NCBI RefSeq assembly: GCF_024449025.1
Contig: NZ_JAHLKM010000011.1
Span: 1-64,000, forward strand
DNA length: 64,000 nt
DNA from: Natronomonas aquatica
GTDB taxonomy: Archaea > Halobacteriota > Halobacteria > Halobacteriales > Haloarculaceae
Direction of reading: 5' to 3'
In this document: piece after piece, positions 1 to 64,000 of the stretch
Layout: each line of letters opens with the position of its first letter
How positions within the stretch are numbered: position 1 is the stretch's first letter
The notes under the pieces: model-generated
What the model was told of the DNA's origin: nothing
What the model saw: only the letters and a program-made list of their open reading frames with translations
Databases searched by the model: none
Program-made: the position numbers and the translations under genes

Positions 1-85
1 CTACTCGCCTTCCACGGTCTAGTGGACAGACCGGGAGTTCACCGACAAACCTCGGCGTTCACGCCGAGGTAGGTGATATCCGTTC
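1..85 (+). repeat. Hairpin resembling the right end of an IS1341/IS605-type element
   Basis: A perfect 8-bp stem (50-57 pairing with 62-69) closes a TTCA loop. The same stem length and loop occur at the right end of the relic at 49864-49883, where the stem sequence differs but the architecture is identical. TnpB-type elements of haloarchaea end in such a GC-rich hairpin, which belongs to the guide-RNA scaffold. No tnpB or tnpA coding is visible between position 1 and the globin gene, so this would be only the tail of a relic lying mostly outside the window. A simple transcription terminator for an upstream gene is the main alternative. Confidence 0.35.
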
Positions 86-182
86 GGTATGGTACACTCC
101 TCCAGTAATAAACCGAAAAATCGCTCAATCATTCAGGAGCCAACCGAACGGAATTTACCCCAGCGACGCTAACTCGTCCGAT

Positions 183-557
183 ATGAGCGAGGAGACGCTG
201 TACGATCGGCTCGGGGGCCAGGAGGGGATCCGCGCCGTCGTCGACGACTTCTACGATCGGCTGTTGGCGGACGACGAGCTGGGACCGCTGTTCGAGGACG
301 CCGACATGGAGAAACTCCGGGAGACGCAGACGGATTTCCTCTGTGAGGCCGCCGGCGGCCCCGAAACGTACGACGCCGCACCGGTCAGGGGGGCGCACCT
401 CCACGTCCCGTTCACGCCGGAACTCATCCAGCGGGCGATCGATCTCCTCTATGAGAGCCTCGAGGCGTTCGACGTGCCCGCGTCGGACGCCGACGCGGTC
501 GTCGAGGCGATCGCGGCCTACGAGGCGGATCTGCTCGCGACCTCCGAGGAAGAGTAA
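183..557 (+). CDS. Group 1 truncated hemoglobin (trHbN-like globin)
   Basis: A 124-residue 2-on-2 haem protein, the usual length for the truncated hemoglobin family. The N-terminal YDRLGG motif (residues 7-12), the B-helix FYDRLL segment carrying Tyr24, and the F-helix AHLHV segment with proximal His72 are all visible. Such proteins bind O2 or NO and are thought to serve NO detoxification or oxygen delivery; which role applies here cannot be read from sequence. An AT-rich element (about 151-158) lies near -27 of the ATG, fitting a leaderless transcript. The gene stands alone, convergent with the downstream protease. Confidence 0.9.
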   Translation: MSEETLYDRLGGQEGIRAVVDDFYDRLLADDELGPLFEDADMEKLRETQTDFLCEAAGGPETYDAAPVRGAHLHVPFTPELIQRAIDLLYESLEAFDVPASDADAVVEAIAAYEADLLATSEEE

Positions 558-585
558 TCCGGCTGGCGGGGTCCTCTTCGAGGTG

Positions 586-1365
586 TTACAAAACACCGAT
601 CAGGACGGCTACCGCGTCGGGATCGGCATACCGGACGCCGATGTACCCGAACGCCGCCTGCGTCGCGTTGAACAGCCCGTGCATGACCGCGACGACGACG
701 AGGTTGCCGGTGTACTCGTAGGCGATGGCGAGTACGAACCCGATCAGAAAGAGCACCGAGACGCCGAGGAGGCCGCCCACGAGACTCCCGTATCCGAAGA
801 CGTGGATCACGGCGAAAAGCGCCGTCGCAAGCGGGATGCCGGCGCCGACGCCGAACGCCTCCCGGATCCGGGTCTGGATGACACCCCGGAAGAGCAACTC
901 CTCGGTGGGGCCCACGACGAGCAACGATAGGATCCCCAAAAGCGGGAAGATGAGGGGGTCCTGCTGGGCGAGTTCGAAGATCGCCTGCGGCTCCCGCTGG
1001 ACGCCGAGACGCTGGCCGACGACGAAGACGGCGATCGAACCGACCAGCCAGAGGACGATCATGCTCACGAACCCCACACCGAGAGTGATCCACCCCTCCA
1101 GCGTCGGCTTCCGGACGCCGATGTCCGCGAGTGACAGCCCGCGATACCGGAGATACCACAGCGAGACGCCGGTAAAAAAGAGCAACTGGAGCGTGAGGAC
1201 CGACAGCACGAAACTCCGCCGCGGCGTGAGTTCGACCCCCGCGGCGTCCAGAACGCGGGTGAGGACGAACGCGGCGACGTTGCCGCCGCCGTAGGCGAGC
1301 GCGGCGAGTCCGAAGGCGGTAGCGACCGCGAGAACGGGGGCCGGCATCCGTGTCCGGAGGGACAT
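586..1365 (-). CDS. CPBP family intramembrane metalloprotease (CAAX/Abi type)
   Basis: A 259-residue polytopic membrane protein. The family signature is intact: a glutamate pair and arginine in GPTEELLFR (Glu155, Glu156, Arg160), His188 in the AVIHVF segment, and HGLFN (His229, Asn233). These are the metal-binding and catalytic motifs of the CPBP (CaaX protease and bacteriocin-processing) family, which cleaves within or near membranes. Its substrate in archaea is usually unknown and nothing nearby identifies one. It lies downstream of, and on the same strand as, the winged-helix gene, separated by 76 bp. Confidence 0.88.
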   Translation of the reverse strand: MSLRTRMPAPVLAVATAFGLAALAYGGGNVAAFVLTRVLDAAGVELTPRRSFVLSVLTLQLLFFTGVSLWYLRYRGLSLADIGVRKPTLEGWITLGVGFVSMIVLWLVGSIAVFVVGQRLGVQREPQAIFELAQQDPLIFPLLGILSLLVVGPTEELLFRGVIQTRIREAFGVGAGIPLATALFAVIHVFGYGSLVGGLLGVSVLFLIGFVLAIAYEYTGNLVVVAVMHGLFNATQAAFGYIGVRYADPDAVAVLIGVL

Positions 1366-1441
1366 GCCGGCGCCTACGGCGGGGGGTCGAATAGGCCTGT
1401 TGTTCTTCGGTCCCCGTGGGAGTCGACGGCGGCGGCCGTCG

Positions 1442-1963
1442 CTATCGATCGCTCTCGTGGAGGCTCTCTAAGAGCTCCGGGTCGGTCCGGAACTTGAGGA
1501 CGTTCGTCATCACCGAGTTCCGGAGGTTGTCGATGACTTCGCCGTGTGCTTTGTAGAACTCGTGGATCCACTTCGATTGGGCCTCCCGGGTCGGGAACAT
1601 CATCACCGATTTCCACTGGTACTCGCCGTCCGAGAGGAAGTAAAAAAGCGTGTTCGAGGACCCGCGGATGGACTCCATGGCGGGGCGCCACCCCGACTCG
1701 AAGTGCTCGGGATCGAACTTGAACTCGAACAGCGAGAAATAAAAGTACTCCTCGTTGGGGATGATCGCCTCCCGGAAAACGCCCTCCTCTCGCATCCCGC
1801 GGATCGACTCCGAGACCGTGACGTGTGAGACGTCGATCCCGTATTTCTCCTCGAGGATGTCCGCCAGATCCCGCGAGGATAGCTGTGGGTCACGCGAGAG
1901 TTCCCGGAGCACCAGCACGTCCCGCTCTTTGAACTCCCACTCCGGGGGGGAGTTTGCGGCCAC
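1442..1963 (-). CDS. Winged-helix DNA-binding protein
   Basis: A 173-residue protein with an N-terminal winged helix: LRELSRDPQLSSRDLADIL followed by the recognition-helix segment VSHVTVSESI (about residues 18-62), similar to Lrp/MarR-like heads. The C-terminal hundred residues are rich in aromatics and resemble an effector or dimerisation domain of unknown ligand. The start is a GTG at 1963, which overlaps the stop codon of the alpha/beta hydrolase by one base and is preceded by a purine-rich AGGAGGGGAGG run that would serve as a ribosome binding site. Translational coupling suggests it is co-expressed with the hydrolase. Confidence 0.8.
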   Translation of the reverse strand: MAANSPPEWEFKERDVLVLRELSRDPQLSSRDLADILEEKYGIDVSHVTVSESIRGMREEGVFREAIIPNEEYFYFSLFEFKFDPEHFESGWRPAMESIRGSSNTLFYFLSDGEYQWKSVMMFPTREAQSKWIHEFYKAHGEVIDNLRNSVMTNVLKFRTDPELLESLHESDR

Positions 1964-2853
1964 TACGCCTCCCCTCCTGCGCCGTCAGTTTCCGTGAGGA
2001 ACGCCCGCAGCTCCTCCCGGTAGGCCTCGGGACGGTCCTCGAGCACCCAGTGGTAGGCATCCTCGAGTTCGACGACCCGTCCGTCGAGGTCCTCGGCCAG
2101 CCGCTCGCCGTACTCGACCGGCTGGAGAACGTCGTCGCTACCCCACAGACACAGCACCTCGGCGTCGATCGCGCCGTAGTCGATCTCGGTGGTGTGGTTC
2201 GTGTTCGTCGCCACCGCGGCGCGGGCGAGGGCGCGTTTGCCGTCCGCCCGGAGCCACGGGGCTTTCATCCCGGCGACGAATTCGGGGTCGGCCTCGCCGT
2301 AGGTTCCCTCGGCGAACGCGAAATCGAGTTTCCCCTCTAGCTCCCCGTCGCCGAGCGTCTCGGTCTCGGGGAGTCCGAGCCCCGAGACGAACTCGACGGG
2401 CCAGGAATCATAACAGACGGCGTTCGAGGCGACAAGCCGATCGACCCGATCGGGCGCACTCGCGGCGAAACGGAGCGCGGCGCCGCCGCCGATGTCGTGG
2501 GCGACGAGCGTAACCCGCCGTTCGCCCAGCCCGTCGAGCAACGCACCGAGCATCTCCTCTTGGGCGCGGATCGACCGATCGAAGCTATCGCGGCGATCGG
2601 AGTTCCCGTAGCCGAGCAAGTCGGGGACGATCACGCGGTACTTCTCTTCGAACGCGGGGGCGATCCGCCGCCAGAGAAAGGACCACGTCGGGACGCCGTG
2701 CAGGAAGACGAGCGTCTCGGCGTCCGTCGGTTCGCCGTCCGGCGATCCGCTGCCGGGACCGCCCTCGTAGTACGCCACCGACAGTTCGTGGCCATCGACG
2801 GAGACCGTCGTCTCCGATTGGGCCCCACTCCAGGCTTCGTGGTCGAACGACAT
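1963..2853 (-). CDS. Alpha/beta hydrolase with Asp nucleophile (epoxide hydrolase / haloalkane dehalogenase type)
   Basis: A 296-residue alpha/beta-hydrolase. The oxyanion HGVPTW motif (from His52) and the nucleophile elbow AHDIGGG are clear. The nucleophile position is Asp120 rather than serine, which places it with epoxide hydrolases and dehalogenases rather than esterases. The catalytic base is probably His268 in AYHWVLED, and an acid is available in the LWGSDD segment. The gene is the first of a two-gene unit with the winged-helix gene. The substrate is unknown. A glycine/aspartate-rich insert at residues 31-44 is a typical haloarchaeal surface loop. Confidence 0.85.
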   Translation of the reverse strand: MSFDHEAWSGAQSETTVSVDGHELSVAYYEGGPGSGSPDGEPTDAETLVFLHGVPTWSFLWRRIAPAFEEKYRVIVPDLLGYGNSDRRDSFDRSIRAQEEMLGALLDGLGERRVTLVAHDIGGGAALRFAASAPDRVDRLVASNAVCYDSWPVEFVSGLGLPETETLGDGELEGKLDFAFAEGTYGEADPEFVAGMKAPWLRADGKRALARAAVATNTNHTTEIDYGAIDAEVLCLWGSDDVLQPVEYGERLAEDLDGRVVELEDAYHWVLEDRPEAYREELRAFLTETDGAGGEA

Positions 2854-2916
2854 GGCCCCCGGTTGTCGTTCCAGTGAAAAATAGATTCCCCACTGGCTCG
2901 AACAGCGTTAACCGAC

Positions 2917-3708
2917 TCAGCGTCCCTCGAACTCGGGGGCACGGCCTTCTTTGAAGGCTCTCGCGCCCTCCTCGTGGTCGCGGCTGGCCAGCACCGACGC
3001 CTGGGCGGCCGCCTCGTTGGCGATCGCGTCCGGGAGGGTCGTATCGAAGCCCTGATCGATGAGCTGTTTCGAGGTCCGGAGCGCGACGGTCGGCCCGTTC
3101 GCGATCGGTTCGACGAACTCCGCCGCCCGCTCCTCGAAGTTCTCCTCGAAGACCTCGTTGAACAGCCCGAGGTCCTCGGCGGCCTCGGCGTCGAGGAGTT
3201 CGCCGGTCAGTACCAGCTCTTTTGCCCTACTCGTTCCGACCTGCCGGGGGAGAAGATAGGACGTGCCGGTGTCGACAGCGAGCCCGACCTGCCGGAAGCC
3301 GAAACTGATCTTCGCGTCGGCCGAAGCGAGCGTGATGTCTGTGGCGATCGCGAGGTTGGCGCCCGCCCCGTAGGCGACGCCGTCGACCTTCGCGATCGTC
3401 GGGAGATGAAACGCCGCGACCCGTTCGATCGCCCGACTCGTCTCCAGTCGGATCTCCTCGACGGTCTCGTGAAGCGGCGTCGATCCCTCGAGCCGTTCGG
3501 CCATCCCCTCGACATCCCCGCCGGCACAGAACGTCCCCTCCGTGCCGGTCACGACCAGACAGCGGACGTCGTCGGCCGCCTCGGCCTCGGCGACGGCGTC
3601 GGCGATCGCCCCCGACATCGTCGGGTTCAGGGCGTTTCGGTTCTCCGGGCTGTTCAGCGTCACCGTCGCGACGCCGTTTTCGATATCGAGTCGTACCGGA
3701 TCGCTCAT
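2917..3708 (-). CDS. Enoyl-CoA hydratase/isomerase (crotonase) family, PaaG-like active site
   Basis: A 263-residue crotonase-fold acyl-CoA enzyme with the CAGGD oxyanion loop (residues 61-65) and the second loop YGAGANLA. Both glutamates that activate water in classical enoyl-CoA hydratases appear replaced: asparagine in GANLA and glutamine in FGFRQVG. An aspartate at residue 146 (LAVDTG) instead matches the catalytic Asp of PaaG-type enoyl-CoA isomerases. An isomerase, rather than a hydratase, is therefore the better guess. It is a monocistronic minus-strand gene upstream of the hydrolase pair with a 63-bp gap. Confidence 0.85.
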   Translation of the reverse strand: MSDPVRLDIENGVATVTLNSPENRNALNPTMSGAIADAVAEAEAADDVRCLVVTGTEGTFCAGGDVEGMAERLEGSTPLHETVEEIRLETSRAIERVAAFHLPTIAKVDGVAYGAGANLAIATDITLASADAKISFGFRQVGLAVDTGTSYLLPRQVGTSRAKELVLTGELLDAEAAEDLGLFNEVFEENFEERAAEFVEPIANGPTVALRTSKQLIDQGFDTTLPDAIANEAAAQASVLASRDHEEGARAFKEGRAPEFEGR

Positions 3709-3892
3709 GACGGTTCGATATACGGAGCCGGGGTTATATCCGTTCGGTTGCCCCCGTCCCGTTTCTGTTTTACCCCTGTGTCCGTCCCGGATACCGGTCC
3801 GGCTCCGAGCCCCGAACCTTTTATCAATCGGGTCTCATAGACGAACCGAGAGTGTCCCGAATGCGAAGTCACCGAGGGAGGCCGGGTGTTCG

Positions 3893-4954
3893 ATGTCGGC
3901 GTCGACGCGGGTAAAACACCAGGTGGCGGTGTACGGCGCCGTCGCCGGAGCTGTGCTCGTCGTCCTCGGGATCGCGGCGATCGCGGCGGGGGGATACGTG
4001 TACACGAACCCGCCGACCGAGGAGATCCCGCCCCAGGAGACCGACGTCCAGGAGTTCTCGGCGTCGATCGATCACAGCGCCGAGGTCGTCGAGACGACGC
4101 CGCTGTACGAATCCGGAACGACGGTCGAAAACCAGCCGGTCTATTTCACCAACGCGACGCCGGATCTCCGGATCGTAGCGACGGCGAACGTGCCGGACGA
4201 CCGGCCGGTGAACGTCTCCCACGAGCTGACACTCTATCGGGAGATCACCTTCCAGGAGACCGTCTTCTGGGACGAACAGGAGATGCTGGCCGCCGACCGG
4301 ACGGTCGTCGAGGACGGCCAACTGCGCATCGAGGCCGAACTCGACGTTCGCTCCGTCGCGGCCCGGAACGCCGAGATCGACGGCGTCCTCGCCGACGTCG
4401 GTTCGGTGACGACCGGCATCCGGCTGCGGACGACCTACGAGACCGAAAGCACCGACGGCGAACCCTACGAGGGTGAACTGACCACCGGCAGCCAGATTCA
4501 GATCACGGACCGGGCGTACTGGTTCCAGAGCGACTTCGGTGCCAGCGCGACCGAGAGCCAGACGACGGCGGGGTCGGTCCGCGAGCAGCCGCCGAACTTC
4601 ACGCTCGTCGGCGCTCTCGGGGGACTCGGAATCCTGCTCGTACTCGGCGGGATCGGTCTCGCCTACTGGAGTTCCCGGACGGCGGACGTCCGGGACCTCG
4701 AAGAGCAGGTCTACCGCGCACGGTACGACGAGTGGATCTCGGAGGGCGATTTCCCGACCGACGCCGGCAAGCAATACGTCTACATCAACTCGCTGGAGGA
4801 CCTCGTCGACATCGCGATCGACACCGGCAAGCGCGTGATACACGATCCGGAACTCGAGGTCTACGGCGTCGTCGACGAGGATATCGTCTACTACCACGCG
4901 AGCGATCCGACGACGGTCGACTCGTGGGTGAACTTCAGCCGCGGGGAGTCCTAA
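3893..4954 (+). CDS. DUF5305-type membrane protein
   Basis: A 353-residue protein with one N-terminal membrane segment (about residues 10-34), an extracytoplasmic beta-rich domain of about 200 residues, a second membrane segment (about 236-262) and a cytoplasmic tail of 90 residues ending in an acidic, tyrosine-rich domain. This layout fits DUF5305, a haloarchaeal family often encoded beside signal peptidases, as here, where the two genes converge 25 bp apart. The start chosen is ATG 3893, just before the membrane segment; a TATA-like TTTTAT at about 3819 suggests a 40-nt leader. Function is unknown; a role in processing or surface assembly with the peptidase is inferred from position only. 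Confidence 0.75.
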   Translation: MSASTRVKHQVAVYGAVAGAVLVVLGIAAIAAGGYVYTNPPTEEIPPQETDVQEFSASIDHSAEVVETTPLYESGTTVENQPVYFTNATPDLRIVATANVPDDRPVNVSHELTLYREITFQETVFWDEQEMLAADRTVVEDGQLRIEAELDVRSVAARNAEIDGVLADVGSVTTGIRLRTTYETESTDGEPYEGELTTGSQIQITDRAYWFQSDFGASATESQTTAGSVREQPPNFTLVGALGGLGILLVLGGIGLAYWSSRTADVRDLEEQVYRARYDEWISEGDFPTDAGKQYVYINSLEDLVDIAIDTGKRVIHDPELEVYGVVDEDIVYYHASDPTTVDSWVNFSRGES

Positions 4955-4979
4955 TTTCCGGCTGACGGCAGGCGTCCGG

Positions 4980-6143
4980 TCACCGCAGCCAGCGTCGTAG
5001 TTTGACTCGCATCGGTATCGAACGGCGGTCCTGGCTGATCCGGATCGGGTCGAACCCGACCAGGAGGACCGCGATCAAAACGAACAGCGTCCCGATCACG
5101 AGGTTGATCGCGACGAGCGGGGCGACCGGGTGGACGGCATGGAGCGTGAGGATCGTCCCGGTCGGGAGGACCGCGAGATACCGGTACTCGTGGATCGTCC
5201 GCGTGTACGCGCCGGTCTCGGGCGGCGCTTCGATCGAGATCGTGACGTTCTCGGTCGTCCCGCCGGCGACGTACCGCTCTTGGGGTGTCACCGAGATTCC
5301 CGGGCTCGTCGGTTCGATGACCGTCACGACCGGGAGCGGCCCGTTGCTCGGGACCCGGTAGGTCACGTTCTCGGTCGTCCCCTGCTGGATGACGCTCGGG
5401 CCGGCCGCGTCCGATTGGGAACTCACGAACTGGAACTGCTGGGGCCCGGCCGGGACGAGCATGCTCGCGGTGAGCAACAGCACGAGCGCGACGCCCATGA
5501 CGGCGATGACGGTGATCGGGCTCAGCATTTCGATCCGCCGGCTCCGCTTTCTGGACCGGTCCCGCCGGCCCGAGTTCTCGGCGACGCTCGCCAGCAGGTA
5601 GGTGACCGTCCCGAACCCAAGGAGGATGTACGCGAGCCCCTGGGTTCCGAGCAGGGCGCGCGTCCCGAGGATCCCGGCGAGCGTCTGCTGGAGCGATCCG
5701 ACGGCCGCCCCGATCCCCATCACGACCACGCCGATCCCCGGGATGACGACGATGCTGTCGCCGATCTGGAGGGCCTTCGCCCTGATCTGGCCCTCCTGAA
5801 CCGGCGGCTCGCTGCCGTCCTGGTCCGTGACGGGGTTGGCGTCGCCTTTGGTGATATACCCCGACTCGGTCTCCTCGACGACCCGGTGGGTGACGAGTCC
5901 ACCGTCGTTGAGATTGACCGCATCGAAGACGACGACGTCGCCCGGCTCGACGGGGCCGGCGACGACCGGCGGGACCGCGACGAACCCGTCCCCCGGCTGT
6001 AGCTGTGGCTCCATGCTCCCGGTTTCGACGAAGCTGATCCCCATCGGGACGCCCAGCAGGCCGCCGACGATCGTCACCAAAAGAAAGAACCCCACGACGG
6101 CGGCGAACAGCCGCCACACAACCGAGAGGGGTGTCGGCGCCAT
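4980..6143 (-). CDS. Signal peptidase I, archaeal/ER (Sec11) type, with extra C-terminal domain
   Basis: A 387-residue type I signal peptidase. Residues 10-32 form the membrane anchor; Ser43 (TGSMEP), His86 (VTHRV) and Asp101 (KGDANP) give the Ser-His-Asp set of the Sec11/SipW type rather than the bacterial Ser-Lys dyad. After the catalytic core (to about residue 135) come further membrane segments and a beta-rich CARDB/TasA-like domain (about 225-340), then a final membrane helix. Housekeeping archaeal signal peptidases lack this 200-residue extension. It probably removes signal peptides from a dedicated set of surface proteins; the TasA/DUF1102-like genes at 10-12.2 kb are the obvious nearby candidates. 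Confidence 0.88.
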   Translation of the reverse strand: MAPTPLSVVWRLFAAVVGFFLLVTIVGGLLGVPMGISFVETGSMEPQLQPGDGFVAVPPVVAGPVEPGDVVVFDAVNLNDGGLVTHRVVEETESGYITKGDANPVTDQDGSEPPVQEGQIRAKALQIGDSIVVIPGIGVVVMGIGAAVGSLQQTLAGILGTRALLGTQGLAYILLGFGTVTYLLASVAENSGRRDRSRKRSRRIEMLSPITVIAVMGVALVLLLTASMLVPAGPQQFQFVSSQSDAAGPSVIQQGTTENVTYRVPSNGPLPVVTVIEPTSPGISVTPQERYVAGGTTENVTISIEAPPETGAYTRTIHEYRYLAVLPTGTILTLHAVHPVAPLVAINLVIGTLFVLIAVLLVGFDPIRISQDRRSIPMRVKLRRWLR

Positions 6144-6403
6144 CGCTATCGACCACCGGCCGGCCGGGAGCGTGAGTCGGGAGCGATCGGTACCATTGAC
6201 GCATATCGGACGGTCTGTTCCGCCCGTCTCCGTTCGTATCGAAGGTGATACGGAGAAAAAAGGCTGTCCCCGTGCCGATCGACCCGGAGACGTGACCGGG
6301 GTAGAGACCGACAGCGGTGATTCTCTCGGTCGATTTTACCACAAGGTTTACTACTATACCACGAGTAGTTGTCACGAAAGTGGACTCGTGAGACTGTCCC
6401 AAC

Positions 6404-7474
6404 ATGACGAACGATACACCGACCGACGACCGGGCCGGCGTTGATTCGGCGTCCTTCGAGGAGTGGCTGGAGCAGGCCGCCGAATCCAAGGGTGTTCCCA
6501 AGCAGGAACTGATGAACCAGATGCTGTCGTCGTACTGGATCCTCGATGAACTGACCGGCCTCGTCGGGGAAGCCGAGCTCCAGTCCGGCATCGACCGCCA
6601 GTCGAAGGGCCCCGCCGACCCGCAGTCCGGGTCCGAAACCGGCGTACAGGCCCGCGATACCGGCGGAAACAACCAGAACATTCCGACCCAATCGCCCGAC
6701 AGCGCTCCCACGGAGGGATCCGACGGTACCTCCACCGAAGAGAGCATCCACGAGATCCAGTCGGCCATTCAGCAACTCCTCGAGGCCCAGTCGGCGGAAG
6801 AAGAATCGCCGGGAACCGCCCCGACGCTCGACGGCGGCGTCGTCAGCGTCGTCTCCGAACTCCAGCGACAGGTCGGCAGTTTCGAATCGAAGATCGACGA
6901 CATAGAGGACCGCCAGAGCTCGCAGTTCGACAGGCTCTCGAACGAATTCCAGTTGCTCATCGATCGCGTCGACGAACTCGAACGGCAGCGGGACCGGTTC
7001 GTCGAGCGGACGGAACTCGAACCCCTGTCCGACGACATCCGGGATCTGAACGACCGACTCGACGACCTCCGGGCGGAGAACGAAGACCTGCGGGCGGCCA
7101 ACGAAGACCTCGAATCGCGCGTCGACCGGGAGTTCGACAACATCGAGGATCTCTTCCGCCGGCTCCTGAACGCCATCGACGACCTCGATGCGGAACTGGA
7201 TACGGCGACCGAGTCCGTCCGGGACGACCTCGAGCCGATCGAAAGACGGGAGGCCGAGCGAAAGCAACTCGCGGACCTCAAGACCCAGGCGCTGAGCCGC
7301 GAGATCCGGCGCGGGTCCTGTGAGAGCTGTGGCCAGCGCATCGATCTGGCGCTGCTCGAATCCCCCGAGTGTCCGAACTGTACGGCCCGCTTCGTCGGGG
7401 TCCGTGACGGCGGCTGGAACCCGTTCCGGTCGCCGACGATCGAAGCGGAACGCCCGCCGATCGACGGCTCGTAA
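6404..7474 (+). CDS. Coiled-coil protein with C-terminal zinc ribbon
   Basis: A 356-residue acidic protein. A short helical N-terminal module (residues 14-55, FEEWLEQAAES and the LSSYWILDEL segment) is followed by a low-complexity acidic stretch, then about 150 residues of heptad-rich coiled coil (roughly 145-300), and a Cys4 zinc ribbon (Cys306, Cys309, Cys323, Cys326). Nothing identifies a catalytic function. A rod with a terminal zinc ribbon suggests a scaffold or adaptor. The next gene starts about 100 bp downstream on the same strand, so the two may be co-transcribed. A TTTACTACTAT element near 6348 is a plausible TATA box. Confidence 0.7.
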   Translation: MTNDTPTDDRAGVDSASFEEWLEQAAESKGVPKQELMNQMLSSYWILDELTGLVGEAELQSGIDRQSKGPADPQSGSETGVQARDTGGNNQNIPTQSPDSAPTEGSDGTSTEESIHEIQSAIQQLLEAQSAEEESPGTAPTLDGGVVSVVSELQRQVGSFESKIDDIEDRQSSQFDRLSNEFQLLIDRVDELERQRDRFVERTELEPLSDDIRDLNDRLDDLRAENEDLRAANEDLESRVDREFDNIEDLFRRLLNAIDDLDAELDTATESVRDDLEPIERREAERKQLADLKTQALSREIRRGSCESCGQRIDLALLESPECPNCTARFVGVRDGGWNPFRSPTIEAERPPIDGS

Positions 7475-7577
7475 CCGGACGTCCGTACTCAGGCCCTACA
7501 GACAGCATGCATCTCCAATTGCCTTCGACTGTATTGCCCCGATATCCCAGCCTCCCACACGTTCGATCTCGTCCCGT

Positions 7578-9155
7578 ATGACCGGCACCGACGGCGATCC
7601 GGACGAAAACACGTCGGGAACCGACGGCGGAACGCGATCGGAACGATCCTCCGGGGACGCGTCCGGGTCCCGCTTTGGGGAGTTCTTGGATCGGCTCGAG
7701 GAGCGTGAAGCCGAACGAAAGCGTTCCGAGGCTGAATCGGACTCCGACGCGGCCGACAGTACGTCCGGAGTCGACTCGTCCGAGCCCCCCGGTGGATCCG
7801 CCGAAACGGAGCCCGAAACCGACCCCGACGGCTGGATGTGGGGATCCCCGAAGGGGAACTCCGAGGGGGATCCGGACGGGGACGCGGCCTCCGAAAGCGA
7901 CGCCCCATCCGACAGGGCCGAACGCATAGAGCCCGAGGAAGCCCCAGCCGGGGGCTCGGACTCCGATACCGACCGGCTCTGGAACACCGATATCGATCCG
8001 ATCGACGGGGACGAGGACGGAAACGAAGACGAGGATGGGGACGGAAACGAAGACCATGGCGATGACGGTGAGGAAAGTGAAATACGGGACGATCCTTCGG
8101 TCCGCCGATCCGACGCCGAGGACTTTACCCAGGAGCCACCGTCCTCGACGGAGACAGAGACGGAGACGGAGACGGAGACGGAACCGGAACCGGAGACGGA
8201 GACGGAACCAGAACCGGAGACGGAGACGGAGACGGAACCGGAACTTGAGCGTGAGCGTGAGGAGCCGAACGCGTCGGGGAGGAGAGATGGCGATGAGGAC
8301 GCCGAACCGACGGATTCAGACCGGTGGTCAGAACTCGGTGCACGTCTCGGAACCGAGGACGTCGAATCCGATCAGGACAGGCGCTCCGGCACCGACGCGT
8401 CGGTCGGATCGGCGGACGCTACGGACTCCTCGCAGGACCGCCGGAGGACCGAGGGCAGCGAGTCGTGGGATGACCGAGACACGACGGTCGAGGTCCCCGG
8501 AGTCGATCGAACGTCCTCGGGCGGGACCGGAACGCCGACCGCGGCCGGGGTCCACGAGACGGAACTCGACCGCGTGACCTCGATCCCGAGTGTCCTCGTC
8601 CTCGGCCCGACCGGAACGTCCGTTTCGGACGCTATCTGCTCGCGGTTTCTGACCGGCGAGGAGGGGAGCCGGGACGTCCTCTTTGTGACCTTCGAGGAGC
8701 CGCCGGACGACCGGATAGACGTCTGTCACCGGGCCGACGAGTGGGCGGGCGGCGAGATCGGGATCATCGAAGTCGGCCGCGGGAGACGGAACGCCGCCAC
8801 TTCCGAGATTACCGGCGGGGGAACCGTCGGATCGATCACCGTCAGACACGTCTCCAACCCCGGCGACCTCTCGAAACTCGGGATCGTGATCACCCAGTTA
8901 CTCTCGAAGTTCGACGGGACGCCCCGGCAGACGGTGCTTTGTTTCCACACCCTTTCGGCGCTGCACAGCCAGATCGGGACCAAGACGCTGTTTCGGTTCC
9001 TGAACACCCTCCAGGGGCGGCTCCGGTCGTCGGACGCCCTCGGACACTACCATATGGATCCGGACCTCCACGACGAGATCGTCATCGAGACGCTGCGGCC
9101 GATCTTCGATTCGGTCGTCCGGTACTCAGAGGACGGCGAACTGGAACTCGAGTGA
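7578..9155 (+). CDS. Acidic disordered protein with degenerate RecA/KaiC-like domain (DUF7504-like)
   Basis: A 525-residue protein starting at ATG 7578. Residues 1-330 are almost entirely Asp/Glu/Ser/Thr/Pro and predicted disordered, including a Thr-Glu/Pro-Glu repeat (about 191-222). From about residue 333 a folded domain of 190 residues resembles the KaiC/RecA-like haloarchaeal family: it has LVLGPTG at the P-loop position, but no Lys-Ser/Thr follows, so ATP binding by a normal Walker A is unlikely. The strand order LFVTFEE, IGIIEVG and TVLCFHTLSAL fits the fold. Such proteins often accompany haloarchaeal sensory genes. The role is unknown; partnership with the upstream coiled-coil protein is inferred from adjacency. 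Confidence 0.65.
   Translation: MTGTDGDPDENTSGTDGGTRSERSSGDASGSRFGEFLDRLEEREAERKRSEAESDSDAADSTSGVDSSEPPGGSAETEPETDPDGWMWGSPKGNSEGDPDGDAASESDAPSDRAERIEPEEAPAGGSDSDTDRLWNTDIDPIDGDEDGNEDEDGDGNEDHGDDGEESEIRDDPSVRRSDAEDFTQEPPSSTETETETETETEPEPETETEPEPETETETEPELEREREEPNASGRRDGDEDAEPTDSDRWSELGARLGTEDVESDQDRRSGTDASVGSADATDSSQDRRRTEGSESWDDRDTTVEVPGVDRTSSGGTGTPTAAGVHETELDRVTSIPSVLVLGPTGTSVSDAICSRFLTGEEGSRDVLFVTFEEPPDDRIDVCHRADEWAGGEIGIIEVGRGRRNAATSEITGGGTVGSITVRHVSNPGDLSKLGIVITQLLSKFDGTPRQTVLCFHTLSALHSQIGTKTLFRFLNTLQGRLRSSDALGHYHMDPDLHDEIVIETLRPIFDSVVRYSEDGELELE
8148..8250 (+). repeat. Hexanucleotide GAGACG/GAACCG tandem repeat
   Basis: About 100 bp of imperfect six-base repeats encode alternating Thr-Glu and Pro-Glu dipeptides in the disordered part of the RecA-like protein. 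Repeat-number changes would stay in frame, so the tract is a plausible length-polymorphic site. Confidence 0.8.
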
Positions 9156-9190
9156 CGAACAGCCCCGTCGGCTCCGGGGCCCCATTCCGG

Positions 9191-9793
9191 TCAGTCGGCG
9201 GTACTCTCGGCTCTGATCTCTGGCGGCGGCCCCTCGTCGCCGAGCCGCATCCGTCCCGCTTGAATCGTCTGCAGGACGGCCGAGATACCGAAAAGCAGCG
9301 TGATCACGCCGGCGATGGCAACTGTCGGGACGCTCTCGAGGACGCCGACCTCATAATAGGCCAACGCGACGAGCAGCCCGGAAACGATACTCAGGCCGAG
9401 ATAGAAGTAACTCCAGGGGACGTTCCGGCCGGCGACGACCTCCAGATAGATCTCCGCGTTCGCGATCGGGTCGGTCAACTCGACGATCCCCCGGTCGTCG
9501 TCGTAGGCGACGAGTCCTCGCTTTTCGAGCGTCGGGAGGTGTGACTGATACAGCGAAATGTAGACCCGCTTTCGTTCCTGGGAGTCCAGCTCCTCGATCG
9601 GTTTGTCGTTCTCCCAGGCGGCGACCTGCTCGGCGATCGTCGAGACGTCGACCGGTTCGCCGGTCTGTTTCAGATAGTGGATCGCGTATCGCCGTCGGCG
9701 GTTCGAGAGCACCTCGTAGACGTCTTCGGTCGAGAGATCGGCCGACGGTTCCCTCTCCGATCGTGATTCCGCGGAGGGATCGGAAGCAGTCAT
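9191..9793 (-). CDS. Winged-helix membrane protein (DUF7344-type regulator)
   Basis: A 200-residue protein with an N-terminal winged helix: the VYEVLSNRRRRYAIHYL segment (residues 25-41), a variable helix-turn-helix, and SHLPTLEKRGLVAYD, typical of the haloarchaeal DUF7344 family. Two hydrophobic helices follow (about residues 126-145 and 150-170), so the DNA-binding head is tethered to the membrane. It lies convergent with the RecA-like gene and 227 bp from the end of the beta-helix gene. It could regulate the surface genes to its right, but no operator was identified. A TTTTATAG element at about 9834 sits 40 bp upstream of the ATG. Confidence 0.78.
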   Translation of the reverse strand: MTASDPSAESRSEREPSADLSTEDVYEVLSNRRRRYAIHYLKQTGEPVDVSTIAEQVAAWENDKPIEELDSQERKRVYISLYQSHLPTLEKRGLVAYDDDRGIVELTDPIANAEIYLEVVAGRNVPWSYFYLGLSIVSGLLVALAYYEVGVLESVPTVAIAGVITLLFGISAVLQTIQAGRMRLGDEGPPPEIRAESTAD

Positions 9794-10020
9794 TTATATA
9801 TTTTTATCGTATCACTCCTTGAACCGACCAGTACTATAAAATGTCGTATTTATTTTTTCCTTCCACGCTGCCGGGCGACCGCTATCGGACGAACCATAGA
9901 TCGGCGCCGGGTCGGAAACGCTCCATTCATTTCGAACGTTTCGTTCTACCCTGGACCGTCTCCGCCGTGTCGACCGCCCGGAGGGGTGGAAGCCGTGTGA
10001 GTCCCCGTCTCCGGAGCAGT

Positions 10021-11304
10021 TCACTCGATCGTGTAGTCTTCGCAGGCCATGCCATCGATCGTGGCGCCCGACGAACAGATCAACTGGACCGAAGCCGGAT
10101 CGTCGGCTTGGGCCCCGCCTTTGATCTCTGAATTGGGCCCCATCTCGAGAGTTACGTCCTTGGTCAGGCTCACATCGCCGTCTACCTTGGCTTTCTCGCC
10201 CATCGTCAGCGAACCGCCGGTCGAGAGATCGCCCTTCACCTCGGCTTCCTTGCCGAGGTCGGTGTCGCCGCCGGTGGTAAGGCCACCCTCTATCTGGGCC
10301 TTCTCACCCAACGTCGCCGATCCGCCGGCGTCGGCGTCGCCTTTGATCTGGGCCTTCTCGGCCAGCGTCAGCGAGCCGCCGGCCGAGAGATCGCCTTTCA
10401 CTTCGGCTTCCTTGCCGAGTCCGACGCTGCCGCCGGAGCCGGCGTCGGCGTCGCCTTCGATCTGAGCCTTCTCGCCGATGTCGATCCCACCGCTGGCGTC
10501 GGCGTCGCCTTTGATCTGAGCCTTCTCTCCCATCGTCAGCGAGCCGCCGGTCGAGAGATCGCCCTTCAGTTGAGCCTCGGCACCTAGATCGATGTCCCCA
10601 CCAGCGTCGGCGTCGCCTTCGATCTGAGCTTTCTTTCCCATCTCGATCCCGCCGGCGGCGTTGGCGTCGCCTTTGATCTGGGCCTTCTCGCCGGCCTTGA
10701 TCCGGCTGCCAGCGTCGGTGTCGCCTTTGATTTCGCTCTCGTCGCCCATGATGACACAGCCTTCGACGTCGACGTCGCCTTTGACCTGAACTTTCGAACC
10801 GAGTTCGACGTTCTTGTCCGAATCGACGTCCCCGTCGACGTTCTCGTTGATGACGCGCGTGTCACCGCCGCACTGCCCGATCCCCGCGACGTTCGCGGTG
10901 CGCGTGAGAGTAACGCTACTGGAGCCCGACGACGCTTCAAGCTGGAATTCGACGGTGTCAGGACGCTGTAGCGGATCGACGTCAACGCTGAAGGTTTCGC
11001 TTCCACCCGCGGGGATGGTCTTCTGTGACTCCCGGAGTGACACCCCGGTATCCGTGTTCGACGTCAGCGAAACCGAGACAGTCAGTGTCCCCTCGAAGTT
11101 GTTCGAGACGGTCACCAGCCGGGAGCCCGACGTCGGCGTCACGGGGTCGGCGATATCCAGCCCGACGAGGGCGTTCTGATCGGAGGCGACGCCGACGTTC
11201 GAGGCCCGGTCCGCGTCGATGGTAGTGAACGCGCCGACGCCGGTAAACGCGGCTATCGAACCGCCGACCAGCATGACCACGGCCAGGATCTTTATCACGT
11301 TCAT
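10021..11304 (-). CDS. Secreted protein: TasA/DUF1102-like N-terminus fused to 13 bactofilin-like beta-helix repeats
   Basis: A 427-residue exported protein. Residues 1-26 form a hydrophobic signal, followed by GAFTTIDADR, the hallmark of DUF1102/SipW-dependent proteins, and a beta-sandwich-like region to about residue 140. From residue 158 to 395 there are thirteen repeats of 18 residues (two have 20), each beginning Gly-Asp and ending near an EKAQI(K/E) motif. This is the periodicity of bactofilin or polymer-forming right-handed beta-helices. Four cysteines (145, 183, 410, 421) flank or cap the helix. Bactofilins are normally cytoplasmic; export with a TasA-like head is unusual. It probably forms a rigid surface rod or polymer. 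It is divergent from the DUF1102 gene. Confidence 0.82.
   Translation of the reverse strand: MNVIKILAVVMLVGGSIAAFTGVGAFTTIDADRASNVGVASDQNALVGLDIADPVTPTSGSRLVTVSNNFEGTLTVSVSLTSNTDTGVSLRESQKTIPAGGSETFSVDVDPLQRPDTVEFQLEASSGSSSVTLTRTANVAGIGQCGGDTRVINENVDGDVDSDKNVELGSKVQVKGDVDVEGCVIMGDESEIKGDTDAGSRIKAGEKAQIKGDANAAGGIEMGKKAQIEGDADAGGDIDLGAEAQLKGDLSTGGSLTMGEKAQIKGDADASGGIDIGEKAQIEGDADAGSGGSVGLGKEAEVKGDLSAGGSLTLAEKAQIKGDADAGGSATLGEKAQIEGGLTTGGDTDLGKEAEVKGDLSTGGSLTMGEKAKVDGDVSLTKDVTLEMGPNSEIKGGAQADDPASVQLICSSGATIDGMACEDYTIE
10120..10833 (-). repeat. Tandem repeats encoding 13 beta-helix coils
   Basis: Thirteen in-frame units of 54 bp (two of 60 bp) encode the GD(A/V/L)xxGGxxxxGEKAQIK pattern. Units 6-8 and 9-11 are more similar to each other as triplets than single neighbouring units are, and unit 12 restarts the triplet, which points to expansion in blocks of three coils (about 165 bp). 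Confidence 0.88.
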
Positions 11305-11728
11305 CTTTGGACGGCAGGCGACGCCGGAAGTGTTTGCTTACCTAATCTACGTACTGTGGGCCTTTGTACCCCTCGGAACGTTTCATTCATTTCACCGGTA
11401 GAGTACCACGAGAAAGCCCCCTAACGCTGTTTCTCGGTCACATCATCGGCGCGATCCGCCGTCAAAACGGGTGAGGGAACGGCGACAGACAGCGATCGAC
11501 CCGTTTCGGGGGATCCCGAACGCTCCCGCCGAAAGCCCCGATAGAACGAGGGTTAATCCTGCCTAACCCGGTCTTCACCCGAAATTAGGCGGCCGTACCA
11601 CCCGGGTAGCCCATCCTAACGCTCCGGTAGGCCGGTCTTACAAAGAGGGTAGGGGTGTATGTACCAGGTAGAAGGTCGCCCGGTGCTCCGTTGGGGTGCC
11701 GGGTGACCGAGACACACGGTAATACACA
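11305..11728. promoter_or_regulatory. 424-bp divergent intergenic region between two TasA-like genes
   Basis: There is no credible coding here. The region separates the beta-helix gene (left) from the DUF1102 gene (right) and must hold both promoters. The right half has two related imperfect direct repeats, CTAACCCGGTCTT (about 11573-11585) and the GTAGGCCGGTCTTA segment (about 11627-11640), with a short ACCCGGGT palindrome between them. The length and repeats exceed what two basal archaeal promoters need, so regulated transcription or a 5' leader on the DUF1102 mRNA is likely. Confidence 0.45.
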
Positions 11729-12244
11729 ATGAGACCCAAAGGAAAACTACTCGCACTGGTGGTAATGTTCGCCGCGGTCGGGCTGATCACAGCCACGGGC
11801 GCGTTTACGACTGTTGAAGCGGAACGGACGGCGACGGTTGACGTGGCCGGTGACTCCTCCGCGTTGCTTCAGATCGAGGCAGCAAACGATATCGACGAAG
11901 GAGCCGTTAGTAATGCAGGTAACGGAGCCGCGCAGATAGACCTGAATTCAGCCGGCCTTGGTGATGCTGCTGGACTTAATACCGAGGCAAACACAACATT
12001 GACACCGCTGGTCAACATCACGAACAATGGTCAAAACTCGGTCGAGGTTACTATTAGCGCCAGTACTGATGAAGGTAATGTGAATGATGTGATAGCAGTA
12101 GACGGCAGCTCGAACGGATTCACCCCGACATCAGTTGGTCCCGGAGATAGCGTTCAATTCGGATTGATCATGGATATCGGCGCCCTAAGTGATGGGGAAA
12201 ACTTCGATATAACAATCGATATCACCGCTGAGGACGATTCATAG
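11729..12244 (+). CDS. DUF1102 / TasA-like secreted protein (candidate filament subunit)
   Basis: A 171-residue secreted protein. A hydrophobic signal (residues 7-24) is followed by GAFTTVEAERT, matching the equivalent site of the divergent beta-helix protein, then an all-beta domain with VNITNNGQNSVEV and GPGDSVQFGL. DUF1102 proteins are related to TasA/camelysin and to archaeal bundling-pilus subunits, which are cut by SipW-type signal peptidases and polymerise by donor-strand exchange. That role is inferred here. Base composition is visibly lower in GC than neighbours, with many A/T third positions, suggesting transfer or relaxed codon selection. The next surface gene starts 74 bp downstream. 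Confidence 0.75.
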   Translation: MRPKGKLLALVVMFAAVGLITATGAFTTVEAERTATVDVAGDSSALLQIEAANDIDEGAVSNAGNGAAQIDLNSAGLGDAAGLNTEANTTLTPLVNITNNGQNSVEVTISASTDEGNVNDVIAVDGSSNGFTPTSVGPGDSVQFGLIMDIGALSDGENFDITIDITAEDDS

Positions 12245-12318
12245 TATAATCAGTTATTGGCGGAGTTTGTTCCCCGTTAAAATAGGAGATAAACAACCCT
12301 AAATAAAACCCCGATAGC

Positions 12319-14691
12319 ATGAACCTCCGCACAGCCCCCACAATTCTCACCGTCGCCGTCGTCTTCGTCCTTCTCGTCCCGACGGTCGCGATCTTCGGGA
12401 CGATGGGGTCGCCGACGGACGGCCTCTTCGACGGCGAGCCGTCGGTGGAGATGCAGGCCCACGACGGCCCCAACGGTGAGTACGTGGCGGCTGCGGAGGA
12501 CGGCCAGCTCGAGATCGACTTTTCCGATCCCGGCTTGAACAGCGAGGCCTTCACGGGCGTCGAGCGCGTGTTCGATTTAATCAACACCGACACGACGAAC
12601 GTGACGGTGTGGGTGACCCACGACGGCGACGACCAGGTGACGCTGTACGAGGACGCCACCGGAGCGCCCTTGGAGAGCGAGGATTCGGGAGTCGTTCTCT
12701 CGCCGGGGGAGACTGTCACGGTGAGCATCGACGTCGACAGCACGGACGCGGTGGCGGGCGATCAGCTGCTCTCGACGGTGACGCTACACGCCAACTACGA
12801 CGCCGCGGTACCCGATTTCGGCGTCGAAATCGACGACATCCCCGAGAGCGTTTCGGAGGGCGAGACGGTGACCGCCGAAACGACCGTCACGAACGACGGC
12901 GAGGCGGGCGGCGAGACGACCGTCGAGTTCCTCGTCGACGGCGAGGTGGTCGACAGCCGGACCCTCTCGCTCGAACCGGGCGAGAGTCAGGCGGTCGAAT
13001 TCGAGTATACTGCCGGCGGCGATGACGCCACCGTTTCGATCCGGACTGGCGACAGTTCGATCGAACGCACGGTATCGGTTGTCACCTCCGGCGGTGGCTC
13101 CGGTGGTGGCGGTGGCGGGAGCGGGGGCGGAACAGATGCATCCGAAACGGGGGACGGGGAAGAGGAAACGGAAGGGGAAGGGGAAGGGGAAGACACCCAG
13201 GAAGACACGGCACCGGAAGAGACCGCCACGGACGAAGACGCGGGCGTCGAAGTCGAGTTCGAAGGAGACGAAACGGAGGAGACTGAAGGAGACACCTCCG
13301 AGGACGACAGCGGGGACGATCAGCCTTCGATGACCGTCCGCGAGATGGACGCTTCGGAACTCGACTCCGAAGATACCGACCGGCCGCCACAGGCGGTCAT
13401 CAATTCCGAGACGGGGGGAACGAGTGAAGGAGCGGACGCCGAGGCGTTCGATACGATGACGCTCGTCGACGAGCCGACTGAACTCTCCAGCGAGCGCTCG
13501 ACGATCGGCTCGGCGGAGGCGGTGACCTCCCGCGATCGGATCTCACGGATCGTCGACATTCAGGTCCCGTCGGACCGAGCAAACCGGCCCGGGACCGTCC
13601 GGATGCGCGTCGACCGCGACCGGCTCGGCGACGTCGACGGTGAGTCGACGATGATCGGCCATCGGACCGAGGATGGAGGCTGGGAGCTACTCGAGACCCG
13701 CGTCGTCGATCAGACCGAGGAGTCCATCGTCGTCGAAGCGCGCACACCTGGCTTCTCGCCGTTCGCGGTGTTCAGTCCGCCGAGCGTCACCTACGAGTGG
13801 ACGCTACCGAATGGGACGGTACTGGAAGGCCAACGGATCGACCCCACGTTCGAGGAGCCCGGTTTCTACGACGTCCAGTTGACCGTCACTGATGCTCTCG
13901 GTCGCCAGAGCACGACGACTCACCGGATATTGGCAAACGACGTTCCAGAGGCGACCGTCGAGGTCGTCGACCGCGAGGGCGATGAGGTCACGCTCGCCGC
14001 GAACGTCACCGACGAGTTCGGCGAGACGGAGGTGACCTGGACGTTCCCCGACGGAACCGAAAAGACCGGCGAGGAAATCACCCACACGCTTGAGGAGGGC
14101 GAACACGAAATCAGCCTTCACGTCGTCGACGAGTACGGCGCCGAATCCGAAAGCGAACACACCGTCGCCGTCGGCCCACCCGGCGCAGCGGCACGGATGG
14201 AGACCGATGCGGTCGCTGACGCTCTGGGGATGGACCTGGGAGTGATCGTCCAGTTGGGACTCCTCTCAACGATCGGGCTGGCGCTGGCCGTCGGCTACCG
14301 GCGGTTCCCCTGGGGGATGTTCGCACCGAACCGTCGCCGTGGACCGGAGATCACGGTCGATGGATCCCCCGACGTCGACGCCGACGCCGGGCGGATCACG
14401 CTCGAGGAGTTCGCCGTCGAGAACGCGACCGAACTCGATACCGTCCGTATCGAGATCACCGACGACAGTGACCGGAACTTGATCCGAAAGCGGCTCGATC
14501 TATCGGGAATGACAAGCTACACCACCTCTCGGGAGACGGTCACCGTCCCACCCGGTATCGATATCGATCCCGAAGAAAGCTACACGATCCGCATCAAGGC
14601 GACCGACGCCGGGGGCCACAGCGCCGAACGGGACCTGTCGGGGATCGCCGCCGATGCGGACGACGGATCCGGTGCGAACTCGGTCGAATAA
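12319..14691 (+). CDS. Large cell-surface protein with CARDB, PGF-pre-PGF and PKD domains
   Basis: A 790-residue surface protein. Order: signal peptide (1-28), a DUF1102-like beta domain (about 40-155), a CARDB/Ig-like domain (165-255), a Gly-then-Glu-rich linker (256-345), a PGF-pre-PGF-like domain (404-488, ending TPGFSPFAVF), two PKD-like domains (490-535 and 540-620), one membrane helix (641-663) and a cytoplasmic-side domain of about 125 residues containing another beta fold. The long acidic linker would span the S-layer. It lies directly after the DUF1102 gene and is likely co-expressed, making it a candidate anchor or scaffold for the filament. Confidence 0.8.
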   Translation: MNLRTAPTILTVAVVFVLLVPTVAIFGTMGSPTDGLFDGEPSVEMQAHDGPNGEYVAAAEDGQLEIDFSDPGLNSEAFTGVERVFDLINTDTTNVTVWVTHDGDDQVTLYEDATGAPLESEDSGVVLSPGETVTVSIDVDSTDAVAGDQLLSTVTLHANYDAAVPDFGVEIDDIPESVSEGETVTAETTVTNDGEAGGETTVEFLVDGEVVDSRTLSLEPGESQAVEFEYTAGGDDATVSIRTGDSSIERTVSVVTSGGGSGGGGGGSGGGTDASETGDGEEETEGEGEGEDTQEDTAPEETATDEDAGVEVEFEGDETEETEGDTSEDDSGDDQPSMTVREMDASELDSEDTDRPPQAVINSETGGTSEGADAEAFDTMTLVDEPTELSSERSTIGSAEAVTSRDRISRIVDIQVPSDRANRPGTVRMRVDRDRLGDVDGESTMIGHRTEDGGWELLETRVVDQTEESIVVEARTPGFSPFAVFSPPSVTYEWTLPNGTVLEGQRIDPTFEEPGFYDVQLTVTDALGRQSTTTHRILANDVPEATVEVVDREGDEVTLAANVTDEFGETEVTWTFPDGTEKTGEEITHTLEEGEHEISLHVVDEYGAESESEHTVAVGPPGAAARMETDAVADALGMDLGVIVQLGLLSTIGLALAVGYRRFPWGMFAPNRRRGPEITVDGSPDVDADAGRITLEEFAVENATELDTVRIEITDDSDRNLIRKRLDLSGMTSYTTSRETVTVPPGIDIDPEESYTIRIKATDAGGHSAERDLSGIAADADDGSGANSVE

Positions 14692-14753
14692 AAGCCGATA
14701 TAAACAATCTTTATATATATTCGCAGTAACTCACCGTTCGATATCGCCCCCGG

Positions 14754-14766
14754 TTTTTATATACTA
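14754..14766 (+). promoter_or_regulatory. TATA box of the sensor kinase gene
   Basis: An A/T-rich element (TTTTATATACTAT) lies 62 bp before the start codon in an otherwise GC-rich area, implying a leader of about 35-40 nt. That fits the presence of a ribosome binding site. Confidence 0.5.
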
Positions 14767-14813
14767 TGACGAATATATCCCCTGAAGATGGGGGGTATGA
14801 GATGAGTGACTCT

Positions 14814-14820
14814 GGGAGGT
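14814..14820 (+). promoter_or_regulatory. Shine-Dalgarno site for the sensor kinase
   Basis: GGGAGGT sits seven bases before ATG 14828. A strong site like this is uncommon among the apparently leaderless genes of the window and fixes the start. Confidence 0.6.
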
Positions 14821-14827
14821 ATTACCG

Positions 14828-16255
14828 ATGGGAGTGACAACCGACCCCGCCCGCGTCCTCTACGTCGACGACGACCCGTCCTTCACGGAGATGCTCTCGA
14901 CGGTCCTCGAACGCGAGACGGACTGTCTCGTTATCGAAACCGCTCGCGACGCCGAAACCGGTCTCGAGACCGTCCGCGAGGAACCGATCGACTGTGTCGT
15001 CTCCGATTACTCGATGCCGGGAACCGACGGGCTAGAGTTCTTGCATTCGGTCCGCGAGGAGGACGACGAGCTCCCGTTTCTGCTTTTGACGGGACGCGGA
15101 AACGAGGAAATCGCGAGCGAGGCGATCTCTGCGGGCGTGACGGATTACATCCAGAAACAGGGCGGGACCGATCACTACTCGCTTCTCGCCAACCGGATCA
15201 CGAACGCCGTCGAGCAGTACCGGGCGGGACAGAAACTCGAACGCCGAAACGAGGAGCTCGAACGGGTGAAAAACCGGTTCCAGTCCTTTCTCAAACACTC
15301 TCCGGACGTGATCACCGCGATCGACGGGGAGGGCCGGATCCAGTACCACAGCCCGGCGATCGAACGCGTCCTCGGGTACGACCAAGAGGAGCTGGTCGGG
15401 ACGAAAGTGGTCGATCACGTCCATCCCGACGACAGAGAGCGCGTGTCCGAGGGGTTTTTCAGCCTCGTCGAGGAGGGCGAGGGAACGGTAACCCAAGAGT
15501 ACAGAGTCGAGCACGCCGACGGCTCGTGGGTCTGGCTCGAGTCGGTCACCAGCGCCGACGAGGAGTTCCGCGACGGCGGGTACGTGATCAACTCCCGGGA
15601 GATCACCGAACGGAAGCGCCGGGAGCGCGAGCTCGAACAGAAGACCGAGCGACTCGAGGAGTTCGCTAGCATCGTCAGCCACGACCTCCAGACGCCGATC
15701 ACGGTCGCCGACGCCAGACTCGAGATGGCGATGGCCGAGTGCGACAGCGAACACCTCCCGCCGATCGGCGACGCGTTGACCCGGATGGACGAGATCATCG
15801 ACGCTACCCTGACGCTCGCCCGGGAGGGGCGGGTCGTCGACGAAACGGAGCCGGTCGATCTCGACGCCGTCGCCGATCACTGCTTCCGGACAGTGACGCC
15901 CGAGCAGGCGACGGTTCGTGCCACCACGGGGCTGTCGCTCGAGGCCGACCCCGAACGGCTCCGGCACGTCCTCGAGAACCTCTTTGCCAACGCCGTCGAG
16001 CACGCCGGCGAGGACGTGACCGTCCGGGTCGAGGATCTGCCGAACGGCTTCTATGTGGCCGACGACGGCCCCGGAATCCCCGAAGACGAGCGGGAGAAGG
16101 TGTTCGAACCGGGCTACTCGAAGACCGACTCCGGGACCGGCTTCGGGCTCGCGATCGTCGAGGAGATCGTCGAGGCCCACGGCTGGACGATCGATGCGAC
16201 CGAAAGCGACGCCGGCGGTGCCCGCTTCGAGATCTCCGGCGTCGAGACAGTTTGA
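14828..16255 (+). CDS. Receiver-PAS-histidine kinase
   Basis: A 475-residue soluble signalling protein. An intact N-terminal receiver has the acidic triplet Asp14-16, phosphoacceptor Asp60, Thr88 and Lys110. A PAS domain spans about 145-262. The HisKA helix carries His285 in SHDLQTP, and a HATPase domain shows the N box (NLFANAVEH), G1 box (ADDGPGIP) and G2 box (GTGFGLAIV). There is no membrane segment. It probably receives phosphate from another kinase, or is a phosphorelay input, with a PAS-bound signal. Output is unknown, as no DNA-binding domain is present. It follows the surface locus by 136 bp with its own promoter. Confidence 0.9.
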   Translation: MGVTTDPARVLYVDDDPSFTEMLSTVLERETDCLVIETARDAETGLETVREEPIDCVVSDYSMPGTDGLEFLHSVREEDDELPFLLLTGRGNEEIASEAISAGVTDYIQKQGGTDHYSLLANRITNAVEQYRAGQKLERRNEELERVKNRFQSFLKHSPDVITAIDGEGRIQYHSPAIERVLGYDQEELVGTKVVDHVHPDDRERVSEGFFSLVEEGEGTVTQEYRVEHADGSWVWLESVTSADEEFRDGGYVINSREITERKRRERELEQKTERLEEFASIVSHDLQTPITVADARLEMAMAECDSEHLPPIGDALTRMDEIIDATLTLAREGRVVDETEPVDLDAVADHCFRTVTPEQATVRATTGLSLEADPERLRHVLENLFANAVEHAGEDVTVRVEDLPNGFYVADDGPGIPEDEREKVFEPGYSKTDSGTGFGLAIVEEIVEAHGWTIDATESDAGGARFEISGVETV

Positions 16256-16268
16256 ACGACCCGCGGAC

Positions 16269-16652
16269 CTATACCGGCTCGAAGACGACGAGCCGATCGC
16301 CGCTTTCGCTTTCTCCGATGCCGATCTCGATCGTCTGGCCGATCTCGACGTCCTCGTTGTCGACGCCACGGACCTGTCCGGTGATCCGGACGGGCCCGAA
16401 GTCCGCGACCGCGACGACGAAGGGGGCGTCCGCCGCGAAGGACGGCCCGGCGACGTGTGTGACCGTCGAGGTCAGGATTTCGCCGGTCTCCGGCAACGGC
16501 TCCTCGGTGAACTCCCGCTCGCCGGTCTCGGGGTCGATCCGCCGGGGCGGCAGCCAGCCGTTCCCGCTCGGGCTCTCGAGATAGTACGGCTCGCTCTCGG
16601 CTAGGGCGTCGAGGAAGTCGTCGTAGCCGGCGTCCCGCGTTTCCTCGCTCAT
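16269..16652 (-). CDS. DUF35 OB-fold acyl-CoA-associated protein lacking zinc ligands
   Basis: A 127-residue protein starting at ATG 16652, overlapping the thiolase stop by four bases (ATGA), so it is translationally coupled. The C-terminal OB fold (TSTVTHVAGPSF, DFGPVRITGQVRG) is typical of DUF35 partners of archaeal thiolases, where the pair forms a complex with HMG-CoA synthase or works on acyl-CoAs. The usual N-terminal rubredoxin-like zinc ribbon is present in outline (GNGWLPPRR) but all four expected cysteines are replaced (SPSGNG; DPETGE). It is therefore a zinc-less variant, perhaps with a purely structural or substrate-channel role. Confidence 0.85.
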   Translation of the reverse strand: MSEETRDAGYDDFLDALAESEPYYLESPSGNGWLPPRRIDPETGEREFTEEPLPETGEILTSTVTHVAGPSFAADAPFVVAVADFGPVRITGQVRGVDNEDVEIGQTIEIGIGESESGDRLVVFEPV

Positions 16653-17815
16653 TGTGTCACCTCCAGCACCGTCACGACACAGCTTGCGACCGTCCCGCCG
16701 GCGTTGTGTGCGAGCGCCGTCTCGGCGTCCTCGACCGCGTCGCTGTTGACGTGATCGCCGCGCAACAGTTTCGTGAGTTCGGAGATCTGCCCGCAACCGG
16801 TCGCGCCGACCGGGTGGCCCTTCGCCTTCAGGCCGCCCGAGAGGTTGATCGGTAGCTCGCCGTCAATTGCCGTCTCACCCTCGGTAGCGGCGTCGATCCC
16901 CTCGCCGACCTCGTAGAAGCCGAGCGCCTCGATCGCCAGTACCTCCGCGATCGTAAAGCAGTCGTGGACCTCGGCGAAATCGACGTCGTCGGGGCCGATC
17001 CCGGCGTCGGCGTAGGCAGCACTCGCGGCCCGTTCGGCGGCCGGCGCCCGCGCCATCGAGGCGCGATCCTGCAGCGCCATCCGGTCGCCGCCCTGTCCCG
17101 TGCCGACGATCGCGACCTCGGGGTCGAGCCCCCGTTCCTCCGCGAAGGACTCGCTGACGAGCAACGCGGCGCTGCCCCCGTCGCTCATCGGCGAGCAATC
17201 GTAGAGCCCGAACGGCGAGCAGACGTCGGGCGCCGTCAGGACGTCCTTGACGTCGATCGACCGCCGGAACTGCGCGAGTTCGTTCTCGACGGCGTGATCG
17301 TGGTTCTTGACGGCGATGTGGGCCAGATCCTCCCGCGTCCCGCCGTACTCCTCGAAGTAGCGGTTGGCCATGAGCGAGTACGCCCCCGGGAACGTCATCC
17401 CGGCGTTGATCTCCCATAGCGCGTCGGCGGCGGCCGCGAGCCCCGCCGTCCCGTCGGCCGTCGAGAGGTTCGTCATCCGTTCGGCGCCGCCGACCAGGAC
17501 GACGTCGACGTCGCCGTTTCTGATACGGTTTACCCCGTGGCGAACCGCCGCGCCGCTGGAGGCGCAGGCGCTCTCGATGCGCGTCGCCGGTGCCGTGACG
17601 CCGGCCGCCTCCGCGGCGAGCGGGCCCGAATGGCCCTGACCTTCGGCGAGTTCGCCCATGTAATTACCGTAGAAGACCTCCTCTACGTCCTCGGGAGCGA
17701 GCCCCGAATCGTCGTAGGCCTTGCTCGCGGCCTCGGCGAAGAGGTCCCGGGACGTCCGTTCGCCCTGGGCACCGAACGCCGTCATTCCGACGCCCGCGAT
17801 CGGTACCCGTGTCAT
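16649..17815 (-). CDS. Thiolase-like acyl-CoA acetyltransferase
   Basis: A 388-residue thiolase of the archaeal SCP2-like type. The nucleophile Cys84 lies in ESACASSGAA; the C-terminal active-site loops are KGHPVGATG and a histidine/asparagine motif (HNAGG) near residue 370. It catalyses thiolytic cleavage or Claisen condensation of acyl-CoAs. Coupled to the DUF35 gene downstream, as is usual for archaeal thiolases. Because the DUF35 partner has lost its zinc ribbon, this pair is likely a catabolic paralogue and not the mevalonate-pathway set, but that is inference. Confidence 0.88.
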   Translation of the reverse strand: MTRVPIAGVGMTAFGAQGERTSRDLFAEAASKAYDDSGLAPEDVEEVFYGNYMGELAEGQGHSGPLAAEAAGVTAPATRIESACASSGAAVRHGVNRIRNGDVDVVLVGGAERMTNLSTADGTAGLAAAADALWEINAGMTFPGAYSLMANRYFEEYGGTREDLAHIAVKNHDHAVENELAQFRRSIDVKDVLTAPDVCSPFGLYDCSPMSDGGSAALLVSESFAEERGLDPEVAIVGTGQGGDRMALQDRASMARAPAAERAASAAYADAGIGPDDVDFAEVHDCFTIAEVLAIEALGFYEVGEGIDAATEGETAIDGELPINLSGGLKAKGHPVGATGCGQISELTKLLRGDHVNSDAVEDAETALAHNAGGTVASCVVTVLEVTQ

Positions 17816-18216
17816 TGTACCCCGTCCCTGTCGTTCGTGTCGAGTGTTCCTTTCATGTCACTCCGGATGTCGTCGTTCCGTCGCTCGGATCCCACTGTTC
17901 CGTCTGTTGACAACGTTGGACATACTCGGTGACCGATACTGATGTGTCTGTCGAATGTCGTCAGGGCCGCTCGTGGGGCCCAGTACACGCCGGGAGCGAT
18001 CGACCTCCCTGACTGTGGCGCACCGAGGGATCGCCGATTCCGGTAAGACCTCCGGGAGGTCTCTGTGACGATCCGGACGGGCGTTATACCGGCAAAAACC
18101 AGTTTAGCGATCGGTTAAACGGATCGTGAGACGCGTTAGCGTGGAAATAAATATATACTTCCCGTTTCATTGCTCGATACGGAAGCTGAAACAGCCGACT
18201 CCCAGCCCGATCACCG
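17816..18216. other. 401-bp non-coding region
   Basis: No supportable gene was seen. It lies between divergent genes. A hairpin with 8-bp arms (18046-18053 and 18055-18062) and an A/T-rich block AAATAAATATATAC (about 18145-18158) are the only structures noted. The latter is a likely TATA region for the rightward membrane-protein gene, giving a leader of about 35 nt. Confidence 0.4.
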
Positions 18217-18696
18217 ATGTCCACACAATCTGACACGATACAATCGAACGCCCGCCGATCCCGGTCCCTGTCGCGCGGTGAGTCGGAGACGCTCGGTGAG
18301 TGGAAACGCTACAACCGCTCCATCCGTTTTTATGGGGTTGTCCTGCTTGTCGGAACGAAACTCGCCGATGTCGCCACGACCGCGGTCGGCCTCCAGTACC
18401 TCCCGGGTATCACCGAGGCCAACCCCGTCGCCGATCACCTCTTCGTCGAGTGGGGGCTGTTCACCGGGCTGACGGTGCTTGGGACCGCGTCGGTGTTTTT
18501 CGCCGTCTGTGCGGCCGAACTGTTCGGACTCGAGGTCCGCCGACGGCTCGGGCTTCCGCGGACCGCGCTGTTCGCACAGGTGTCGATCTATCTGACGCTC
18601 TCGGCGCTGTTCGGGTTGGTCGCGATACGAAACGGCCTGTTGATCGCCGATCAGACGGTCTACGTTCTCGGCGAAACGATCGGACTCGGCGGCTAG
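18217..18696 (+). CDS. DUF5658-like small membrane protein
   Basis: A 159-residue protein with a basic, serine-rich N-terminus (1-36) followed by four hydrophobic helices. The first helix pair carries KLADVATTAVGL and EANPVA, the conserved Asp/Thr-Thr and Glu-x-Asn-Pro pattern of DUF5658 family membrane proteins. Function is unknown. The following small gene begins 19 bp after the stop on the same strand, so a two-gene unit is likely. Confidence 0.7.
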   Translation: MSTQSDTIQSNARRSRSLSRGESETLGEWKRYNRSIRFYGVVLLVGTKLADVATTAVGLQYLPGITEANPVADHLFVEWGLFTGLTVLGTASVFFAVCAAELFGLEVRRRLGLPRTALFAQVSIYLTLSALFGLVAIRNGLLIADQTVYVLGETIGLGG

Positions 18697-18715
18697 CGCG
18701 GTTCGGGAGGATCCA

Positions 18716-19138
18716 ATGACAGACTACAACACGGGGGACGAAACGGAGCCGAACGGAACGACTATTGTCTATCCGGGTTCGACCGGGAGCGAGGAAGACG
18801 AGGCCGTACTCTCGGATATCGATCCCGTCGAGACGATCGCCGACCGCGTCGATACCGACCGGATCGCCGACGAACTCCCCGCCGGCTGGACAGTCAAGCC
18901 CGACCTCGTCGTGACCGACGAGGAACCGCTCGCCGAGACACTGCTGTTCGAGGGGTCGCCCGCCGAGCCACGCCTCGTTCTTCGGCCCGCCGACCCGTCC
19001 CGGGCGGGTGAGGATATCGAGTTTTACGAGCGACACGACCCCCGGGCGACCAGCGAACGGACGATGACCGTCGATCGACTCCGGGAGGCGATCAGGGTCG
19101 CCGTCAACCGGGTTCACCAACTCGAAGGCGAGGGGTAG
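18716..19138 (+). CDS. Small acidic protein of unknown function
   Basis: A 140-residue soluble protein, not recognised. It is preceded by a good ribosome binding site (GGGAGG, 18705-18710) five bases before the ATG, which supports it as real. The sequence has an acidic N-terminus (1-35), a compact alpha/beta region (WTVKPDLVV, RLVLRPADP) and a C-terminal helix (RLREAIRVAVNRVHQLE). Position suggests co-expression with the upstream membrane protein. It is convergent with the GNAT gene, the stops four bases apart. Confidence 0.6.
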   Translation: MTDYNTGDETEPNGTTIVYPGSTGSEEDEAVLSDIDPVETIADRVDTDRIADELPAGWTVKPDLVVTDEEPLAETLLFEGSPAEPRLVLRPADPSRAGEDIEFYERHDPRATSERTMTVDRLREAIRVAVNRVHQLEGEG

Positions 19139-19142
19139 CCGG

Positions 19143-19724
19143 TCACCGTCCCGTGTCGTACTTGTAGGTCGCCTCGTCGGGATCGATCCCGAAGTCCTCC
19201 GGCGTCTCCTCCGGTCCCGTGTCGGGTTCCTCCTCGGCGGCCCGCTTGAAGCGCTCTCTGAGCCGGTCGGGCATCTCGAAGGCGTCGGTCTCGATGACCA
19301 TCGGCACGGCCTCGGGATCGAGCGATTCGCGCTTCGCCTCGAGCCGCTCTCCGAGCGGTTCGGGGAGTTCCTCGGGGGCGACCCCCTCGAAACCGAACTG
19401 GACCAGATACTCGTGGGTCCCCGTTAGCGCGTACACCCGGTCGAAGCCCTCCGCCCGCGCCCCGTCGACGAGTCGCTCGACGACGTGGGCGCCGACACCC
19501 TGCTTTCGCCACCCGTCGAGGACGCCGATGCTCGTCAGTTCACAGACCTCCTCGTCGTCGACGGTGTGGAGCCGGATCCGGCCGAACCCGGCGCGGGCGT
19601 TCGATTCCTCGTCGACCGCGATGACGTAATCGCGGGACCGAAACGCCGTCTCGTCCAGGCCCATCGCCTCGATGTGATCCAGAAGCCAGGCCTCATCGCG
19701 GTTGCGTGCGTCCCGGACGTACAT
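19143..19724 (-). CDS. GNAT family N-acetyltransferase
   Basis: A 193-residue acetyltransferase. The acetyl-CoA pyrophosphate loop is seen in LTSIGVLDGWRKQGVGAHVV (motif A, about residues 63-82), with GFDRVYALTG downstream. The C-terminal 80 residues are a charged extension beyond the usual GNAT core. The ATG at 19724 was chosen because GGAGGG lies directly upstream; a TTG nine codons earlier is less likely. The acceptor substrate is unknown. Confidence 0.82.
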   Translation of the reverse strand: MYVRDARNRDEAWLLDHIEAMGLDETAFRSRDYVIAVDEESNARAGFGRIRLHTVDDEEVCELTSIGVLDGWRKQGVGAHVVERLVDGARAEGFDRVYALTGTHEYLVQFGFEGVAPEELPEPLGERLEAKRESLDPEAVPMVIETDAFEMPDRLRERFKRAAEEEPDTGPEETPEDFGIDPDEATYKYDTGR

Positions 19725-19783
19725 GGACCCTCCTAGACTCGGCAGGGGCAAAACCGTTGTCGTTGTCGCCCCGGCCTGGCGGT

Positions 19784-21250
19784 TTACTCGGCGACGGGGA
19801 GCGTCACCACGAAGACCGCGCCCGTGGGGTCGTTGTCTTCGACCCGGGTGTCCCCCCCGTAGCTGTCGACCAGCGACTGCACCAGGTACAGGCCGATCCC
19901 CGTACCGGCGCTGTCGAGTCCCTTTTCGCCTTTCCCGAAGATCTCCGCTTTCTGTCCGTCGGGGACCCCGGGACCGTTGTCGGCGACCCGCACCCTGACG
20001 GACCCGTCTTCGCGCCCGACGGCGACCGCCACTTCCGGCGTGTCCTTGTCGTTGTGCTGGATCGCGTTGTTCAACAGGTTCCGGAACACCGAACCGAGCA
20101 TCGAGTCGGCGGTGACCGCCGTCTCCGGGAGCGGCTCCTCGAGGCGGATCTCCGCGTTGGGGTGTTCGGCGCGGAGTTCTCGGACCTGCTGTTGCAGCGT
20201 CGATCCGAGGTCGACGGTCGTGGTCTCGCTGTCCGACTGGAGCATCACGTCGGCCAGATCCCGCGCGCTACCCGTGAGATCGATCGCGTTCTCGACGGCC
20301 TCCCGGACGGTCTCGAGGTCCCCGTAGGCCTCCTCTGTCACGGACTCTTTCAGCATGTCGGCGTAGCCTTTCACCAACTGGAGGTCGTTGCGGATGTCGT
20401 GGCGGACGACCTGGTTTAGCAGTTCGAGATCGTCGCGCTGGCTTTCGAGTCGCTTCTCGTATCGCTTCCGGTCGGTGATGTCCTGGGCCACCGCGACGAA
20501 CTTCTTGACCGCGCCGTCCTCGGTCACGACCGGCGAGATCGTCTGTTCGAGGACGACCCGCTCGCCCGCCTTGGTCTCGTCTACCATCTCGTGGTTCCAC
20601 TTCTCGCCGGCCAAAAGCGTCTCCCAGAGTTCCTCGTAGAGCTCTCCGTCGCATTCGCCGGATTGGAGGACAGCGGGTGTCTCGCCGACGATCTCCTCCC
20701 GACTGTAGCCGGTAATTTCCTCGAAGGTGGGGTTGACGTACTCGATCGTGCCGTCGGTGTCGGTGATATAGATCGCGTGGCCGGAGGCGTCGGCGGCCTC
20801 CCGGAACTGTCTGAGTTCGTCCGTCCGGCGTTGTAACTCCAGGGACCGATCGCGGAGTCGAAGCAGCGTCCGGATGCGCCACTCGAGTTCGGCCTGTCGG
20901 GTCGGCAGCGAGACGATCTCGTCGACCGTCGACTCGAGTACCGCTCTCTCGATCCCGTCGTGGTCGTCACCGAGGAAATCCTCTCCCTGCCCCGAGTACA
21001 ACAGGAGCACGGGCAGGAGGACGGGCTTTGCATCCGATCTGGCTTCGGCGATATCCGCTCTGTGTCGCCGCAGTCCCGGCTCGTCGACGATACAGAGATC
21101 GAACTCGGCGTCGGTGACCGGTCGCTCCCCCCGATAGACGGTGTAGGCCCCGTCGTCGAGCCAGTCCTCGAGGACCCGCTCGTTGCCGACGTTCGATACG
21201 AGCGGGTAGATGACTGCCGGTTCGTCCGTCTGTGTCGAATTATGATCCAT
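19784..21250 (-). CDS. Pseudo-receiver-PAS histidine kinase (HTR-like), paralogue 1
   Basis: A 488-residue soluble kinase. The N-terminal domain (about 12-120) has a receiver-like fold with Asp56 but lacks the usual acidic pair and the Thr/Lys switch residues, so it looks like a pseudo-receiver. A PAS domain (148-262) carries the GTIEYVNPTFEEITGYS signature. The kinase has His284 in VVRHDIRNDL, and a HATPase domain with NLLNNAIQHN, DNGPGVP and GTGIGLYLV. It is a paralogue of the adjacent upstream kinase (shared DEIVSLP-RQAELEWRI segment). It is the last gene of the KaiC-kinase-kinase operon, 93 bp after its neighbour. Confidence 0.87.
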   Translation of the reverse strand: MDHNSTQTDEPAVIYPLVSNVGNERVLEDWLDDGAYTVYRGERPVTDAEFDLCIVDEPGLRRHRADIAEARSDAKPVLLPVLLLYSGQGEDFLGDDHDGIERAVLESTVDEIVSLPTRQAELEWRIRTLLRLRDRSLELQRRTDELRQFREAADASGHAIYITDTDGTIEYVNPTFEEITGYSREEIVGETPAVLQSGECDGELYEELWETLLAGEKWNHEMVDETKAGERVVLEQTISPVVTEDGAVKKFVAVAQDITDRKRYEKRLESQRDDLELLNQVVRHDIRNDLQLVKGYADMLKESVTEEAYGDLETVREAVENAIDLTGSARDLADVMLQSDSETTTVDLGSTLQQQVRELRAEHPNAEIRLEEPLPETAVTADSMLGSVFRNLLNNAIQHNDKDTPEVAVAVGREDGSVRVRVADNGPGVPDGQKAEIFGKGEKGLDSAGTGIGLYLVQSLVDSYGGDTRVEDNDPTGAVFVVTLPVAE

Positions 21251-21343
21251 CGGTCACCCGTGTCGCTTCCACGCCGAACCCGGCTCGGAGCGGCGCGCTC
21301 GCGCGTTCGTAAACCGTGGTCGCGGTCGTGGTCGTAGGCATGT

Positions 21344-23188
21344 TTACGCCTCCGTCTCCGTACACCGCGGCAGCGTCAGCGTGACGTCGGTTCCCCGCGG
21401 GTCCCGTTCGGTGACCTCGATCGATCCGTTCGATCGGCTGACGATCCAGTACACCAGCCACAGCCCGAGCCCGCTCCCGTGGTACAGATCGTCGATCGCC
21501 CGACCGGTCTCGAGTACGTCGCGGTCCATCTCCGGGATCCCGGGGCCGTCGTCGATGACGTGTATCCCGACCGTCTCGTCGTTCGTTCCGATGCTGATTT
21601 CGACCGATGGCGTCTCGCGATCGTTGTGGTTGATGGCGTTTCTGACGAGCTCTTCGATCGCTTCCCTGATCTTGAGCGTCGTCGAGACGAACGCCCGATC
21701 GGGGACGTCGATGTCCAGTTGAACGTCCGATCGGGACCCGTTGATCTCCTTTGCGATCGAGCGGACGGTGGCGGTGACGTCGAGCGGTTTCAGATCGGAA
21801 TCCTCGCTGAGCAGGTCCGTGATCGCTCGCGATTTCTCGCCGGTTTGCATCAGATCGTCGGTGTGTGTTACGATACGTTCGGCCGTCTTTGCCGTCGTCC
21901 CGGTGGTCTGTCTGTGGATCTGTTCTGCCAGCCCCCGGATCACCGTCAGGTCGTTGCGGAGGTTGTGCCGGAGGATGTTGTCGATCACCTGCAGTTGCCG
22001 CGTTCGCTCCTCGAGGTCGGTCACGTCCCGACAGATCGCCAGCGTCCCCGCGAGGTCGTCGTCGTCGTCGTAATAGGGGTACCGCCTCGTGCTGAAGACC
22101 GCCTCCTCGTTCGAGCGTTCGAACGTCGGGGAAACCGCGTACTGAACCGGGGACTCGGTCTCGAATACCTCCGATTTCCTTCTTTCGATCAGATCGGCCG
22201 TCGCCTCGTCCATGAACTGGTGTTCGTCCCCACCGAGAAGCTCTGCTTCGGGACACCCAGCGAAGTCGACCAGCGCCTCGTTGACCAACTCGAACGCCCC
22301 CGTCTCGTCTTGGAGCATGATCGGGTCCTCCAGCCGCTGGACGATGTCCCGGTGGCGTTTGAGGCGGTCCCGCAGTTCCTTGCGCTCCGTGATGTCAGTC
22401 TGGACGGCGACGAACGCGCTCACCTCGCCGTCGTCGGTTATCGGGGCGATCGTCTGGTAGGCCGTGTAGAGTTCGCCGTCCTTCCGTCGGTCGACGATCT
22501 CGCCCTCCCAGACCGACCCCGAGGAGATAGTCTCCCATAGCTCTTCGTAGTACTCGACGGACATCTTCCCGGAGTTCAGGATGTCGGGCGTCTCCCCCAT
22601 CACCTCCGCCCGGCTGTAGCCGGTGATCTCCTCGAAGGCGGTGTTGACGTACTCGATCGTGCCGTCGGCGTCAGTGATGAAGATGGCGTGGCCCGAAGCC
22701 TCGACAGCTTCCTGGAACCGGCGGAGCTGTCGCGTCTGTGTCTGTAGATCGAGCGACTGGTCACGGAGCCGGAGCAGCGCCCCGATGCGCCACTCGAGTT
22801 CGGCCTGTCGGATCGGCAGCGAGACGATCTCGTCGACCGTCGAGACGAGCACGTTATCGGCGATCTCCCCGCGATCGGTTTCGATGATGTCCGATTGATG
22901 CTCGGACAAGAGAAGCAAAACGGGCAGCAACGCGGGCTTGGCTGCCGATTTGACCTGTTTGAGGTCGTCTTTGTACTGCTGTAACCCGTCTTTGTCGACG
23001 ACACAGACGTCGAACTCGGCGTCGACAATCGGGCGGTCGTCGTTCGCGAGCAGGTACGAGTCGTGGCCGGCGATCCACTCTTTGAGAACGCGGTCGTTGC
23101 CGCTTCCCGACACGAGTGGATAGATAACAGTCGGCTCTCCGGGCTGGATCGTGCCGCTTTCGTCCCTCGCTTTCGGACTACCCGTCAT
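21344..23188 (-). CDS. Pseudo-receiver-PAS-PAS histidine kinase (HTR-like), paralogue 2
   Basis: A 614-residue soluble kinase with the same pseudo-receiver (about 22-130) as its downstream paralogue, two PAS domains (160-272 and 283-395) and a histidine kinase core (His408 in ILRHNLRNDL; ELVRNAINHN; DDGPGIP; GSGLGLWLV). The second PAS has an Asp run (374-378) in an exposed loop. The start overlaps the KaiC stop by 11 bases, so the two proteins are probably made together. The signal sensed is unknown; haloarchaeal kinases of this sort are often called light- or redox-responsive without direct evidence. Confidence 0.87.
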   Translation of the reverse strand: MTGSPKARDESGTIQPGEPTVIYPLVSGSGNDRVLKEWIAGHDSYLLANDDRPIVDAEFDVCVVDKDGLQQYKDDLKQVKSAAKPALLPVLLLLSEHQSDIIETDRGEIADNVLVSTVDEIVSLPIRQAELEWRIGALLRLRDQSLDLQTQTRQLRRFQEAVEASGHAIFITDADGTIEYVNTAFEEITGYSRAEVMGETPDILNSGKMSVEYYEELWETISSGSVWEGEIVDRRKDGELYTAYQTIAPITDDGEVSAFVAVQTDITERKELRDRLKRHRDIVQRLEDPIMLQDETGAFELVNEALVDFAGCPEAELLGGDEHQFMDEATADLIERRKSEVFETESPVQYAVSPTFERSNEEAVFSTRRYPYYDDDDDLAGTLAICRDVTDLEERTRQLQVIDNILRHNLRNDLTVIRGLAEQIHRQTTGTTAKTAERIVTHTDDLMQTGEKSRAITDLLSEDSDLKPLDVTATVRSIAKEINGSRSDVQLDIDVPDRAFVSTTLKIREAIEELVRNAINHNDRETPSVEISIGTNDETVGIHVIDDGPGIPEMDRDVLETGRAIDDLYHGSGLGLWLVYWIVSRSNGSIEVTERDPRGTDVTLTLPRCTETEA

Positions 23189-24638
23189 CGTCGTTCCAGT
23201 CCGGGGTGCCCGTCAGGATGCCGCGAAGTTCCGACAGCGGCTCGCCGACGATCAGCCCCTCGCCGGTGATCTCGAGCGTCCGAAGGCTCCGCTCGAAGTC
23301 ACTCGTTCGCATCTTGAGAACGCCGATCACCTTGCAGAGTTCGCCCCGGTACTCGACGTGTCTGAGAACGACGATGCTGTCGGCGAGATGGCTCACGTTC
23401 CGCTCGGTCGCCCGGAACTCCCCCGTGATCTGGTGGACCTCGTTCGTGACCAGCCCGGTCACGTTCATGTTTCGGAGGTACCGGGCGATCTTGACGAGCT
23501 GGTGTTCCGGATCACTGCCGGAGTTTCGGAACGCCCGTTCGTATCCGGTGACGCCATCGAGCATGACGATCTCGGCCGATTCGTCTTCGACCTCCGTTCG
23601 GACGTGGTGGGTGAACTCGTCGACGGTGAGTTCGTCCGGGCCGATCTCCTCGACCGTGAGGGTGCCGGCGTCGATCATCTCCCGGACGGGGACGTCGACG
23701 GCTTCGGCCCGCTCGAGTATGGTCCGGCGCCCCTCTTCGAAGCTATACAGCACCGACCGGCGATCGCGGCTGGCAGCCTCCTTCAGAAAGTGAAGGCCGG
23801 TCGTCGTCTTGCCGACGCCGGTAGGGCCGCTCAGGAACGTGATCGTCCCCATCGTTATCCCGCCGTCGAGGAGCGAATCGAGCTCCGGAACGCCCGACGA
23901 GAGCCGCTCCATGGCGCCGTCCCGTCCGTGCTCGCTCGGGTCGAGTTGGGGCCAGACGGCCATCCCGTCGTCGTCGATCGTCACGGTGTGGGGGCCGCGC
24001 TTTGCCGACGAGCCGCGGAACTTCGAGATCTGTAGCGTCCGCCGGTTCCGTTCGACGTCCAGGTTGACGACCGCGTCGACGAGAAACTGGAGGTCGTCGT
24101 CGGGGATCGAGGGGGCGGCCTGGGAGGTCAAGAGCACGGTTGCCCCCGCCCCTTTCAGGAACTCGATCAGACTCAGTATCTGGGTCCGGAACTGGCGTTC
24201 GTCGGGCGTGAGGTGTCTGATCTCGGTAACGGGATCGATCACGACCCGGTCCGGATCGATCGCTTCGATCTCCTCTCTGATCGCATCGACCAGCGAGGGG
24301 TTCTCTACTTCCCCGGAGCGGAAGAGATCGTACGTGTTGTCGGTCCGAAACTGATCCCCGGACGGGGAGAGATCGAGAAACGCGATGGCGTCGGTATCGA
24401 ACCCGAAGCCGTCGGCGGTCCGTTCGAGATACGCCGTGGGTTCGCCGAGATTGATATACAGGTTCGTGCCGTCCCGACCGTGTTCTGTCGTGAGAAAATG
24501 GAGTCCGAAGATGGTCTTGCCGGCACCGGGGGCACCCCTCACCAGCGTCGCCGACTCCGGCAGCAGCCCGCCCTCGAGTACCTCGTCGGCTCGCGGGATT
24601 CCCGTCGGGATACGATCTGCCGGTTCGTTCGCGTCCAT
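23178..24638 (-). CDS. Double-domain KaiC-like ATPase
   Basis: A 486-residue protein with two RecA/KaiC domains: Walker A GAPGAGKT (35-42) and GPTGVGKT (271-278). The second domain keeps the catalytic Glu pair (YSFEEG), while the first has GE in place of EE. At the CII autophosphorylation site of cyanobacterial KaiC (adjacent Ser and Thr) this protein has Ser416 followed by His417. ATG 24638 was chosen because a TATA-like TTATGTAT sits about 27 bp upstream, overlapping an alternative ATG at 24665. It leads an operon with two pseudo-receiver kinases, suggesting that the ATPase signals to, or is set by, them. Confidence 0.88.
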   Translation of the reverse strand: MDANEPADRIPTGIPRADEVLEGGLLPESATLVRGAPGAGKTIFGLHFLTTEHGRDGTNLYINLGEPTAYLERTADGFGFDTDAIAFLDLSPSGDQFRTDNTYDLFRSGEVENPSLVDAIREEIEAIDPDRVVIDPVTEIRHLTPDERQFRTQILSLIEFLKGAGATVLLTSQAAPSIPDDDLQFLVDAVVNLDVERNRRTLQISKFRGSSAKRGPHTVTIDDDGMAVWPQLDPSEHGRDGAMERLSSGVPELDSLLDGGITMGTITFLSGPTGVGKTTTGLHFLKEAASRDRRSVLYSFEEGRRTILERAEAVDVPVREMIDAGTLTVEEIGPDELTVDEFTHHVRTEVEDESAEIVMLDGVTGYERAFRNSGSDPEHQLVKIARYLRNMNVTGLVTNEVHQITGEFRATERNVSHLADSIVVLRHVEYRGELCKVIGVLKMRTSDFERSLRTLEITGEGLIVGEPLSELRGILTGTPDWNDDDG

Positions 24639-24701
24639 GCCGTCGAGTACGGGCAAAAGATACATAACTGGAGCGATCCCCTCCGGCCCCGTTCCGGACC
24701 A

Positions 24702-24710
24702 TTTTTTATA
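24702..24710 (+). promoter_or_regulatory. TATA box of the glycosyltransferase gene
   Basis: TTTTTTATA is centred 26 bp before ATG 24732, the spacing expected for a leaderless archaeal transcript that begins at the start codon. Confidence 0.65.
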
Positions 24711-24731
24711 CAGGCCGCCGACAGACGGCGT

Positions 24732-25787
24732 ATGCGAATCGCGGTCGTCTTCAGGGATCCGCCGCCGCAGTCGGAGCGCTCCGGTGCCGTTCGGCTCCGG
24801 CGGCTCGCGGCGGCGCTCGACGACCGCGGCCACGAGGTGACGATCTACTGTCTCCCCTGGTGGGAGACGGCCGGCCGGCGGCTGGAGATCAACGGCCTCG
24901 AGCACGAGGGCGTCACCTTCGAGCATCCGGCGCTGTTTTACACGCGGCTCCCCGGTCTCTTGGCCCGCCACAGTCCCGACGTCATCCTGGCGTCGGCGTC
25001 GCCGGCCGGGGCAGTCGTTTCGGCGTGGCTCGGCGCCCGCCTCGCGCGCGTCCCGCTCGTCTGTGACTGGTACGGGGACGAACCGGCTGTTCCGGCCTCG
25101 CGGTGGACCGAACAGGCTGCGAGCCTCCCGACGCGGGTGACGACGCCCTCCGAGTTCCAGCGTACCCGGGTCCGGGAGTACGGGGCGACCGAGTCGAACA
25201 CGACCGTCATCCCAGAGGGGATCGATATGTCGCTCGTTTCCTCGATCGATCCGGGCGAGCACCGCGATCTCTCCTACGCGTGTCGGCTCGACGACGACTC
25301 GAACCTCGAGGATCTCCTGCTCGCGCTCGCGGAACTCCGCGACCGGGGGGACTGGACGGCGACGATCGTCGGCGACGGCCCCGAGCGGTCGGCCTACGAG
25401 CGGCAGGCGCGGGACCTCCAGCTCGCCGGCCGCGTCGAGTTCGTCGGCGATCTCCCCCGCGAGGAGCGGATCGCCGTCTACCGGAGCAGCCATACGTTCG
25501 TCCAGACCGCTCGCCGGGCGACCTTCGCCGAGGAACTGCTGTGGGCGCTGGCCTGCGGGTGTGTCGGCGTCGTCGAGATTCAGGGCGAATCCAGCGCCCA
25601 CGAACTCGTCGAGCGGCGCGAGCGGGGCCTCCGCGTGACCGACATGGACGAACTGGACGAGGCGATCGAGGAATCGTGGTCGATGGGCTCTCGCGACATC
25701 GACAAGGCGTTTCAGTCGTTCGATCACACCGCGATCACGGGCCAGTACGTCGAGCTCTTCAGGGAGTGCGGCGTCGACGCTCGGTGA
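24732..25787 (+). CDS. Glycosyltransferase, GT-B fold (family 4-like)
   Basis: A 351-residue protein starting at the leaderless ATG 24732. The N-terminal Rossmann half has FRDPPPQ, a Gly/Arg-rich loop and a DWYGDEP segment; the C-terminal half has VIPEGIDMS, IVGDGPE and FAEELLWALACG, the donor-nucleotide motifs of GT-B enzymes (Glu in the FAEEL helix). It transfers a sugar from an activated donor, probably to a glycan or lipid carrier. No other glycan genes flank it, so the acceptor is unknown. It is divergent from the KaiC operon and convergent with the PadR gene. Confidence 0.85.
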   Translation: MRIAVVFRDPPPQSERSGAVRLRRLAAALDDRGHEVTIYCLPWWETAGRRLEINGLEHEGVTFEHPALFYTRLPGLLARHSPDVILASASPAGAVVSAWLGARLARVPLVCDWYGDEPAVPASRWTEQAASLPTRVTTPSEFQRTRVREYGATESNTTVIPEGIDMSLVSSIDPGEHRDLSYACRLDDDSNLEDLLLALAELRDRGDWTATIVGDGPERSAYERQARDLQLAGRVEFVGDLPREERIAVYRSSHTFVQTARRATFAEELLWALACGCVGVVEIQGESSAHELVERRERGLRVTDMDELDEAIEESWSMGSRDIDKAFQSFDHTAITGQYVELFRECGVDAR

Positions 25788-25867
25788 AGGCTCGGAGCCC
25801 GGCGGGGACTCGAAACCGCGTCGGGAACCGGTGTCGCTCCCGAACGGGCGTGTCCTCTAGGTACGCG

Positions 25868-26407
25868 TCACTCCGGTTGGATCCCTTCGAGCCAATCGAG
25901 GATCTCGTCCACGAGCCGGAGCCGAAGGTCGAGCAGGTCCCGTCGGTAACCGTATCGCTCGTGGTCGTCGATCGCCTCGTCGTGGCTGTGCCGTACCGTC
26001 TCGATGTGATCGCGCGCTTCGAGTGCTTCCTCCCGCAACCGGTCGACAATCCGCCCCTGATCCCCCTCGGGTAGGTGGTGAAGCGATCCCAACTTCATCA
26101 TCAGCATCGGTCGCTGCATCGGGTGGAAGAGATCCTCGACCGGCTCGAGAATCAGCGATTCGAGCCGTTCCCTCCCGGCGTCGGTGATCGCGAACGTCGG
26201 CGGCTCGTTGCCCGCCGCTTCGACGTCCGATTCGATCAGCCCCTCTTCGTTGAGGCGGTCGATGGCCGACCACACGACGCTGGTGCCGGCACCCCAGTAT
26301 CGGCCGAAGTTGTGCCGCAGTCTCTCCTGGAGTTCGCTCTTCGTCAATCCGGGCTCTTCGTTGAGCATACAGAGAACGCCCATATCGGCCATTTTTGACT
26401 GTTTCAT
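25868..26407 (-). CDS. PadR-family transcriptional regulator
   Basis: A 179-residue regulator. The winged helix (residues 1-85) shows MADMGVLCML, LTKSELQERL, and GTSVVWSAIDRLNEEGLIES, followed by FAITDAGRERLESL. The C-terminal half is helical and charged, as in PadR-type dimerisation domains. ATG 26407 was chosen because it opens the conserved domain and is preceded by purine-rich GGAAGAGAGGG; an upstream in-frame extension of 42 codons has no family similarity. The target is unknown. Confidence 0.8.
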   Translation of the reverse strand: MKQSKMADMGVLCMLNEEPGLTKSELQERLRHNFGRYWGAGTSVVWSAIDRLNEEGLIESDVEAAGNEPPTFAITDAGRERLESLILEPVEDLFHPMQRPMLMMKLGSLHHLPEGDQGRIVDRLREEALEARDHIETVRHSHDEAIDDHERYGYRRDLLDLRLRLVDEILDWLEGIQPE

Positions 26408-26543
26408 ACCCTCTCTTCCCGGCTCGAAGGAAAAAAACCACGGGGTCGTGACGGATTCGGCGAGTTCCGCGGTCGGCCTCGAGGGACGTCGAGGGATCCG
26501 ACCGCTCGGATCAATACGATCCCGGGAGGTCATCCGGATTCGG

Positions 26544-29018
26544 CTATCCCCGTTCGACCCGGTCCGGCTTTTGGGTCGCCGCCGCCGTCTTCACCGCGGC
26601 GACGTTTTCGGCTACGTCGTGGACGCGGACGATGTCGGCCCCGCGTTCGGCGGCCAGCGCGCTGGCGGCGACGGTCGCGGCGAGCCGTTCCTCCGATCGG
26701 TTCTGGTCGATCAGTCCGAACATCGACTTCCGGGAGTGGCCCACGAGGATCGGACACCCGATCGAGCGGAACTCCCCGAGTCGATCCAGCAACTCGAAGC
26801 TCTCTGTCGCGGACTTCCCGAACCCGATCCCGGGATCGACGACGATCTGTGAGCGATCCAGCCCGGCCTTCTCGGCGAGCAGCACCCGCTCGGAGAGGGC
26901 GTCGATCGTCTCGCGGACCACGTCGTCGTAGGCGATCTCGGCGTCGGGGTCGACCGGCGTGTTGATCGAGTGCATCACGACGACCGGGACGTCGTGTTCG
27001 GCCGCGACGAGTCGCATCTCGGGATCCTCCAGCCCCGAGACGTCGTTGAGAATGTCCGCGCCGGCATCCAGGGCCGCCCGGGCGACCGCCGCCTTGCGTG
27101 TGTCGACGGAGACGGCGACATCGGCGTCGATCCCATCGAGCGCCTCGATGACGGGGACGACGCGGTCGATCTCCTCGTCGACAGGAACGGGATCGGCTCC
27201 CGGACGCGTCGACTCGCCGCCGACGTCGACGATGTCGGCTCCGGCGTCGATCAGGCGTTCGGCCTGTTCGACGGCGTCCGCGGTCGTCTCGTACCGACCG
27301 CCGTCGTAAAACGAATCCGGCGTCACGTTGAGGATCCCCATCACTGCGGTGCCGTCGCTCCAGGGGTACGTCGGGTCGGAAGCGCCCGTCGTCTCCCGTC
27401 CGGTATCCTCCGCGACCGCGAGCCCACGCCGGAGTTCGGACACGAGGCCCGGAAGTCCGTTGTCAGCGTCATCGAGTGCCTCGAAGAGCGCCTCGAACTG
27501 TGCGTGCGTTCCCATCAGAACGGCCTCGACGAGTTCGCGCTCGCGGACGTCGACGCCGGAGACCGCACACTCGCCGCCGAGTGCCCGGAGTTCCCGCTCG
27601 AGTACGGCCGCCTGGTCGGGCCGAACGCGGGTGGTAACGACCCGATGGACGCCCCCCGACCGTGCCCGGTCGATCTCGGGGGCGGTCACGTCGGCCCGCC
27701 GGAGGGTGTCCGCCGCCGCCTCCAGATCATCGACCCGTGTCGTGACGTGCGGACGCGTCCACCGGCGTCGGGCCTCGGCGACGGCGAAAAGCGACCCGCA
27801 GACGACGACCGCATCCTCCGGGCCGGCGGCCGTCATCGCCCGCCTGACCGCGCCGGCGACGGTACCGACCGGCTCGACCGTGTCGGCCCGGCCGTCGGCC
27901 TCGAAGGCAGCCGCGAGCGCGTCGGCCGTCTCCGCACGCTCGAGGTCCGGACGGCAGGTGTAGACGGCGTCGGCCGGGGGCAGGGCCTCGATCATCCCCG
28001 CGTGGTCCTTGTCGGCCATCGCACCGAAGACGAGACGTAGATCCTCGTACTCGAAGCTTTCCAGCGTCGCGGCCGTGCCGGCACAGCTGCCGGGGTTGTG
28101 GGCCCCATCGAGGACGACGAGCGGTGTGCGGTCGACGATCTCGAACCGCCCCGGCCAGTGGGCGTTGCGGAGACCGCGCTCGATGTCGGCCGTCGAGACG
28201 TCCCCGATCTGTCTGGTCAACACCGCGGCGACGCCGGCGTTTCGGCCCTGGTGGGCGCCCAGGAGCGGAAGCGCGGTTTCGACCCGCCAGCCGGCGCCGT
28301 CGATCGTGACCGGCTGTTCGATCGCCGTCCGGGATCCGGAAGTAACGTTCACGTCCGCTCCGTCCGTTCCGCCGATCCGGACGACGTCGCTGGCGACCTC
28401 GCGGATCACGTCGAGGGCCTCCCCCTCCGCGCCGGTGACAAGCGGCGTACCTTCGGGCGCGATGGCGGCCTTATCGCGGGCGATCTCTGCGATCGTGTCC
28501 CCGAGGATGTCGGCGTGTTCGAGCGTGACGTTCGTGACCGCCGCGGCGGCCGGCGAGAGCGCGCTCGTCGCGTCGTGTTCGCCGCCGATCCCGACCTCGA
28601 TCACCGCGACGTCGACGTCCTCCGAGGCGAACGTCTCGACCGCGAGCCCCGTCATCGCTTCGAAGAACGTCGGCGAAAGGCCCTCGGCCGCCCGCGAGCG
28701 GACGTACGGTTCGATCGTTTCGACGTACGAGCCGACGGCCGCCTTCGGGACCGGTCGTCCGTTGACCCGCACCCGCTCGCGGAGGTCGTCGAGATGGGGA
28801 GACGTGTACAGCCCGACGTCGTAGCCCGCCTCCCGGAGGACTGACTCGACCATCCGGGCGGTACTGCCCTTTCCGTTCGAGCCGCCGATCTGGACGACCC
28901 GGAGGGTTTCCTCGGGCGAGCCCAGATACTCGAGCAGCCGCCGCGTCGGGATCACGCCCGTCCGAGACGGATACCGGCGGAGGTCGAACAGGAAGTTCGC
29001 CGCCTCGTGATACTCCAT
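26544..29018 (-). CDS. folP: Bifunctional dihydrofolate/folylpolyglutamate synthase - dihydropteroate synthase (FolC-FolP fusion)
   Basis: An 824-residue fusion known from haloarchaea. Residues 1 to about 418 are a Mur-ligase-like FolC, with P-loop GGSNGKGST (45-53) and YTSPHLDDLRERV. Residues 560-824 are a complete dihydropteroate synthase, with MGILNVTPDSF, GGESTRPGA, VDTRKA, DVSG, DPGIGFGK and GHSRKSM. Between them lies a 140-residue linker of its own fold. The enzyme couples pterin and p-aminobenzoate and then adds glutamate, giving dihydrofolate and polyglutamylated forms. The gene is monocistronic and divergent from the acyl-CoA dehydrogenase gene. Confidence 0.93.
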   Translation of the reverse strand: MEYHEAANFLFDLRRYPSRTGVIPTRRLLEYLGSPEETLRVVQIGGSNGKGSTARMVESVLREAGYDVGLYTSPHLDDLRERVRVNGRPVPKAAVGSYVETIEPYVRSRAAEGLSPTFFEAMTGLAVETFASEDVDVAVIEVGIGGEHDATSALSPAAAAVTNVTLEHADILGDTIAEIARDKAAIAPEGTPLVTGAEGEALDVIREVASDVVRIGGTDGADVNVTSGSRTAIEQPVTIDGAGWRVETALPLLGAHQGRNAGVAAVLTRQIGDVSTADIERGLRNAHWPGRFEIVDRTPLVVLDGAHNPGSCAGTAATLESFEYEDLRLVFGAMADKDHAGMIEALPPADAVYTCRPDLERAETADALAAAFEADGRADTVEPVGTVAGAVRRAMTAAGPEDAVVVCGSLFAVAEARRRWTRPHVTTRVDDLEAAADTLRRADVTAPEIDRARSGGVHRVVTTRVRPDQAAVLERELRALGGECAVSGVDVRERELVEAVLMGTHAQFEALFEALDDADNGLPGLVSELRRGLAVAEDTGRETTGASDPTYPWSDGTAVMGILNVTPDSFYDGGRYETTADAVEQAERLIDAGADIVDVGGESTRPGADPVPVDEEIDRVVPVIEALDGIDADVAVSVDTRKAAVARAALDAGADILNDVSGLEDPEMRLVAAEHDVPVVVMHSINTPVDPDAEIAYDDVVRETIDALSERVLLAEKAGLDRSQIVVDPGIGFGKSATESFELLDRLGEFRSIGCPILVGHSRKSMFGLIDQNRSEERLAATVAASALAAERGADIVRVHDVAENVAAVKTAAATQKPDRVERG

Positions 29019-29112
29019 ATCCGTGGCAGGACGGCGAGCGGTTTATCCCTTTCCGGTTGTGCTCGCCGTAGCGATCACACGAATTATGCCGGTCCGCACC
29101 GATACGGTAGCC

Positions 29113-30237
29113 ATGGCATCCACGGACGAACGGCGGCTCATCGAGGAAACGGTCGCGGATTTCGTCGAGGCGGAGATCCGCCCCGTCGCCGCCGAGGCCG
29201 ACGAGACGCAGACGTTCCCCGAGGACGTCTGGGACGGGCTCGCCGAACTCGATCTGACCGGGCTGACCGTCTCCGAGGAGTACGGCGGGTTCGACGCCGA
29301 TCAGTTGACGTACAGTGTCGTCAACGAGATCCTCGCCCGGGGGGACCTGTCGGTCGCGACGGCGCTTTCGGTGCACTGTCTCGCCACCGCCTGTATCGAG
29401 GAATTCGGTACGGACTCCCACAGAGAGGAGTGGCTCCCGGCGATGGCCGACGGGCGCCCGGTCGGAGCCTTCGCCCTTTCGGAACCCGGGGCGGGCTCGA
29501 ACCCGGCGGAGATGACGACCGAAGCCCGAAAGGACGGCGACGAGTACGTCATCGACGGAAAAAAGCAGTGGATCACGAACGGCGAACGCGCCGGCGTCGT
29601 CATCCTCTTTGCGAAGACCGACCGGGACGAACCCGAGTCGGTGACGCAGTTTCTGGTTCCGAAGGACACCGAGGGGCTGGAGGTCGGCAAAAAGGAGGAC
29701 AAACTCGGGCTCCGGGCCAGCGACACGACGACGCTTCTGTTCGACGGCGCGCGGATCCCCGAGGCGAACCGCCTCACCGAGGTCGGCGACGGGCTGAAGG
29801 CGGCCTTCTCGATTCTGACCGGCGGCCGGATCGCGATCGCGAGCCAGGCTGTCGGCGTCGCCCATGCGGCGCTCGAGGCGGCGATCGAGTACGCCGGAGA
29901 GCGCGAACAGTTCGACAAACCGATCGCCGACCACCAGGCGATCGCCCACAAACTCGCCGACATGGCAACGGACGTCCGAGCAGCACGGCTTTTGACCCGC
30001 GACGCCGCCGAGAAGAACGAAGATGGGGTCGACCCGATGGCGGCGAGCATGGCGAAGTACTTCGCCAGCGAGACGGCCGTCGACGTCGCCAGCGAGGCCG
30101 TGCAGGTCCACGGCGGCTACGGCTACACGAAGGACTTCGACGTCGAGCGGTACTACCGGGACGCGAAGATCACGACCATCTACGAGGGCACCTCCGAGAT
30201 CCAAAAGGAGATCATCGCGAGACACCTCGGGGAGTAG
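29113..30237 (+). CDS. Acyl-CoA dehydrogenase
   Basis: A 374-residue flavoenzyme that desaturates acyl-CoAs at the alpha-beta bond, passing electrons to electron-transfer flavoprotein. The ALSEPGAGS and WITNG segments bind FAD and substrate. The catalytic base is Glu358 in IYEGTSEIQ, the classical short/medium-chain position. The start was placed at ATG 29113 rather than an upstream codon because the conserved domain begins immediately (MASTDERRLIEETV). Convergent with the 3-hydroxyacyl-CoA dehydrogenase, 21 bp apart, consistent with a beta-oxidation neighbourhood. Confidence 0.92.
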   Translation: MASTDERRLIEETVADFVEAEIRPVAAEADETQTFPEDVWDGLAELDLTGLTVSEEYGGFDADQLTYSVVNEILARGDLSVATALSVHCLATACIEEFGTDSHREEWLPAMADGRPVGAFALSEPGAGSNPAEMTTEARKDGDEYVIDGKKQWITNGERAGVVILFAKTDRDEPESVTQFLVPKDTEGLEVGKKEDKLGLRASDTTTLLFDGARIPEANRLTEVGDGLKAAFSILTGGRIAIASQAVGVAHAALEAAIEYAGEREQFDKPIADHQAIAHKLADMATDVRAARLLTRDAAEKNEDGVDPMAASMAKYFASETAVDVASEAVQVHGGYGYTKDFDVERYYRDAKITTIYEGTSEIQKEIIARHLGE

Positions 30238-30258
30238 GCGACCCGTCGGGACGCCCGG

Positions 30259-31122
30259 TCAATCGTACGTGTAAAAGCCCTCGCCGGTCTTCTTGCCGAG
30301 ATCCCCTGCCTCGACCTTCCGTTTGAGGAGATACGCCGGCGTGTACCGATCGCCCAGCTCCTCGTGGAGCGTTTCGGTGGCGTGCAGACAGATATCGAGC
30401 CCGATGTGGTCGGCGAGCTCCAGCGGTCCCATCGGAACGTTCGTCCCGAGTTTCATCCCCCGGTCGATGTCCTCCTTGGTCGCAACGCCCTCGTCGAGGG
30501 CCCGGATCCCCTCGTTGACCCACGGCATCAGGATTCGATTCGAGACGAACCCGGGCTTGTCGTCGGATTCCCAGGTCTCCTTGCCGAGGTCCTCGGCGAA
30601 CGCGTGGGCGAACTCGACGGTTTCGGGGGCGGTCTTCTCACCGGAGACGACCTCGACGCCCTCCATGATCGGCACCGGGTTCATGAAGTGAAGCCCGACG
30701 ACTGACTCCGGGCGATCGGTCGCGGCCGCGATCGTCGTGATCGAAAGCGTCGAGGTGTTCGTCGCGAGCACCGCTCTATCGGAGGCGATCCCGTCGAGTT
30801 CACCGAATATCTCGCGTTTGACGTCGATGTCTTCGAGGGCGGCCTCGACGAGGACGTCGCAGTCGGCCAGATCCGCGAGGTCGGTCGTGCCCGTGATACG
30901 CTCCAGTGTGGCCCCGGCTTGGGCCTCCGTGAGCTGTCCCCGGTCGGTCAGCCGTCCGAGGCTGTCCTCGATCGTCTCGAACCCGCTTTCGACGTACTCG
31001 CGTTCGATATCGCGCATCGAGACGTCGTAGCCCGCGACGGCGGCGACCTGTGCGATGCCGCTACCCATCGTCCCGGCACCGACGACCCCGATCCGGGTGA
31101 CAGAGGAGAGATCCGGTGTCAT
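30259..31122 (-). CDS. 3-hydroxyacyl-CoA dehydrogenase
   Basis: A 287-residue NAD-dependent enzyme. The dinucleotide fold GVVGAGTMGSGIA is at residues 12-24. The catalytic His lies in GLHFMNPVP, and KPGFVSNRIL marks the start of the C-terminal domain. It oxidises 3-hydroxyacyl-CoA to 3-oxoacyl-CoA in beta-oxidation. The protein ends with a GFYTYD segment, the usual length for the stand-alone (not hydratase-fused) form. ATG 31122 was preferred over a GTG four codons upstream. It is divergent from the mutase gene. Confidence 0.93.
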   Translation of the reverse strand: MTPDLSSVTRIGVVGAGTMGSGIAQVAAVAGYDVSMRDIEREYVESGFETIEDSLGRLTDRGQLTEAQAGATLERITGTTDLADLADCDVLVEAALEDIDVKREIFGELDGIASDRAVLATNTSTLSITTIAAATDRPESVVGLHFMNPVPIMEGVEVVSGEKTAPETVEFAHAFAEDLGKETWESDDKPGFVSNRILMPWVNEGIRALDEGVATKEDIDRGMKLGTNVPMGPLELADHIGLDICLHATETLHEELGDRYTPAYLLKRKVEAGDLGKKTGEGFYTYD

Positions 31123-31260
31123 GGGCGGGCTCACGGCCAGGCCGCGATTAAACGTTCCGGACGCATGGTTGGACGTTCTCCGGCGGTCGGCGGGGCCCTA
31201 CTGTCCGAAAAAGTATACTAACGGCAACCCTTTTGCGCCGGGACGCACTCTTTGGCCTCA

Positions 31261-32958
31261 ATGTTCGACGAGGACGATCTGGAGACGATCCGGGAGAGCC
31301 GGACGGCCTGGGAGGCCGAGACGCTCGATCCGTTCATAGAGGGCGGCGAACGGAAGGACCGCTTTGCGACCGTCTCGAACCACGAGGTCGACCGACTCTA
31401 TACCCCCGAAGACATCGCGGACGTCGACTTCGAGACGGACATCGGCTTCCCCGGTGAACCGCCCTACACGCGGGGCGCCTACCCGACGATGTACCGCGGC
31501 CGGACCTGGACGATGCGGCAGTTCGCGGGCTTCGGGACCGCCGAGGAGACCAACGAGCGGTTCCACTACCTCATCGACGAGGGCCAGACGGGCCTGTCGA
31601 CGGCCTTCGACATGCCGAGCCTCATGGGGCTCGACTCCGATCACCCGATGAGCGAGGGGGAGGTCGGCAAGGAGGGCGTCGCCGTCGACACGCTCCGGGA
31701 CATGGAGATCCTCTTCGACGGCATCGACATCGGCGAGGTCTCGACCTCCTTTACCATCAACCCCTCGGCGCCGGTCATCTACGCGATGTACATCGCGCTG
31801 GCCGACAAGCAGGGTCTCGACCGCGAGGAGATCCGCGGGACGCTCCAAAACGACATGCTCAAGGAGTTTATCGCCCAAAAAGAGTGGGTGATCCCGCCGG
31901 AGCCGTCGCTGGATGTCGTCACCGACACCATCGAGTTCGCCGTCGAGGAGACGCCGAAGTTCCACCCGGTCTCGATCTCGGGGTATCACATCCGGGAAGC
32001 CGGCTCCACCGCCGCCCAGGAGGCCGCCTTCACGCTCGCGGACGGGTTCGCCTACGCCGAGGACTGTCTGGACCGCGGGCTCGACATCGACGAGTTCGCG
32101 CCGCTGTTCTCGTTTTTCTTTAACTCCCACAACTCCATCTTCGAGGAGGTCGCGAAGTTCCGGGCCTGCCGGCGCGTCTACGCCCGCGTAATGAAGGAGT
32201 GGTACGGCGCTGAACGCGACGAATCCAAGCGACTGAAGTTTCACACACAGACGGCGGGCCAGTCGCTGACCGCCCAACAGCCGCTGAACAACATCGTCCG
32301 GACGACGATCCAGGCGCTTGCGGGGGTGCTGGGCGGCACCCAGTCGCTGCACACGAACAGCTACGACGAGGCGCTCGCGTTGCCGAGCGAGGAGGCCGTC
32401 CGGGTCGCCCTCCGAACCCAACAGATCATCGCCGAGGAGTCCGGGGCCGCCGACATCGTCGACCCGATGGGCGGCAGTTTCGCCATCGAGAAGCTTACGA
32501 ACGAGATGGAAGCAGAGATCACGGACTATCTCGAGGAGATCAAGGAGATGGGCGACGGCTCGGTTCGGGACGGCGTCCTGAAGGGGATTCCGGACGGCTA
32601 CTTCCACAGGGAAATCCAGGAGGCCGCCTACGAGTACCAGAAACGCGTCGATGCCGGCGAGGAGACCGTCGTCGGCGTGAACGCCTACGAAATCGAGGAG
32701 GAGACCGACCCCGACATCCTCAAAGTCGACCCCGCGACCCGGGACCGACAGCTCGAACGGCTCGAGGAAGTCAAAGCCGAACGGGACGACGCCGCCGTCG
32801 AGGACGCCCTCGATGCCGTCTCGGCGGCGATCGAGAACGACGACAACGTCATGCCATCGATCATCGAGGCCGTGAAGGCCTACGCGACGATGGGCGAGAT
32901 CATGGCGGTGTTCGAAGAGCACTACGGCTCCTATCAGGAGACGCTCGTCACTGCTTGA
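31261..32958 (+). CDS. Methylmalonyl-CoA mutase, large (catalytic) subunit
   Basis: A 565-residue mutase barrel domain without a cobalamin-binding domain. The motifs YPTMYRGR and TWTMRQFAGFGT, SISGYHIREAG, and AFDMPSLMG are typical of methylmalonyl-CoA mutases. The archaeal enzyme pairs this with a small B12-binding subunit encoded elsewhere, as none is seen here. It interconverts (R)-methylmalonyl-CoA and succinyl-CoA, closing propionyl-CoA use. The TATA-like GTATACTA lies about 45 bp upstream of ATG 31261. A TTG three codons earlier is less likely as the start. Confidence 0.93.
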   Translation: MFDEDDLETIRESRTAWEAETLDPFIEGGERKDRFATVSNHEVDRLYTPEDIADVDFETDIGFPGEPPYTRGAYPTMYRGRTWTMRQFAGFGTAEETNERFHYLIDEGQTGLSTAFDMPSLMGLDSDHPMSEGEVGKEGVAVDTLRDMEILFDGIDIGEVSTSFTINPSAPVIYAMYIALADKQGLDREEIRGTLQNDMLKEFIAQKEWVIPPEPSLDVVTDTIEFAVEETPKFHPVSISGYHIREAGSTAAQEAAFTLADGFAYAEDCLDRGLDIDEFAPLFSFFFNSHNSIFEEVAKFRACRRVYARVMKEWYGAERDESKRLKFHTQTAGQSLTAQQPLNNIVRTTIQALAGVLGGTQSLHTNSYDEALALPSEEAVRVALRTQQIIAEESGAADIVDPMGGSFAIEKLTNEMEAEITDYLEEIKEMGDGSVRDGVLKGIPDGYFHREIQEAAYEYQKRVDAGEETVVGVNAYEIEEETDPDILKVDPATRDRQLERLEEVKAERDDAAVEDALDAVSAAIENDDNVMPSIIEAVKAYATMGEIMAVFEEHYGSYQETLVTA

Positions 32959-33173
32959 TCGGCGCCTCTGGTGACGCCTTTTGTTTCTACCGTCAGACGA
33001 AAACAGATTCAATATTATACATCCACCTGGCAAAAAATGTTCTGAAATCCACTCTTAAGGACTATAGACCACGTATATATTCGTATGAGAGAAAAAATAC
33101 AAAACGATCGTATGATAATTTGTGCTTCCCCACGTGAATCGAGACGGCATTCGACGGTGAATCCGGAAACACC
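32959..33173. other. AT-rich non-coding spacer
   Basis: About 215 bp of markedly A/T-rich sequence lies between the mutase stop and the acyltransferase start. TATA-like blocks occur near 33072-33080 (GTATATATTC) and ATAATT near 33115. No coding is credible. It differs strongly in composition from both flanks and may be a promoter region or a scar of past insertion. Confidence 0.4.
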
Positions 33174-34079
33174 ATGACGAAACGCCACGTCGACGTCCCA
33201 CCGGAGACCCAAGCGACGATCGACGAAACGATCGAACACATCGATACCCGGCTTACGGAGGAGGACCTCGCTTCGACCGTCGCGGAGACACTCGCCGATC
33301 TGTTCGGTGACTGGGACGCATACAAACGGTATCAGAACGGCGAGTCGGTGCCGCCGATGACCCGGATCCGGCTCCGGAGCTACGACCCGCAAAACGCGCT
33401 CATCGAGACCGAACACTGGGCCGAGCAGGAGCTATCGGCACTACAGGAGACGAAGTGTTTACGGTATCTCTGGGAAGGGTTCGATCTGTCGCCGCTGTCG
33501 AACAACCTCGCTTTCGCGCTTCCGTTCCGGCAGATGCTCGCGAACCACCTGTTCGCCGAGGCCGGTGAGGGGCTCCGTCTGTTCGGCAACATCAAGATCC
33601 AGTGTGGACACAACATCCACATGGGCGATAACGTCGTCGTCCACAACGACGTACTCCTCGACGACCGCGGGAAGCTCTCGATCGGCGATCGGGTCTCTAT
33701 CGCGGACCGGACGCATGTCCACACCCACGCCCACGACACCGTCGACCAGACGGACGTCACGACGTACGAGACGATCCTCGAAGACGACGTCCGACTCGGG
33801 TACGGGTCGATGATCAGCGCCGGCTGTCGTATCGAACGAAACGCGATGGTCGGCGCGGGGGCGACGACGCTGGGCGATGCGCCAGCCCACCACATCGTGA
33901 CCGGGTCACCGGCAAAGAGCGTCAAAATCAAGCCGGGATGGGAATCGGTCGCCGAGGATCTCGGTCCGCTCCCGGATAACCGTGAAAGCAGACGGCTGCC
34001 GACGGAGTTCCCCGAGTCTTTCGACGAGTTCGACGAGTTCGGACGGGACCTATCGCCGCCGGGAGACGTCTCGGGGTAG
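33174..34079 (+). CDS. Hexapeptide-repeat (left-handed beta-helix) acyltransferase
   Basis: A 301-residue protein. The N-terminal half (1-125) is helical and of unknown fold. The C-terminal half has hexapeptide repeats from about residue 135 (IKIQCGHNIHMGDNVVVHNDV, read as isoleucine/valine-ended turns), a His-rich loop (HVHTHAHD) that likely contains the catalytic histidine, and the GCRIERNAMVGAGA to GSPAKSV end typical of acetyltransferases of the maltose/LpxA type. The acceptor is unknown. The gene is separated from the mutase by an AT-rich spacer and is not obviously part of an operon. Confidence 0.8.
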   Translation: MTKRHVDVPPETQATIDETIEHIDTRLTEEDLASTVAETLADLFGDWDAYKRYQNGESVPPMTRIRLRSYDPQNALIETEHWAEQELSALQETKCLRYLWEGFDLSPLSNNLAFALPFRQMLANHLFAEAGEGLRLFGNIKIQCGHNIHMGDNVVVHNDVLLDDRGKLSIGDRVSIADRTHVHTHAHDTVDQTDVTTYETILEDDVRLGYGSMISAGCRIERNAMVGAGATTLGDAPAHHIVTGSPAKSVKIKPGWESVAEDLGPLPDNRESRRLPTEFPESFDEFDEFGRDLSPPGDVSG

Positions 34080-34109
34080 CGCGTGAGTCGGCGGATCGAA
34101 CAGAGCGGA

Positions 34110-34571
34110 TCAGCCCGACGGTTCTTTTAACGACAGCGCCGTCCGCTCGAACGAACAGACCAGCGGTTCCTCCGGATCGTTCACTTTGAACACCTCGACG
34201 CGCATCGTGACGATGCCCCGTTCGCCGTCGCTGGTCTCCCGTTTGTCCGTCACCGTCGACTGGACCCGGATCGTATCGCCGTGAAAGACGGGGTTGGGGT
34301 GTTCGACGTTGTCATACGAGAGGTTGGCGACGATGGTCCCGTCTGTCGTCTTGGGGATCGTCAGCCCGACCGCGAGGCTCATCGTATAGAGACCGTTGAC
34401 GAGCCGTTCGCCGAAGTCGGTGCCGGCGGCGAACTCGGCGTCGAGGTGCAGCGGCTGTTGGTTCATCGTCATATCGCAGAAGGCCTGGTTGTCGGCCTCC
34501 GAGATCGTGCGCCGTTTGTCGTGTTCGATGGTCTCGCCGACCTCGAACTCCTCGTAGTATTTTCCGGTCAT
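34110..34571 (-). CDS. MaoC-family acyl-CoA hydratase (single hotdog domain)
   Basis: A 153-residue hotdog-fold protein. The hydratase motif with Asp and His is in MNQQPLHLDAEFA, followed by GLYTMSLAVGL and DTIRVQSTV. MaoC enzymes hydrate trans-2-enoyl-CoA or related acids to (R)-3-hydroxyacyl-CoA; some act on mesaconyl-CoA. This one has a single domain, half the length of fused eukaryote-like forms, so it should dimerise. It is the last gene of the minus-strand operon, 15 bp after the carboxyltransferase gene. Confidence 0.87.
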   Translation of the reverse strand: MTGKYYEEFEVGETIEHDKRRTISEADNQAFCDMTMNQQPLHLDAEFAAGTDFGERLVNGLYTMSLAVGLTIPKTTDGTIVANLSYDNVEHPNPVFHGDTIRVQSTVTDKRETSDGERGIVTMRVEVFKVNDPEEPLVCSFERTALSLKEPSG

Positions 34572-34586
34572 GTGTCGTCTCCGTCC

Positions 34587-36320
34587 CTACAGGACGGTGC
34601 CGTGTTTCTTGTCCGGTAGCTCCTTTTCGATGCCTTCGTAGAACGCAAAGCGGTTCGAAAGCTCCTCCCGTAGCGTGCTCGGCGGGACGACCTCGTCTAT
34701 GACGACCTCGCTTGCCATCCGGCGGGCGTCGATGTCCTCTCGGAACTGCTCGCGGAGCTCTTTTTCCGTCTGTTTCCGTTCCGCCTCGTTGTCGATCTCG
34801 GCCAGCTTGCGGGCGTAGACGGCGTTGATCGCCGCTTCTGGCCCCATGATCGCGATCTCGCCCGAGGGCAGCGCGAGCGTCGATTCGGGGTCGTACGCCG
34901 GCCCGGACATCGCGTAGATGCCGGCGCCGTAGGCCTTCCGGACGACGACACACTGTTTCGGCACCGTCGCCGAGGAGGTCGCGTAGATCATCTTCTTGCC
35001 CTGCTCTAAGATGCCCTCCTTTTCGACCCCCGAGCCGGCCATAAATCCCGGCGTGTCCGTGAGGTACAGAAGGGGGACGTTGTAGGCGTCACACGTCCAG
35101 ATGAACTCCCCCGCCTTCTCGGCGGCGTCGGGGAAGATCGCGCCGGCCCGGTGGGCGGGCTGGTTGGCGACGATCCCGATCGGCCGGCCGTCGATGCGGG
35201 CAAATCCCGTGAGGATCTCCTTGCCGTACTCCGGTCTGAGTTCGAACCACGAGCCGGTGTCGACGACCCGGTCGATGAGATCGACCATGTCGTACCCCCG
35301 GTTCGGTGCCTCCGGAATGACGCCGTCGATTTCCTCCGGGGGAGATGCCGGCGGCTTCCCCCCGGTTCGGGGCGGCTTCTCGTCGCTGTTGTCCGGGAGG
35401 TAGCCGATCAACTGGGCGACGAGTTCGCGGGCGTGTTCCTCGTCCTCCGCCACGAGATCCGCGCTGCCGGAGTGTTTCGCGTGGACGTCGGGACCGCCCA
35501 GCTCCTTTAGGCTGATCTCCTCGCCGGTGACCATCTCGACCATCCGCGGGCTGGCGATCGCCATCGAGCTCATCCCCCGGACCATGACGGTGAAATCAGC
35601 GAAGACGGGGGTGTAGGCCGCCCCGGCGATACACGGGCCGTACAGCACACAGATCTGTGGCACCCGTCCCGAGAGCATCGAGTGGTTGTAGTAGTACTTC
35701 CCGATGCCCTCCCGGTTGGCAAAAAAGCCCGTCTGCTGGTCGATCCGGCCGCCCGAGGAGTCCATCAGGTACAACACCGGCCGCCCGGTCTTCAGCGCGC
35801 GCTGTTGCATCCGGAGGAACTTCTCGACGCCCTTGGCGGCCATGCTGCCCCGCTTGACCGTGTAGTCGTTGGCCATGAAGTGAAGATCGCGGCCCTCGAA
35901 CGCCGCGCCGCCGGTGATGAGCCCGTCGGCCGGCAGCACGTCCTCGGCGTCGAACTCCGCGAACTTCCCGTCCTCGAAGAGAAAGCCCTCCTCCCCGAAC
36001 CACAACTCCAGGCGGTCCCGGACGAACTTCTTGCCCTGTTCGGGGAGCTGGTCTTTGTACTTCTGTTTGCCGCCGGATTCGATCTCCCCGATCTCCTCCC
36101 ACAGCCGTTCTTCACGTTCGGTCGGGCCGAGATCGGGTTCCGGTTCCGGTTCGGCTCCGCCCGCGGAGTCGCCGCGGTCGCCACCGTCGTAGCTCGCCGT
36201 CCCGAGTTCCTCGTCGTCGGCCGAGACGACCGTCACGTCCTCTTCGAACCGCGCAACGAGCGCTTCGGCGAGCGCCCGGGCCGTCTCCGCCGTCATCTCG
36301 CGTTTGACACTGACCTTCAT
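34587..36320 (-). CDS. pccB: Acyl-CoA carboxylase carboxyltransferase subunit (propionyl-CoA carboxylase beta)
   Basis: A 577-residue carboxyltransferase of the PCC/MCC beta type, with the oxyanion-forming loops DSSGGRID, GPCIAGAAYTP, and TDTPGFMAGSGVEKEG. It moves CO2 from carboxybiotin to propionyl-CoA (or another acyl-CoA), giving methylmalonyl-CoA, and needs a biotin carboxylase subunit not encoded nearby. The first 70 residues (basic MKVSVKREMTAETARALAEAL and then an acidic linker) are not part of the core and resemble a fused small accessory subunit. Located in an operon with an acyl-CoA dehydrogenase, a synthetase and a MaoC gene. Confidence 0.9.
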   Translation of the reverse strand: MKVSVKREMTAETARALAEALVARFEEDVTVVSADDEELGTASYDGGDRGDSAGGAEPEPEPDLGPTEREERLWEEIGEIESGGKQKYKDQLPEQGKKFVRDRLELWFGEEGFLFEDGKFAEFDAEDVLPADGLITGGAAFEGRDLHFMANDYTVKRGSMAAKGVEKFLRMQQRALKTGRPVLYLMDSSGGRIDQQTGFFANREGIGKYYYNHSMLSGRVPQICVLYGPCIAGAAYTPVFADFTVMVRGMSSMAIASPRMVEMVTGEEISLKELGGPDVHAKHSGSADLVAEDEEHARELVAQLIGYLPDNSDEKPPRTGGKPPASPPEEIDGVIPEAPNRGYDMVDLIDRVVDTGSWFELRPEYGKEILTGFARIDGRPIGIVANQPAHRAGAIFPDAAEKAGEFIWTCDAYNVPLLYLTDTPGFMAGSGVEKEGILEQGKKMIYATSSATVPKQCVVVRKAYGAGIYAMSGPAYDPESTLALPSGEIAIMGPEAAINAVYARKLAEIDNEAERKQTEKELREQFREDIDARRMASEVVIDEVVPPSTLREELSNRFAFYEGIEKELPDKKHGTVL

Positions 36321-36357
36321 CGCTCCCTCCCGCTTAGAGCGTCCGTCCCGAGCATGC

Positions 36358-37524
36358 TCAGTACGCTCTCGGGAAGCCGATCTCCTGGCTGATGTGGTTG
36401 TACGCCATCTGCTGGGTGACCGGCGCCAGCCGGGTCAGATTGATTTCGCGCCACCACCGTTCGACGTCGTACTCCGTGGCGTACCCCCAGCCACCGAAGG
36501 CCTGCATCGACTGTTTGACCGTCTCGATGCCGGCCTCGACGGCCGTCGCCTTCGCGACGTTCGTCTCGTAGCCGCAGGGCTCGCCCTGCTCGTAGAGGTG
36601 TTCGGCCTTTTTTCGCATCTGGACGGCCGCTTCCATGCGGGCGTAGGGTTTCGCGATCGGGAAGGAGACCGCCTGATGGGTCCCGATCGGCGCGCCGAAG
36701 ACCTCCCGGTCGTTGGCGTACTCGATCGCGGCGTCGGCGGCCAGTTTGCCGATCCCCGTGCCGGCGGCCGCAAAGCCGATCCGCTCGGGGTTGAGCATCT
36801 CGACCAGCGCCCACCACCCCTCGTCGCGCTCGCCGAGGAGGTTCGATTCGGGGACGCGGACGTCCTCGAAGAACACCTCACAGGACTTCGAGTAGTTCAT
36901 CGCGTGTTTTTCGATCGGCGAGACGTCGATTCCCGGCGAGTCCATGTCGACGATAAGGAGGCTGATCCCGTCCGTCCCGCGGTCGACCTCATCGCGCGGC
37001 GTCGTCCGCGTGACGAGTATCATGTTGTCGGCCCGGTCGGCGAAGGTGATCCAGGCCTTCTGGCCGTTGAGGACGTACTCGTCGCCGTCCTTCTCGGCGC
37101 GAGTGGCGACGTTGAGGGTGTTCGTCCCCGCCTCGGGTTCGGTGATCCCGATAGAGAAGTTCCGGTCGCCGGCCGCGATGTCGGTGAGATACGTCTCTTT
37201 CTGTTCGCCGGTGCCGCGCTCTTTCAGCCCGACCGTCGCCATGCCGGCGGTCAACACCAGATACCAGGTGCCGGCCATTCCACAGCCCTCCGCACAGAGC
37301 GTCTCCATCGCGAGGCCGAGTTCGCCCATTCCCATGCCGGCCCCGCCGTATTCTTCGGGGACGAGCAGCCCGTGGAAGCCGGCCTCGCCGAGTTCGTCCC
37401 AAAAGCCCGCCGCGAACTCCCCGTTCTCCTCTTTTTCTCGCCAGTACTCGGGACCGAACTCGGTCGCGATCTCCGTCGCCGTCGCGGAGATCATCGAGTG
37501 TTCGGTACTCGTCTCGGAGGTCAT
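36358..37524 (-). CDS. Acyl-CoA dehydrogenase, IVD-like active-site Glu
   Basis: A 388-residue acyl-CoA dehydrogenase starting at ATG 37524. FAD and substrate motifs ITEPEAGTN and WITFADRA are present. The usual C-terminal catalytic Glu motif is replaced (LAPVTQQM), whereas Glu247 in NPERIGFAAAG lies where isovaleryl-CoA and long-chain acyl-CoA dehydrogenases keep their base. Branched or long acyl-CoA is therefore a plausible substrate. It is the second gene of the operon and 37 bp ahead of the carboxyltransferase gene, which fits degradation of a propionyl- or branched-chain acyl unit. Confidence 0.88.
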   Translation of the reverse strand: MTSETSTEHSMISATATEIATEFGPEYWREKEENGEFAAGFWDELGEAGFHGLLVPEEYGGAGMGMGELGLAMETLCAEGCGMAGTWYLVLTAGMATVGLKERGTGEQKETYLTDIAAGDRNFSIGITEPEAGTNTLNVATRAEKDGDEYVLNGQKAWITFADRADNMILVTRTTPRDEVDRGTDGISLLIVDMDSPGIDVSPIEKHAMNYSKSCEVFFEDVRVPESNLLGERDEGWWALVEMLNPERIGFAAAGTGIGKLAADAAIEYANDREVFGAPIGTHQAVSFPIAKPYARMEAAVQMRKKAEHLYEQGEPCGYETNVAKATAVEAGIETVKQSMQAFGGWGYATEYDVERWWREINLTRLAPVTQQMAYNHISQEIGFPRAY

Positions 37525-37617
37525 TAGTTTCGCTGGGTCGCCCACCGCATTAGTTGTTTGTGTCCCCCAGAATAACGCGTCTGTCGGCGGCAAACGGGCC
37601 GGAGACGGACGGGACGA

Positions 37618-39612
37618 CTACCGTGCCTCTTCGATCCCCTCGAGCGCTTCGGGGTTCTCGATGCTGCTCATGTCACCGAGGTCCTCGCCGGTGTAGGTGG
37701 CCTCGATCGCCCGTCGGATGATCTTCCCGGATTGTGTTTTGGGGAACTCGTCGACGAACCGCACTTCCCGGGGTCGGAACGGTTTGCCCTGTTCTTCGCC
37801 GACCAGTTCGCGGATCTCCTCGCGGAGCCCCTCGGTCTCCTCGACGCCCTCCTCGACGACGATGTACAGCACGACCGCGGTCCCGGTCGTGTCGTCGGGA
37901 ACGCCGACAGCGGCGGCCTGGTTGACGTCGTCGTGTTCCATCGCCGCCCCCTCGATCTCGGCGGGGCCGACCTTCCGGCCCGCGACGTTCAACGCGTCGT
38001 CGGCCCGCCCGTGGAGGAACCAGAAGCCGTCTTCGTCCTTCTGGGCCCAGTCGCCGTGGTTCCACATCGGCGGATCCTGGAACGCCGACCAGTACTCGTG
38101 GAGGTACCGCTCGTCGCCGCCCCACAGCGATTTGGTCATCGCGGGGTTCGAATCGCGGGCGACCAGATAGCCGCGTTCGTTGTCCTCCTTGATCGACTCG
38201 CCCGTCTCGTCGACGATGTCGATGTCCATCCCCAGTCCGGGCCCGCCGAGCGTGCAGGGCTTCAGCGGCTGGGTCGGCATCGGCATCAGGAAACAGCCGA
38301 CGATCTCGGTGCCACCGGAGATGTTGACGATCGGCGTCTCGCCGCCGCCGACGTGTTCGTAGAACCACAGCCACGACTCGGGATCCCACGGCTCGCCGGT
38401 CGAACCCAGCAGTCGGAGACTGGAGAGGTCGTGGCCCTCGATCCACTCGTCGCCCTGCTTGCGGAGCGCCCGGATCGCCGTCGGCGAGATGCCGAACTGG
38501 GTGATTCCGTGCCGGTCGATCAGCTTCCAGAAGCGATCCGGCTGGGGGTGGTCCGGGGCACCCTCGTACATGACGACCGTGCCGCCGAAGGTGTGGGTGC
38601 CGATGAGCGACCACGGCCCCATCATCCAGCCGATATCCGAGACCCAGAAGAACCGGTCGGCGGGCTTGAGATCGAACCCGAAGTACACCTCCTTGGCCGG
38701 CTGGAGCAGGGCGCCGGCGTGGGTGTGGACGATCCCCTTCGGCTTGCCGGTCGTCCCCGAGGAGTACAGGAGCATCGACTCTTGGTCGCTGTCGAGGGAT
38801 TTCGTCTCGTACTCGTCGGACTGCGTTTCGACGGCGTCGGCCCACCACGCGTCCCGATCGTCGTTCCAGGGAATCTCGATCCCGTCGTCGTCGCTCGCGC
38901 CGAGCCGGTCGTAGACGACGGTGTGTTCGACGTGGCCCACCTCGTCGATGGCCTCGTCGGCCGCGTCTTTGAGTGTGATCTCGTCTCCCCGGCGGTAGAA
39001 GCCGTCGCCGGTGAAAAGCACCGAACACGCCGAGGCGTCGATCCGGGTGGCGGTCGCGTCGACGCCGAACCCCGAGAAGATCGGGACGGCGATGGCGCCG
39101 GCCTTGAAACAGCCATAGAGGATCGAGATGACCTCCGGGACCATCGGCATGTAGAGTCCGACCGTGTCGCCGGTCTCGATCCCGACCGACTCGAGGTAGT
39201 TCGCGACCTGGTTGGACCCCCTGTGGAGTTCGTGGTACGTGAGCTCCCGGACTTCGCCGTCCTCGCCCTCCCAGATGCAGGCGATCCTGTTTCTGGTCTC
39301 GCTGTCGAGGGCGCCGTGGCGGTCGACGGTGTTGTGGGCGACGTTCAACTCGGCGCCGGGGTACCACTCGGAGAACTGCGGACCGTCGGTGTCGTCCCGG
39401 ACGGTGTCGTAGGGTTCATAGAACTCGATGCCGAGATAGTCGGGGAGTTCGTCCCAGAACCACTCGATGTCGGTCGTCGTCCGCTCTATGAGTTCGTCGT
39501 AATCCGCGATGTCGTACTCCTCCATGAACGCCGTGACGTTCGCCGATTCGACGAACGCCTCGTCGGGTTCGTGGACGATCTCGTCGCGTAGCGCCTCGAT
39601 ATCTTTCGTCAT
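37618..39612 (-). CDS. AMP-forming acetyl/propionyl-CoA synthetase-like enzyme
   Basis: A 664-residue acyl-CoA synthetase with the Acs-type length. Motifs: YSSGTTGKPKG (P-loop), GSTGEPWDPES, WWADAVETQ to WVSDIGWMMGPW, HGDWAQKDEDGFW and the catalytic lysine near the C-terminus in TQSGKIIRR. It activates a short carboxylic acid with ATP and CoA. As first gene of a four-gene minus-strand operon with dehydrogenase, carboxyltransferase and MaoC genes, it likely feeds propionate or a related acid into that pathway. Confidence 0.9.
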   Translation of the reverse strand: MTKDIEALRDEIVHEPDEAFVESANVTAFMEEYDIADYDELIERTTTDIEWFWDELPDYLGIEFYEPYDTVRDDTDGPQFSEWYPGAELNVAHNTVDRHGALDSETRNRIACIWEGEDGEVRELTYHELHRGSNQVANYLESVGIETGDTVGLYMPMVPEVISILYGCFKAGAIAVPIFSGFGVDATATRIDASACSVLFTGDGFYRRGDEITLKDAADEAIDEVGHVEHTVVYDRLGASDDDGIEIPWNDDRDAWWADAVETQSDEYETKSLDSDQESMLLYSSGTTGKPKGIVHTHAGALLQPAKEVYFGFDLKPADRFFWVSDIGWMMGPWSLIGTHTFGGTVVMYEGAPDHPQPDRFWKLIDRHGITQFGISPTAIRALRKQGDEWIEGHDLSSLRLLGSTGEPWDPESWLWFYEHVGGGETPIVNISGGTEIVGCFLMPMPTQPLKPCTLGGPGLGMDIDIVDETGESIKEDNERGYLVARDSNPAMTKSLWGGDERYLHEYWSAFQDPPMWNHGDWAQKDEDGFWFLHGRADDALNVAGRKVGPAEIEGAAMEHDDVNQAAAVGVPDDTTGTAVVLYIVVEEGVEETEGLREEIRELVGEEQGKPFRPREVRFVDEFPKTQSGKIIRRAIEATYTGEDLGDMSSIENPEALEGIEEAR

Positions 39613-39866
39613 TGTTCGTGATTGTGCGGCGGTTTTCCTCGCGCGTTCTTTACTCTAACGGTGGGTGGCTTCCGCTCGGGTGCCGACGGGGTTTCGCGGA
39701 CAGGGGTCTCCCGTCACGATCGGTAGCCCCTGTATACCTGAAAGCCTCCCCCGATATGTCCTCGGTTCGCACCGACAAACGATCGCTACCGAGGGAGACT
39801 CCCGGTTTTTACTGGCGAGCGGCCCATCTGATACCCTTCGTCGTATTTTATGATTATTTATAGAAA

Positions 39867-39876
39867 TTTTTATAAC
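39867..39876 (+). promoter_or_regulatory. TATA box of the tricarboxylate transporter operon
   Basis: TTTTATAACC is centred about 29 bp before ATG 39901, within a longer A/T-rich block (39841-39880), fitting a leaderless mRNA for tctC. Confidence 0.6.
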
Positions 39877-39900
39877 CATAGACTCTTGACATCTGTTCGT

Positions 39901-41004
39901 ATGCCAGATGATAGCATGAGTTTCGACAGGCGAACGTTCCTTCGGACAGGGGTTACCGGTGTCGCCGGAGTCGGCCTAGCGGGCTGTTCCGGCAACGGAG
40001 GCAACGGCGGCAACGGTGGCAACGGTGGCAACGGTGGCAACGGTGGCAACGGTGGCAACGGCGGCGGAAACGGCGACGGCAACGGTGGCGGTGACGATGG
40101 CTCCGACGGCGGATCGGGTGGAAGCGACTACCCGTCACAGGACATCGAGATGATTGTCCCGTGGGCCTCCGGCGGCGGGACCGACCGGACGGGCCGCAAG
40201 CTGGCGGAGCTCGGGAGCGAGGAGATCGACCCCTCCGTTTTCGTCTCGAACGTGACCGGCGGCACCGGGAGCGTCGGCCACCGGGAGATGGCCAACGCCG
40301 ACCCCGACGGGCACGTGATCGGCACGCTGGACATCACGATCACACAGATCGAACACATGGGCATCGCGGACATCAACCACGAGGAGTTCTCGCCCATCCT
40401 CCAGTACAACACCGACCCGGCGGCGATCACGGTCAGCGAGGACGCCGAATGGGACACGATCGGCGATCTCGTCGCGGCCGCCGAGGAGAACCCCGGGGAG
40501 ATCTCCATCTCCAACGCCGGGACCGGCGGCGTCTGGCACATCGCGGCGGCCGGGTTCGCCCAGGAAGCCGGCGCGGAGTTCGAACACGTACCGTACGACG
40601 GCGGGAACCCGGCCGCACAGGCGGTCCTCGGTGGCGAGGTCGATGCCACCGCGGCAAGCGCCGTCGAAGTCCGGCCGCTGCTCGATGAGGGGCTGAAACT
40701 CCTGGCGGTCATGAGCGAGGAGCCGCTCGATTGGGCGGACGCCCCGACCCTCCAGGGGGAAGGTATCGACTGGTCCTTCGGTGCCTGGCGTGGTCTCGGA
40801 GCGCCGCTCGACGTCCCGCAGGAACGGCTCGATTTCCTCGAGGAGACGTTCACCGCCGTCTACGAGAGCGAGGAGTTCCAGAGCTTCATGGAGGAGCAGG
40901 GCTTCGGGACGGTGCACCGAACCTCCGACGAGTTCGCTGACTTCATGGACGAACAGTACGAGACCATGGGCACGCTGATCGAGAACCTCGGTCTCAACGA
41001 ATAA
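39901..41004 (+). CDS. tctC: Tripartite tricarboxylate transporter substrate-binding lipoprotein
   Basis: A 367-residue binding protein. A twin-arginine motif (DRRTFLRTG, residues 9-17) and lipobox LAGC with Cys29 indicate Tat export and lipid anchoring. A Gly-Asn-rich linker (31-58) then leads to a TctC/Bug-family domain (IVPWASGGGTDR, VTGGTGSVGH, NAGTGGVWH). It captures a carboxylate, possibly citrate or another acid, for the TctA-TctB membrane pair immediately downstream. A second ATG five codons in is possible; the upstream one is favoured by TATA spacing. Confidence 0.9.
   Translation: MPDDSMSFDRRTFLRTGVTGVAGVGLAGCSGNGGNGGNGGNGGNGGNGGNGGNGGGNGDGNGGGDDGSDGGSGGSDYPSQDIEMIVPWASGGGTDRTGRKLAELGSEEIDPSVFVSNVTGGTGSVGHREMANADPDGHVIGTLDITITQIEHMGIADINHEEFSPILQYNTDPAAITVSEDAEWDTIGDLVAAAEENPGEISISNAGTGGVWHIAAAGFAQEAGAEFEHVPYDGGNPAAQAVLGGEVDATAASAVEVRPLLDEGLKLLAVMSEEPLDWADAPTLQGEGIDWSFGAWRGLGAPLDVPQERLDFLEETFTAVYESEEFQSFMEEQGFGTVHRTSDEFADFMDEQYETMGTLIENLGLNE
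39991..40065 (+). repeat. Nine-base GGCAACGGT tandem repeat in tctC linker
   Basis: About eight near-identical copies of a 9-bp unit encode Gly-Asn-Gly tripeptides just after the lipobox cysteine. The array keeps frame with any copy-number change and forms a flexible tether for the binding domain. Confidence 0.85.
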
Positions 41005-41061
41005 TCCCCATCAGGTATCCGCACAATTTTAATAGTTTTCCCTGAAGGGGAGTAACATATC

Positions 41062-41568
41062 ATGGCAGTCGAAATTAAACATACGGAGAAGGTCGGCGCA
41101 GTACTGTTCTTGGCACTGTCGGTCGCCGTGTTCTACATATCCGGGCAGTTTCCGGAACCGCCGACGGAAACCGGCCCCGGGTCGTACCCCCGGGTGATCG
41201 TCACGCTCATTTCGATCTTCGCTCTGATACAGATCGGACGGAGCCTCTATAGGGGCGAGACGACGACCCACGAGGTCACGATCCCGGCGGCCAAGCGGGT
41301 GGCGACCGTCTCGGCGCTGATCGTAGCGTACGTTCTCACGATGTCGTATCTCGGGTTCCTGATCGGAACGGCGCTGTTTCTCGCGGCCACGATCCGCTAC
41401 TCGGGCGGAACGAACCCTATCAGGATCACGGCCGTCTCGGCGCTGGTCCCGATCGTCCTCTATTATGCGTTCGGGGCGTTCCTCCGCGTTCGTCTCCCGG
41501 AAAACCCCTTCTTTTCGGTCGCCAGGCTGCTCCCCCCGCTACCGCTCGCTGTCGGGGTGATCGGCTGA
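41062..41568 (+). CDS. tctB: Tripartite tricarboxylate transporter small membrane subunit
   Basis: A 168-residue membrane protein with four hydrophobic segments (about 11-28, 49-60, 75-100, 115-160), matching the DUF1468/TctB family. GPGSYPR near residue 40 is the family-type loop. It forms the small membrane component of the TTT transporter. It follows tctC by 57 bp and its stop TGA directly abuts the tctA start codon, so the three genes form one operon. Confidence 0.87.
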   Translation: MAVEIKHTEKVGAVLFLALSVAVFYISGQFPEPPTETGPGSYPRVIVTLISIFALIQIGRSLYRGETTTHEVTIPAAKRVATVSALIVAYVLTMSYLGFLIGTALFLAATIRYSGGTNPIRITAVSALVPIVLYYAFGAFLRVRLPENPFFSVARLLPPLPLAVGVIG

Positions 41569-43116
41569 ATGACCCTCGGGTTCGTCAACGGGGTCATTCA
41601 GGGTGCAGCACTCGTCTTTCAGCCGTTCGCGTTCCTGCTCATCCTCATCGGCGTCACGCTCGGTATCATCATGGGATCGATCCCCGGGATGACGGCGACG
41701 ATGACCGTCGCCGTGCTCGTCTCGTTCACCTTCGGGATGCAGCCCGCCGAGGGGATGATGCTCCTTTTGGGTATCTACGGGGGAGCCCTCTATGCCGGTT
41801 CCATCCCCGCGATACTCATCCGGACGCCGGGGACGCCGAGCGCCGCCGCGACGATCTTCGATGGCTTCCCGCTCTCACAGCAGGGCCGGGCCGGCTATGC
41901 GATCGGTATCGCGACCGTGGCTTCGTTCATCGGCGGCGCCACGAGCGTCGTCATCATCACCTTCCTCGCGCCGGAGATCGCGGAGATCGCCCTGAACTTC
42001 CAGTCGCCGGAGTTCTTCGCGCTCGCGTTCTTCGGACTGACCATCATCTCGTCGGTCAGCGGCGACTCTGTGGTGAAGGGGATGATCTCCGGGCTGTTGG
42101 GGATGTTGCTCGCGACGGTCGGTCTCGACCCCATGCAGGGGTTCCCCCGGTTCGCCTTCGGGTACACACAGCTCTCGGCCGGCTTCCAGTTCATCGCGAT
42201 CATGATCGGGCTGTTCGGCATCGCCGAGGGGCTCTCCCGGTACGCCAAGACGCTCCGCGACACCGAGGTGAAACAGAACTTCACGAACATCTGGCCGAGC
42301 ATCGGCGACCTCCAGAAGATCCGAAACGTCACGCTCGCCTCGAGTTTCGTGGGAACGTTCATTGGGGCGCTCCCGGGTGCGGGCGGTGACATCGCCTCGT
42401 TCGTCACGTACAACGAGGCGAAACGCTGGATATCGAACGCCAAACCGCCGTTCGGCGAGGGCAACATCAACGGTGTCGCCGCCGCCGAGTCCGGGAACAA
42501 CGCCAGTACCGGCGGGGCGCTCGTTCCCACGCTCACTCTCGGTATCCCGGGCGACTCCGTCACGGCCATCCTCATCGGCGCGCTCATGGTCCACGGCTTG
42601 CGTCCCGGCCCCCGGCTGTTCCGGACGGAACCGCAACTGGTGTACGCCATCTTCGTCGGGTTCTTTACGGTATACGTCGTCATCCTGCTCGCCGGACTGC
42701 TCGGCGCGCGAGCGTGGGCGCGCATCATCAGCTTCCCACAGCAGTACCTCTGGCCGGTGATCTTCGTGCTGTGTGTCCTCGGGTCGATCGCGCTCCGCGG
42801 GAACCTCTTCGACGTGTGGGCGATGGTCGCGGCGGGTATACTGGGCTTTCTGCTGCGCGAGGACGGGTACCCCCTCGCGCCGATGGTGCTCGGTATGATC
42901 CTCGGACCGATCGCCGAGGAGAACCTCCGCCGCTCGCTGGAACTGTCGAGTGGGTCCTGGTCGATCTTCATCCAGGACCCGATCGCGGCGGCGATCCTCG
43001 GGCTGGCGGCGCTGTCGCTCCTGTCGCCGCTGTTCCTCGGTGGCGTCGGAGAATCCACCGAGAGCGGATCGGAAAGCGAAGGCGAAGACGACGGTGACGC
43101 TGAAGGCGAGGACTGA
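41569..43116 (+). CDS. tctA: Tripartite tricarboxylate transporter large membrane subunit
   Basis: A 515-residue polytopic protein with about ten to twelve membrane segments. Family motifs GIIMGSIPGMTATM, YAGSIPAILIRTPGTP, GALPGAGGDIASF and ESGNNASTGGALVPTLTLGIPGDSVTA are seen in order, including the paired Gly-Pro-Gly loops that form the substrate path. It ends in a short acidic cytoplasmic tail. Abuts tctB directly. Transport is driven by ion gradients rather than ATP; the substrate cannot be read from sequence. Confidence 0.92.
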   Translation: MTLGFVNGVIQGAALVFQPFAFLLILIGVTLGIIMGSIPGMTATMTVAVLVSFTFGMQPAEGMMLLLGIYGGALYAGSIPAILIRTPGTPSAAATIFDGFPLSQQGRAGYAIGIATVASFIGGATSVVIITFLAPEIAEIALNFQSPEFFALAFFGLTIISSVSGDSVVKGMISGLLGMLLATVGLDPMQGFPRFAFGYTQLSAGFQFIAIMIGLFGIAEGLSRYAKTLRDTEVKQNFTNIWPSIGDLQKIRNVTLASSFVGTFIGALPGAGGDIASFVTYNEAKRWISNAKPPFGEGNINGVAAAESGNNASTGGALVPTLTLGIPGDSVTAILIGALMVHGLRPGPRLFRTEPQLVYAIFVGFFTVYVVILLAGLLGARAWARIISFPQQYLWPVIFVLCVLGSIALRGNLFDVWAMVAAGILGFLLREDGYPLAPMVLGMILGPIAEENLRRSLELSSGSWSIFIQDPIAAAILGLAALSLLSPLFLGGVGESTESGSESEGEDDGDAEGED

Positions 43117-43220
43117 CCTCACCACTCCCCGCCCTCGTCCCCCGATCCGGAAGCTACTGAAACGACGGGCCGACCCGGGCGTTCACACGACCCGGGGCGC
43201 GATCGGACCCCGTCCGGAAC

Positions 43221-43661
43221 TCAATCGGATTCCTCGACGCGAACGGAGACGACCGGACAGTCGGCTTCGAGCAGTACCGCCTGCGTGACGCTGCCGAACA
43301 GGACCTTCCCGACCGGCGAGCGTCTTCGTCCTCCGATGACGAGGTATCGGGCGTCCTGTTCGTCGGCGTACTTGAGGATCTCCTGGGCGGGGTAGCCGAC
43401 GCGTCCGACGGCGGTGAACTCTTCGAGGACGTCCGCACTGAGCTTTCTGGCCTGTTCGCGTGCGTACTGTTTTGGTGTATCGGCATCGATGCTCTCGCCC
43501 GGGTTAGACTGTGATTCCCGACGGATCTCTTCGGTGGATTCGTACTGTCCCTGTACGTGGATGACGTGTAACTCCTCGTCGAAGGCCTCTGCCAGCTCCC
43601 GACCCTGCTGGAGAATCCGATGCGTTCCGGGACCGTCCTCGACCGCAGCGACGATGGTCAT
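43221..43661 (-). CDS. Universal stress protein (UspA family)
   Basis: A 146-residue single Usp domain. The ATP-binding pattern is visible in IGGRRRSPVGKVLFGSVTQAV (Gly-x2-Gly-x9-Gly-Ser). TTT and similar secondary transporters often have a Usp neighbour; here the gene converges with tctA and is divergent from the phosphotriesterase-like gene. Its function is probably nucleotide-dependent modulation, but no partner can be named. Confidence 0.87.
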   Translation of the reverse strand: MTIVAAVEDGPGTHRILQQGRELAEAFDEELHVIHVQGQYESTEEIRRESQSNPGESIDADTPKQYAREQARKLSADVLEEFTAVGRVGYPAQEILKYADEQDARYLVIGGRRRSPVGKVLFGSVTQAVLLEADCPVVSVRVEESD

Positions 43662-43766
43662 ACCGGGGTTATTACCGTGTAGCTATATTAAACCGGGGCT
43701 GCAGCGGCGGGCCCCAGTCGCAACAGGGGCGAAACCTATTTATTCGAAGACGTGGGCAATGCTATC

Positions 43767-44873
43767 ATGTCTCAGGACACGGGAACCGTCGTGACCGTCG
43801 AGGGGCGGATCGACCCGTCGGATCTCGGTGTGACGCTCCCCCACGAGCATACCTTCATCGACCTCACGGACGCGTGGTTCGACCAGCCCACGTCGACGGT
43901 GGACCGTCGGCTCAGCCGCGAGCCGGTCACGCTGTCGAACCTCCATCGGATCCGGCGCGAACCGCTGAACAACAGGGCCAACGGGCGGCTCGATTCCGTC
44001 GAGGAGGCCGTCGACGAACTGACCCGGTTCCGGAACGCCGGCGGCGGCGCGGTCGTCGACGTGACGCCGAAAAACACCGGCGAGGACCCAAAGCGCGTAC
44101 GGCAGGTCGCCCGGGCGACCGGACTCCACTTCGTCCATGGGACCGCCTTCTACACCCGGGGCGGCCATCCGGACCGCGTCTCGGAGGCGAGCGTGGACGA
44201 TCTGGCCGACGAGTTCGTCTCCGACGTCCGAAACGGCATCGGCGAGACCGACGTCCGGGCGGGTCTCGTGGGGGAAATCGGCGTTAGTAACCGGGTCGAG
44301 CCCGACGAAGAGACGGTACTGCGGGCCGGCGCCCGCGCCGCCCTCCGGACCGGAGCGCCGTTGAACGTCCACCCGCCGGGTCGGCGTCCGACCGCCCACC
44401 AGGACTATACGTACCCCTCCTCGAAGTGGGCGCTCGACGTCCTCGATATCCTCGAAGACGAGGGGCTTTCCGCCGAGCGGGTCGTCATCAGCCACATGGA
44501 CCGGACGCGGTTCGAGTTCGATCCCGACTCCCTGGAGTACCAGCGGGAGGTCGCCGATCGGGGGGCCTACCTGGAGTACGACCTCTGGGGGACGGACTTC
44601 CATCAGGAGAAGTTCGACAACGGATGGCCCTCCGATCCCGAGCGCATCGACGCGGTACTCGATCTCGTAGCGGACGGCTATCTCGATCACCTCCTGTTTT
44701 CTCACGACGTCTGTATGAAGATCCAGCGGACGGCGTACGGCGGGTTCGGGTACAGCCACCTGCTGGAGAACGTCCGCCCGATGCTCGAACACCACGGGCT
44801 GAGCCGCGAGGAGTTCGAGACGATAACGGAGACCAATCCCCGACGGATGCTCACCTTCGAACGGCCCGCCTGA
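43767..44873 (+). CDS. Phosphotriesterase-family metal hydrolase (PHP-like)
   Basis: A 368-residue TIM-barrel amidohydrolase of the phosphotriesterase group starting at ATG 43767. Binuclear metal ligands are visible: His26 and His28 (LPHEHTF), Glu170 (VGEIG) in place of the carboxylated lysine, His202 (VHPPG), His243 (SHMD) and Asp314 (SHDV). The Glu bridge matches E. coli phosphotriesterase-homology protein rather than true phosphotriesterases, so a lactone, amide or ester substrate is more likely. Its place beside a carboxylate transporter suggests processing of an imported compound, which is inference. Confidence 0.87.
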   Translation: MSQDTGTVVTVEGRIDPSDLGVTLPHEHTFIDLTDAWFDQPTSTVDRRLSREPVTLSNLHRIRREPLNNRANGRLDSVEEAVDELTRFRNAGGGAVVDVTPKNTGEDPKRVRQVARATGLHFVHGTAFYTRGGHPDRVSEASVDDLADEFVSDVRNGIGETDVRAGLVGEIGVSNRVEPDEETVLRAGARAALRTGAPLNVHPPGRRPTAHQDYTYPSSKWALDVLDILEDEGLSAERVVISHMDRTRFEFDPDSLEYQREVADRGAYLEYDLWGTDFHQEKFDNGWPSDPERIDAVLDLVADGYLDHLLFSHDVCMKIQRTAYGGFGYSHLLENVRPMLEHHGLSREEFETITETNPRRMLTFERPA

Positions 44874-45021
44874 TGGTGTGTATACGCGAGACGGCGCCGA
44901 ATTTCGGAGATAAAAGCGATACAGCTGCTCTCCGGTTCGGGACTCAAGCCCCGACGGGCAGGCCGAACGTTTCGGTTTCGTCGGCAGGACCGTCCGAAGG
45001 GGGACTGCCCGGAGACGTACG

Positions 45022-45861
45022 TCAGTAGTAGCTTCGCTCGACGTCCCGGACGGCTTCGATCCGCTTTTCGATCGGCGGGTGCGTCGCAAAGAGCCGCTGG
45101 AGCGCCGAGCGCTCGCCGCCGAAGATACACAGTGCGGCGACGTTGTCGTCTAGTTCGGCGTTCGAGCCCTCGCTGGCGGTCGAGATCTTCCCCAGCGCGC
45201 GGGCCATCGCGTCGCCGCCGACGTGTTCGGCGGCATCGGCGTCGGCCACGTACTCGCGGTACCGCGAGATCGCCAGCACGAACACCATCGCGACCATCTG
45301 GACGGCGATACTGGCCAGATAGCCGAGGACGATGTTCCCGATCCCCCCGTCCCGCGAGAAAGCGATCGCGAAGTACGCCGCCATCCCGAGCATCGAAGCG
45401 ATCGATTGGCCCATCACCATCGTCACCACGTCACGGTTGTCGATGTGGGCGAGTTCGTGGGCGAGAACGCCCTCCAACTCCTCGCGGTCGAGCAGCCGGA
45501 TCAGCTCCGAGGAGACGACGACGACGCCGGCGCCGCGGCGGCCGACCGCGAAGGCGTTGGGCATCCCCATATCCGCGACCATCAGCCGGGGCTTTTCGAG
45601 GTCCATGTCGTCGGCGAACCGCTCGACCGCGCGGTGGATCTCGGGGTAGCGATCCTCGGGCATGTCCTCGGCGCCGGCGCTCCACAGCGCGATCTTCTTG
45701 CCGATGACGTACTGAAATCCTCCGAAGGCGACGGTTCCAAGCAGAACGAGCGGGATCGAGACGCCGAACGCTTCGACGGCGACTATCGCCAAGAGGGCAT
45801 AGAAGGCAAACAGGATGCTCCCGACGACGGCCATCCGTACTTTGAGTCCGGTGTGGTTCAT
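45022..45861 (-). CDS. htpX: HtpX-like M48 membrane metalloprotease
   Basis: A 279-residue protease with two N-terminal membrane helices (about 9-28 and 34-52), zinc motif HELAH (135-139) and a third ligand Glu in SRYREYVADADA. Two further hydrophobic helices follow. HtpX degrades misfolded membrane proteins. The start at 45861 (MNHTGLKVRM) was chosen because a TATA-like element (45887-45896, read on the minus strand) sits about 30 bp upstream, giving a leaderless mRNA; an in-frame ATG at 45906 would add 15 residues. Confidence 0.9.
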   Translation of the reverse strand: MNHTGLKVRMAVVGSILFAFYALLAIVAVEAFGVSIPLVLLGTVAFGGFQYVIGKKIALWSAGAEDMPEDRYPEIHRAVERFADDMDLEKPRLMVADMGMPNAFAVGRRGAGVVVVSSELIRLLDREELEGVLAHELAHIDNRDVVTMVMGQSIASMLGMAAYFAIAFSRDGGIGNIVLGYLASIAVQMVAMVFVLAISRYREYVADADAAEHVGGDAMARALGKISTASEGSNAELDDNVAALCIFGGERSALQRLFATHPPIEKRIEAVRDVERSYY

Positions 45862-45886
45862 GCGTTCGAACGGGTAGGGATCTGAC

Positions 45887-45896
45887 GATAAAATGG
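45887..45896 (-). promoter_or_regulatory. TATA box of htpX
   Basis: On the minus strand the sequence reads CCATTTTATC, centred about 30 bp before the HtpX ATG at 45861. It overlaps the coding of the alternative longer start, arguing against that start. Confidence 0.5.
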
Positions 45897-46142
45897 TTTC
45901 TGACATATACGTTATCAAAGCACACGGAAAACTCACAACACATAAGTTGGTCGACGTTGCGGTTGTAGACATGCGAGGTCACGTGCTCGCCGGGTCGAAG
46001 ACGAGCCCCCCGGAGCACGTCGGCTCTTCTCCGAAAAAGGCCAAACGTCCATAGGGCGGTCTCCGGCGGGTGTGGCGTCCCGTCGGAGGTCGGAACCGAC
46101 GGACGTTCGGCTCGAAACTATCGACGATATCCACCCACCATA

Positions 46143-47027
46143 ATGACACACAACACGTTCACCGGCGTCTTCCCCGCGATGACGACGCCGTTCGACGACG
46201 ACGAGAGTATCGACCACGAAACGCTCCGCGCACACGCCCAGCGACTCGAGGCCGCCGGCGTTGACGGGCTCGTCCCCGTCGGCACCACCGGCGAATCGGC
46301 CACGATGACCCACGACGAACACATCGATGTCGTCGAGACTGTCATCGACGCGGTCGACGACGTCCCCGTCATCGCCGGTTCGGGGTCGAACAACACCCGC
46401 GAGGCGCTCGATCTCTCCGAGCGAGCCGCGAATGCCGGCGCCGATGGCCTGCTTTTGATCTCGCCGTACTACAACAGGCCCGAACCCGAGGGCATGGAGC
46501 ACCACTTCCGGACGATCGCCGACGCGGTCGATCTCCCCCAGATCGTCTATAACGTTCCCAGCCGGACCGGCCGGAACGTCGCCGTCGAGACGGCGGTTTC
46601 GCTGGCCGGACACGAAAACATCGTCGGGTACAAGGCCGCAAGCGGCGATCTCGGCCGGATCGGCGAGGTCATCGAGCGCACCCGAGGGGAGAACTTCGAG
46701 GTGCTTTCGGGCGACGACGCCCTCACGCTGCCGACCGTCAGCCTGGGGGGATCGGGCTGTATCAGCGTCGCGGCGAACGTCGAGCCCGAACCCACCGTCG
46801 CACTCGTCGGATCGGCGCTGGCCGGCGACTTCGATCGCGCTCGACAGCTCCAGTACGAACTCGGCGACCTCTTCCGGACGCTCTTCGTCGAGACGAACCC
46901 GATCCCGATCAACGAGGCCATGGAGATGCGCGGGATCCACCCGGCGACGATGCGCTCGCCGCTGAGCCGGCTCCGCCCCGAGCACCGCGAGCAGCTGCGT
47001 GCCGTCCTCGAGGACCTCGAACGATGA
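46143..47027 (+). CDS. dapA: 4-hydroxy-tetrahydrodipicolinate synthase
   Basis: A 294-residue Schiff-base aldolase. The catalytic Lys164 lies in VGYKAASGD; Tyr136 (YNVPSRTG), the Thr48-Thr49 pair (VGTTGES) and Arg141 complete the active site. It condenses pyruvate with aspartate semialdehyde, the first committed step to lysine. Its last codon overlaps the dapB start by four bases, so they are coupled. Later lysine genes are absent from the window. Confidence 0.93.
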   Translation: MTHNTFTGVFPAMTTPFDDDESIDHETLRAHAQRLEAAGVDGLVPVGTTGESATMTHDEHIDVVETVIDAVDDVPVIAGSGSNNTREALDLSERAANAGADGLLLISPYYNRPEPEGMEHHFRTIADAVDLPQIVYNVPSRTGRNVAVETAVSLAGHENIVGYKAASGDLGRIGEVIERTRGENFEVLSGDDALTLPTVSLGGSGCISVAANVEPEPTVALVGSALAGDFDRARQLQYELGDLFRTLFVETNPIPINEAMEMRGIHPATMRSPLSRLRPEHREQLRAVLEDLER

Positions 47028-47764
47028 GGCTCGTCGTCGTCGGTGCCACGGGTCGGACGGGCGGCGAGATCGTCGCCGAGGCCGGCGGCCGCGGTCACGA
47101 CGTCGTCGGGGTGGCTACCTCCTCGGACTCGATCGAGGACGTCCGCGTCTATCCGAACGAAAAGCTCCCCGAACTGCTCGTCGAGGCCGACGCGGTCATC
47201 GACTTCACCGTCCCCGAGGCGAGCAGAGCCCACGCCGAGGCCGTCGCCGAGGCGGGCGTCCCCTACGTCGTCGGGACGACCGGATTCGAGGAGGCCGGCC
47301 TCGACGCCCTGTGGGACGCAAGCGAGACGATTCCGGTATTGAAGGCCTCGAACTTCGCCCGCGGCGTGCAGGCGCTTTTGGAGGTCGTCGCGGCCGGCGT
47401 CGAGGCGCTCCCGGAGTACGATATCGAACTCACCGAGACCCACCACAACGGCAAGCGTGACGCCCCGAGCGGCACCGCCAACGCGATCCTCGACGCCGTC
47501 GACGAGGCCCGCGAAACGGAACTGGACCGTACCCACGGCCGCGAGGGTGACCATCCCCGCGAGGACTCCGAGATCGGGGTCCACGTCCGGCGGGCCGGGA
47601 ACGTCCGTGGCGAACACGAACTGCTCTTGGCGGGTAACGACGAGGTGCTGACGCTGACCCATCGCGCCGAATCCCGGCGCGTCTTCGCCGCCGGCGCCGT
47701 CGACGCAGCCGAGTGGCTCGTCGGCAAAGCGCCCGGCTGGTACGACTTCGGGGACGCCCTGTAG
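47024..47764 (+). CDS. dapB: 4-hydroxy-tetrahydrodipicolinate reductase
   Basis: A 246-residue reductase with nucleotide motif GATGRTGGEI (residues 6-15), VVGTTGFEE, and the catalytic ETHHNGKRDAPSGTA segment (His pair and Lys). It reduces the DapA product with NAD(P)H. It overlaps dapA by four bases and is convergent with the winged-helix gene, with a 12-bp gap. Confidence 0.93.
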   Translation: MRLVVVGATGRTGGEIVAEAGGRGHDVVGVATSSDSIEDVRVYPNEKLPELLVEADAVIDFTVPEASRAHAEAVAEAGVPYVVGTTGFEEAGLDALWDASETIPVLKASNFARGVQALLEVVAAGVEALPEYDIELTETHHNGKRDAPSGTANAILDAVDEARETELDRTHGREGDHPREDSEIGVHVRRAGNVRGEHELLLAGNDEVLTLTHRAESRRVFAAGAVDAAEWLVGKAPGWYDFGDAL

Positions 47765-47776
47765 CGCGGCCGGGTT

Positions 47777-48550
47777 TCAAATATCGTCAACCTCGTAGGC
47801 GAGGCCGGCGTCCCGGAGCGCGTCTGTCACCCGTCCCGCCAGATCCGTCGTCGCGACGACGACGACGTCGAGCCCCCGCCCGGCGGCGGCGGCGGCGACA
47901 GCGCCGGCGGCGAAGGTCGTCTCGGGGTCGACGCCAGACTCTCTGAGGGTGGCGACGGCCTCGACGCCGGCGGCCGTCACGAGGTCGGCTTCGGCGGCGG
48001 CCTCTGCGAGTCCCTCCGATCCCTCCGGCGTCCCCGACCGGATCGGCGCGATCTGAAATACCGTCACATCGCCGGGATCGAGGTCGATAATGCCGGCGAA
48101 GCCGGTGACGCCGACGACCTCTCCCCCCGCCGCGTCCGTGGTCGCGACGCCGGTCGCCGGCCCCGCCTCGCCCGGCGTGGCGTGCAACAACCCGTCCTCG
48201 ATAGAAAGCGAGACCGTCTCGCCGGTCTCGATCTCGTCGGTCGCGAAAGCGGCGTCCTCCTGCATGCTCCCGAGAACGTCCTCGGTGACGTGATCGGCAA
48301 AGCGGCGGACGTCGGAGGCCTGCTGGAAGAGCCAGTCGACGCCCCGCTTTGTCACCCGGTAGCGCGAGCGGGCTTCCTTCTCGACGAGTCCCTCATCGAC
48401 GAGTTCCCGGATGTATTCCGAGACGGCCTGGCTCGTCACGCCGACGGCGTCGGCGATCTCGCCCTGGTTCACCGCCGGCTGCCGTTCGGCGATCTCGACG
48501 AGCACGCGGAACTTCGTCGCGGCCCGTTTGTTGTCGAGGACGTCGACCAT
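47777..48550 (-). CDS. MarR-like winged-helix regulator with C-terminal ligand-type domain
   Basis: A 257-residue protein. The winged helix (about 8-75) has VNQGEIADAVGVTSQAVSEYIRELVDEGLVEK and SRYRVTKRGVDWL. The rest is an alanine-rich alpha/beta domain with an LSIEDGLLHA strand and DVVVVATTDLAG. This layout recurs in haloarchaeal regulators whose C-terminus may bind a small metabolite. Its target is unknown; adjacency to dapAB is not evidence enough for lysine control. It is divergent from the phosphoesterase gene, with the TATA-like TTTATAAA about 25 bp upstream of its start. Confidence 0.8.
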   Translation of the reverse strand: MVDVLDNKRAATKFRVLVEIAERQPAVNQGEIADAVGVTSQAVSEYIRELVDEGLVEKEARSRYRVTKRGVDWLFQQASDVRRFADHVTEDVLGSMQEDAAFATDEIETGETVSLSIEDGLLHATPGEAGPATGVATTDAAGGEVVGVTGFAGIIDLDPGDVTVFQIAPIRSGTPEGSEGLAEAAAEADLVTAAGVEAVATLRESGVDPETTFAAGAVAAAAAGRGLDVVVVATTDLAGRVTDALRDAGLAYEVDDI

Positions 48551-48655
48551 ACCGGTCTCTGGGGGCGATCGTTTATAAACCTCGGCGACTCGGACAGCCG
48601 TGTGTTCCCGCTACCGTCCCGTCAGCGCTTTCCCGGCCGGGGCCGACCCTTCGGT

Positions 48656-49348
48656 ATGGAGTTTCGGCCCCACGATCGGGCGGTCTATATCCCGGAGTCG
48701 GGGACGCTCGTCTGTGCGGACCTCCACGTCGGGCGCGATGCCGCCTCGGATGTCGAACTCCGGCTCGGCGAACACGAGGATCTCACCTCGCGGTTCGCGG
48801 GGCTTCTCGAGCTCTACGAGCCGTCGACGACGATCGTCGCCGGGGACCTCCTGCACTCGTTCGATCGGATCCCGACGGGCGCGGCGGACACCGTCCGGAC
48901 GCTTTCGGGGCTCGCCGCCGACGCCGGCTGTCGGATGGTCGTAACACCCGGCAACCACGACACCATGCTCGAGGAACTTTGGGAGGGAGCGATCACGTCG
49001 GAGTACCGACCCGACGATCAGGGCGTCGTCGTTACCCACGGGCACGTCCCGCCGGCGGCCGACGCCGAGTGGTACGTCGTCGGCCACGACCACCCGACGA
49101 TCGAGATCGAGGGGCTCCGGCGGCCCTGCTATCTGTACGGGCCCGACCAGTACGAGGGGGCGGGCCTGTTGATGCTGCCGTCTTTCAGCCGGCTGCCGGC
49201 CGGCGTCCGTGTCAACGGAATGTCGGCGGCGGCGTTTCAGTCGCCGCTCGTTACCGACGTCGGCTCGCTCAGACCGATCGTCTACGACGACGAGAGCGGG
49301 GAGACCCATACCTTCCCGCCGCTGGACGAGTTTCGGCGGCACCTGTGA
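48656..49348 (+). CDS. Metallophosphoesterase
   Basis: A 230-residue calcineurin-fold phosphoesterase. Metal ligands are in ADLHVGRD, GDLLHS, GNHDT, VTHGH and GHDHP, the complete set for this group. Archaeal homologues with this compact architecture are typically linked to helicase or DNA-repair genes, but no such neighbour occurs here. The start at ATG 48656 follows an in-frame extension with no similarity. Substrate is unknown. Confidence 0.88.
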   Translation: MEFRPHDRAVYIPESGTLVCADLHVGRDAASDVELRLGEHEDLTSRFAGLLELYEPSTTIVAGDLLHSFDRIPTGAADTVRTLSGLAADAGCRMVVTPGNHDTMLEELWEGAITSEYRPDDQGVVVTHGHVPPAADAEWYVVGHDHPTIEIEGLRRPCYLYGPDQYEGAGLLMLPSFSRLPAGVRVNGMSAAAFQSPLVTDVGSLRPIVYDDESGETHTFPPLDEFRRHL

Positions 49349-49391
49349 GCGATCGCGCCGGTCGGTGGTTATACGCTGAGCAGGCGCAATA

Positions 49392-49411
49392 CCACGGCCT
49401 TCAGGCCGTGG
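49392..49411 (+). repeat. Left-end hairpin of the IS relic
   Basis: Perfect 9-bp arms (CCACGGCCT and its complement) with a two-base loop. It is like the subterminal hairpin recognised by IS200/IS605 transposases. Confidence 0.6.
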
Positions 49412-49863
49412 ATACGTGCCGTCACGCCCTCCAAAACCCCACTGTCGCCGATCGATTCAATTTTCAAACCCCCACGTTTAATTGACAGGCAACCATACAA
49501 TAAATCAGGAATCTGCTGGGAACAGAGCGATTCCCACCGCTCCTACGATGGCGGCCTGTCCGCCCCAAGCAATGAGACAATCATCGGAACCAGTCCGGTG
49601 AACGGTCGGTTCCTACAATGAACCGATGCTGTGCCCGACTGCTTGCAACCAACACGAAAGTAACTCCAAGTTCGCTGACGCCTGCTGGCGTCCCCGTGGC
49701 AAAAACAACACTTGGACGCCATACACCGGTCGAGAATAGGAGTACCGGCGGCTTGGCACCGCCAGCAGTCCCACCCAACTCAGACCGCGAACAACCCGCC
49801 AGATTCGCACTGCCTGGTTGTTCGGTGGAACTGTTAAACCTGAAACTCCCAACGCTCGGGATT

Positions 49864-49883
49864 CCTCCGCGTTCACGCGGAGG
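49864..49883 (+). repeat. Right-end hairpin of the IS relic
   Basis: Perfect 8-bp arms around a TTCA tetraloop, ending two bases before GGATGTCAA. The architecture equals the hairpin at 50-69 near the left edge of the window. Confidence 0.65.
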
Positions 49884-49889
49884 AGGATG

Positions 49890-51170
49890 TCAAGCCTCCA
49901 CGTCGTCGAGCAGCGCCCGCGCCGCGTTTCGGCCGCTCTCGAGGGCCCCCTGGATCGAGGACCACTCGGTGTAATCGCCCGCAAGAAAGACGGGGCCAGT
50001 CGGGGCGTCGACAGCGGGCAGCCCCTCGCGAAAGCCCGGCGGCTGGGCGAACTGAGCGAACTCGATCCGGTCGACACCGACGACCTCCAGGCCACCGAAG
50101 TGGTTCTCGGGGAACCACGAGGAAAGCGCCCCCCTGACCGTCGCTTCCAGTTCGTCGTCGTCCTCCGAAACGTCGAGAAACGTCGCACTCAAAAGCTGTC
50201 TGTCGTCGGGAGCGTACTCCGGGGCGGCGGCGCTCATCGGCGCGACCGTGTTCGGGCGGGCGTCGGCCGCGTTCAGCACGATTTTAGAGCCCGTATCCAG
50301 CGCCTGGTGAGCCGGCAGCGAACAGTGGACCGTCGTACAGGCTTTCGGTTCGGTCGGCGTCCCGACGCCGGTCAACTCGCCCGCAGCCACGGGATCCGTC
50401 GCGACGACGACGGCGTCCGGCGACCGATCGCCGCTGTCGGTTGCGACCGCCACGCCGCCGTCGTTCGTCACGAGATCAGTGACTTCGACGCCCGTCTCGA
50501 CGGTCGCACCCGCCCCGAGGGCCCGATCGTGGAGCTGTTCGGGGATCGCGCCCATCCCCTCTGCCGGCACGACTGTCTCGCCCTCCGAGAGAGCCTTGAA
50601 CGTGTACTCGAAAACCGAACTCGACGTTTCCAGCGACCGATCGAGCGTGATGCCGCCGTAGAACGGCTCGGCGAACCGCTCGACGAAGGCCGTCGAAAAC
50701 CCGAGCGTGGCGAGGTACTCCCGCATCGTCGGCTCGGTTTCGCCTTCGGGTACGTTAGGGTTCGAGAGGATATCGTCCGTCCCGCGTTGCCGGAGCGCAC
50801 GCTGGAGTCTGAACAGTCGGAGCAGATCGGCGATCCTGACGTCGTCGTTCAGAAGCGTCGGCAGCGCCTCCAGGGGGTCCGCGAGCGGGTCCGAAAGCGT
50901 CGAGCGGTGGTTCGGCCGGGCGATCGTCGCGCCGGATGCGAACGATCGGAGATCCAGGGCGTCGTAATCGAGCTCGCGCCTCGCGGCCGGATAGGTGGTG
51001 AAAAGCACCTGAAAGCCCCGATCGAGGGTGAACCCTTCTACGGTCCGGGTCCGGACGCGACCGCCGACCCGATCGCGGCGCTCGAGCAGTTCCACTTCGA
51101 GGCCGGCCTCGGCGAGATGCCGCGCGGCGACCAGCCCGGCGAGGCCGCCACCGACGACGACGGCGTACAT
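49890..51170 (-). CDS. FAD-dependent amine oxidase / phytoene-desaturase-like oxidoreductase
   Basis: A 426-residue flavoprotein starting at MYAVVVGGGLAG. The Rossmann GGGLAGLVAARHLAE motif and the ERRDRVGGRVRT segment bind FAD; the C-terminal FLAGDYTEWSSIQGALESGRNAA closes the cofactor site. It belongs to the flavin-containing amine oxidase/carotenoid desaturase superfamily; the substrate is unknown. Its last codons run into the IS relic, whose end TCAA supplies the TGA stop. The previous stop has probably been replaced, so the C-terminus may be a few residues different from relatives. Confidence 0.85.
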   Translation of the reverse strand: MYAVVVGGGLAGLVAARHLAEAGLEVELLERRDRVGGRVRTRTVEGFTLDRGFQVLFTTYPAARRELDYDALDLRSFASGATIARPNHRSTLSDPLADPLEALPTLLNDDVRIADLLRLFRLQRALRQRGTDDILSNPNVPEGETEPTMREYLATLGFSTAFVERFAEPFYGGITLDRSLETSSSVFEYTFKALSEGETVVPAEGMGAIPEQLHDRALGAGATVETGVEVTDLVTNDGGVAVATDSGDRSPDAVVVATDPVAAGELTGVGTPTEPKACTTVHCSLPAHQALDTGSKIVLNAADARPNTVAPMSAAAPEYAPDDRQLLSATFLDVSEDDDELEATVRGALSSWFPENHFGGLEVVGVDRIEFAQFAQPPGFREGLPAVDAPTGPVFLAGDYTEWSSIQGALESGRNAARALLDDVEA

Positions 51171-51283
51171 ACTCCCCCGTTCGGGCGGGATCGACAAACC
51201 GGTTTCCGTCGGTCGGCCGGTTCTGTCGCCGCTTGCACAGTAAATTAATATGTACCACCATGACAATAATACACACTATATAA

Positions 51284-51299
51284 TTAATATATAAATAGG
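51284..51299 (+). promoter_or_regulatory. TATA region of the small zinc-ribbon gene
   Basis: An A/T-rich block (TTAATATATAAATAGG) lies 20-35 bp before ATG 51320, within a generally low-GC divergent spacer from about 51240. Confidence 0.55.
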
Positions 51300-51319
51300 T
51301 GGAGACCGAACGGGTATTC

Positions 51320-51475
51320 ATGCCTGAAGGGCACGACGTCGAGCACGACACGGCCGAGATATCCTCCGAATACGAATGTCTGCAGTGCGGAAAGATCGTC
51401 CGAGCCGAGACGCACCCGGGCGAGTGCCCGGAGTGCGGCGGCGATTTCCAGAACCGCGCGAAATCGCTCGAATAA
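51320..51475 (+). CDS. Rubrerythrin-like small zinc-ribbon protein
   Basis: A 51-residue protein. Cysteines 20, 23, 36 and 39 form two CxxCG knuckles (CLQCGK and CPECGG), as in rubredoxin-like or rubrerythrin-C-terminal domains. Such tiny acidic zinc ribbons are common and often missed in haloarchaea. Its ATG has a TATA region at the right distance. It might bind metal or stabilise a partner; no partner is evident, though the next gene, 78 bp on, also starts with a zinc ribbon. Confidence 0.8.
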   Translation: MPEGHDVEHDTAEISSEYECLQCGKIVRAETHPGECPECGGDFQNRAKSLE

Positions 51476-51553
51476 CGGCTTTCCCGGGATCGGCGAATCC
51501 GGTCCATCGACCGCAACGGACAGGGCTTTGCCCGCGGCGGTCCAACGACCGGT

Positions 51554-52729
51554 ATGACGTGTTTCGAGGGGTTCCGCTGCACTGACTGTGGAACGACGGT
51601 TACTGACGAGGGTGCGACCCGCTGTCCCGACTGCGGCGGGACGCTCGACGCCGAGTACGACCTCCCGGCCGACCTTTCTCGGGAAACGTTCGAGGGGCGA
51701 TCCGGCGGCTGGAGGCACCGAGAACTCCTGCCGTTCGTCCCCGAAGGGATCGGCGAGGGGGCGACGCCGCTGGTCGGAGCCCCGCGTCTGGCCGACGAAC
51801 TCGACGTCGGCCGCGTCCTGATAAAAAACGAGGCACAGAACCCGACCGGGACGGTCACCGACCGCGGGCTGGCGCTGGTCGCCGAGGCCGCCGTCCGTGC
51901 CGACGCCGACACGCTGGCGCTGCCGACGACCGGCGACGGCGGCCAGTCGGCGGCCGCCTACGCCGCCCGCGCCGGCCTGCTCTCGCGGTCGTTCGTCCCG
52001 AGCCGGGCGACGTTCATCAACAAGGCGATGATCAACGTCCACGGCGGCGACATGCGCGTCGTCGAGGGGCGGTTCGACGACGCGAAGGCGGCCTACGAGG
52101 AGGAACGCGAGTCGATGCCGGCCGCCGACGAGGAGACGTGGTTCCCGGCCGCGCCCTTCGGATCCCCGTTCCGCCACGAGGGGACGAAGCCGATCTACTA
52201 CGAGATCGCCGAGACGCTCGACTGGAGCGCCCCCGACGCCGTCCTCGCCCCTGTCGGCCACGGCGCGACGATCGCCGGGCTCTGGAAGGGGGCCCGGGAG
52301 TTCGACGACCTCGGACTCGTCGCCGGGACCCCGCGGCTCTATGCCGCCCAGCCGGACGGGTGTGCCCCCGTCGTCGAGGCACTCGAGGCCGGCGAGGATC
52401 CTGAACCCTGGGAGATCCCCGATACGGTCGTCGGGAGCCTCGAGATCCCGGATCCGGCCGGCGGGCTTCCGGCTGTCGAGGCCGTCCGGGCCAGCGGCGG
52501 GGCGGGCGTCGCCGTCGACGATCAGGACCTGATGGACAGCGCCGCGACCGTCGCTCAACACGAGGGACTGGAGGTGTCGGTCGCCTGCGGGACCGCCGCC
52601 GCCGGAGCCTGGGAGCTGGCCGACCGCGGCGCATTCGGCGCCGACGACACCGTCGTGATCCTCAATACCGCTACCGGGAACAAGGACGCCGATATCGTCC
52701 GTAGCCGGCTAATGAGCCAGGGCATCTGA
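51554..52729 (+). CDS. Threonine-synthase-like fold-type II PLP protein lacking the PLP lysine
   Basis: A 391-residue homologue of threonine synthase with N-terminal zinc ribbon (Cys9, Cys12, Cys24, Cys27). The core follows the fold-type II pattern, but the lysine that forms the Schiff base is replaced: KNEAQNPTGTVTDRG has Thr102 where SFKDRG is expected. The phosphate loop is also changed (TTGDGGQSAAAY). It cannot form the usual internal aldimine, so it may be a pseudoenzyme or use cofactor differently. A standard threonine synthase is presumably elsewhere. It is the most distinct single-gene oddity in this part. Confidence 0.88.
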   Translation: MTCFEGFRCTDCGTTVTDEGATRCPDCGGTLDAEYDLPADLSRETFEGRSGGWRHRELLPFVPEGIGEGATPLVGAPRLADELDVGRVLIKNEAQNPTGTVTDRGLALVAEAAVRADADTLALPTTGDGGQSAAAYAARAGLLSRSFVPSRATFINKAMINVHGGDMRVVEGRFDDAKAAYEEERESMPAADEETWFPAAPFGSPFRHEGTKPIYYEIAETLDWSAPDAVLAPVGHGATIAGLWKGAREFDDLGLVAGTPRLYAAQPDGCAPVVEALEAGEDPEPWEIPDTVVGSLEIPDPAGGLPAVEAVRASGGAGVAVDDQDLMDSAATVAQHEGLEVSVACGTAAAGAWELADRGAFGADDTVVILNTATGNKDADIVRSRLMSQGI

Positions 52730-52827
52730 CGCCGCCGGATCGGACCGCTCGCGGCGCCGAACTGTCATCCGTGCCACGGGTTCTCACCACGCCAGCCTTT
52801 TGATCTCCCCGGCAAAACTGGGCGCCG

Positions 52828-53484
52828 ATGACGATTCTCGCGACGTTCGCCGCGGGCGTGGTCTTCGGCCTCGCGCTCGCGGCCCCGCCCGGTCCGATGA
52901 ACGCGATCATCGCCGAGGAGTCCGTCCTCCGGGGGTGGGTCGCCGGGTTCAAGGCTGGCCTCGGTGCGATGACCGCCGACGCCGTGTTCTTCCTTTTGGC
53001 GCTTGCCGGCGCCGTGGCGTTCGTCCGGCGGGTCCCCCGGGTACAGGACGCGATGTTTCTCGTCGGCGGCGTGTTGATGCTGTATTTCGCCTACGGTGCG
53101 GTCCGGGACGCCAGACGACAGTTCCGGGCCGTCTCGGTCCCGGAGAGCCGGGGCTTTTCGAAGGCGTTCGTCCTCTCGTTGAGCAACCCCTACCAGATCC
53201 TCTTTTGGCTCACCGTCGGCGTCGGGCTGTTGACGCCCGGCCGCGTCGACGTGCTTGCGTACGCGAGCGAGATGCTCGAGGGGCTGGTCGTCGTCGAGAC
53301 CGGACACCCGGCGCTGCTCGTCGGGCTCTTCGGTGGGATCACGTGCTGGATCGTCGGCTTTCCGGCCGCGCTCACGGCCGCCGAGTCCCGGACCGAGCGG
53401 CTGGCGCCGGTCGTCGCCTACGGGAGCGCGGTCGTCCTGGCCGGCTTCGGGGCCTACTTCCTCCTCGACGTGCTCTTACGTTGA
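52828..53484 (+). CDS. LysE/RhtB-family exporter
   Basis: A 218-residue membrane protein with five to six helices. The LysE signature PPGPMNAI is near residue 20 and LSLSNPYQI lies mid-protein. Members export basic or neutral amino acids or threonine/homoserine. The gene is 98 bp after the threonine-synthase-like gene, so an amino-acid link is possible but unproven. Its end overlaps the convergent HD-domain gene by nine bases. Confidence 0.85.
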   Translation: MTILATFAAGVVFGLALAAPPGPMNAIIAEESVLRGWVAGFKAGLGAMTADAVFFLLALAGAVAFVRRVPRVQDAMFLVGGVLMLYFAYGAVRDARRQFRAVSVPESRGFSKAFVLSLSNPYQILFWLTVGVGLLTPGRVDVLAYASEMLEGLVVVETGHPALLVGLFGGITCWIVGFPAALTAAESRTERLAPVVAYGSAVVLAGFGAYFLLDVLLR

Positions 53485-54174
53485 GCCGTCCTCCGGTCCG
53501 ATCGGATCCATCCCGGTGATCTCGTCCTCGAGCCATTCTTTGAACCAGCGGACGCGTTTGAGCCGCTGGTGGGCGATGCTTTTTGCCGTCTCCGAGCGGA
53601 CGCGTTCGACGGCGTCCTCGCCGCGTTCGAGGACGCGGCCGACCATCTCGTTTGCGTCCATATGCGTCCGGGACTCGTACCCCATCCGCAGGAGCATGAG
53701 CGTCGTCCCGTTGGCGCCGACCTTATCGAGGAGATCGGCCTCCATGAGACACCGTGTCTCCAGTGGGACGTCGGCGAGATCGCCCCCGTAGGAGTGATCG
53801 GCGACGGCCTCACAGACCTGCTCGACGAACGACTCGGGGTAGTCGGTGCGCGATTGCATGTACTCCCGGGCGATGCGGGCGCCCGCCTCCGCGTGGACGT
53901 CCTGGTCGGCCTCCAGTTTCGCGATGTCGTGAAAGAGGGCGGCGACGCGCGTCACGTCGACGTTCGCCCCTTCCCGTCTTGCGATCTCGGCGCCGAGTTC
54001 GGCGACGTTACGGATGTGGTTGTACCGGTACTCCGCCGAGTGCCAGGGGTACCACCGCATGCGGCCGCCCTCGGTTTCGCCCTCGACGCTGGCGGCCAGA
54101 TAATCGTGGACGAACCGCTTCATCGCCTCGAACTCCTCCTCGGAGACGGGCGATTCCCTTATTTCGACACCCAT
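53476..54174 (-). CDS. HD-domain hydrolase
   Basis: A 232-residue HD protein. The metal ligands are in YRYNHIRNVAELG (His), ALFHDIAKLEAD (His-Asp) and VADHSYGG (His), giving the HD/YfbR-like metal centre. These proteins hydrolyse nucleotide phosphates or RNA. The substrate is not known. It is convergent with the exporter. Confidence 0.85.
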   Translation of the reverse strand: MGVEIRESPVSEEEFEAMKRFVHDYLAASVEGETEGGRMRWYPWHSAEYRYNHIRNVAELGAEIARREGANVDVTRVAALFHDIAKLEADQDVHAEAGARIAREYMQSRTDYPESFVEQVCEAVADHSYGGDLADVPLETRCLMEADLLDKVGANGTTLMLLRMGYESRTHMDANEMVGRVLERGEDAVERVRSETAKSIAHQRLKRVRWFKEWLEDEITGMDPIGPEDGST

Positions 54175-54370
54175 GTATCCACCTCCGGAACGACAGAAAC
54201 GTATCCCGTAGTCATCTTGCTGGTAAAAAGGTTGGTTTGACTCTTTAGGTTTACGACACCAGTCCCCACGGTCGCCGATCGGAACGATACCGGAAACCGA
54301 TACCGACGGTCGAAACCATCACGAAAAACGATAATCTACATATGCGGGCCAGACCAACCCCGGCCATCGC

Positions 54371-55915
54371 ATGATGCGCATCGACGACCTCCTCGAGACC
54401 AGGGTCCAGAAGACGCCCCAAAAGCCCTTCGTGACGTTTCCGGATGCGAGTTTTACCTACGAGGAAACTGCCGCGACGGCAAAGCGGTACGCCAACGCCC
54501 TCGAGCGGCTGGGCGTCGAGGCCGGCGACCGTGTCGGCCTCTTTTTGCCCAACAGCCCGCCGTTTCTCTTCTGCTTTTTCGCGAACGCGTATCTCGACAG
54601 CGTGACCGCCCCCTCGAACCCCGAGTACCAGCCCGCCGAACTCGAACACTCAATCGACCTCTCGACGCCGGAGATCCTCGTGACGACGCCGGCGCTTCTC
54701 GATACCGCGACCGAGGCCGCAGAGGGAACCAGCGTCGAGCGCATCCTGCTGACCGAGGATGCCGCGGGCCAGGAGTACGAATCGCTGCCGGCGCTTGCGG
54801 CCGACCAGCCGGCGGAGATCGACCCACACGACGGCGACGCGGGGACGGTCGGCCTGCACATGTACACCTCGGGGACGACCGGGCCGCCGAAGGCCGTCGA
54901 GTGTCAACACGAAAACTGGACGATAAGCGCCATCGACTTCCAGAAACGGATGGGCTTTACTCACGAGGACACGCTCTTTACCGCTCTGCCGCTGTTTCAC
55001 GCCAACGCACAGATCTACTCGACGCTCGGGGCCGCCGCCGCCGGCGCCGAGGTCGTCATTTACGATCGTTTTTCCTCCTCGCGCTGGTGGGACTGGTGCC
55101 GCGAACACGGCGTCACCGAGTTCAACGCCATGGGGAGCATGCTGAAGATGCTCGATAACCTCCCCGAGTCGGAATCGGACGCCGACAACCCCGTCGAGTT
55201 CGTCTTCTCGGCGGGCACCCCCGCCGAACTCATCGAGCCCTTCGAGGAGCGGTTCGATCTGCGCGTCGTCGAGGGCTACTCGCTCACCGAGGACCCGCTT
55301 TTGATGCTCAACCCCACGGATCCGGAGAAACGGCGCATCGGAAGCATCGGCTTCCCGCCGGCCGAAAAGCGGATCGACGTCGTCGACGACGACGGCAACC
55401 CGGTGCCGACCGGCGAGAAAGGCGAGATAATCCAGCAGTGTCCCGCGCTGATGGCGGGGTATCACGGCCAGCCCGAAAAGACCGCCGAGGCGATGGAAGA
55501 CGGGTGGTTCTACACCGGCGACTACGGCAAGGTCGACGAGGACGGGTTCGTCTACTTCCTCGACCGCAAGAAGGACATCGTCCGCCGGGGCGGGGAGAAC
55601 ATCTCCTCGTACGAGGTCGAGGGCGTCATCAAATCGCTCGATGCGGTCGAAGAGGTCGCGGTCATCCCCAGCCCCGACGAGTTCTACACCGAGGTGGTGA
55701 AAGCGCTCGTCCGGACGAAGCACGACCGCGAGATCGGTCCCGGGGACATCGTCGAGCACTGCCGGGGGCGGTTGGCCTCGTTCAAGATCCCCCGATACGT
55801 CGAGTTCGTCGAGGAGTTCCCCTACACGCCGACCGGGAAGATCCAGAAACAGAAACTCCGCGACCGGGAGCGATCGGAGGCGCCCGATCACTGGGACAGA
55901 GAGAGCGATAGCTGA
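54371..55915 (+). CDS. Acyl-CoA ligase (AMP-binding, long/medium chain type)
   Basis: A 514-residue adenylate-forming enzyme. P-loop YTSGTTGPPKA, VEGYSLTED, FYTGDYGKVDED and the catalytic Lys in TPTGKIQKQKL are all present. It makes acyl-CoA through an acyl-adenylate. The length is that of fatty- or aromatic-acyl ligases rather than Acs. It starts with two consecutive ATGs (54371, 54374), either of which could be used. It is convergent with the amidase, the stops four bases apart. Confidence 0.9.
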   Translation: MMRIDDLLETRVQKTPQKPFVTFPDASFTYEETAATAKRYANALERLGVEAGDRVGLFLPNSPPFLFCFFANAYLDSVTAPSNPEYQPAELEHSIDLSTPEILVTTPALLDTATEAAEGTSVERILLTEDAAGQEYESLPALAADQPAEIDPHDGDAGTVGLHMYTSGTTGPPKAVECQHENWTISAIDFQKRMGFTHEDTLFTALPLFHANAQIYSTLGAAAAGAEVVIYDRFSSSRWWDWCREHGVTEFNAMGSMLKMLDNLPESESDADNPVEFVFSAGTPAELIEPFEERFDLRVVEGYSLTEDPLLMLNPTDPEKRRIGSIGFPPAEKRIDVVDDDGNPVPTGEKGEIIQQCPALMAGYHGQPEKTAEAMEDGWFYTGDYGKVDEDGFVYFLDRKKDIVRRGGENISSYEVEGVIKSLDAVEEVAVIPSPDEFYTEVVKALVRTKHDREIGPGDIVEHCRGRLASFKIPRYVEFVEEFPYTPTGKIQKQKLRDRERSEAPDHWDRESDS

Positions 55916-55919
55916 TCGG

Positions 55920-57227
55920 TCAGGCCGCGGTAGCCGACCCCCCAAGCGCCGCCGACAGCGACTCACACCACCCGAGCAGCCACTCGTCGGCGCCGAAACG
56001 GGCGGTACACTGTAGCCCGATCGGCAGCCCGTCGTCGGTCCTTGAGGCAGGCAGCGTCACCGTCGGCAGCCCGGCGTGTGTCCACGGGAGGTTCATCACC
56101 GGATCGCCGGTCGATTCGAGCCCCTCGGGGGCCGGCCCCGGCGCGCTCGGGCTGACGATCACGTCGACGGCCGCCCCCTCTATCGCCTCGTGGACGGCCT
56201 CCCGAAGCGACGACCGTCCGGCGCGGGCGTCGGCGAGCGAGCCGACATCGAGATCACGCCCGTCGACGATCAACTCGCGGGTCTGTTCGGCGTACCGGTC
56301 GCCGTACGCCGGGAACCACTCGTCGTGAGAGAGGGCCGTCTCCGCGGCGACGAGCCGGTTGTGCCGTCGGTTGATCGTCTCGATGTTCGGGAACAGATCG
56401 AGCCGCTCGACGTCGAATCCCGCCTCCCGGAGGCGTCGAACGTGATCCTCGAAGTGATCCCGGCCGGTCTCGGAGGCCTGCTCGAGGTACGGGCCGGTCA
56501 CGGCGCCGATCGTCGGCCGCGTCTCCGGGTCGAACCCGGCGCGCCACTCGTCGTAGAGCACTCCCGCAGCGAGTTCGGCATCGTGGACGTCCCGCGTGAA
56601 GTAGCCGACGTGATCGACCGAGGGGGCGACCGGCATCACGCCGCCGATCGGGATCCGGCCGTAACTCGGCTTCACGCCGACGACGCCGCAGAAGGCGGCG
56701 GGTCGGTTGACCGATCCGATCGTCTGACTACCGAGCGCCAGCGGGCAGAGCCCCGCCGCGACGGCCGCGGCCGAACCGCTCGAAGAGCCGCCGGGCGTGT
56801 GGTCGGTGTCGTGGGGGTTTCGCGTCGGCCCGGGCTCGAAGTACGCGAACTCCGTCGTGACGGTTTTCCCGAGGACGAACGCGCCCGCCTCGTTCAACGC
56901 GGTCACCGCCGCCGATTCGAGGCCCGAAAGCGCTTCCGGCGGGACGTCCGATCCGGCTTCGGTCTCGAACCCGTCGACGTGGAAGATGTCTTTGACCCCG
57001 ACCGGAACGCCGAACAGCGCCGGACGACGGTCCTCCCGGAACCGCGCTTCCCGCTCCGCCGCGACCGTTTCGAGCCGCCCCCAGCGGTCCGCCTCGTCGA
57101 GAAACGCCTCGATCTCGGGTTCGGTCGCTTCGAAGCGCTCTCTGAGCGTCCCGAGGTACCCGGCGGTCGTCTCCTCGCCCGTTTCGAGTCGCCGTCGGAG
57201 GTCCGCGAGCGTTTCGTAGTCCGTCAT
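55920..57227 (-). CDS. Amidase signature-family hydrolase
   Basis: A 435-residue enzyme with the Ser-cis-Ser-Lys catalytic set: Lys in PVGVKDIF, the glycine/serine loop PGGSSSGSAAA and the nucleophile loop GSQTIGSVNRPA. The C-terminal LPWTHAGLPTVTLP and LQCTARFGAD segments are typical. It hydrolyses an amide; GatA is unlikely because no gatB/gatC is nearby, and sequence at the tRNA-binding region is not distinctive. It is followed on the right by panB on the same strand. Confidence 0.85.
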   Translation of the reverse strand: MTDYETLADLRRRLETGEETTAGYLGTLRERFEATEPEIEAFLDEADRWGRLETVAAEREARFREDRRPALFGVPVGVKDIFHVDGFETEAGSDVPPEALSGLESAAVTALNEAGAFVLGKTVTTEFAYFEPGPTRNPHDTDHTPGGSSSGSAAAVAAGLCPLALGSQTIGSVNRPAAFCGVVGVKPSYGRIPIGGVMPVAPSVDHVGYFTRDVHDAELAAGVLYDEWRAGFDPETRPTIGAVTGPYLEQASETGRDHFEDHVRRLREAGFDVERLDLFPNIETINRRHNRLVAAETALSHDEWFPAYGDRYAEQTRELIVDGRDLDVGSLADARAGRSSLREAVHEAIEGAAVDVIVSPSAPGPAPEGLESTGDPVMNLPWTHAGLPTVTLPASRTDDGLPIGLQCTARFGADEWLLGWCESLSAALGGSATAA

Positions 57228-57339
57228 GGCGCGCCGTTCGGTTCGGGGGGATAAAAAGCACGGTCCCGAGGCGATCGCGTGGGGAACGCCGGGAGACGTG
57301 GAGTCGAAGACCTGACATCCCGGCGGCCGGGAGGGCAGG

Positions 57340-58161
57340 TCAGTACAGGTCGTCGAGATCGCCGAGATCTTCGGTCTCGTGGCTGTGTTCCGCTCCCGGA
57401 AAGTCGCCGCTTTCGACCTCCTCGACGTACGCCGCCATCGCCTCCGCCATCCGTTCGCGGACGTCCCCGTACTGCTTTGCGAACGGCGGCGACCGTTCGC
57501 TCAGCCCGACGATATCGTGGAAGACGAGCACTTGTCCGTCACAGTCCGGCCCGGCCCCGATCCCGATCGTCGGGATCTCGAGCGCCTCCGTCACCGCCGA
57601 AGCGAGGTTCGAGGGGACGTGTTCGAGCACGAGCGAGAACGCCCCGGCCGCCTCGTGGGCCTTTGCCAGCTCGAGTATCTCCTCGGCTCCCTCCAGGTCT
57701 GTCCCCTGTCTCGGGTAGCCGCCGTACTCGTTGACGCGCTGGGGCGTCAATCCGAGGTGAGCCATCACCGGGATCCCCAACTCGACCAGCCGTTCGGTCA
57801 ACTCGACGGTGTGGGGCCCGCTTTCGAGTTTGACCGCGTCGGCGCCCTCCTCTTTGAGCATCCGGCCGGCGTTCCGGACGCTCTCTTCGGTCGAGACGCC
57901 GACGGAGAGAAACGGCATGTCGGCGACGACGAGGAGATCCTCGCTCGAACGGACGACGGCGCCGACGTGTCTCGCCATGTCTTCGACGGTGACCGACAGC
58001 GTCGTCTCGTACCCGAGCGTCGTGTTCCCGAGGCTGTCCCCGACGAGGGTCATATCGACACCGGTCGCTTCGAGAACTTCGGCGGCGGGAGCGTCGTACG
58101 CCGTCGCCATCGTGATCGGTTCCTCGCCCGCCTTCGCTCGGATGTCCCGGACGGTCGCCAT
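57340..58161 (-). CDS. panB: 3-methyl-2-oxobutanoate hydroxymethyltransferase
   Basis: A 273-residue PanB. The barrel has MATAYDAPAAEV, GDSLGNTTLGY, the metal-binding Asp segments and MAHLGLTPQRV, and IGIGAGPDCDGQVLVFHDIVG near the C-terminus. It adds a hydroxymethyl group from methylene-tetrahydrofolate to ketoisovalerate in pantothenate (CoA) synthesis. The gene sits on the same strand upstream of the amidase with a 112-bp gap. No panC/panE-type genes are nearby. Confidence 0.93.
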   Translation of the reverse strand: MATVRDIRAKAGEEPITMATAYDAPAAEVLEATGVDMTLVGDSLGNTTLGYETTLSVTVEDMARHVGAVVRSSEDLLVVADMPFLSVGVSTEESVRNAGRMLKEEGADAVKLESGPHTVELTERLVELGIPVMAHLGLTPQRVNEYGGYPRQGTDLEGAEEILELAKAHEAAGAFSLVLEHVPSNLASAVTEALEIPTIGIGAGPDCDGQVLVFHDIVGLSERSPPFAKQYGDVRERMAEAMAAYVEEVESGDFPGAEHSHETEDLGDLDDLY

Positions 58162-58239
58162 ACCCCGACGTTCCGCATCGACTTCGAAAACGCTAACGGT
58201 CGGCCGTCGGTCCGGACGCGCCCGTCCCCGGTCCCGCCC

Positions 58240-59088
58240 TCATCGGGCGTCGCCCGACAGCGTCGCCTCGGTGTCGACCCCGTAGACGCTGGCCGGCGTC
58301 TCGACGTGGGCCCGACGTAACGCGTCCTCGTGGCCCGATTCGGCGAGCCACCGGGTCCGCCGGGGGACGGTCTTCGGGCCCAACACCGCCCCCGGGCGGT
58401 CCGGATCGTCGATGAAGTCCGTCTCCATGAGGAAGGGGCGATCGTTCCCGCAGGCGCGTTCGAGTTCGTCCTTGTGGGCGATCACGCTCGGGAGCGGCCC
58501 CTCGAGGTACCCGCCGGCGTAGTGTTTGACGACCCGATCGCGGGCGAGTCCCTCGGCCTCGGCCCACTCGGCGACCGTCGTGAAATCCTCGCCGCCCTCG
58601 GCGTGCAACTGGACGGCACAGCCGACCTCGGCGGCGCGAGCGAAGGCGTGCCGCATGACCGAATTCGAGGCCGCCCACACCGCCTCGTCGACCTCGTAGT
58701 GGGGGCGCCCGGACTTGATCGCGAGCGCCGGCCCGTCGGCGACGTACCCGGCGGCGACGTCGATCCCGGCCTTCATGAGGTCCGCTGCCCCCTCTGGCTC
58801 GTAGCCGCGTTCGACGAGCTGCGAGACGAGCGCCGGATGGACGCCCAGAACGGGCCAGGCCCGCCCCGGTAGCCGGTCGTCGGCCCGCTCGGTCACTTCG
58901 ATTGTGAGTTCGAACGCCTCCCGGAACCCCTCGGCGTCGTCGACCTCGCCGACGAGGTCCCAGGAGGGTTTGTTGAGAACGTTCAGGTGTGTTCCGCCGG
59001 CGTCCGCGAAGTCGGCGGCGGCCTCGACTCCCCGGCCGTTGACGGGGTCGAGATGGAGGTGGTCATCGAGGATCGGCCCGTCGTACAT
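58240..59088 (-). CDS. TatD-family metal-dependent hydrolase
   Basis: A 282-residue protein with HLHLDP (metal-binding His pair), a GVHPALV segment, VQLHAEGG, VKHYAGG and METDFIDD, which form the TatD/amidohydrolase metal site. TatD enzymes are DNases or other hydrolases. The start at MYDGPILDDHLHL was chosen over an earlier codon, as it places the first His pair near the N-terminus. It follows the exchanger gene on the same strand by 37 bp. Confidence 0.82.
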   Translation of the reverse strand: MYDGPILDDHLHLDPVNGRGVEAAADFADAGGTHLNVLNKPSWDLVGEVDDAEGFREAFELTIEVTERADDRLPGRAWPVLGVHPALVSQLVERGYEPEGAADLMKAGIDVAAGYVADGPALAIKSGRPHYEVDEAVWAASNSVMRHAFARAAEVGCAVQLHAEGGEDFTTVAEWAEAEGLARDRVVKHYAGGYLEGPLPSVIAHKDELERACGNDRPFLMETDFIDDPDRPGAVLGPKTVPRRTRWLAESGHEDALRRAHVETPASVYGVDTEATLSGDAR

Positions 59089-59125
59089 ACACGGCGGTTC
59101 GGCGGCCGGGGGCAAAACAGCACTG

Positions 59126-60136
59126 TTACAGAACGTTGACGGCACCGACGCTCTCCAGCAGGAGCCAGCCGATGAAGGCGCCGTAGAGCGCGAGCATCGC
59201 CGTCGCCTCGCCGTTCGTGATCGTCATCCCCGTCCGGGCGAACGTAAAGAGGACCACCGTCGCGACGATCAGAAACGCCATCATCGGGACCGCCGCGGTG
59301 AAGGAGACGGATGTCGTGCCCGCCAGCAGGACCCCGGCGGGGATGGCGACGAGCAGATCGAAGATGTTGCTCCCGAGGACGTTCCCGAGCGAGACCGCCG
59401 GCTCGTCGATACGGGCGGCGGCGACGCTTATAAACGCGTCCGGGAGGCTCGAGGCTGCGGCGACGACGGTCAGCCCCCACAGGAACGAGGGCGTCCCGAA
59501 CGCCTCGCCGAGCCCGACCGCGGCGAAGACGAGCCCCTCGACGCCCGCGATGATCAGCGCGATCCCGCCGATCAGAAGCGTCCACTCGACGAGGAGTGGC
59601 CGTCGCGAAAGCGAGACGGTCTCCGTGTCGGCCTCGCTCACGTCGAGGTACTGCACGAAGACGTAGAGCCCATAGAGGACGAGCAACGAGAACGCGAGCG
59701 GCCGGGTGAGGTTGCCCCGGAACTCCGCCCCTTCGACCGGATAGTAGATGACGGCGAGGGCGAACACGAGAAACAGCGCCGCGACCGAGAGCATGTAGAA
59801 CTGTGCCTCCTTGTAGACGACGTCCCGGCCGGTATCGAGCGGGCTGTCCGCCAAAAGCGCCGACAGCGACGGGATGACCAGGATGTTGAACACCGCCGAG
59901 CCGACGATGATGCCGACGCCGAGTTCGAACTCGCCGTACCGGATCGTCGCGATGACGGTGCTCGCGATCTCGGGCGCCGACGAGCCGATCGCCGCGATGA
60001 GCGTCCCCTGTATCAACCGCGGCAGGCCGTAGTGTCGCCCCAGCCGGTCCGAGGCGCGTTCCAGCGCCGAGGAGCCGGCCCACACGACCGCCGTCCCGAC
60101 GATCCCGACGCCGATCAGTAACGGTATCCCCGCCAT
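59126..60136 (-). CDS. Sodium/calcium exchanger family protein (CaCA)
   Basis: A 336-residue protein with two alpha repeats: GTLIAAIGSSAPEIAST/GSAVFNIL and WGLTVVAAASSLPDAFIS/GNVLGSNIFDLL, containing the ion-binding acidic residues. About ten membrane helices. It probably exchanges Ca2+ for Na+ or H+, suiting a high-salt cell. Its start ATG overlaps the stop codon of the NYN gene by one base. Confidence 0.9.
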   Translation of the reverse strand: MAGIPLLIGVGIVGTAVVWAGSSALERASDRLGRHYGLPRLIQGTLIAAIGSSAPEIASTVIATIRYGEFELGVGIIVGSAVFNILVIPSLSALLADSPLDTGRDVVYKEAQFYMLSVAALFLVFALAVIYYPVEGAEFRGNLTRPLAFSLLVLYGLYVFVQYLDVSEADTETVSLSRRPLLVEWTLLIGGIALIIAGVEGLVFAAVGLGEAFGTPSFLWGLTVVAAASSLPDAFISVAAARIDEPAVSLGNVLGSNIFDLLVAIPAGVLLAGTTSVSFTAAVPMMAFLIVATVVLFTFARTGMTITNGEATAMLALYGAFIGWLLLESVGAVNVL

Positions 60137-60588
60137 CAGTCCAAGGTGACCTCGCGGTGGGCGGCGTTCCGGAGCGCGTCCGAACGGCCGTGCGTGCCGG
60201 GGGCGACGGCGACCGTCCGGAGCCCGCGCTCGGCGGCGATCTCCAGTGCGGGTTTGAAGTCGGTGTCCCGCGAGACGACGACGACGGTGTCGATCCGCCC
60301 GGCGACGGCGGCCTCGACGGCCTCGACGGCGAGTTTGACGTCGACGTCGCCGCTCGTTGTCACGACCTCGAAGCCGCGGGCCTCCGCCGCCTGAACGAGC
60401 CCGCTGCCGGCCTTCTCGTCGACGTAGACGCGGGCGACCGCGACTACCCCCTCCTCGCGGGCCAGCGCCCGGAGGTCGTCGAGGTCGACGTCGAACTCCT
60501 CCCGGAAGACGTTCGGGCCGTCGACGAAGATCCCGACCCGCGTGGACCGATCGGAAAGCCGACCGAAGACTCGATAGAGCAGATCCAT
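60136..60588 (-). CDS. NYN-domain ribonuclease-like protein
   Basis: A 150-residue PIN-like NYN (LabA) domain: GIFVDGPNVFREEF carries the first metal Asp, then GDVDVKLAVEA, VVVSRDTDFKPAL, and VAVAPG. It probably cleaves RNA. ATG 60588 was chosen because the domain begins at once. It overlaps the exchanger gene start (one base), so the pair is likely co-transcribed although they have no obvious functional link. Confidence 0.85.
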   Translation of the reverse strand: MDLLYRVFGRLSDRSTRVGIFVDGPNVFREEFDVDLDDLRALAREEGVVAVARVYVDEKAGSGLVQAAEARGFEVVTTSGDVDVKLAVEAVEAAVAGRIDTVVVVSRDTDFKPALEIAAERGLRTVAVAPGTHGRSDALRNAAHREVTLD

Positions 60589-60648
60589 ACGCCGTCTCGG
60601 CTCCCCCTCGACAAATAAATACTTACTCCGTGGGGACAGAGACCCGCC

Positions 60649-61728
60649 ATGTCGCTCCGAACGCCGCCGCTCGGCGGGACACACGCCGATCGTGGCGCGA
60701 AACTGACCGAGTTCGGCGGCTGGGAGATGCCCGTCGAGTTCGACTCGATCCGGACCGAACACACGGCCGTCCGGGAGTCGGTCGGCAAGTTCGACGTCTC
60801 ACACATGGGCGAGATCGAGGTCTCGGGTCCCGACGCGACGGCACTGATGGACCGGTTGACAACGAACGACGTGACCGCCCTCGAGGCCGGCGACGCCCAG
60901 TACGCCGCGATCACCGACGAGGACGGCGTCATGCTCGATGACACCGTCGTCTACCGGCTCCCCGAGGGATCCGACGCCGAGTACCTGTTCGTCCCCAACG
61001 CGGGCCACGACGCCGAAACGCACGACCGGTGGGTCGAGTACGCAGACCGGTGGGACCTCGACGTGACTGTCGAGAACGCGACAGAATCCTACGGGATGAT
61101 CGCGGTTCAGGGCCCCGAGGCGATCGATCTACTCGGTGGGCTGTGTGACTCGCCCGGCTCGGTCTCGCGGTTCACCGTCGAACCCCGGTCGGTTGCCGGC
61201 GTCGCGTGTCTGCTTGCCCGGACGGGCTATACCGGCGAGGACGGCGTCGAACTCCTCTTTGACGCTGCCGACTCGAGGGCCGTCTGGTCGGCGCTGGAGT
61301 GTCAGCCCTGCGGGCTCGGGGCGCGGGACACCCTCCGGCTCGAGGCCGGGTTTCTCCTCTCGGGACAGGATTTCGATCCCGAAACGAACCCCCGGAACCC
61401 CTACGAGGCGGGGATCGGCTTCGCCGTCGACCTCGGGACGGCGTTCGTCGGCCGGGACGCGCTGGCCGCCGTCGCCGAGACCGGCCCCGAGGAGGAACTC
61501 GTCGGATTCCGGCTCGCTGAACGGGGGATCGCCCGCCACGGCTACGAGATCCGCGCGGACGGCGCACCCGTCGGGACCGTCACCAGCGGGACGATGAGCC
61601 CGACGCTCGGCGAGGCGATCGGGCTCGGGTACGTCCCGGTCGAGTTCGCCGATCCCGGGACTGAAATCGGGGTCGTCGTCCGCAGCGAGACGAAACCCGC
61701 CGTCGTCGAGGAACTGCCGTTCTACTGA
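60649..61728 (+). CDS. gcvT: Aminomethyltransferase, glycine cleavage T protein
   Basis: A 359-residue GcvT. The folate-binding pocket residues are in FDVSHMGEI, the catalytic Asp in DRLTTNDV and GYTGEDGVEL, and GARDTLRLEAGF and TSGTMSPTLG are in the expected places. It transfers the aminomethyl carbon from lipoyl-H protein to tetrahydrofolate. gcvH follows 158 bp downstream. gcvP, which often completes the operon in haloarchaea, does not follow. Confidence 0.94.
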   Translation: MSLRTPPLGGTHADRGAKLTEFGGWEMPVEFDSIRTEHTAVRESVGKFDVSHMGEIEVSGPDATALMDRLTTNDVTALEAGDAQYAAITDEDGVMLDDTVVYRLPEGSDAEYLFVPNAGHDAETHDRWVEYADRWDLDVTVENATESYGMIAVQGPEAIDLLGGLCDSPGSVSRFTVEPRSVAGVACLLARTGYTGEDGVELLFDAADSRAVWSALECQPCGLGARDTLRLEAGFLLSGQDFDPETNPRNPYEAGIGFAVDLGTAFVGRDALAAVAETGPEEELVGFRLAERGIARHGYEIRADGAPVGTVTSGTMSPTLGEAIGLGYVPVEFADPGTEIGVVVRSETKPAVVEELPFY

Positions 61729-61810
61729 TCTTTGATATCGAGTTCCTCCCGCCCGAGATCGGTGATATCGAACAACAGCCCCTCCAGATACACGACGGGG
61801 ATACGCCGAA
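61722..61810 (-). pseudogene. Possible remnant of a winged-helix (phage-repressor-like) gene
   Basis: Minus strand codes for PVVYLEGLLFDITDLGREEL, the style of the last wing and helix of haloarchaeal PhiH1-type repressor proteins. Only the end is preserved; the residues before it have no similarity and overlap the gcvH promoter region. It could be chance; a profile search is required. Confidence 0.3.
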
Positions 61811-61820
61811 ATAAAAACTG

Positions 61821-61840
61821 TCGGGTCGGAAACGACCCGA
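61821..61840 (+). promoter_or_regulatory. Hairpin with GAAA tetraloop ahead of gcvH
   Basis: An 8-bp perfect stem (61821-61828 with 61833-61840) closes a GAAA loop, after an A-rich run. It is located between gcvT and gcvH and could be a transcript-stability or attenuation element, or the terminator of gcvT. Confidence 0.45.
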
Positions 61841-61886
61841 TACGGAAGCCGATAACCCTACAATCCCCTCGCCGGATACTGGAGGT

Positions 61887-62270
61887 ATGAGCTTCAAGAT
61901 ACCGGACGACTGCCGGTACCGGGAGACCCACGAGTGGGCGAGAGACGAGGACGGTTCCGTTCGGATCGGAATCACGGACTTCGCACAGGACGAACTCGGC
62001 GATATCGTATTCGTCGAGCTACCGTCGGTGGACGAACGGATCGAACAGGGCGAGGAGTTCGGGGTCATCGAGTCGATCAAGGCGGTTTCGGACCTCTATG
62101 CGCCGCTCTCCGGAGAGGTTCTGGCGGTCAACGACGACCTCGTCGACGCGCCCGAACTGGTAAACGACGATCCGTTCGACGACGGCTGGATGCTCGAGAT
62201 CGAGCCGACCGACGAGACGGACCTCGAGGAGCTGCTTTCGCCGGAGGAATACGAGGCACAGACCGTCTGA
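61887..62270 (+). CDS. gcvH: Glycine cleavage system H protein
   Basis: A 127-residue lipoyl carrier. The lipoylation site is Lys65 in ESIKAVSDL, and THEWARDE and GVIE motifs are the normal H-protein marks. It shuttles the aminomethyl group between GcvP, GcvT and the L protein. GGAGGT sits two bases before the ATG, closer than an efficient Shine-Dalgarno site, so initiation may be leaderless from the A/T-rich sequence at 61809. Confidence 0.95.
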
Positions 62271-62374
62271 TAGCCTCCTGGTGGGTCCCCTCGCTCCCGT
62301 CTGTGGGAGCCGATCCTCCAGACTACCGGGTCACAAACACATAAGACACTGCCGACATTATAGTAGACCGCTAA

Positions 62375-63331
62375 ATGGTCGATCCGACCCAGCTTGCAGA
62401 GAGCAAGTCTATCCACCGACGGACTGGGAAGACCTTCTATTACGCGACGCGACTGCTGCCCGAACGAGTCCGGCATCCGACGTACGTGCTGTACGCTTTC
62501 TTCCGGGTCGCCGACGAGGTCGTCGACAACCCCGACGGGCTGTCGCCGGCCGAACAGCACGAGCGACTGCGCGAGATCGAAGCCGCCGCGCTCGGCCAGG
62601 AGCCGACCGACGATCCCGTTCTCGCGGCGTTCTCGGAGGTCAGACGGCGATACGAGATCCCCGACGAGGAGATCGAGGTGTTCATCGAGGCGATGCGGGC
62701 CGACATCGAAACCTCCCGGTATGAGACCTACGACGAACTCGAGTCGTACATGCGCGGGTCGGCTGCCGCCGTCGGGGTCATGATGACGCTCGTCATGGAG
62801 GCCGACGACGTCGAAACGGCCCTCCCGAAGGCCCGCCGGCTCGGGGAAGCCTTCCAGCTGACGAACTTTCTCCGGGACGTCGGCGAGGACATCGCCGACA
62901 GGGATCGGATCTACCTCCCCCAGTCGACGCTCGAGGCCTGCGGTGCGGATCCGACCGACATCGAACGCCGGCGGTTCACGAACGAGATCGGCGCCGCCAT
63001 CGAGCGGGAACTCCGGCGGGCCGAGGGGCTCTACCGGGAGGGCGTTTCCGGCATCAAGTACCTCCCGTCGGACTGTCAGTTACCGGTACTGACGGCCGCG
63101 GTCCTCTATGCGGATCACCACCGGCTCATTCGGAACCACGGCAACGATACGGTGACGGAGACGCCATCGCTCGGGACCGTCCGCAAGCTCGCGTTGGTCG
63201 CCAAAACGCGGCTCTACTGGGCGTGGAAGAAGGATCCGGAGACCGTTTTCGCGAAGGTGAGTGAGGTTCCGATGGTAGACGAGGAGCCGGTCCCGAAGAG
63301 CCGCCCGGAAAACTCGATCCCGACGAGCTGA
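62375..63331 (+). CDS. crtB: Phytoene synthase
   Basis: A 318-residue head-to-head prenyl synthase. Both aspartate-rich sites are present: Asp47-x3-Asp51 (DEVVD) and Asp168-x3-Asp172 (DVGED), with the RTGKTFYYATRLLP N-terminus. It joins two geranylgeranyl diphosphates to phytoene, the first carotenoid step toward bacterioruberin. The convergent partner gene is cruF, the stops four bases apart. Confidence 0.94.
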   Translation: MVDPTQLAESKSIHRRTGKTFYYATRLLPERVRHPTYVLYAFFRVADEVVDNPDGLSPAEQHERLREIEAAALGQEPTDDPVLAAFSEVRRRYEIPDEEIEVFIEAMRADIETSRYETYDELESYMRGSAAAVGVMMTLVMEADDVETALPKARRLGEAFQLTNFLRDVGEDIADRDRIYLPQSTLEACGADPTDIERRRFTNEIGAAIERELRRAEGLYREGVSGIKYLPSDCQLPVLTAAVLYADHHRLIRNHGNDTVTETPSLGTVRKLALVAKTRLYWAWKKDPETVFAKVSEVPMVDEEPVPKSRPENSIPTS

Positions 63332-63334
63332 CGG

Positions 63335-64000
63335 CTACCGCTCGGGGAAATCGAACCGATCGGTCCGCCACAACCCGTACCCGTACCCGACGGCCAGCGC
63401 CGCCGGAATCCAGTTCCCGAAGTAGGCGTTGACGGCGCCCCACAGGAGAACGAAACTGACCAGATCGTCGAGCATGAAACGGCAGTTTTCGAGCCGCTGT
63501 AGGATCTCCTTCCGATCGAACGCCGCGTCGAGAAGCGTCACGGCGACGGTCGCCGACAGCGTCCATCCGAGGTAGTTCAGCCACGGGACGCCGTAGTACG
63601 CGCCGCCGCCGTCGTACGCCCAAAAGCCTACAGAAACCGCCGCCGGATCCAAAACGAGATCCATCCCGACGACGGTGAGCGCGACCGCCGGGACCCGAAT
63701 GGCGGCCGACCGGGCGACCCGACCCGAGAGAAGCAGACACAGCAGGTAGGCGTTGACGACGAGCGGGATAAAAAACAACGGGAGCGCCGCCGGGACGGCC
63801 CCGCCCAGCATCGGGCCCAGATCGACGCCGTACCCGAAGCTCCCGTAGGGATAGCCGGTGTGGACGCCGACGAACTCGATCGCGTACGTGTAGAGACAGA
63901 GGACCAGAAGGCCGGCCGCCGCCTTCCGGGTGAGAAGCGGCGCAAGGCCGGCCACGAGCGGCAGCCGCATCACCGCGACGCCGAACAGAAGCAAGTAGGG
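63335..64000 (-). CDS. cruF: Bisanhydrobacterioruberin hydratase, partial
   Basis: The 3' part (at least 221 codons) of a CruF-type membrane carotenoid hydratase; the frame stays open to the window edge, so the N-terminus is missing. Features: membrane helices, TGYPYGSFGYG, GMDLVLDPAAVSVGFWAYDGGG and YYGVPWLNYLGW. It adds water at the C2 ends in the last steps to bacterioruberin. Together with convergent crtB it identifies a bacterioruberin locus continuing to the right. Confidence 0.9.
   Translation of the reverse strand, partial: PYLLLFGVAVMRLPLVAGLAPLLTRKAAAGLLVLCLYTYAIEFVGVHTGYPYGSFGYGVDLGPMLGGAVPAALPLFFIPLVVNAYLLCLLLSGRVARSAAIRVPAVALTVVGMDLVLDPAAVSVGFWAYDGGGAYYGVPWLNYLGWTLSATVAVTLLDAAFDRKEILQRLENCRFMLDDLVSFVLLWGAVNAYFGNWIPAALAVGYGYGLWRTDRFDFPER

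Follow-up and report, generated by a model that had tools for sequence, protein, structure and literature searches.

A predicted divergent Tafi-type fimbria locus in Natronomonas aquatica encodes an exported beta-helix protein

Which surface structure might be built by a set of haloarchaeal genes in which a signal peptidase lies among exported and membrane proteins? The window analysed here comprises 64,000 nucleotides of a draft genome of Natronomonas aquatica (Haloarculaceae; 3.2 Mb, 82 contigs), and the original prediction had placed within it, at 3893-14691, a dedicated export and assembly locus for TasA-like or bundling-pilus-like filaments. This view is backed by a conserved neighbourhood, by the NCBIfam Taf models and by predicted folds, and the genes and predicted folds identify the interval as a divergent Tafi (TasA-like) fimbria locus. 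The list of open reading frames, combined with Pfam, NCBIfam and hydropathy, gave eight genes, which are listed below together with two domains of one product:

3893..4954, + strand: DUF5305 membrane protein with two membrane segments (PF17231, 2.2e-41; start set from alignment A7)
4980..6143, - strand: Sec11/SipW-type signal peptidase (TIGR02228, 60.6 bits, cut-off 51.85)
6404..7474, + strand: coiled-coil/zinc-ribbon protein (from sequence)
7575..9155, + strand: DUF7504 protein (PF24336, 5.3e-33; start picked against locus L071)
9191..9793, - strand: DUF7344 winged-helix protein with two C-terminal membrane segments (PF24035, 8.4e-32; hydropathy)
10021..11304, - strand: TafC-like exported beta-helix protein, 427 aa (TafC, 38.3 bits; PF04519, 60.8 bits; AlphaFold2 pLDDT 89)
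10888..11166, - strand: predicted Ig-like beta-sandwich of the TafC-like protein, residues 47-139 (AlphaFold2; fold matches)
10075..10860, - strand: predicted beta-helix of the TafC-like protein, residues 149-410 (pLDDT mostly 94-98; periodicity; repeats)
11729..12244, + strand: TafE-like exported fimbrial subunit, 171 aa (TafE, 49.7 bits, cut-off 155; folds of 9p0a and 7ueg)
12319..14691, + strand: TafF-like CARDB/PKD surface protein, 790 aa (profile A4, 51.4 bits at 12451-12801; PKD, CARDB)

The DUF5305 protein, the Sec11/SipW-type peptidase and the membrane-bound winged-helix protein named in the original prediction were all recovered by Pfam, NCBIfam and hydropathy. The CARDB/PKD surface protein is likewise real, and NCBIfam and profile A4 additionally make it a third, TafF-like, member of the TasA-like family. 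Two genes inside the interval, those of the coiled-coil/zinc-ribbon protein (6404-7474, + strand) and of the DUF7504 protein (7575-9155, + strand), had previously gone unlisted. A histidine kinase gene at 14828-16255 was set outside the locus, as no sign of shared conservation with it was apparent.

The NCBIfam release of June 2026 contains TafA, TafC, TafE and TafF families (NF052520-NF052523), which three window proteins match below the respective cut-offs. The 171-aa protein matches the TafE model at 3.5e-13, the 427-aa protein matches the TafC model with its N-domain only (8.2e-10; cut-off 410), and the match of the 790-aa protein to the TafF model is weak (1e-3, 18.3 bits; cut-off 420). 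For TafA, the best NCBIfam score in the window was 16 against a cut-off of 190, and a genome-wide search recognised no TafA-like protein. The TasA-like proteins found in the genome by profile search number three, all in this locus, and the TafE-like protein is the sole stand-alone TasA-like pilin among them. Since all Taf cut-offs are missed and TafA is not recognisable, a full rod is not assured: either the rod consists of the TafE-like protein, or only a short structure is formed. The neighbourhood itself, compared with 80 named loci and with the canonical Haloarcula-type locus L052, has the Tafi composition of subunits, Sec11-type peptidase, DUF5305 and DUF7344. In L052 the order is DUF5305, TafF, TafE, TafA, DUF7344, TafC, peptidase, and all four Taf proteins exceed their NCBIfam cut-offs. 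A specialised filament or matrix system had been proposed; a fimbria-type locus it is, and the filament type has been of a known kind since 2025-26, through the Natrinema Tafi pilus (9p0a, solved in 2025) and the NCBIfam Taf families.

Conservation of this neighbourhood was checked across haloarchaea in two ways. In 116 Haloarculaceae genomes, searched separately for the peptidase, DUF5305 and the small exported protein, DUF5305 lies within 12 kb of 98 of the 107 peptidase genes with an E of about 1e-50 or better. Chance would account for about 0.9%, and the linkage is therefore beyond chance; the small exported protein lies within 12 kb of a peptidase in 96 of 140 matches. This test is independent of the choice of the named loci, which are the best 80 around related peptidases; these were picked by peptidase similarity and their genes were predicted from a simple rule on composition, which limits their figures to that clade. 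They cover Halorubrum, Haloarcula, Natrinema, Halobacterium, Haloquadratum, Halopenitus and Natronomonas among many haloarchaeal genera. Where both flanks are complete (60 loci), TasA-like proteins occur at 59, TafF-like proteins at 58, DUF5305 at 57 and DUF7344 at 50, and in the clade of the window peptidase other members also hold one or two small subunits. Scattering of the homologues in relatives, which would have spoken against a linked system, was thus not found, except that three Halopenitus-type genomes keep the genes for TafE and TafF ~70 kb away from those for the peptidase and the TafC-like protein; the linkage is therefore strong, not absolute.

The GAFTT-x2-A-x-R N-terminus that had been noticed in two exported proteins is indeed common to both (GAFTTIDADR and GAFTTVEAER), and the wider pattern GAFx4AxR is present in 142 of the 280 TasA-like proteins encoded at related loci as compared with 0 of 1479 neighbouring proteins. 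This N-terminus had been called typical of DUF1102/TasA; the TasA-like part holds, the DUF1102 part does not, since Pfam gave no PF06510 match to either exported window protein at E 0.1. PF06510 does match one relative, at locus L108. The signals in the window are Sec-type, without the twin arginine that 145 of 171 motif-bearing relatives carry.

The predicted folds of the two proteins diverge. The AlphaFold2 model of the TafE-like protein is of modest confidence (pLDDT 69.5), with the donor segment unstructured in the monomer. Its top match is the Natrinema Tafi pilus, 9p0a (Z 8.4, 125 residues, 3.5 A), which ranks first by both Foldseek and VIA-align and is the sole Foldseek match below 1e-3; the Pyrobaculum bundling pilus, 7ueg, reaches Z 8.3 and the Sulfolobus thread, 7pnb, further down the list, Z 6.5. 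A Z near 8 is moderate, but 9p0a and 7ueg rank above the unrelated Ig-like structures in the list and are consistent with the sequence comparison, where 9p0a is retrieved at 8.8e-37 by a profile built from the 171-aa protein together with 27 relatives. The TafE-like protein is accordingly predicted, with moderate model confidence, to adopt the Tafi pilin fold. Monomer predictions, proposed as a check on both proteins, thus agree with expectation for this one, whereas the Ig-like N-domain of the TafC-like protein matches PapD/FimC/MSP-type folds at Z 9 to 10 and not the TasA jelly roll. The TafF-like protein combines a TasA-like N-domain, CARDB, two PKD domains and a C-terminal membrane segment, and likely anchors the fimbria in the membrane.

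The TafC-like protein consists of a signal peptide, a TafC-type N-domain and a 14-rung bactofilin-like beta-helix, and exceeds the gathering cut-off of the bactofilin family PF04519 (60.8 against 27.9 bits). In its AlphaFold2 model residues 21-40 are unstructured; bactofilin structures and the Tafi pilin are absent among the 50 matches listed for it, which counts against neither. The helix period is exactly 18 residues and is mirrored in the DNA by tandem repeats of 54 bp and 162 bp. Full-length orthologues with 49% identity and more rungs occur in Halopenitus persicus and H. malekzadehii (L072, L073), where they adjoin the peptidase and DUF5305; rung number differs among orthologues while the 18-residue period is constant. 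Cysteine pairs 145/183 and 410/421 flank the helix in the window and Halopenitus orthologues. In Haloarcula marismortui, plasmid pNG200 encodes a 314-aa version, retaining the first cysteine pair, directly after the genes of TafA (214.5 bits, cut-off 190), TafE (191.6, 155) and TafF (559.7, 420), and this position indicates that the beta-helix protein takes TafC's place. The pNG200 stretch is without peptidase or DUF5305, both of which the chromosome supplies.

What stands behind the N-domain appears to be exchangeable. TafC of L052 joins its N-domain to a Laminin_G_3 (lectin-type) domain, proteins with Taf-type N-domains at L051, L145, L164 and L174 end in bactofilin-type C-domains, and at the Halopenitus-type locus L168 the first ~50 residues are nearly unchanged and another repeat domain follows. 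Proteins closely related to the complete fusion are rare (11 of 391 genomes in a strict class-wide search, four near full length), and viral contigs yielded no relative of the beta-helix protein. An exported beta-helix polymer-former had been announced as the novel component: helix and export stand, but polymer formation is disfavoured by the Ig-like N-domain and the cysteine pairs. The Ig-like domain on one end and the cysteine pairs on both speak against open stacking ends, and the cysteines fit an oxidised extracellular module. We infer that the helix serves as an exchangeable end, adhesive or spacer module, not as a second polymer, with a predicted position at the tip and a predicted ligand.

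We regard a Tafi-type fimbria with the TafC-like protein as its terminal subunit as the probable product of the locus. The subunits would cross the membrane by Sec and would be cleaved by the Sec11/SipW-type peptidase on the N-terminal side of the Phe in GAFTT. The peptidase meets the Sec11/archaeal signal peptidase I model, its Ser-His catalytic residues Ser43 and His86 are invariant among relatives, and its closest solved relative is human SEC11A; it misses the cut-off of the SipW equivalog NF046067 (31.3 bits against 190). As previously described, it carries an extra domain, which is C-terminal, extracytoplasmic and placed between membrane segments and might conceivably act as a strand-capping chaperone. 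A sequence search of solved structures gave no meaningful match for this domain or for DUF5305, which runs from a membrane segment through an extracytoplasmic beta-rich domain and a second membrane segment to a conserved cytosolic domain. Peptidase and DUF5305, a candidate assembly-platform component, may together form the membrane station. Once freed, the N-terminal strand of a subunit would complete the fold of its neighbour by donor-strand exchange; the N-terminal segment is unstructured in the AlphaFold2 monomer models of both the TafE-like and the TafC-like protein, which is compatible with such exchange but no proof of it. The TafE-like protein would either repeat along the fibre or act as an adapter, and the TafF-like protein would fasten the fibre to the membrane. 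Because its Ig-like domain is predicted to be complete without the N-terminal strand, the TafC-like protein would give a strand, accept none and so end the fibre, its C-terminal beta-helix being a rigid adhesive or spacer module in the place of TafC's lectin-type domain. The DUF7344 winged-helix protein is likely the regulator. The coiled-coil protein, cytosolic with a zinc ribbon at its C-terminus, occurs at 5 of the 80 named loci, all with peptidases nearest to that of the window, and the DUF7504 protein at 6 of the 80, adjoining the coiled-coil protein in five; both are candidate accessories of the form of the locus seen in the window. For DUF5305, DUF7344, DUF7504 and the coiled-coil protein, the roles given here are guessed from the conserved position of their genes.

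Other readings have to be set against this one. A general signal peptidase might simply lie beside unrelated surface protein genes, as the poor conservation of the coiled-coil and DUF7504 genes at most loci and the split gene set of Halopenitus-type genomes might suggest, but co-location in 98 of 107 cases, TasA-like subunits at 59 of 60 loci and the single block of four subunits on pNG200 make such a coincidence extremely improbable. The product might also be a short, non-filamentous surface complex, in which the TafE-like protein is no more than a connector between the TafF-like anchor and a helix displayed near the S-layer. The genome without a TafA-like protein and the NCBIfam name 'fimbrial adapter' for TafE speak for this; we nevertheless think it unlikely, as the TafE-like protein shares pilin fold and N-terminal motif with filament-forming relatives and loci of the same peptidase clade likewise hold one or two small subunits.

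The beta-helix protein could, alternatively, polymerise outside the cell in the manner of bactofilins and yield a second filament or a coat, which would accompany or replace the TafE-like fibre. It exceeds the PF04519 cut-off with a long, regular helix predicted at high confidence, and bactofilin polymerisation runs through the helix core (PMC12364344). However, an Ig-like domain is joined to one helix end, conserved cysteine pairs occupy both, rung number varies freely, and lectin-type or other modules take the helix position in relatives, so that we give this reading little credence. A fimbria ending in the TafC-like subunit remains our preferred interpretation.

In this interpretation, Tafi fimbriae are standard equipment of the haloarchaeal surface: the Sec11-type peptidase, DUF5305 and DUF7344 form a constant core for export and assembly, and one subunit can be exchanged. 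For DUF5305 and DUF7344 this points to a role that can be tested. The swappable extracellular modules, the bactofilin-like helix included, may decide to which targets a cell attaches. We speculate, as a long shot, that the exported helix self-associates and locks the fimbriae of neighbouring cells or fibres tip to tip by stacking. If true, a cell-skeleton polymer fold would have been reused as an extracellular connector, gained or swapped via plasmid-borne cassettes such as pNG200.

Several known systems resemble the locus in part. Bactofilins and haloarchaeal halofilins share the beta-helix of 18-residue period that matches PF04519, but the window protein differs by its signal peptide, fimbrial N-domain, terminal cysteine pairs and ~14 rungs; signal peptide and N-domain set it apart from a non-exported cytoskeletal protein, as bactofilins are described. 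In Bacillus, TasA assembles by donor-strand exchange and shares an operon with the peptidase SipW (PMC9674648). TasA, TapA and SipW are similar to the window in that exported beta-sandwich subunits adjoin a dedicated archaeal-type signal peptidase, whereas the tapA-sipW-tasA operon as described is without DUF5305, DUF7344 and a TafF-like anchor, and the window peptidase misses the SipW cut-off. The likeness to 7ueg and 7pnb is one of fold, with very low sequence identity to the TafE-like protein. Closest are the Tafi pilus of Natrinema sp. J7-2 and the Taf families: the window agrees with them in pilin fold, N-terminal motif, subunit types, TafC N-domain and linkage with Sec11-type peptidase, DUF5305 and DUF7344. 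It differs by the missed cut-offs, the lack of TafA, Sec-type instead of twin-arginine signals, the inserted coiled-coil/zinc-ribbon and DUF7504 proteins, and the beta-helix that replaces the Laminin_G_3 domain of TafC.

The 18-residue beta-helix of the window's TafC-like protein is not restricted to the Taf N-domain. A protein encoded at L173:1022-2686 (contig G041:C7 of another genome) carries the same 18-residue beta-helix and terminal cysteine cap; here, a pilin-like, weakly DUF7289-like N-terminus replaces the Taf N-domain ahead of the helix, which indicates that the helix module moves between surface proteins. In related Halopenitus-type genomes, loci L168 (938-2086) and L072 (7517-8986) encode proteins that are nearly identical over their first ~50 residues and differ in the C-terminal repeat module, a case of module swapping. 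An additional module type is found at the same type of locus in Halorientalis salina (L108:8299-9858), where a right-handed beta-helix (PF13229) is fused to a DUF1102 domain.

Plasmid pNG200 of Haloarcula marismortui carries a mobile cassette of fimbrial subunits (L003:5046-8849), which encodes TafA, TafE and TafF passing the NCBIfam cut-offs together with a beta-helix TafC-like protein, and contains neither the peptidase nor DUF5305. The TafC-type protein of the accompanying chromosomal locus differs from that of the plasmid.

The coiled-coil/zinc-ribbon and DUF7504 proteins co-occur in the window (6404-9155) and at loci L071, L075, L077, L080 and L089. They are an accessory pair belonging to one locus subtype, being confined to loci whose peptidases most resemble the window's. 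Three genomes each have a non-exported bactofilin-like gene close to the peptidase locus (L136:6490-7650, L127:15635-16738 and L078:14227-15267), a proximity that may be coincidental.

Although strand exchange is presumed to complete the TasA-like subunits, most TasA-like proteins of loci L045-L150 bear twin-arginine signals; the window's clade has Sec-type signals instead.
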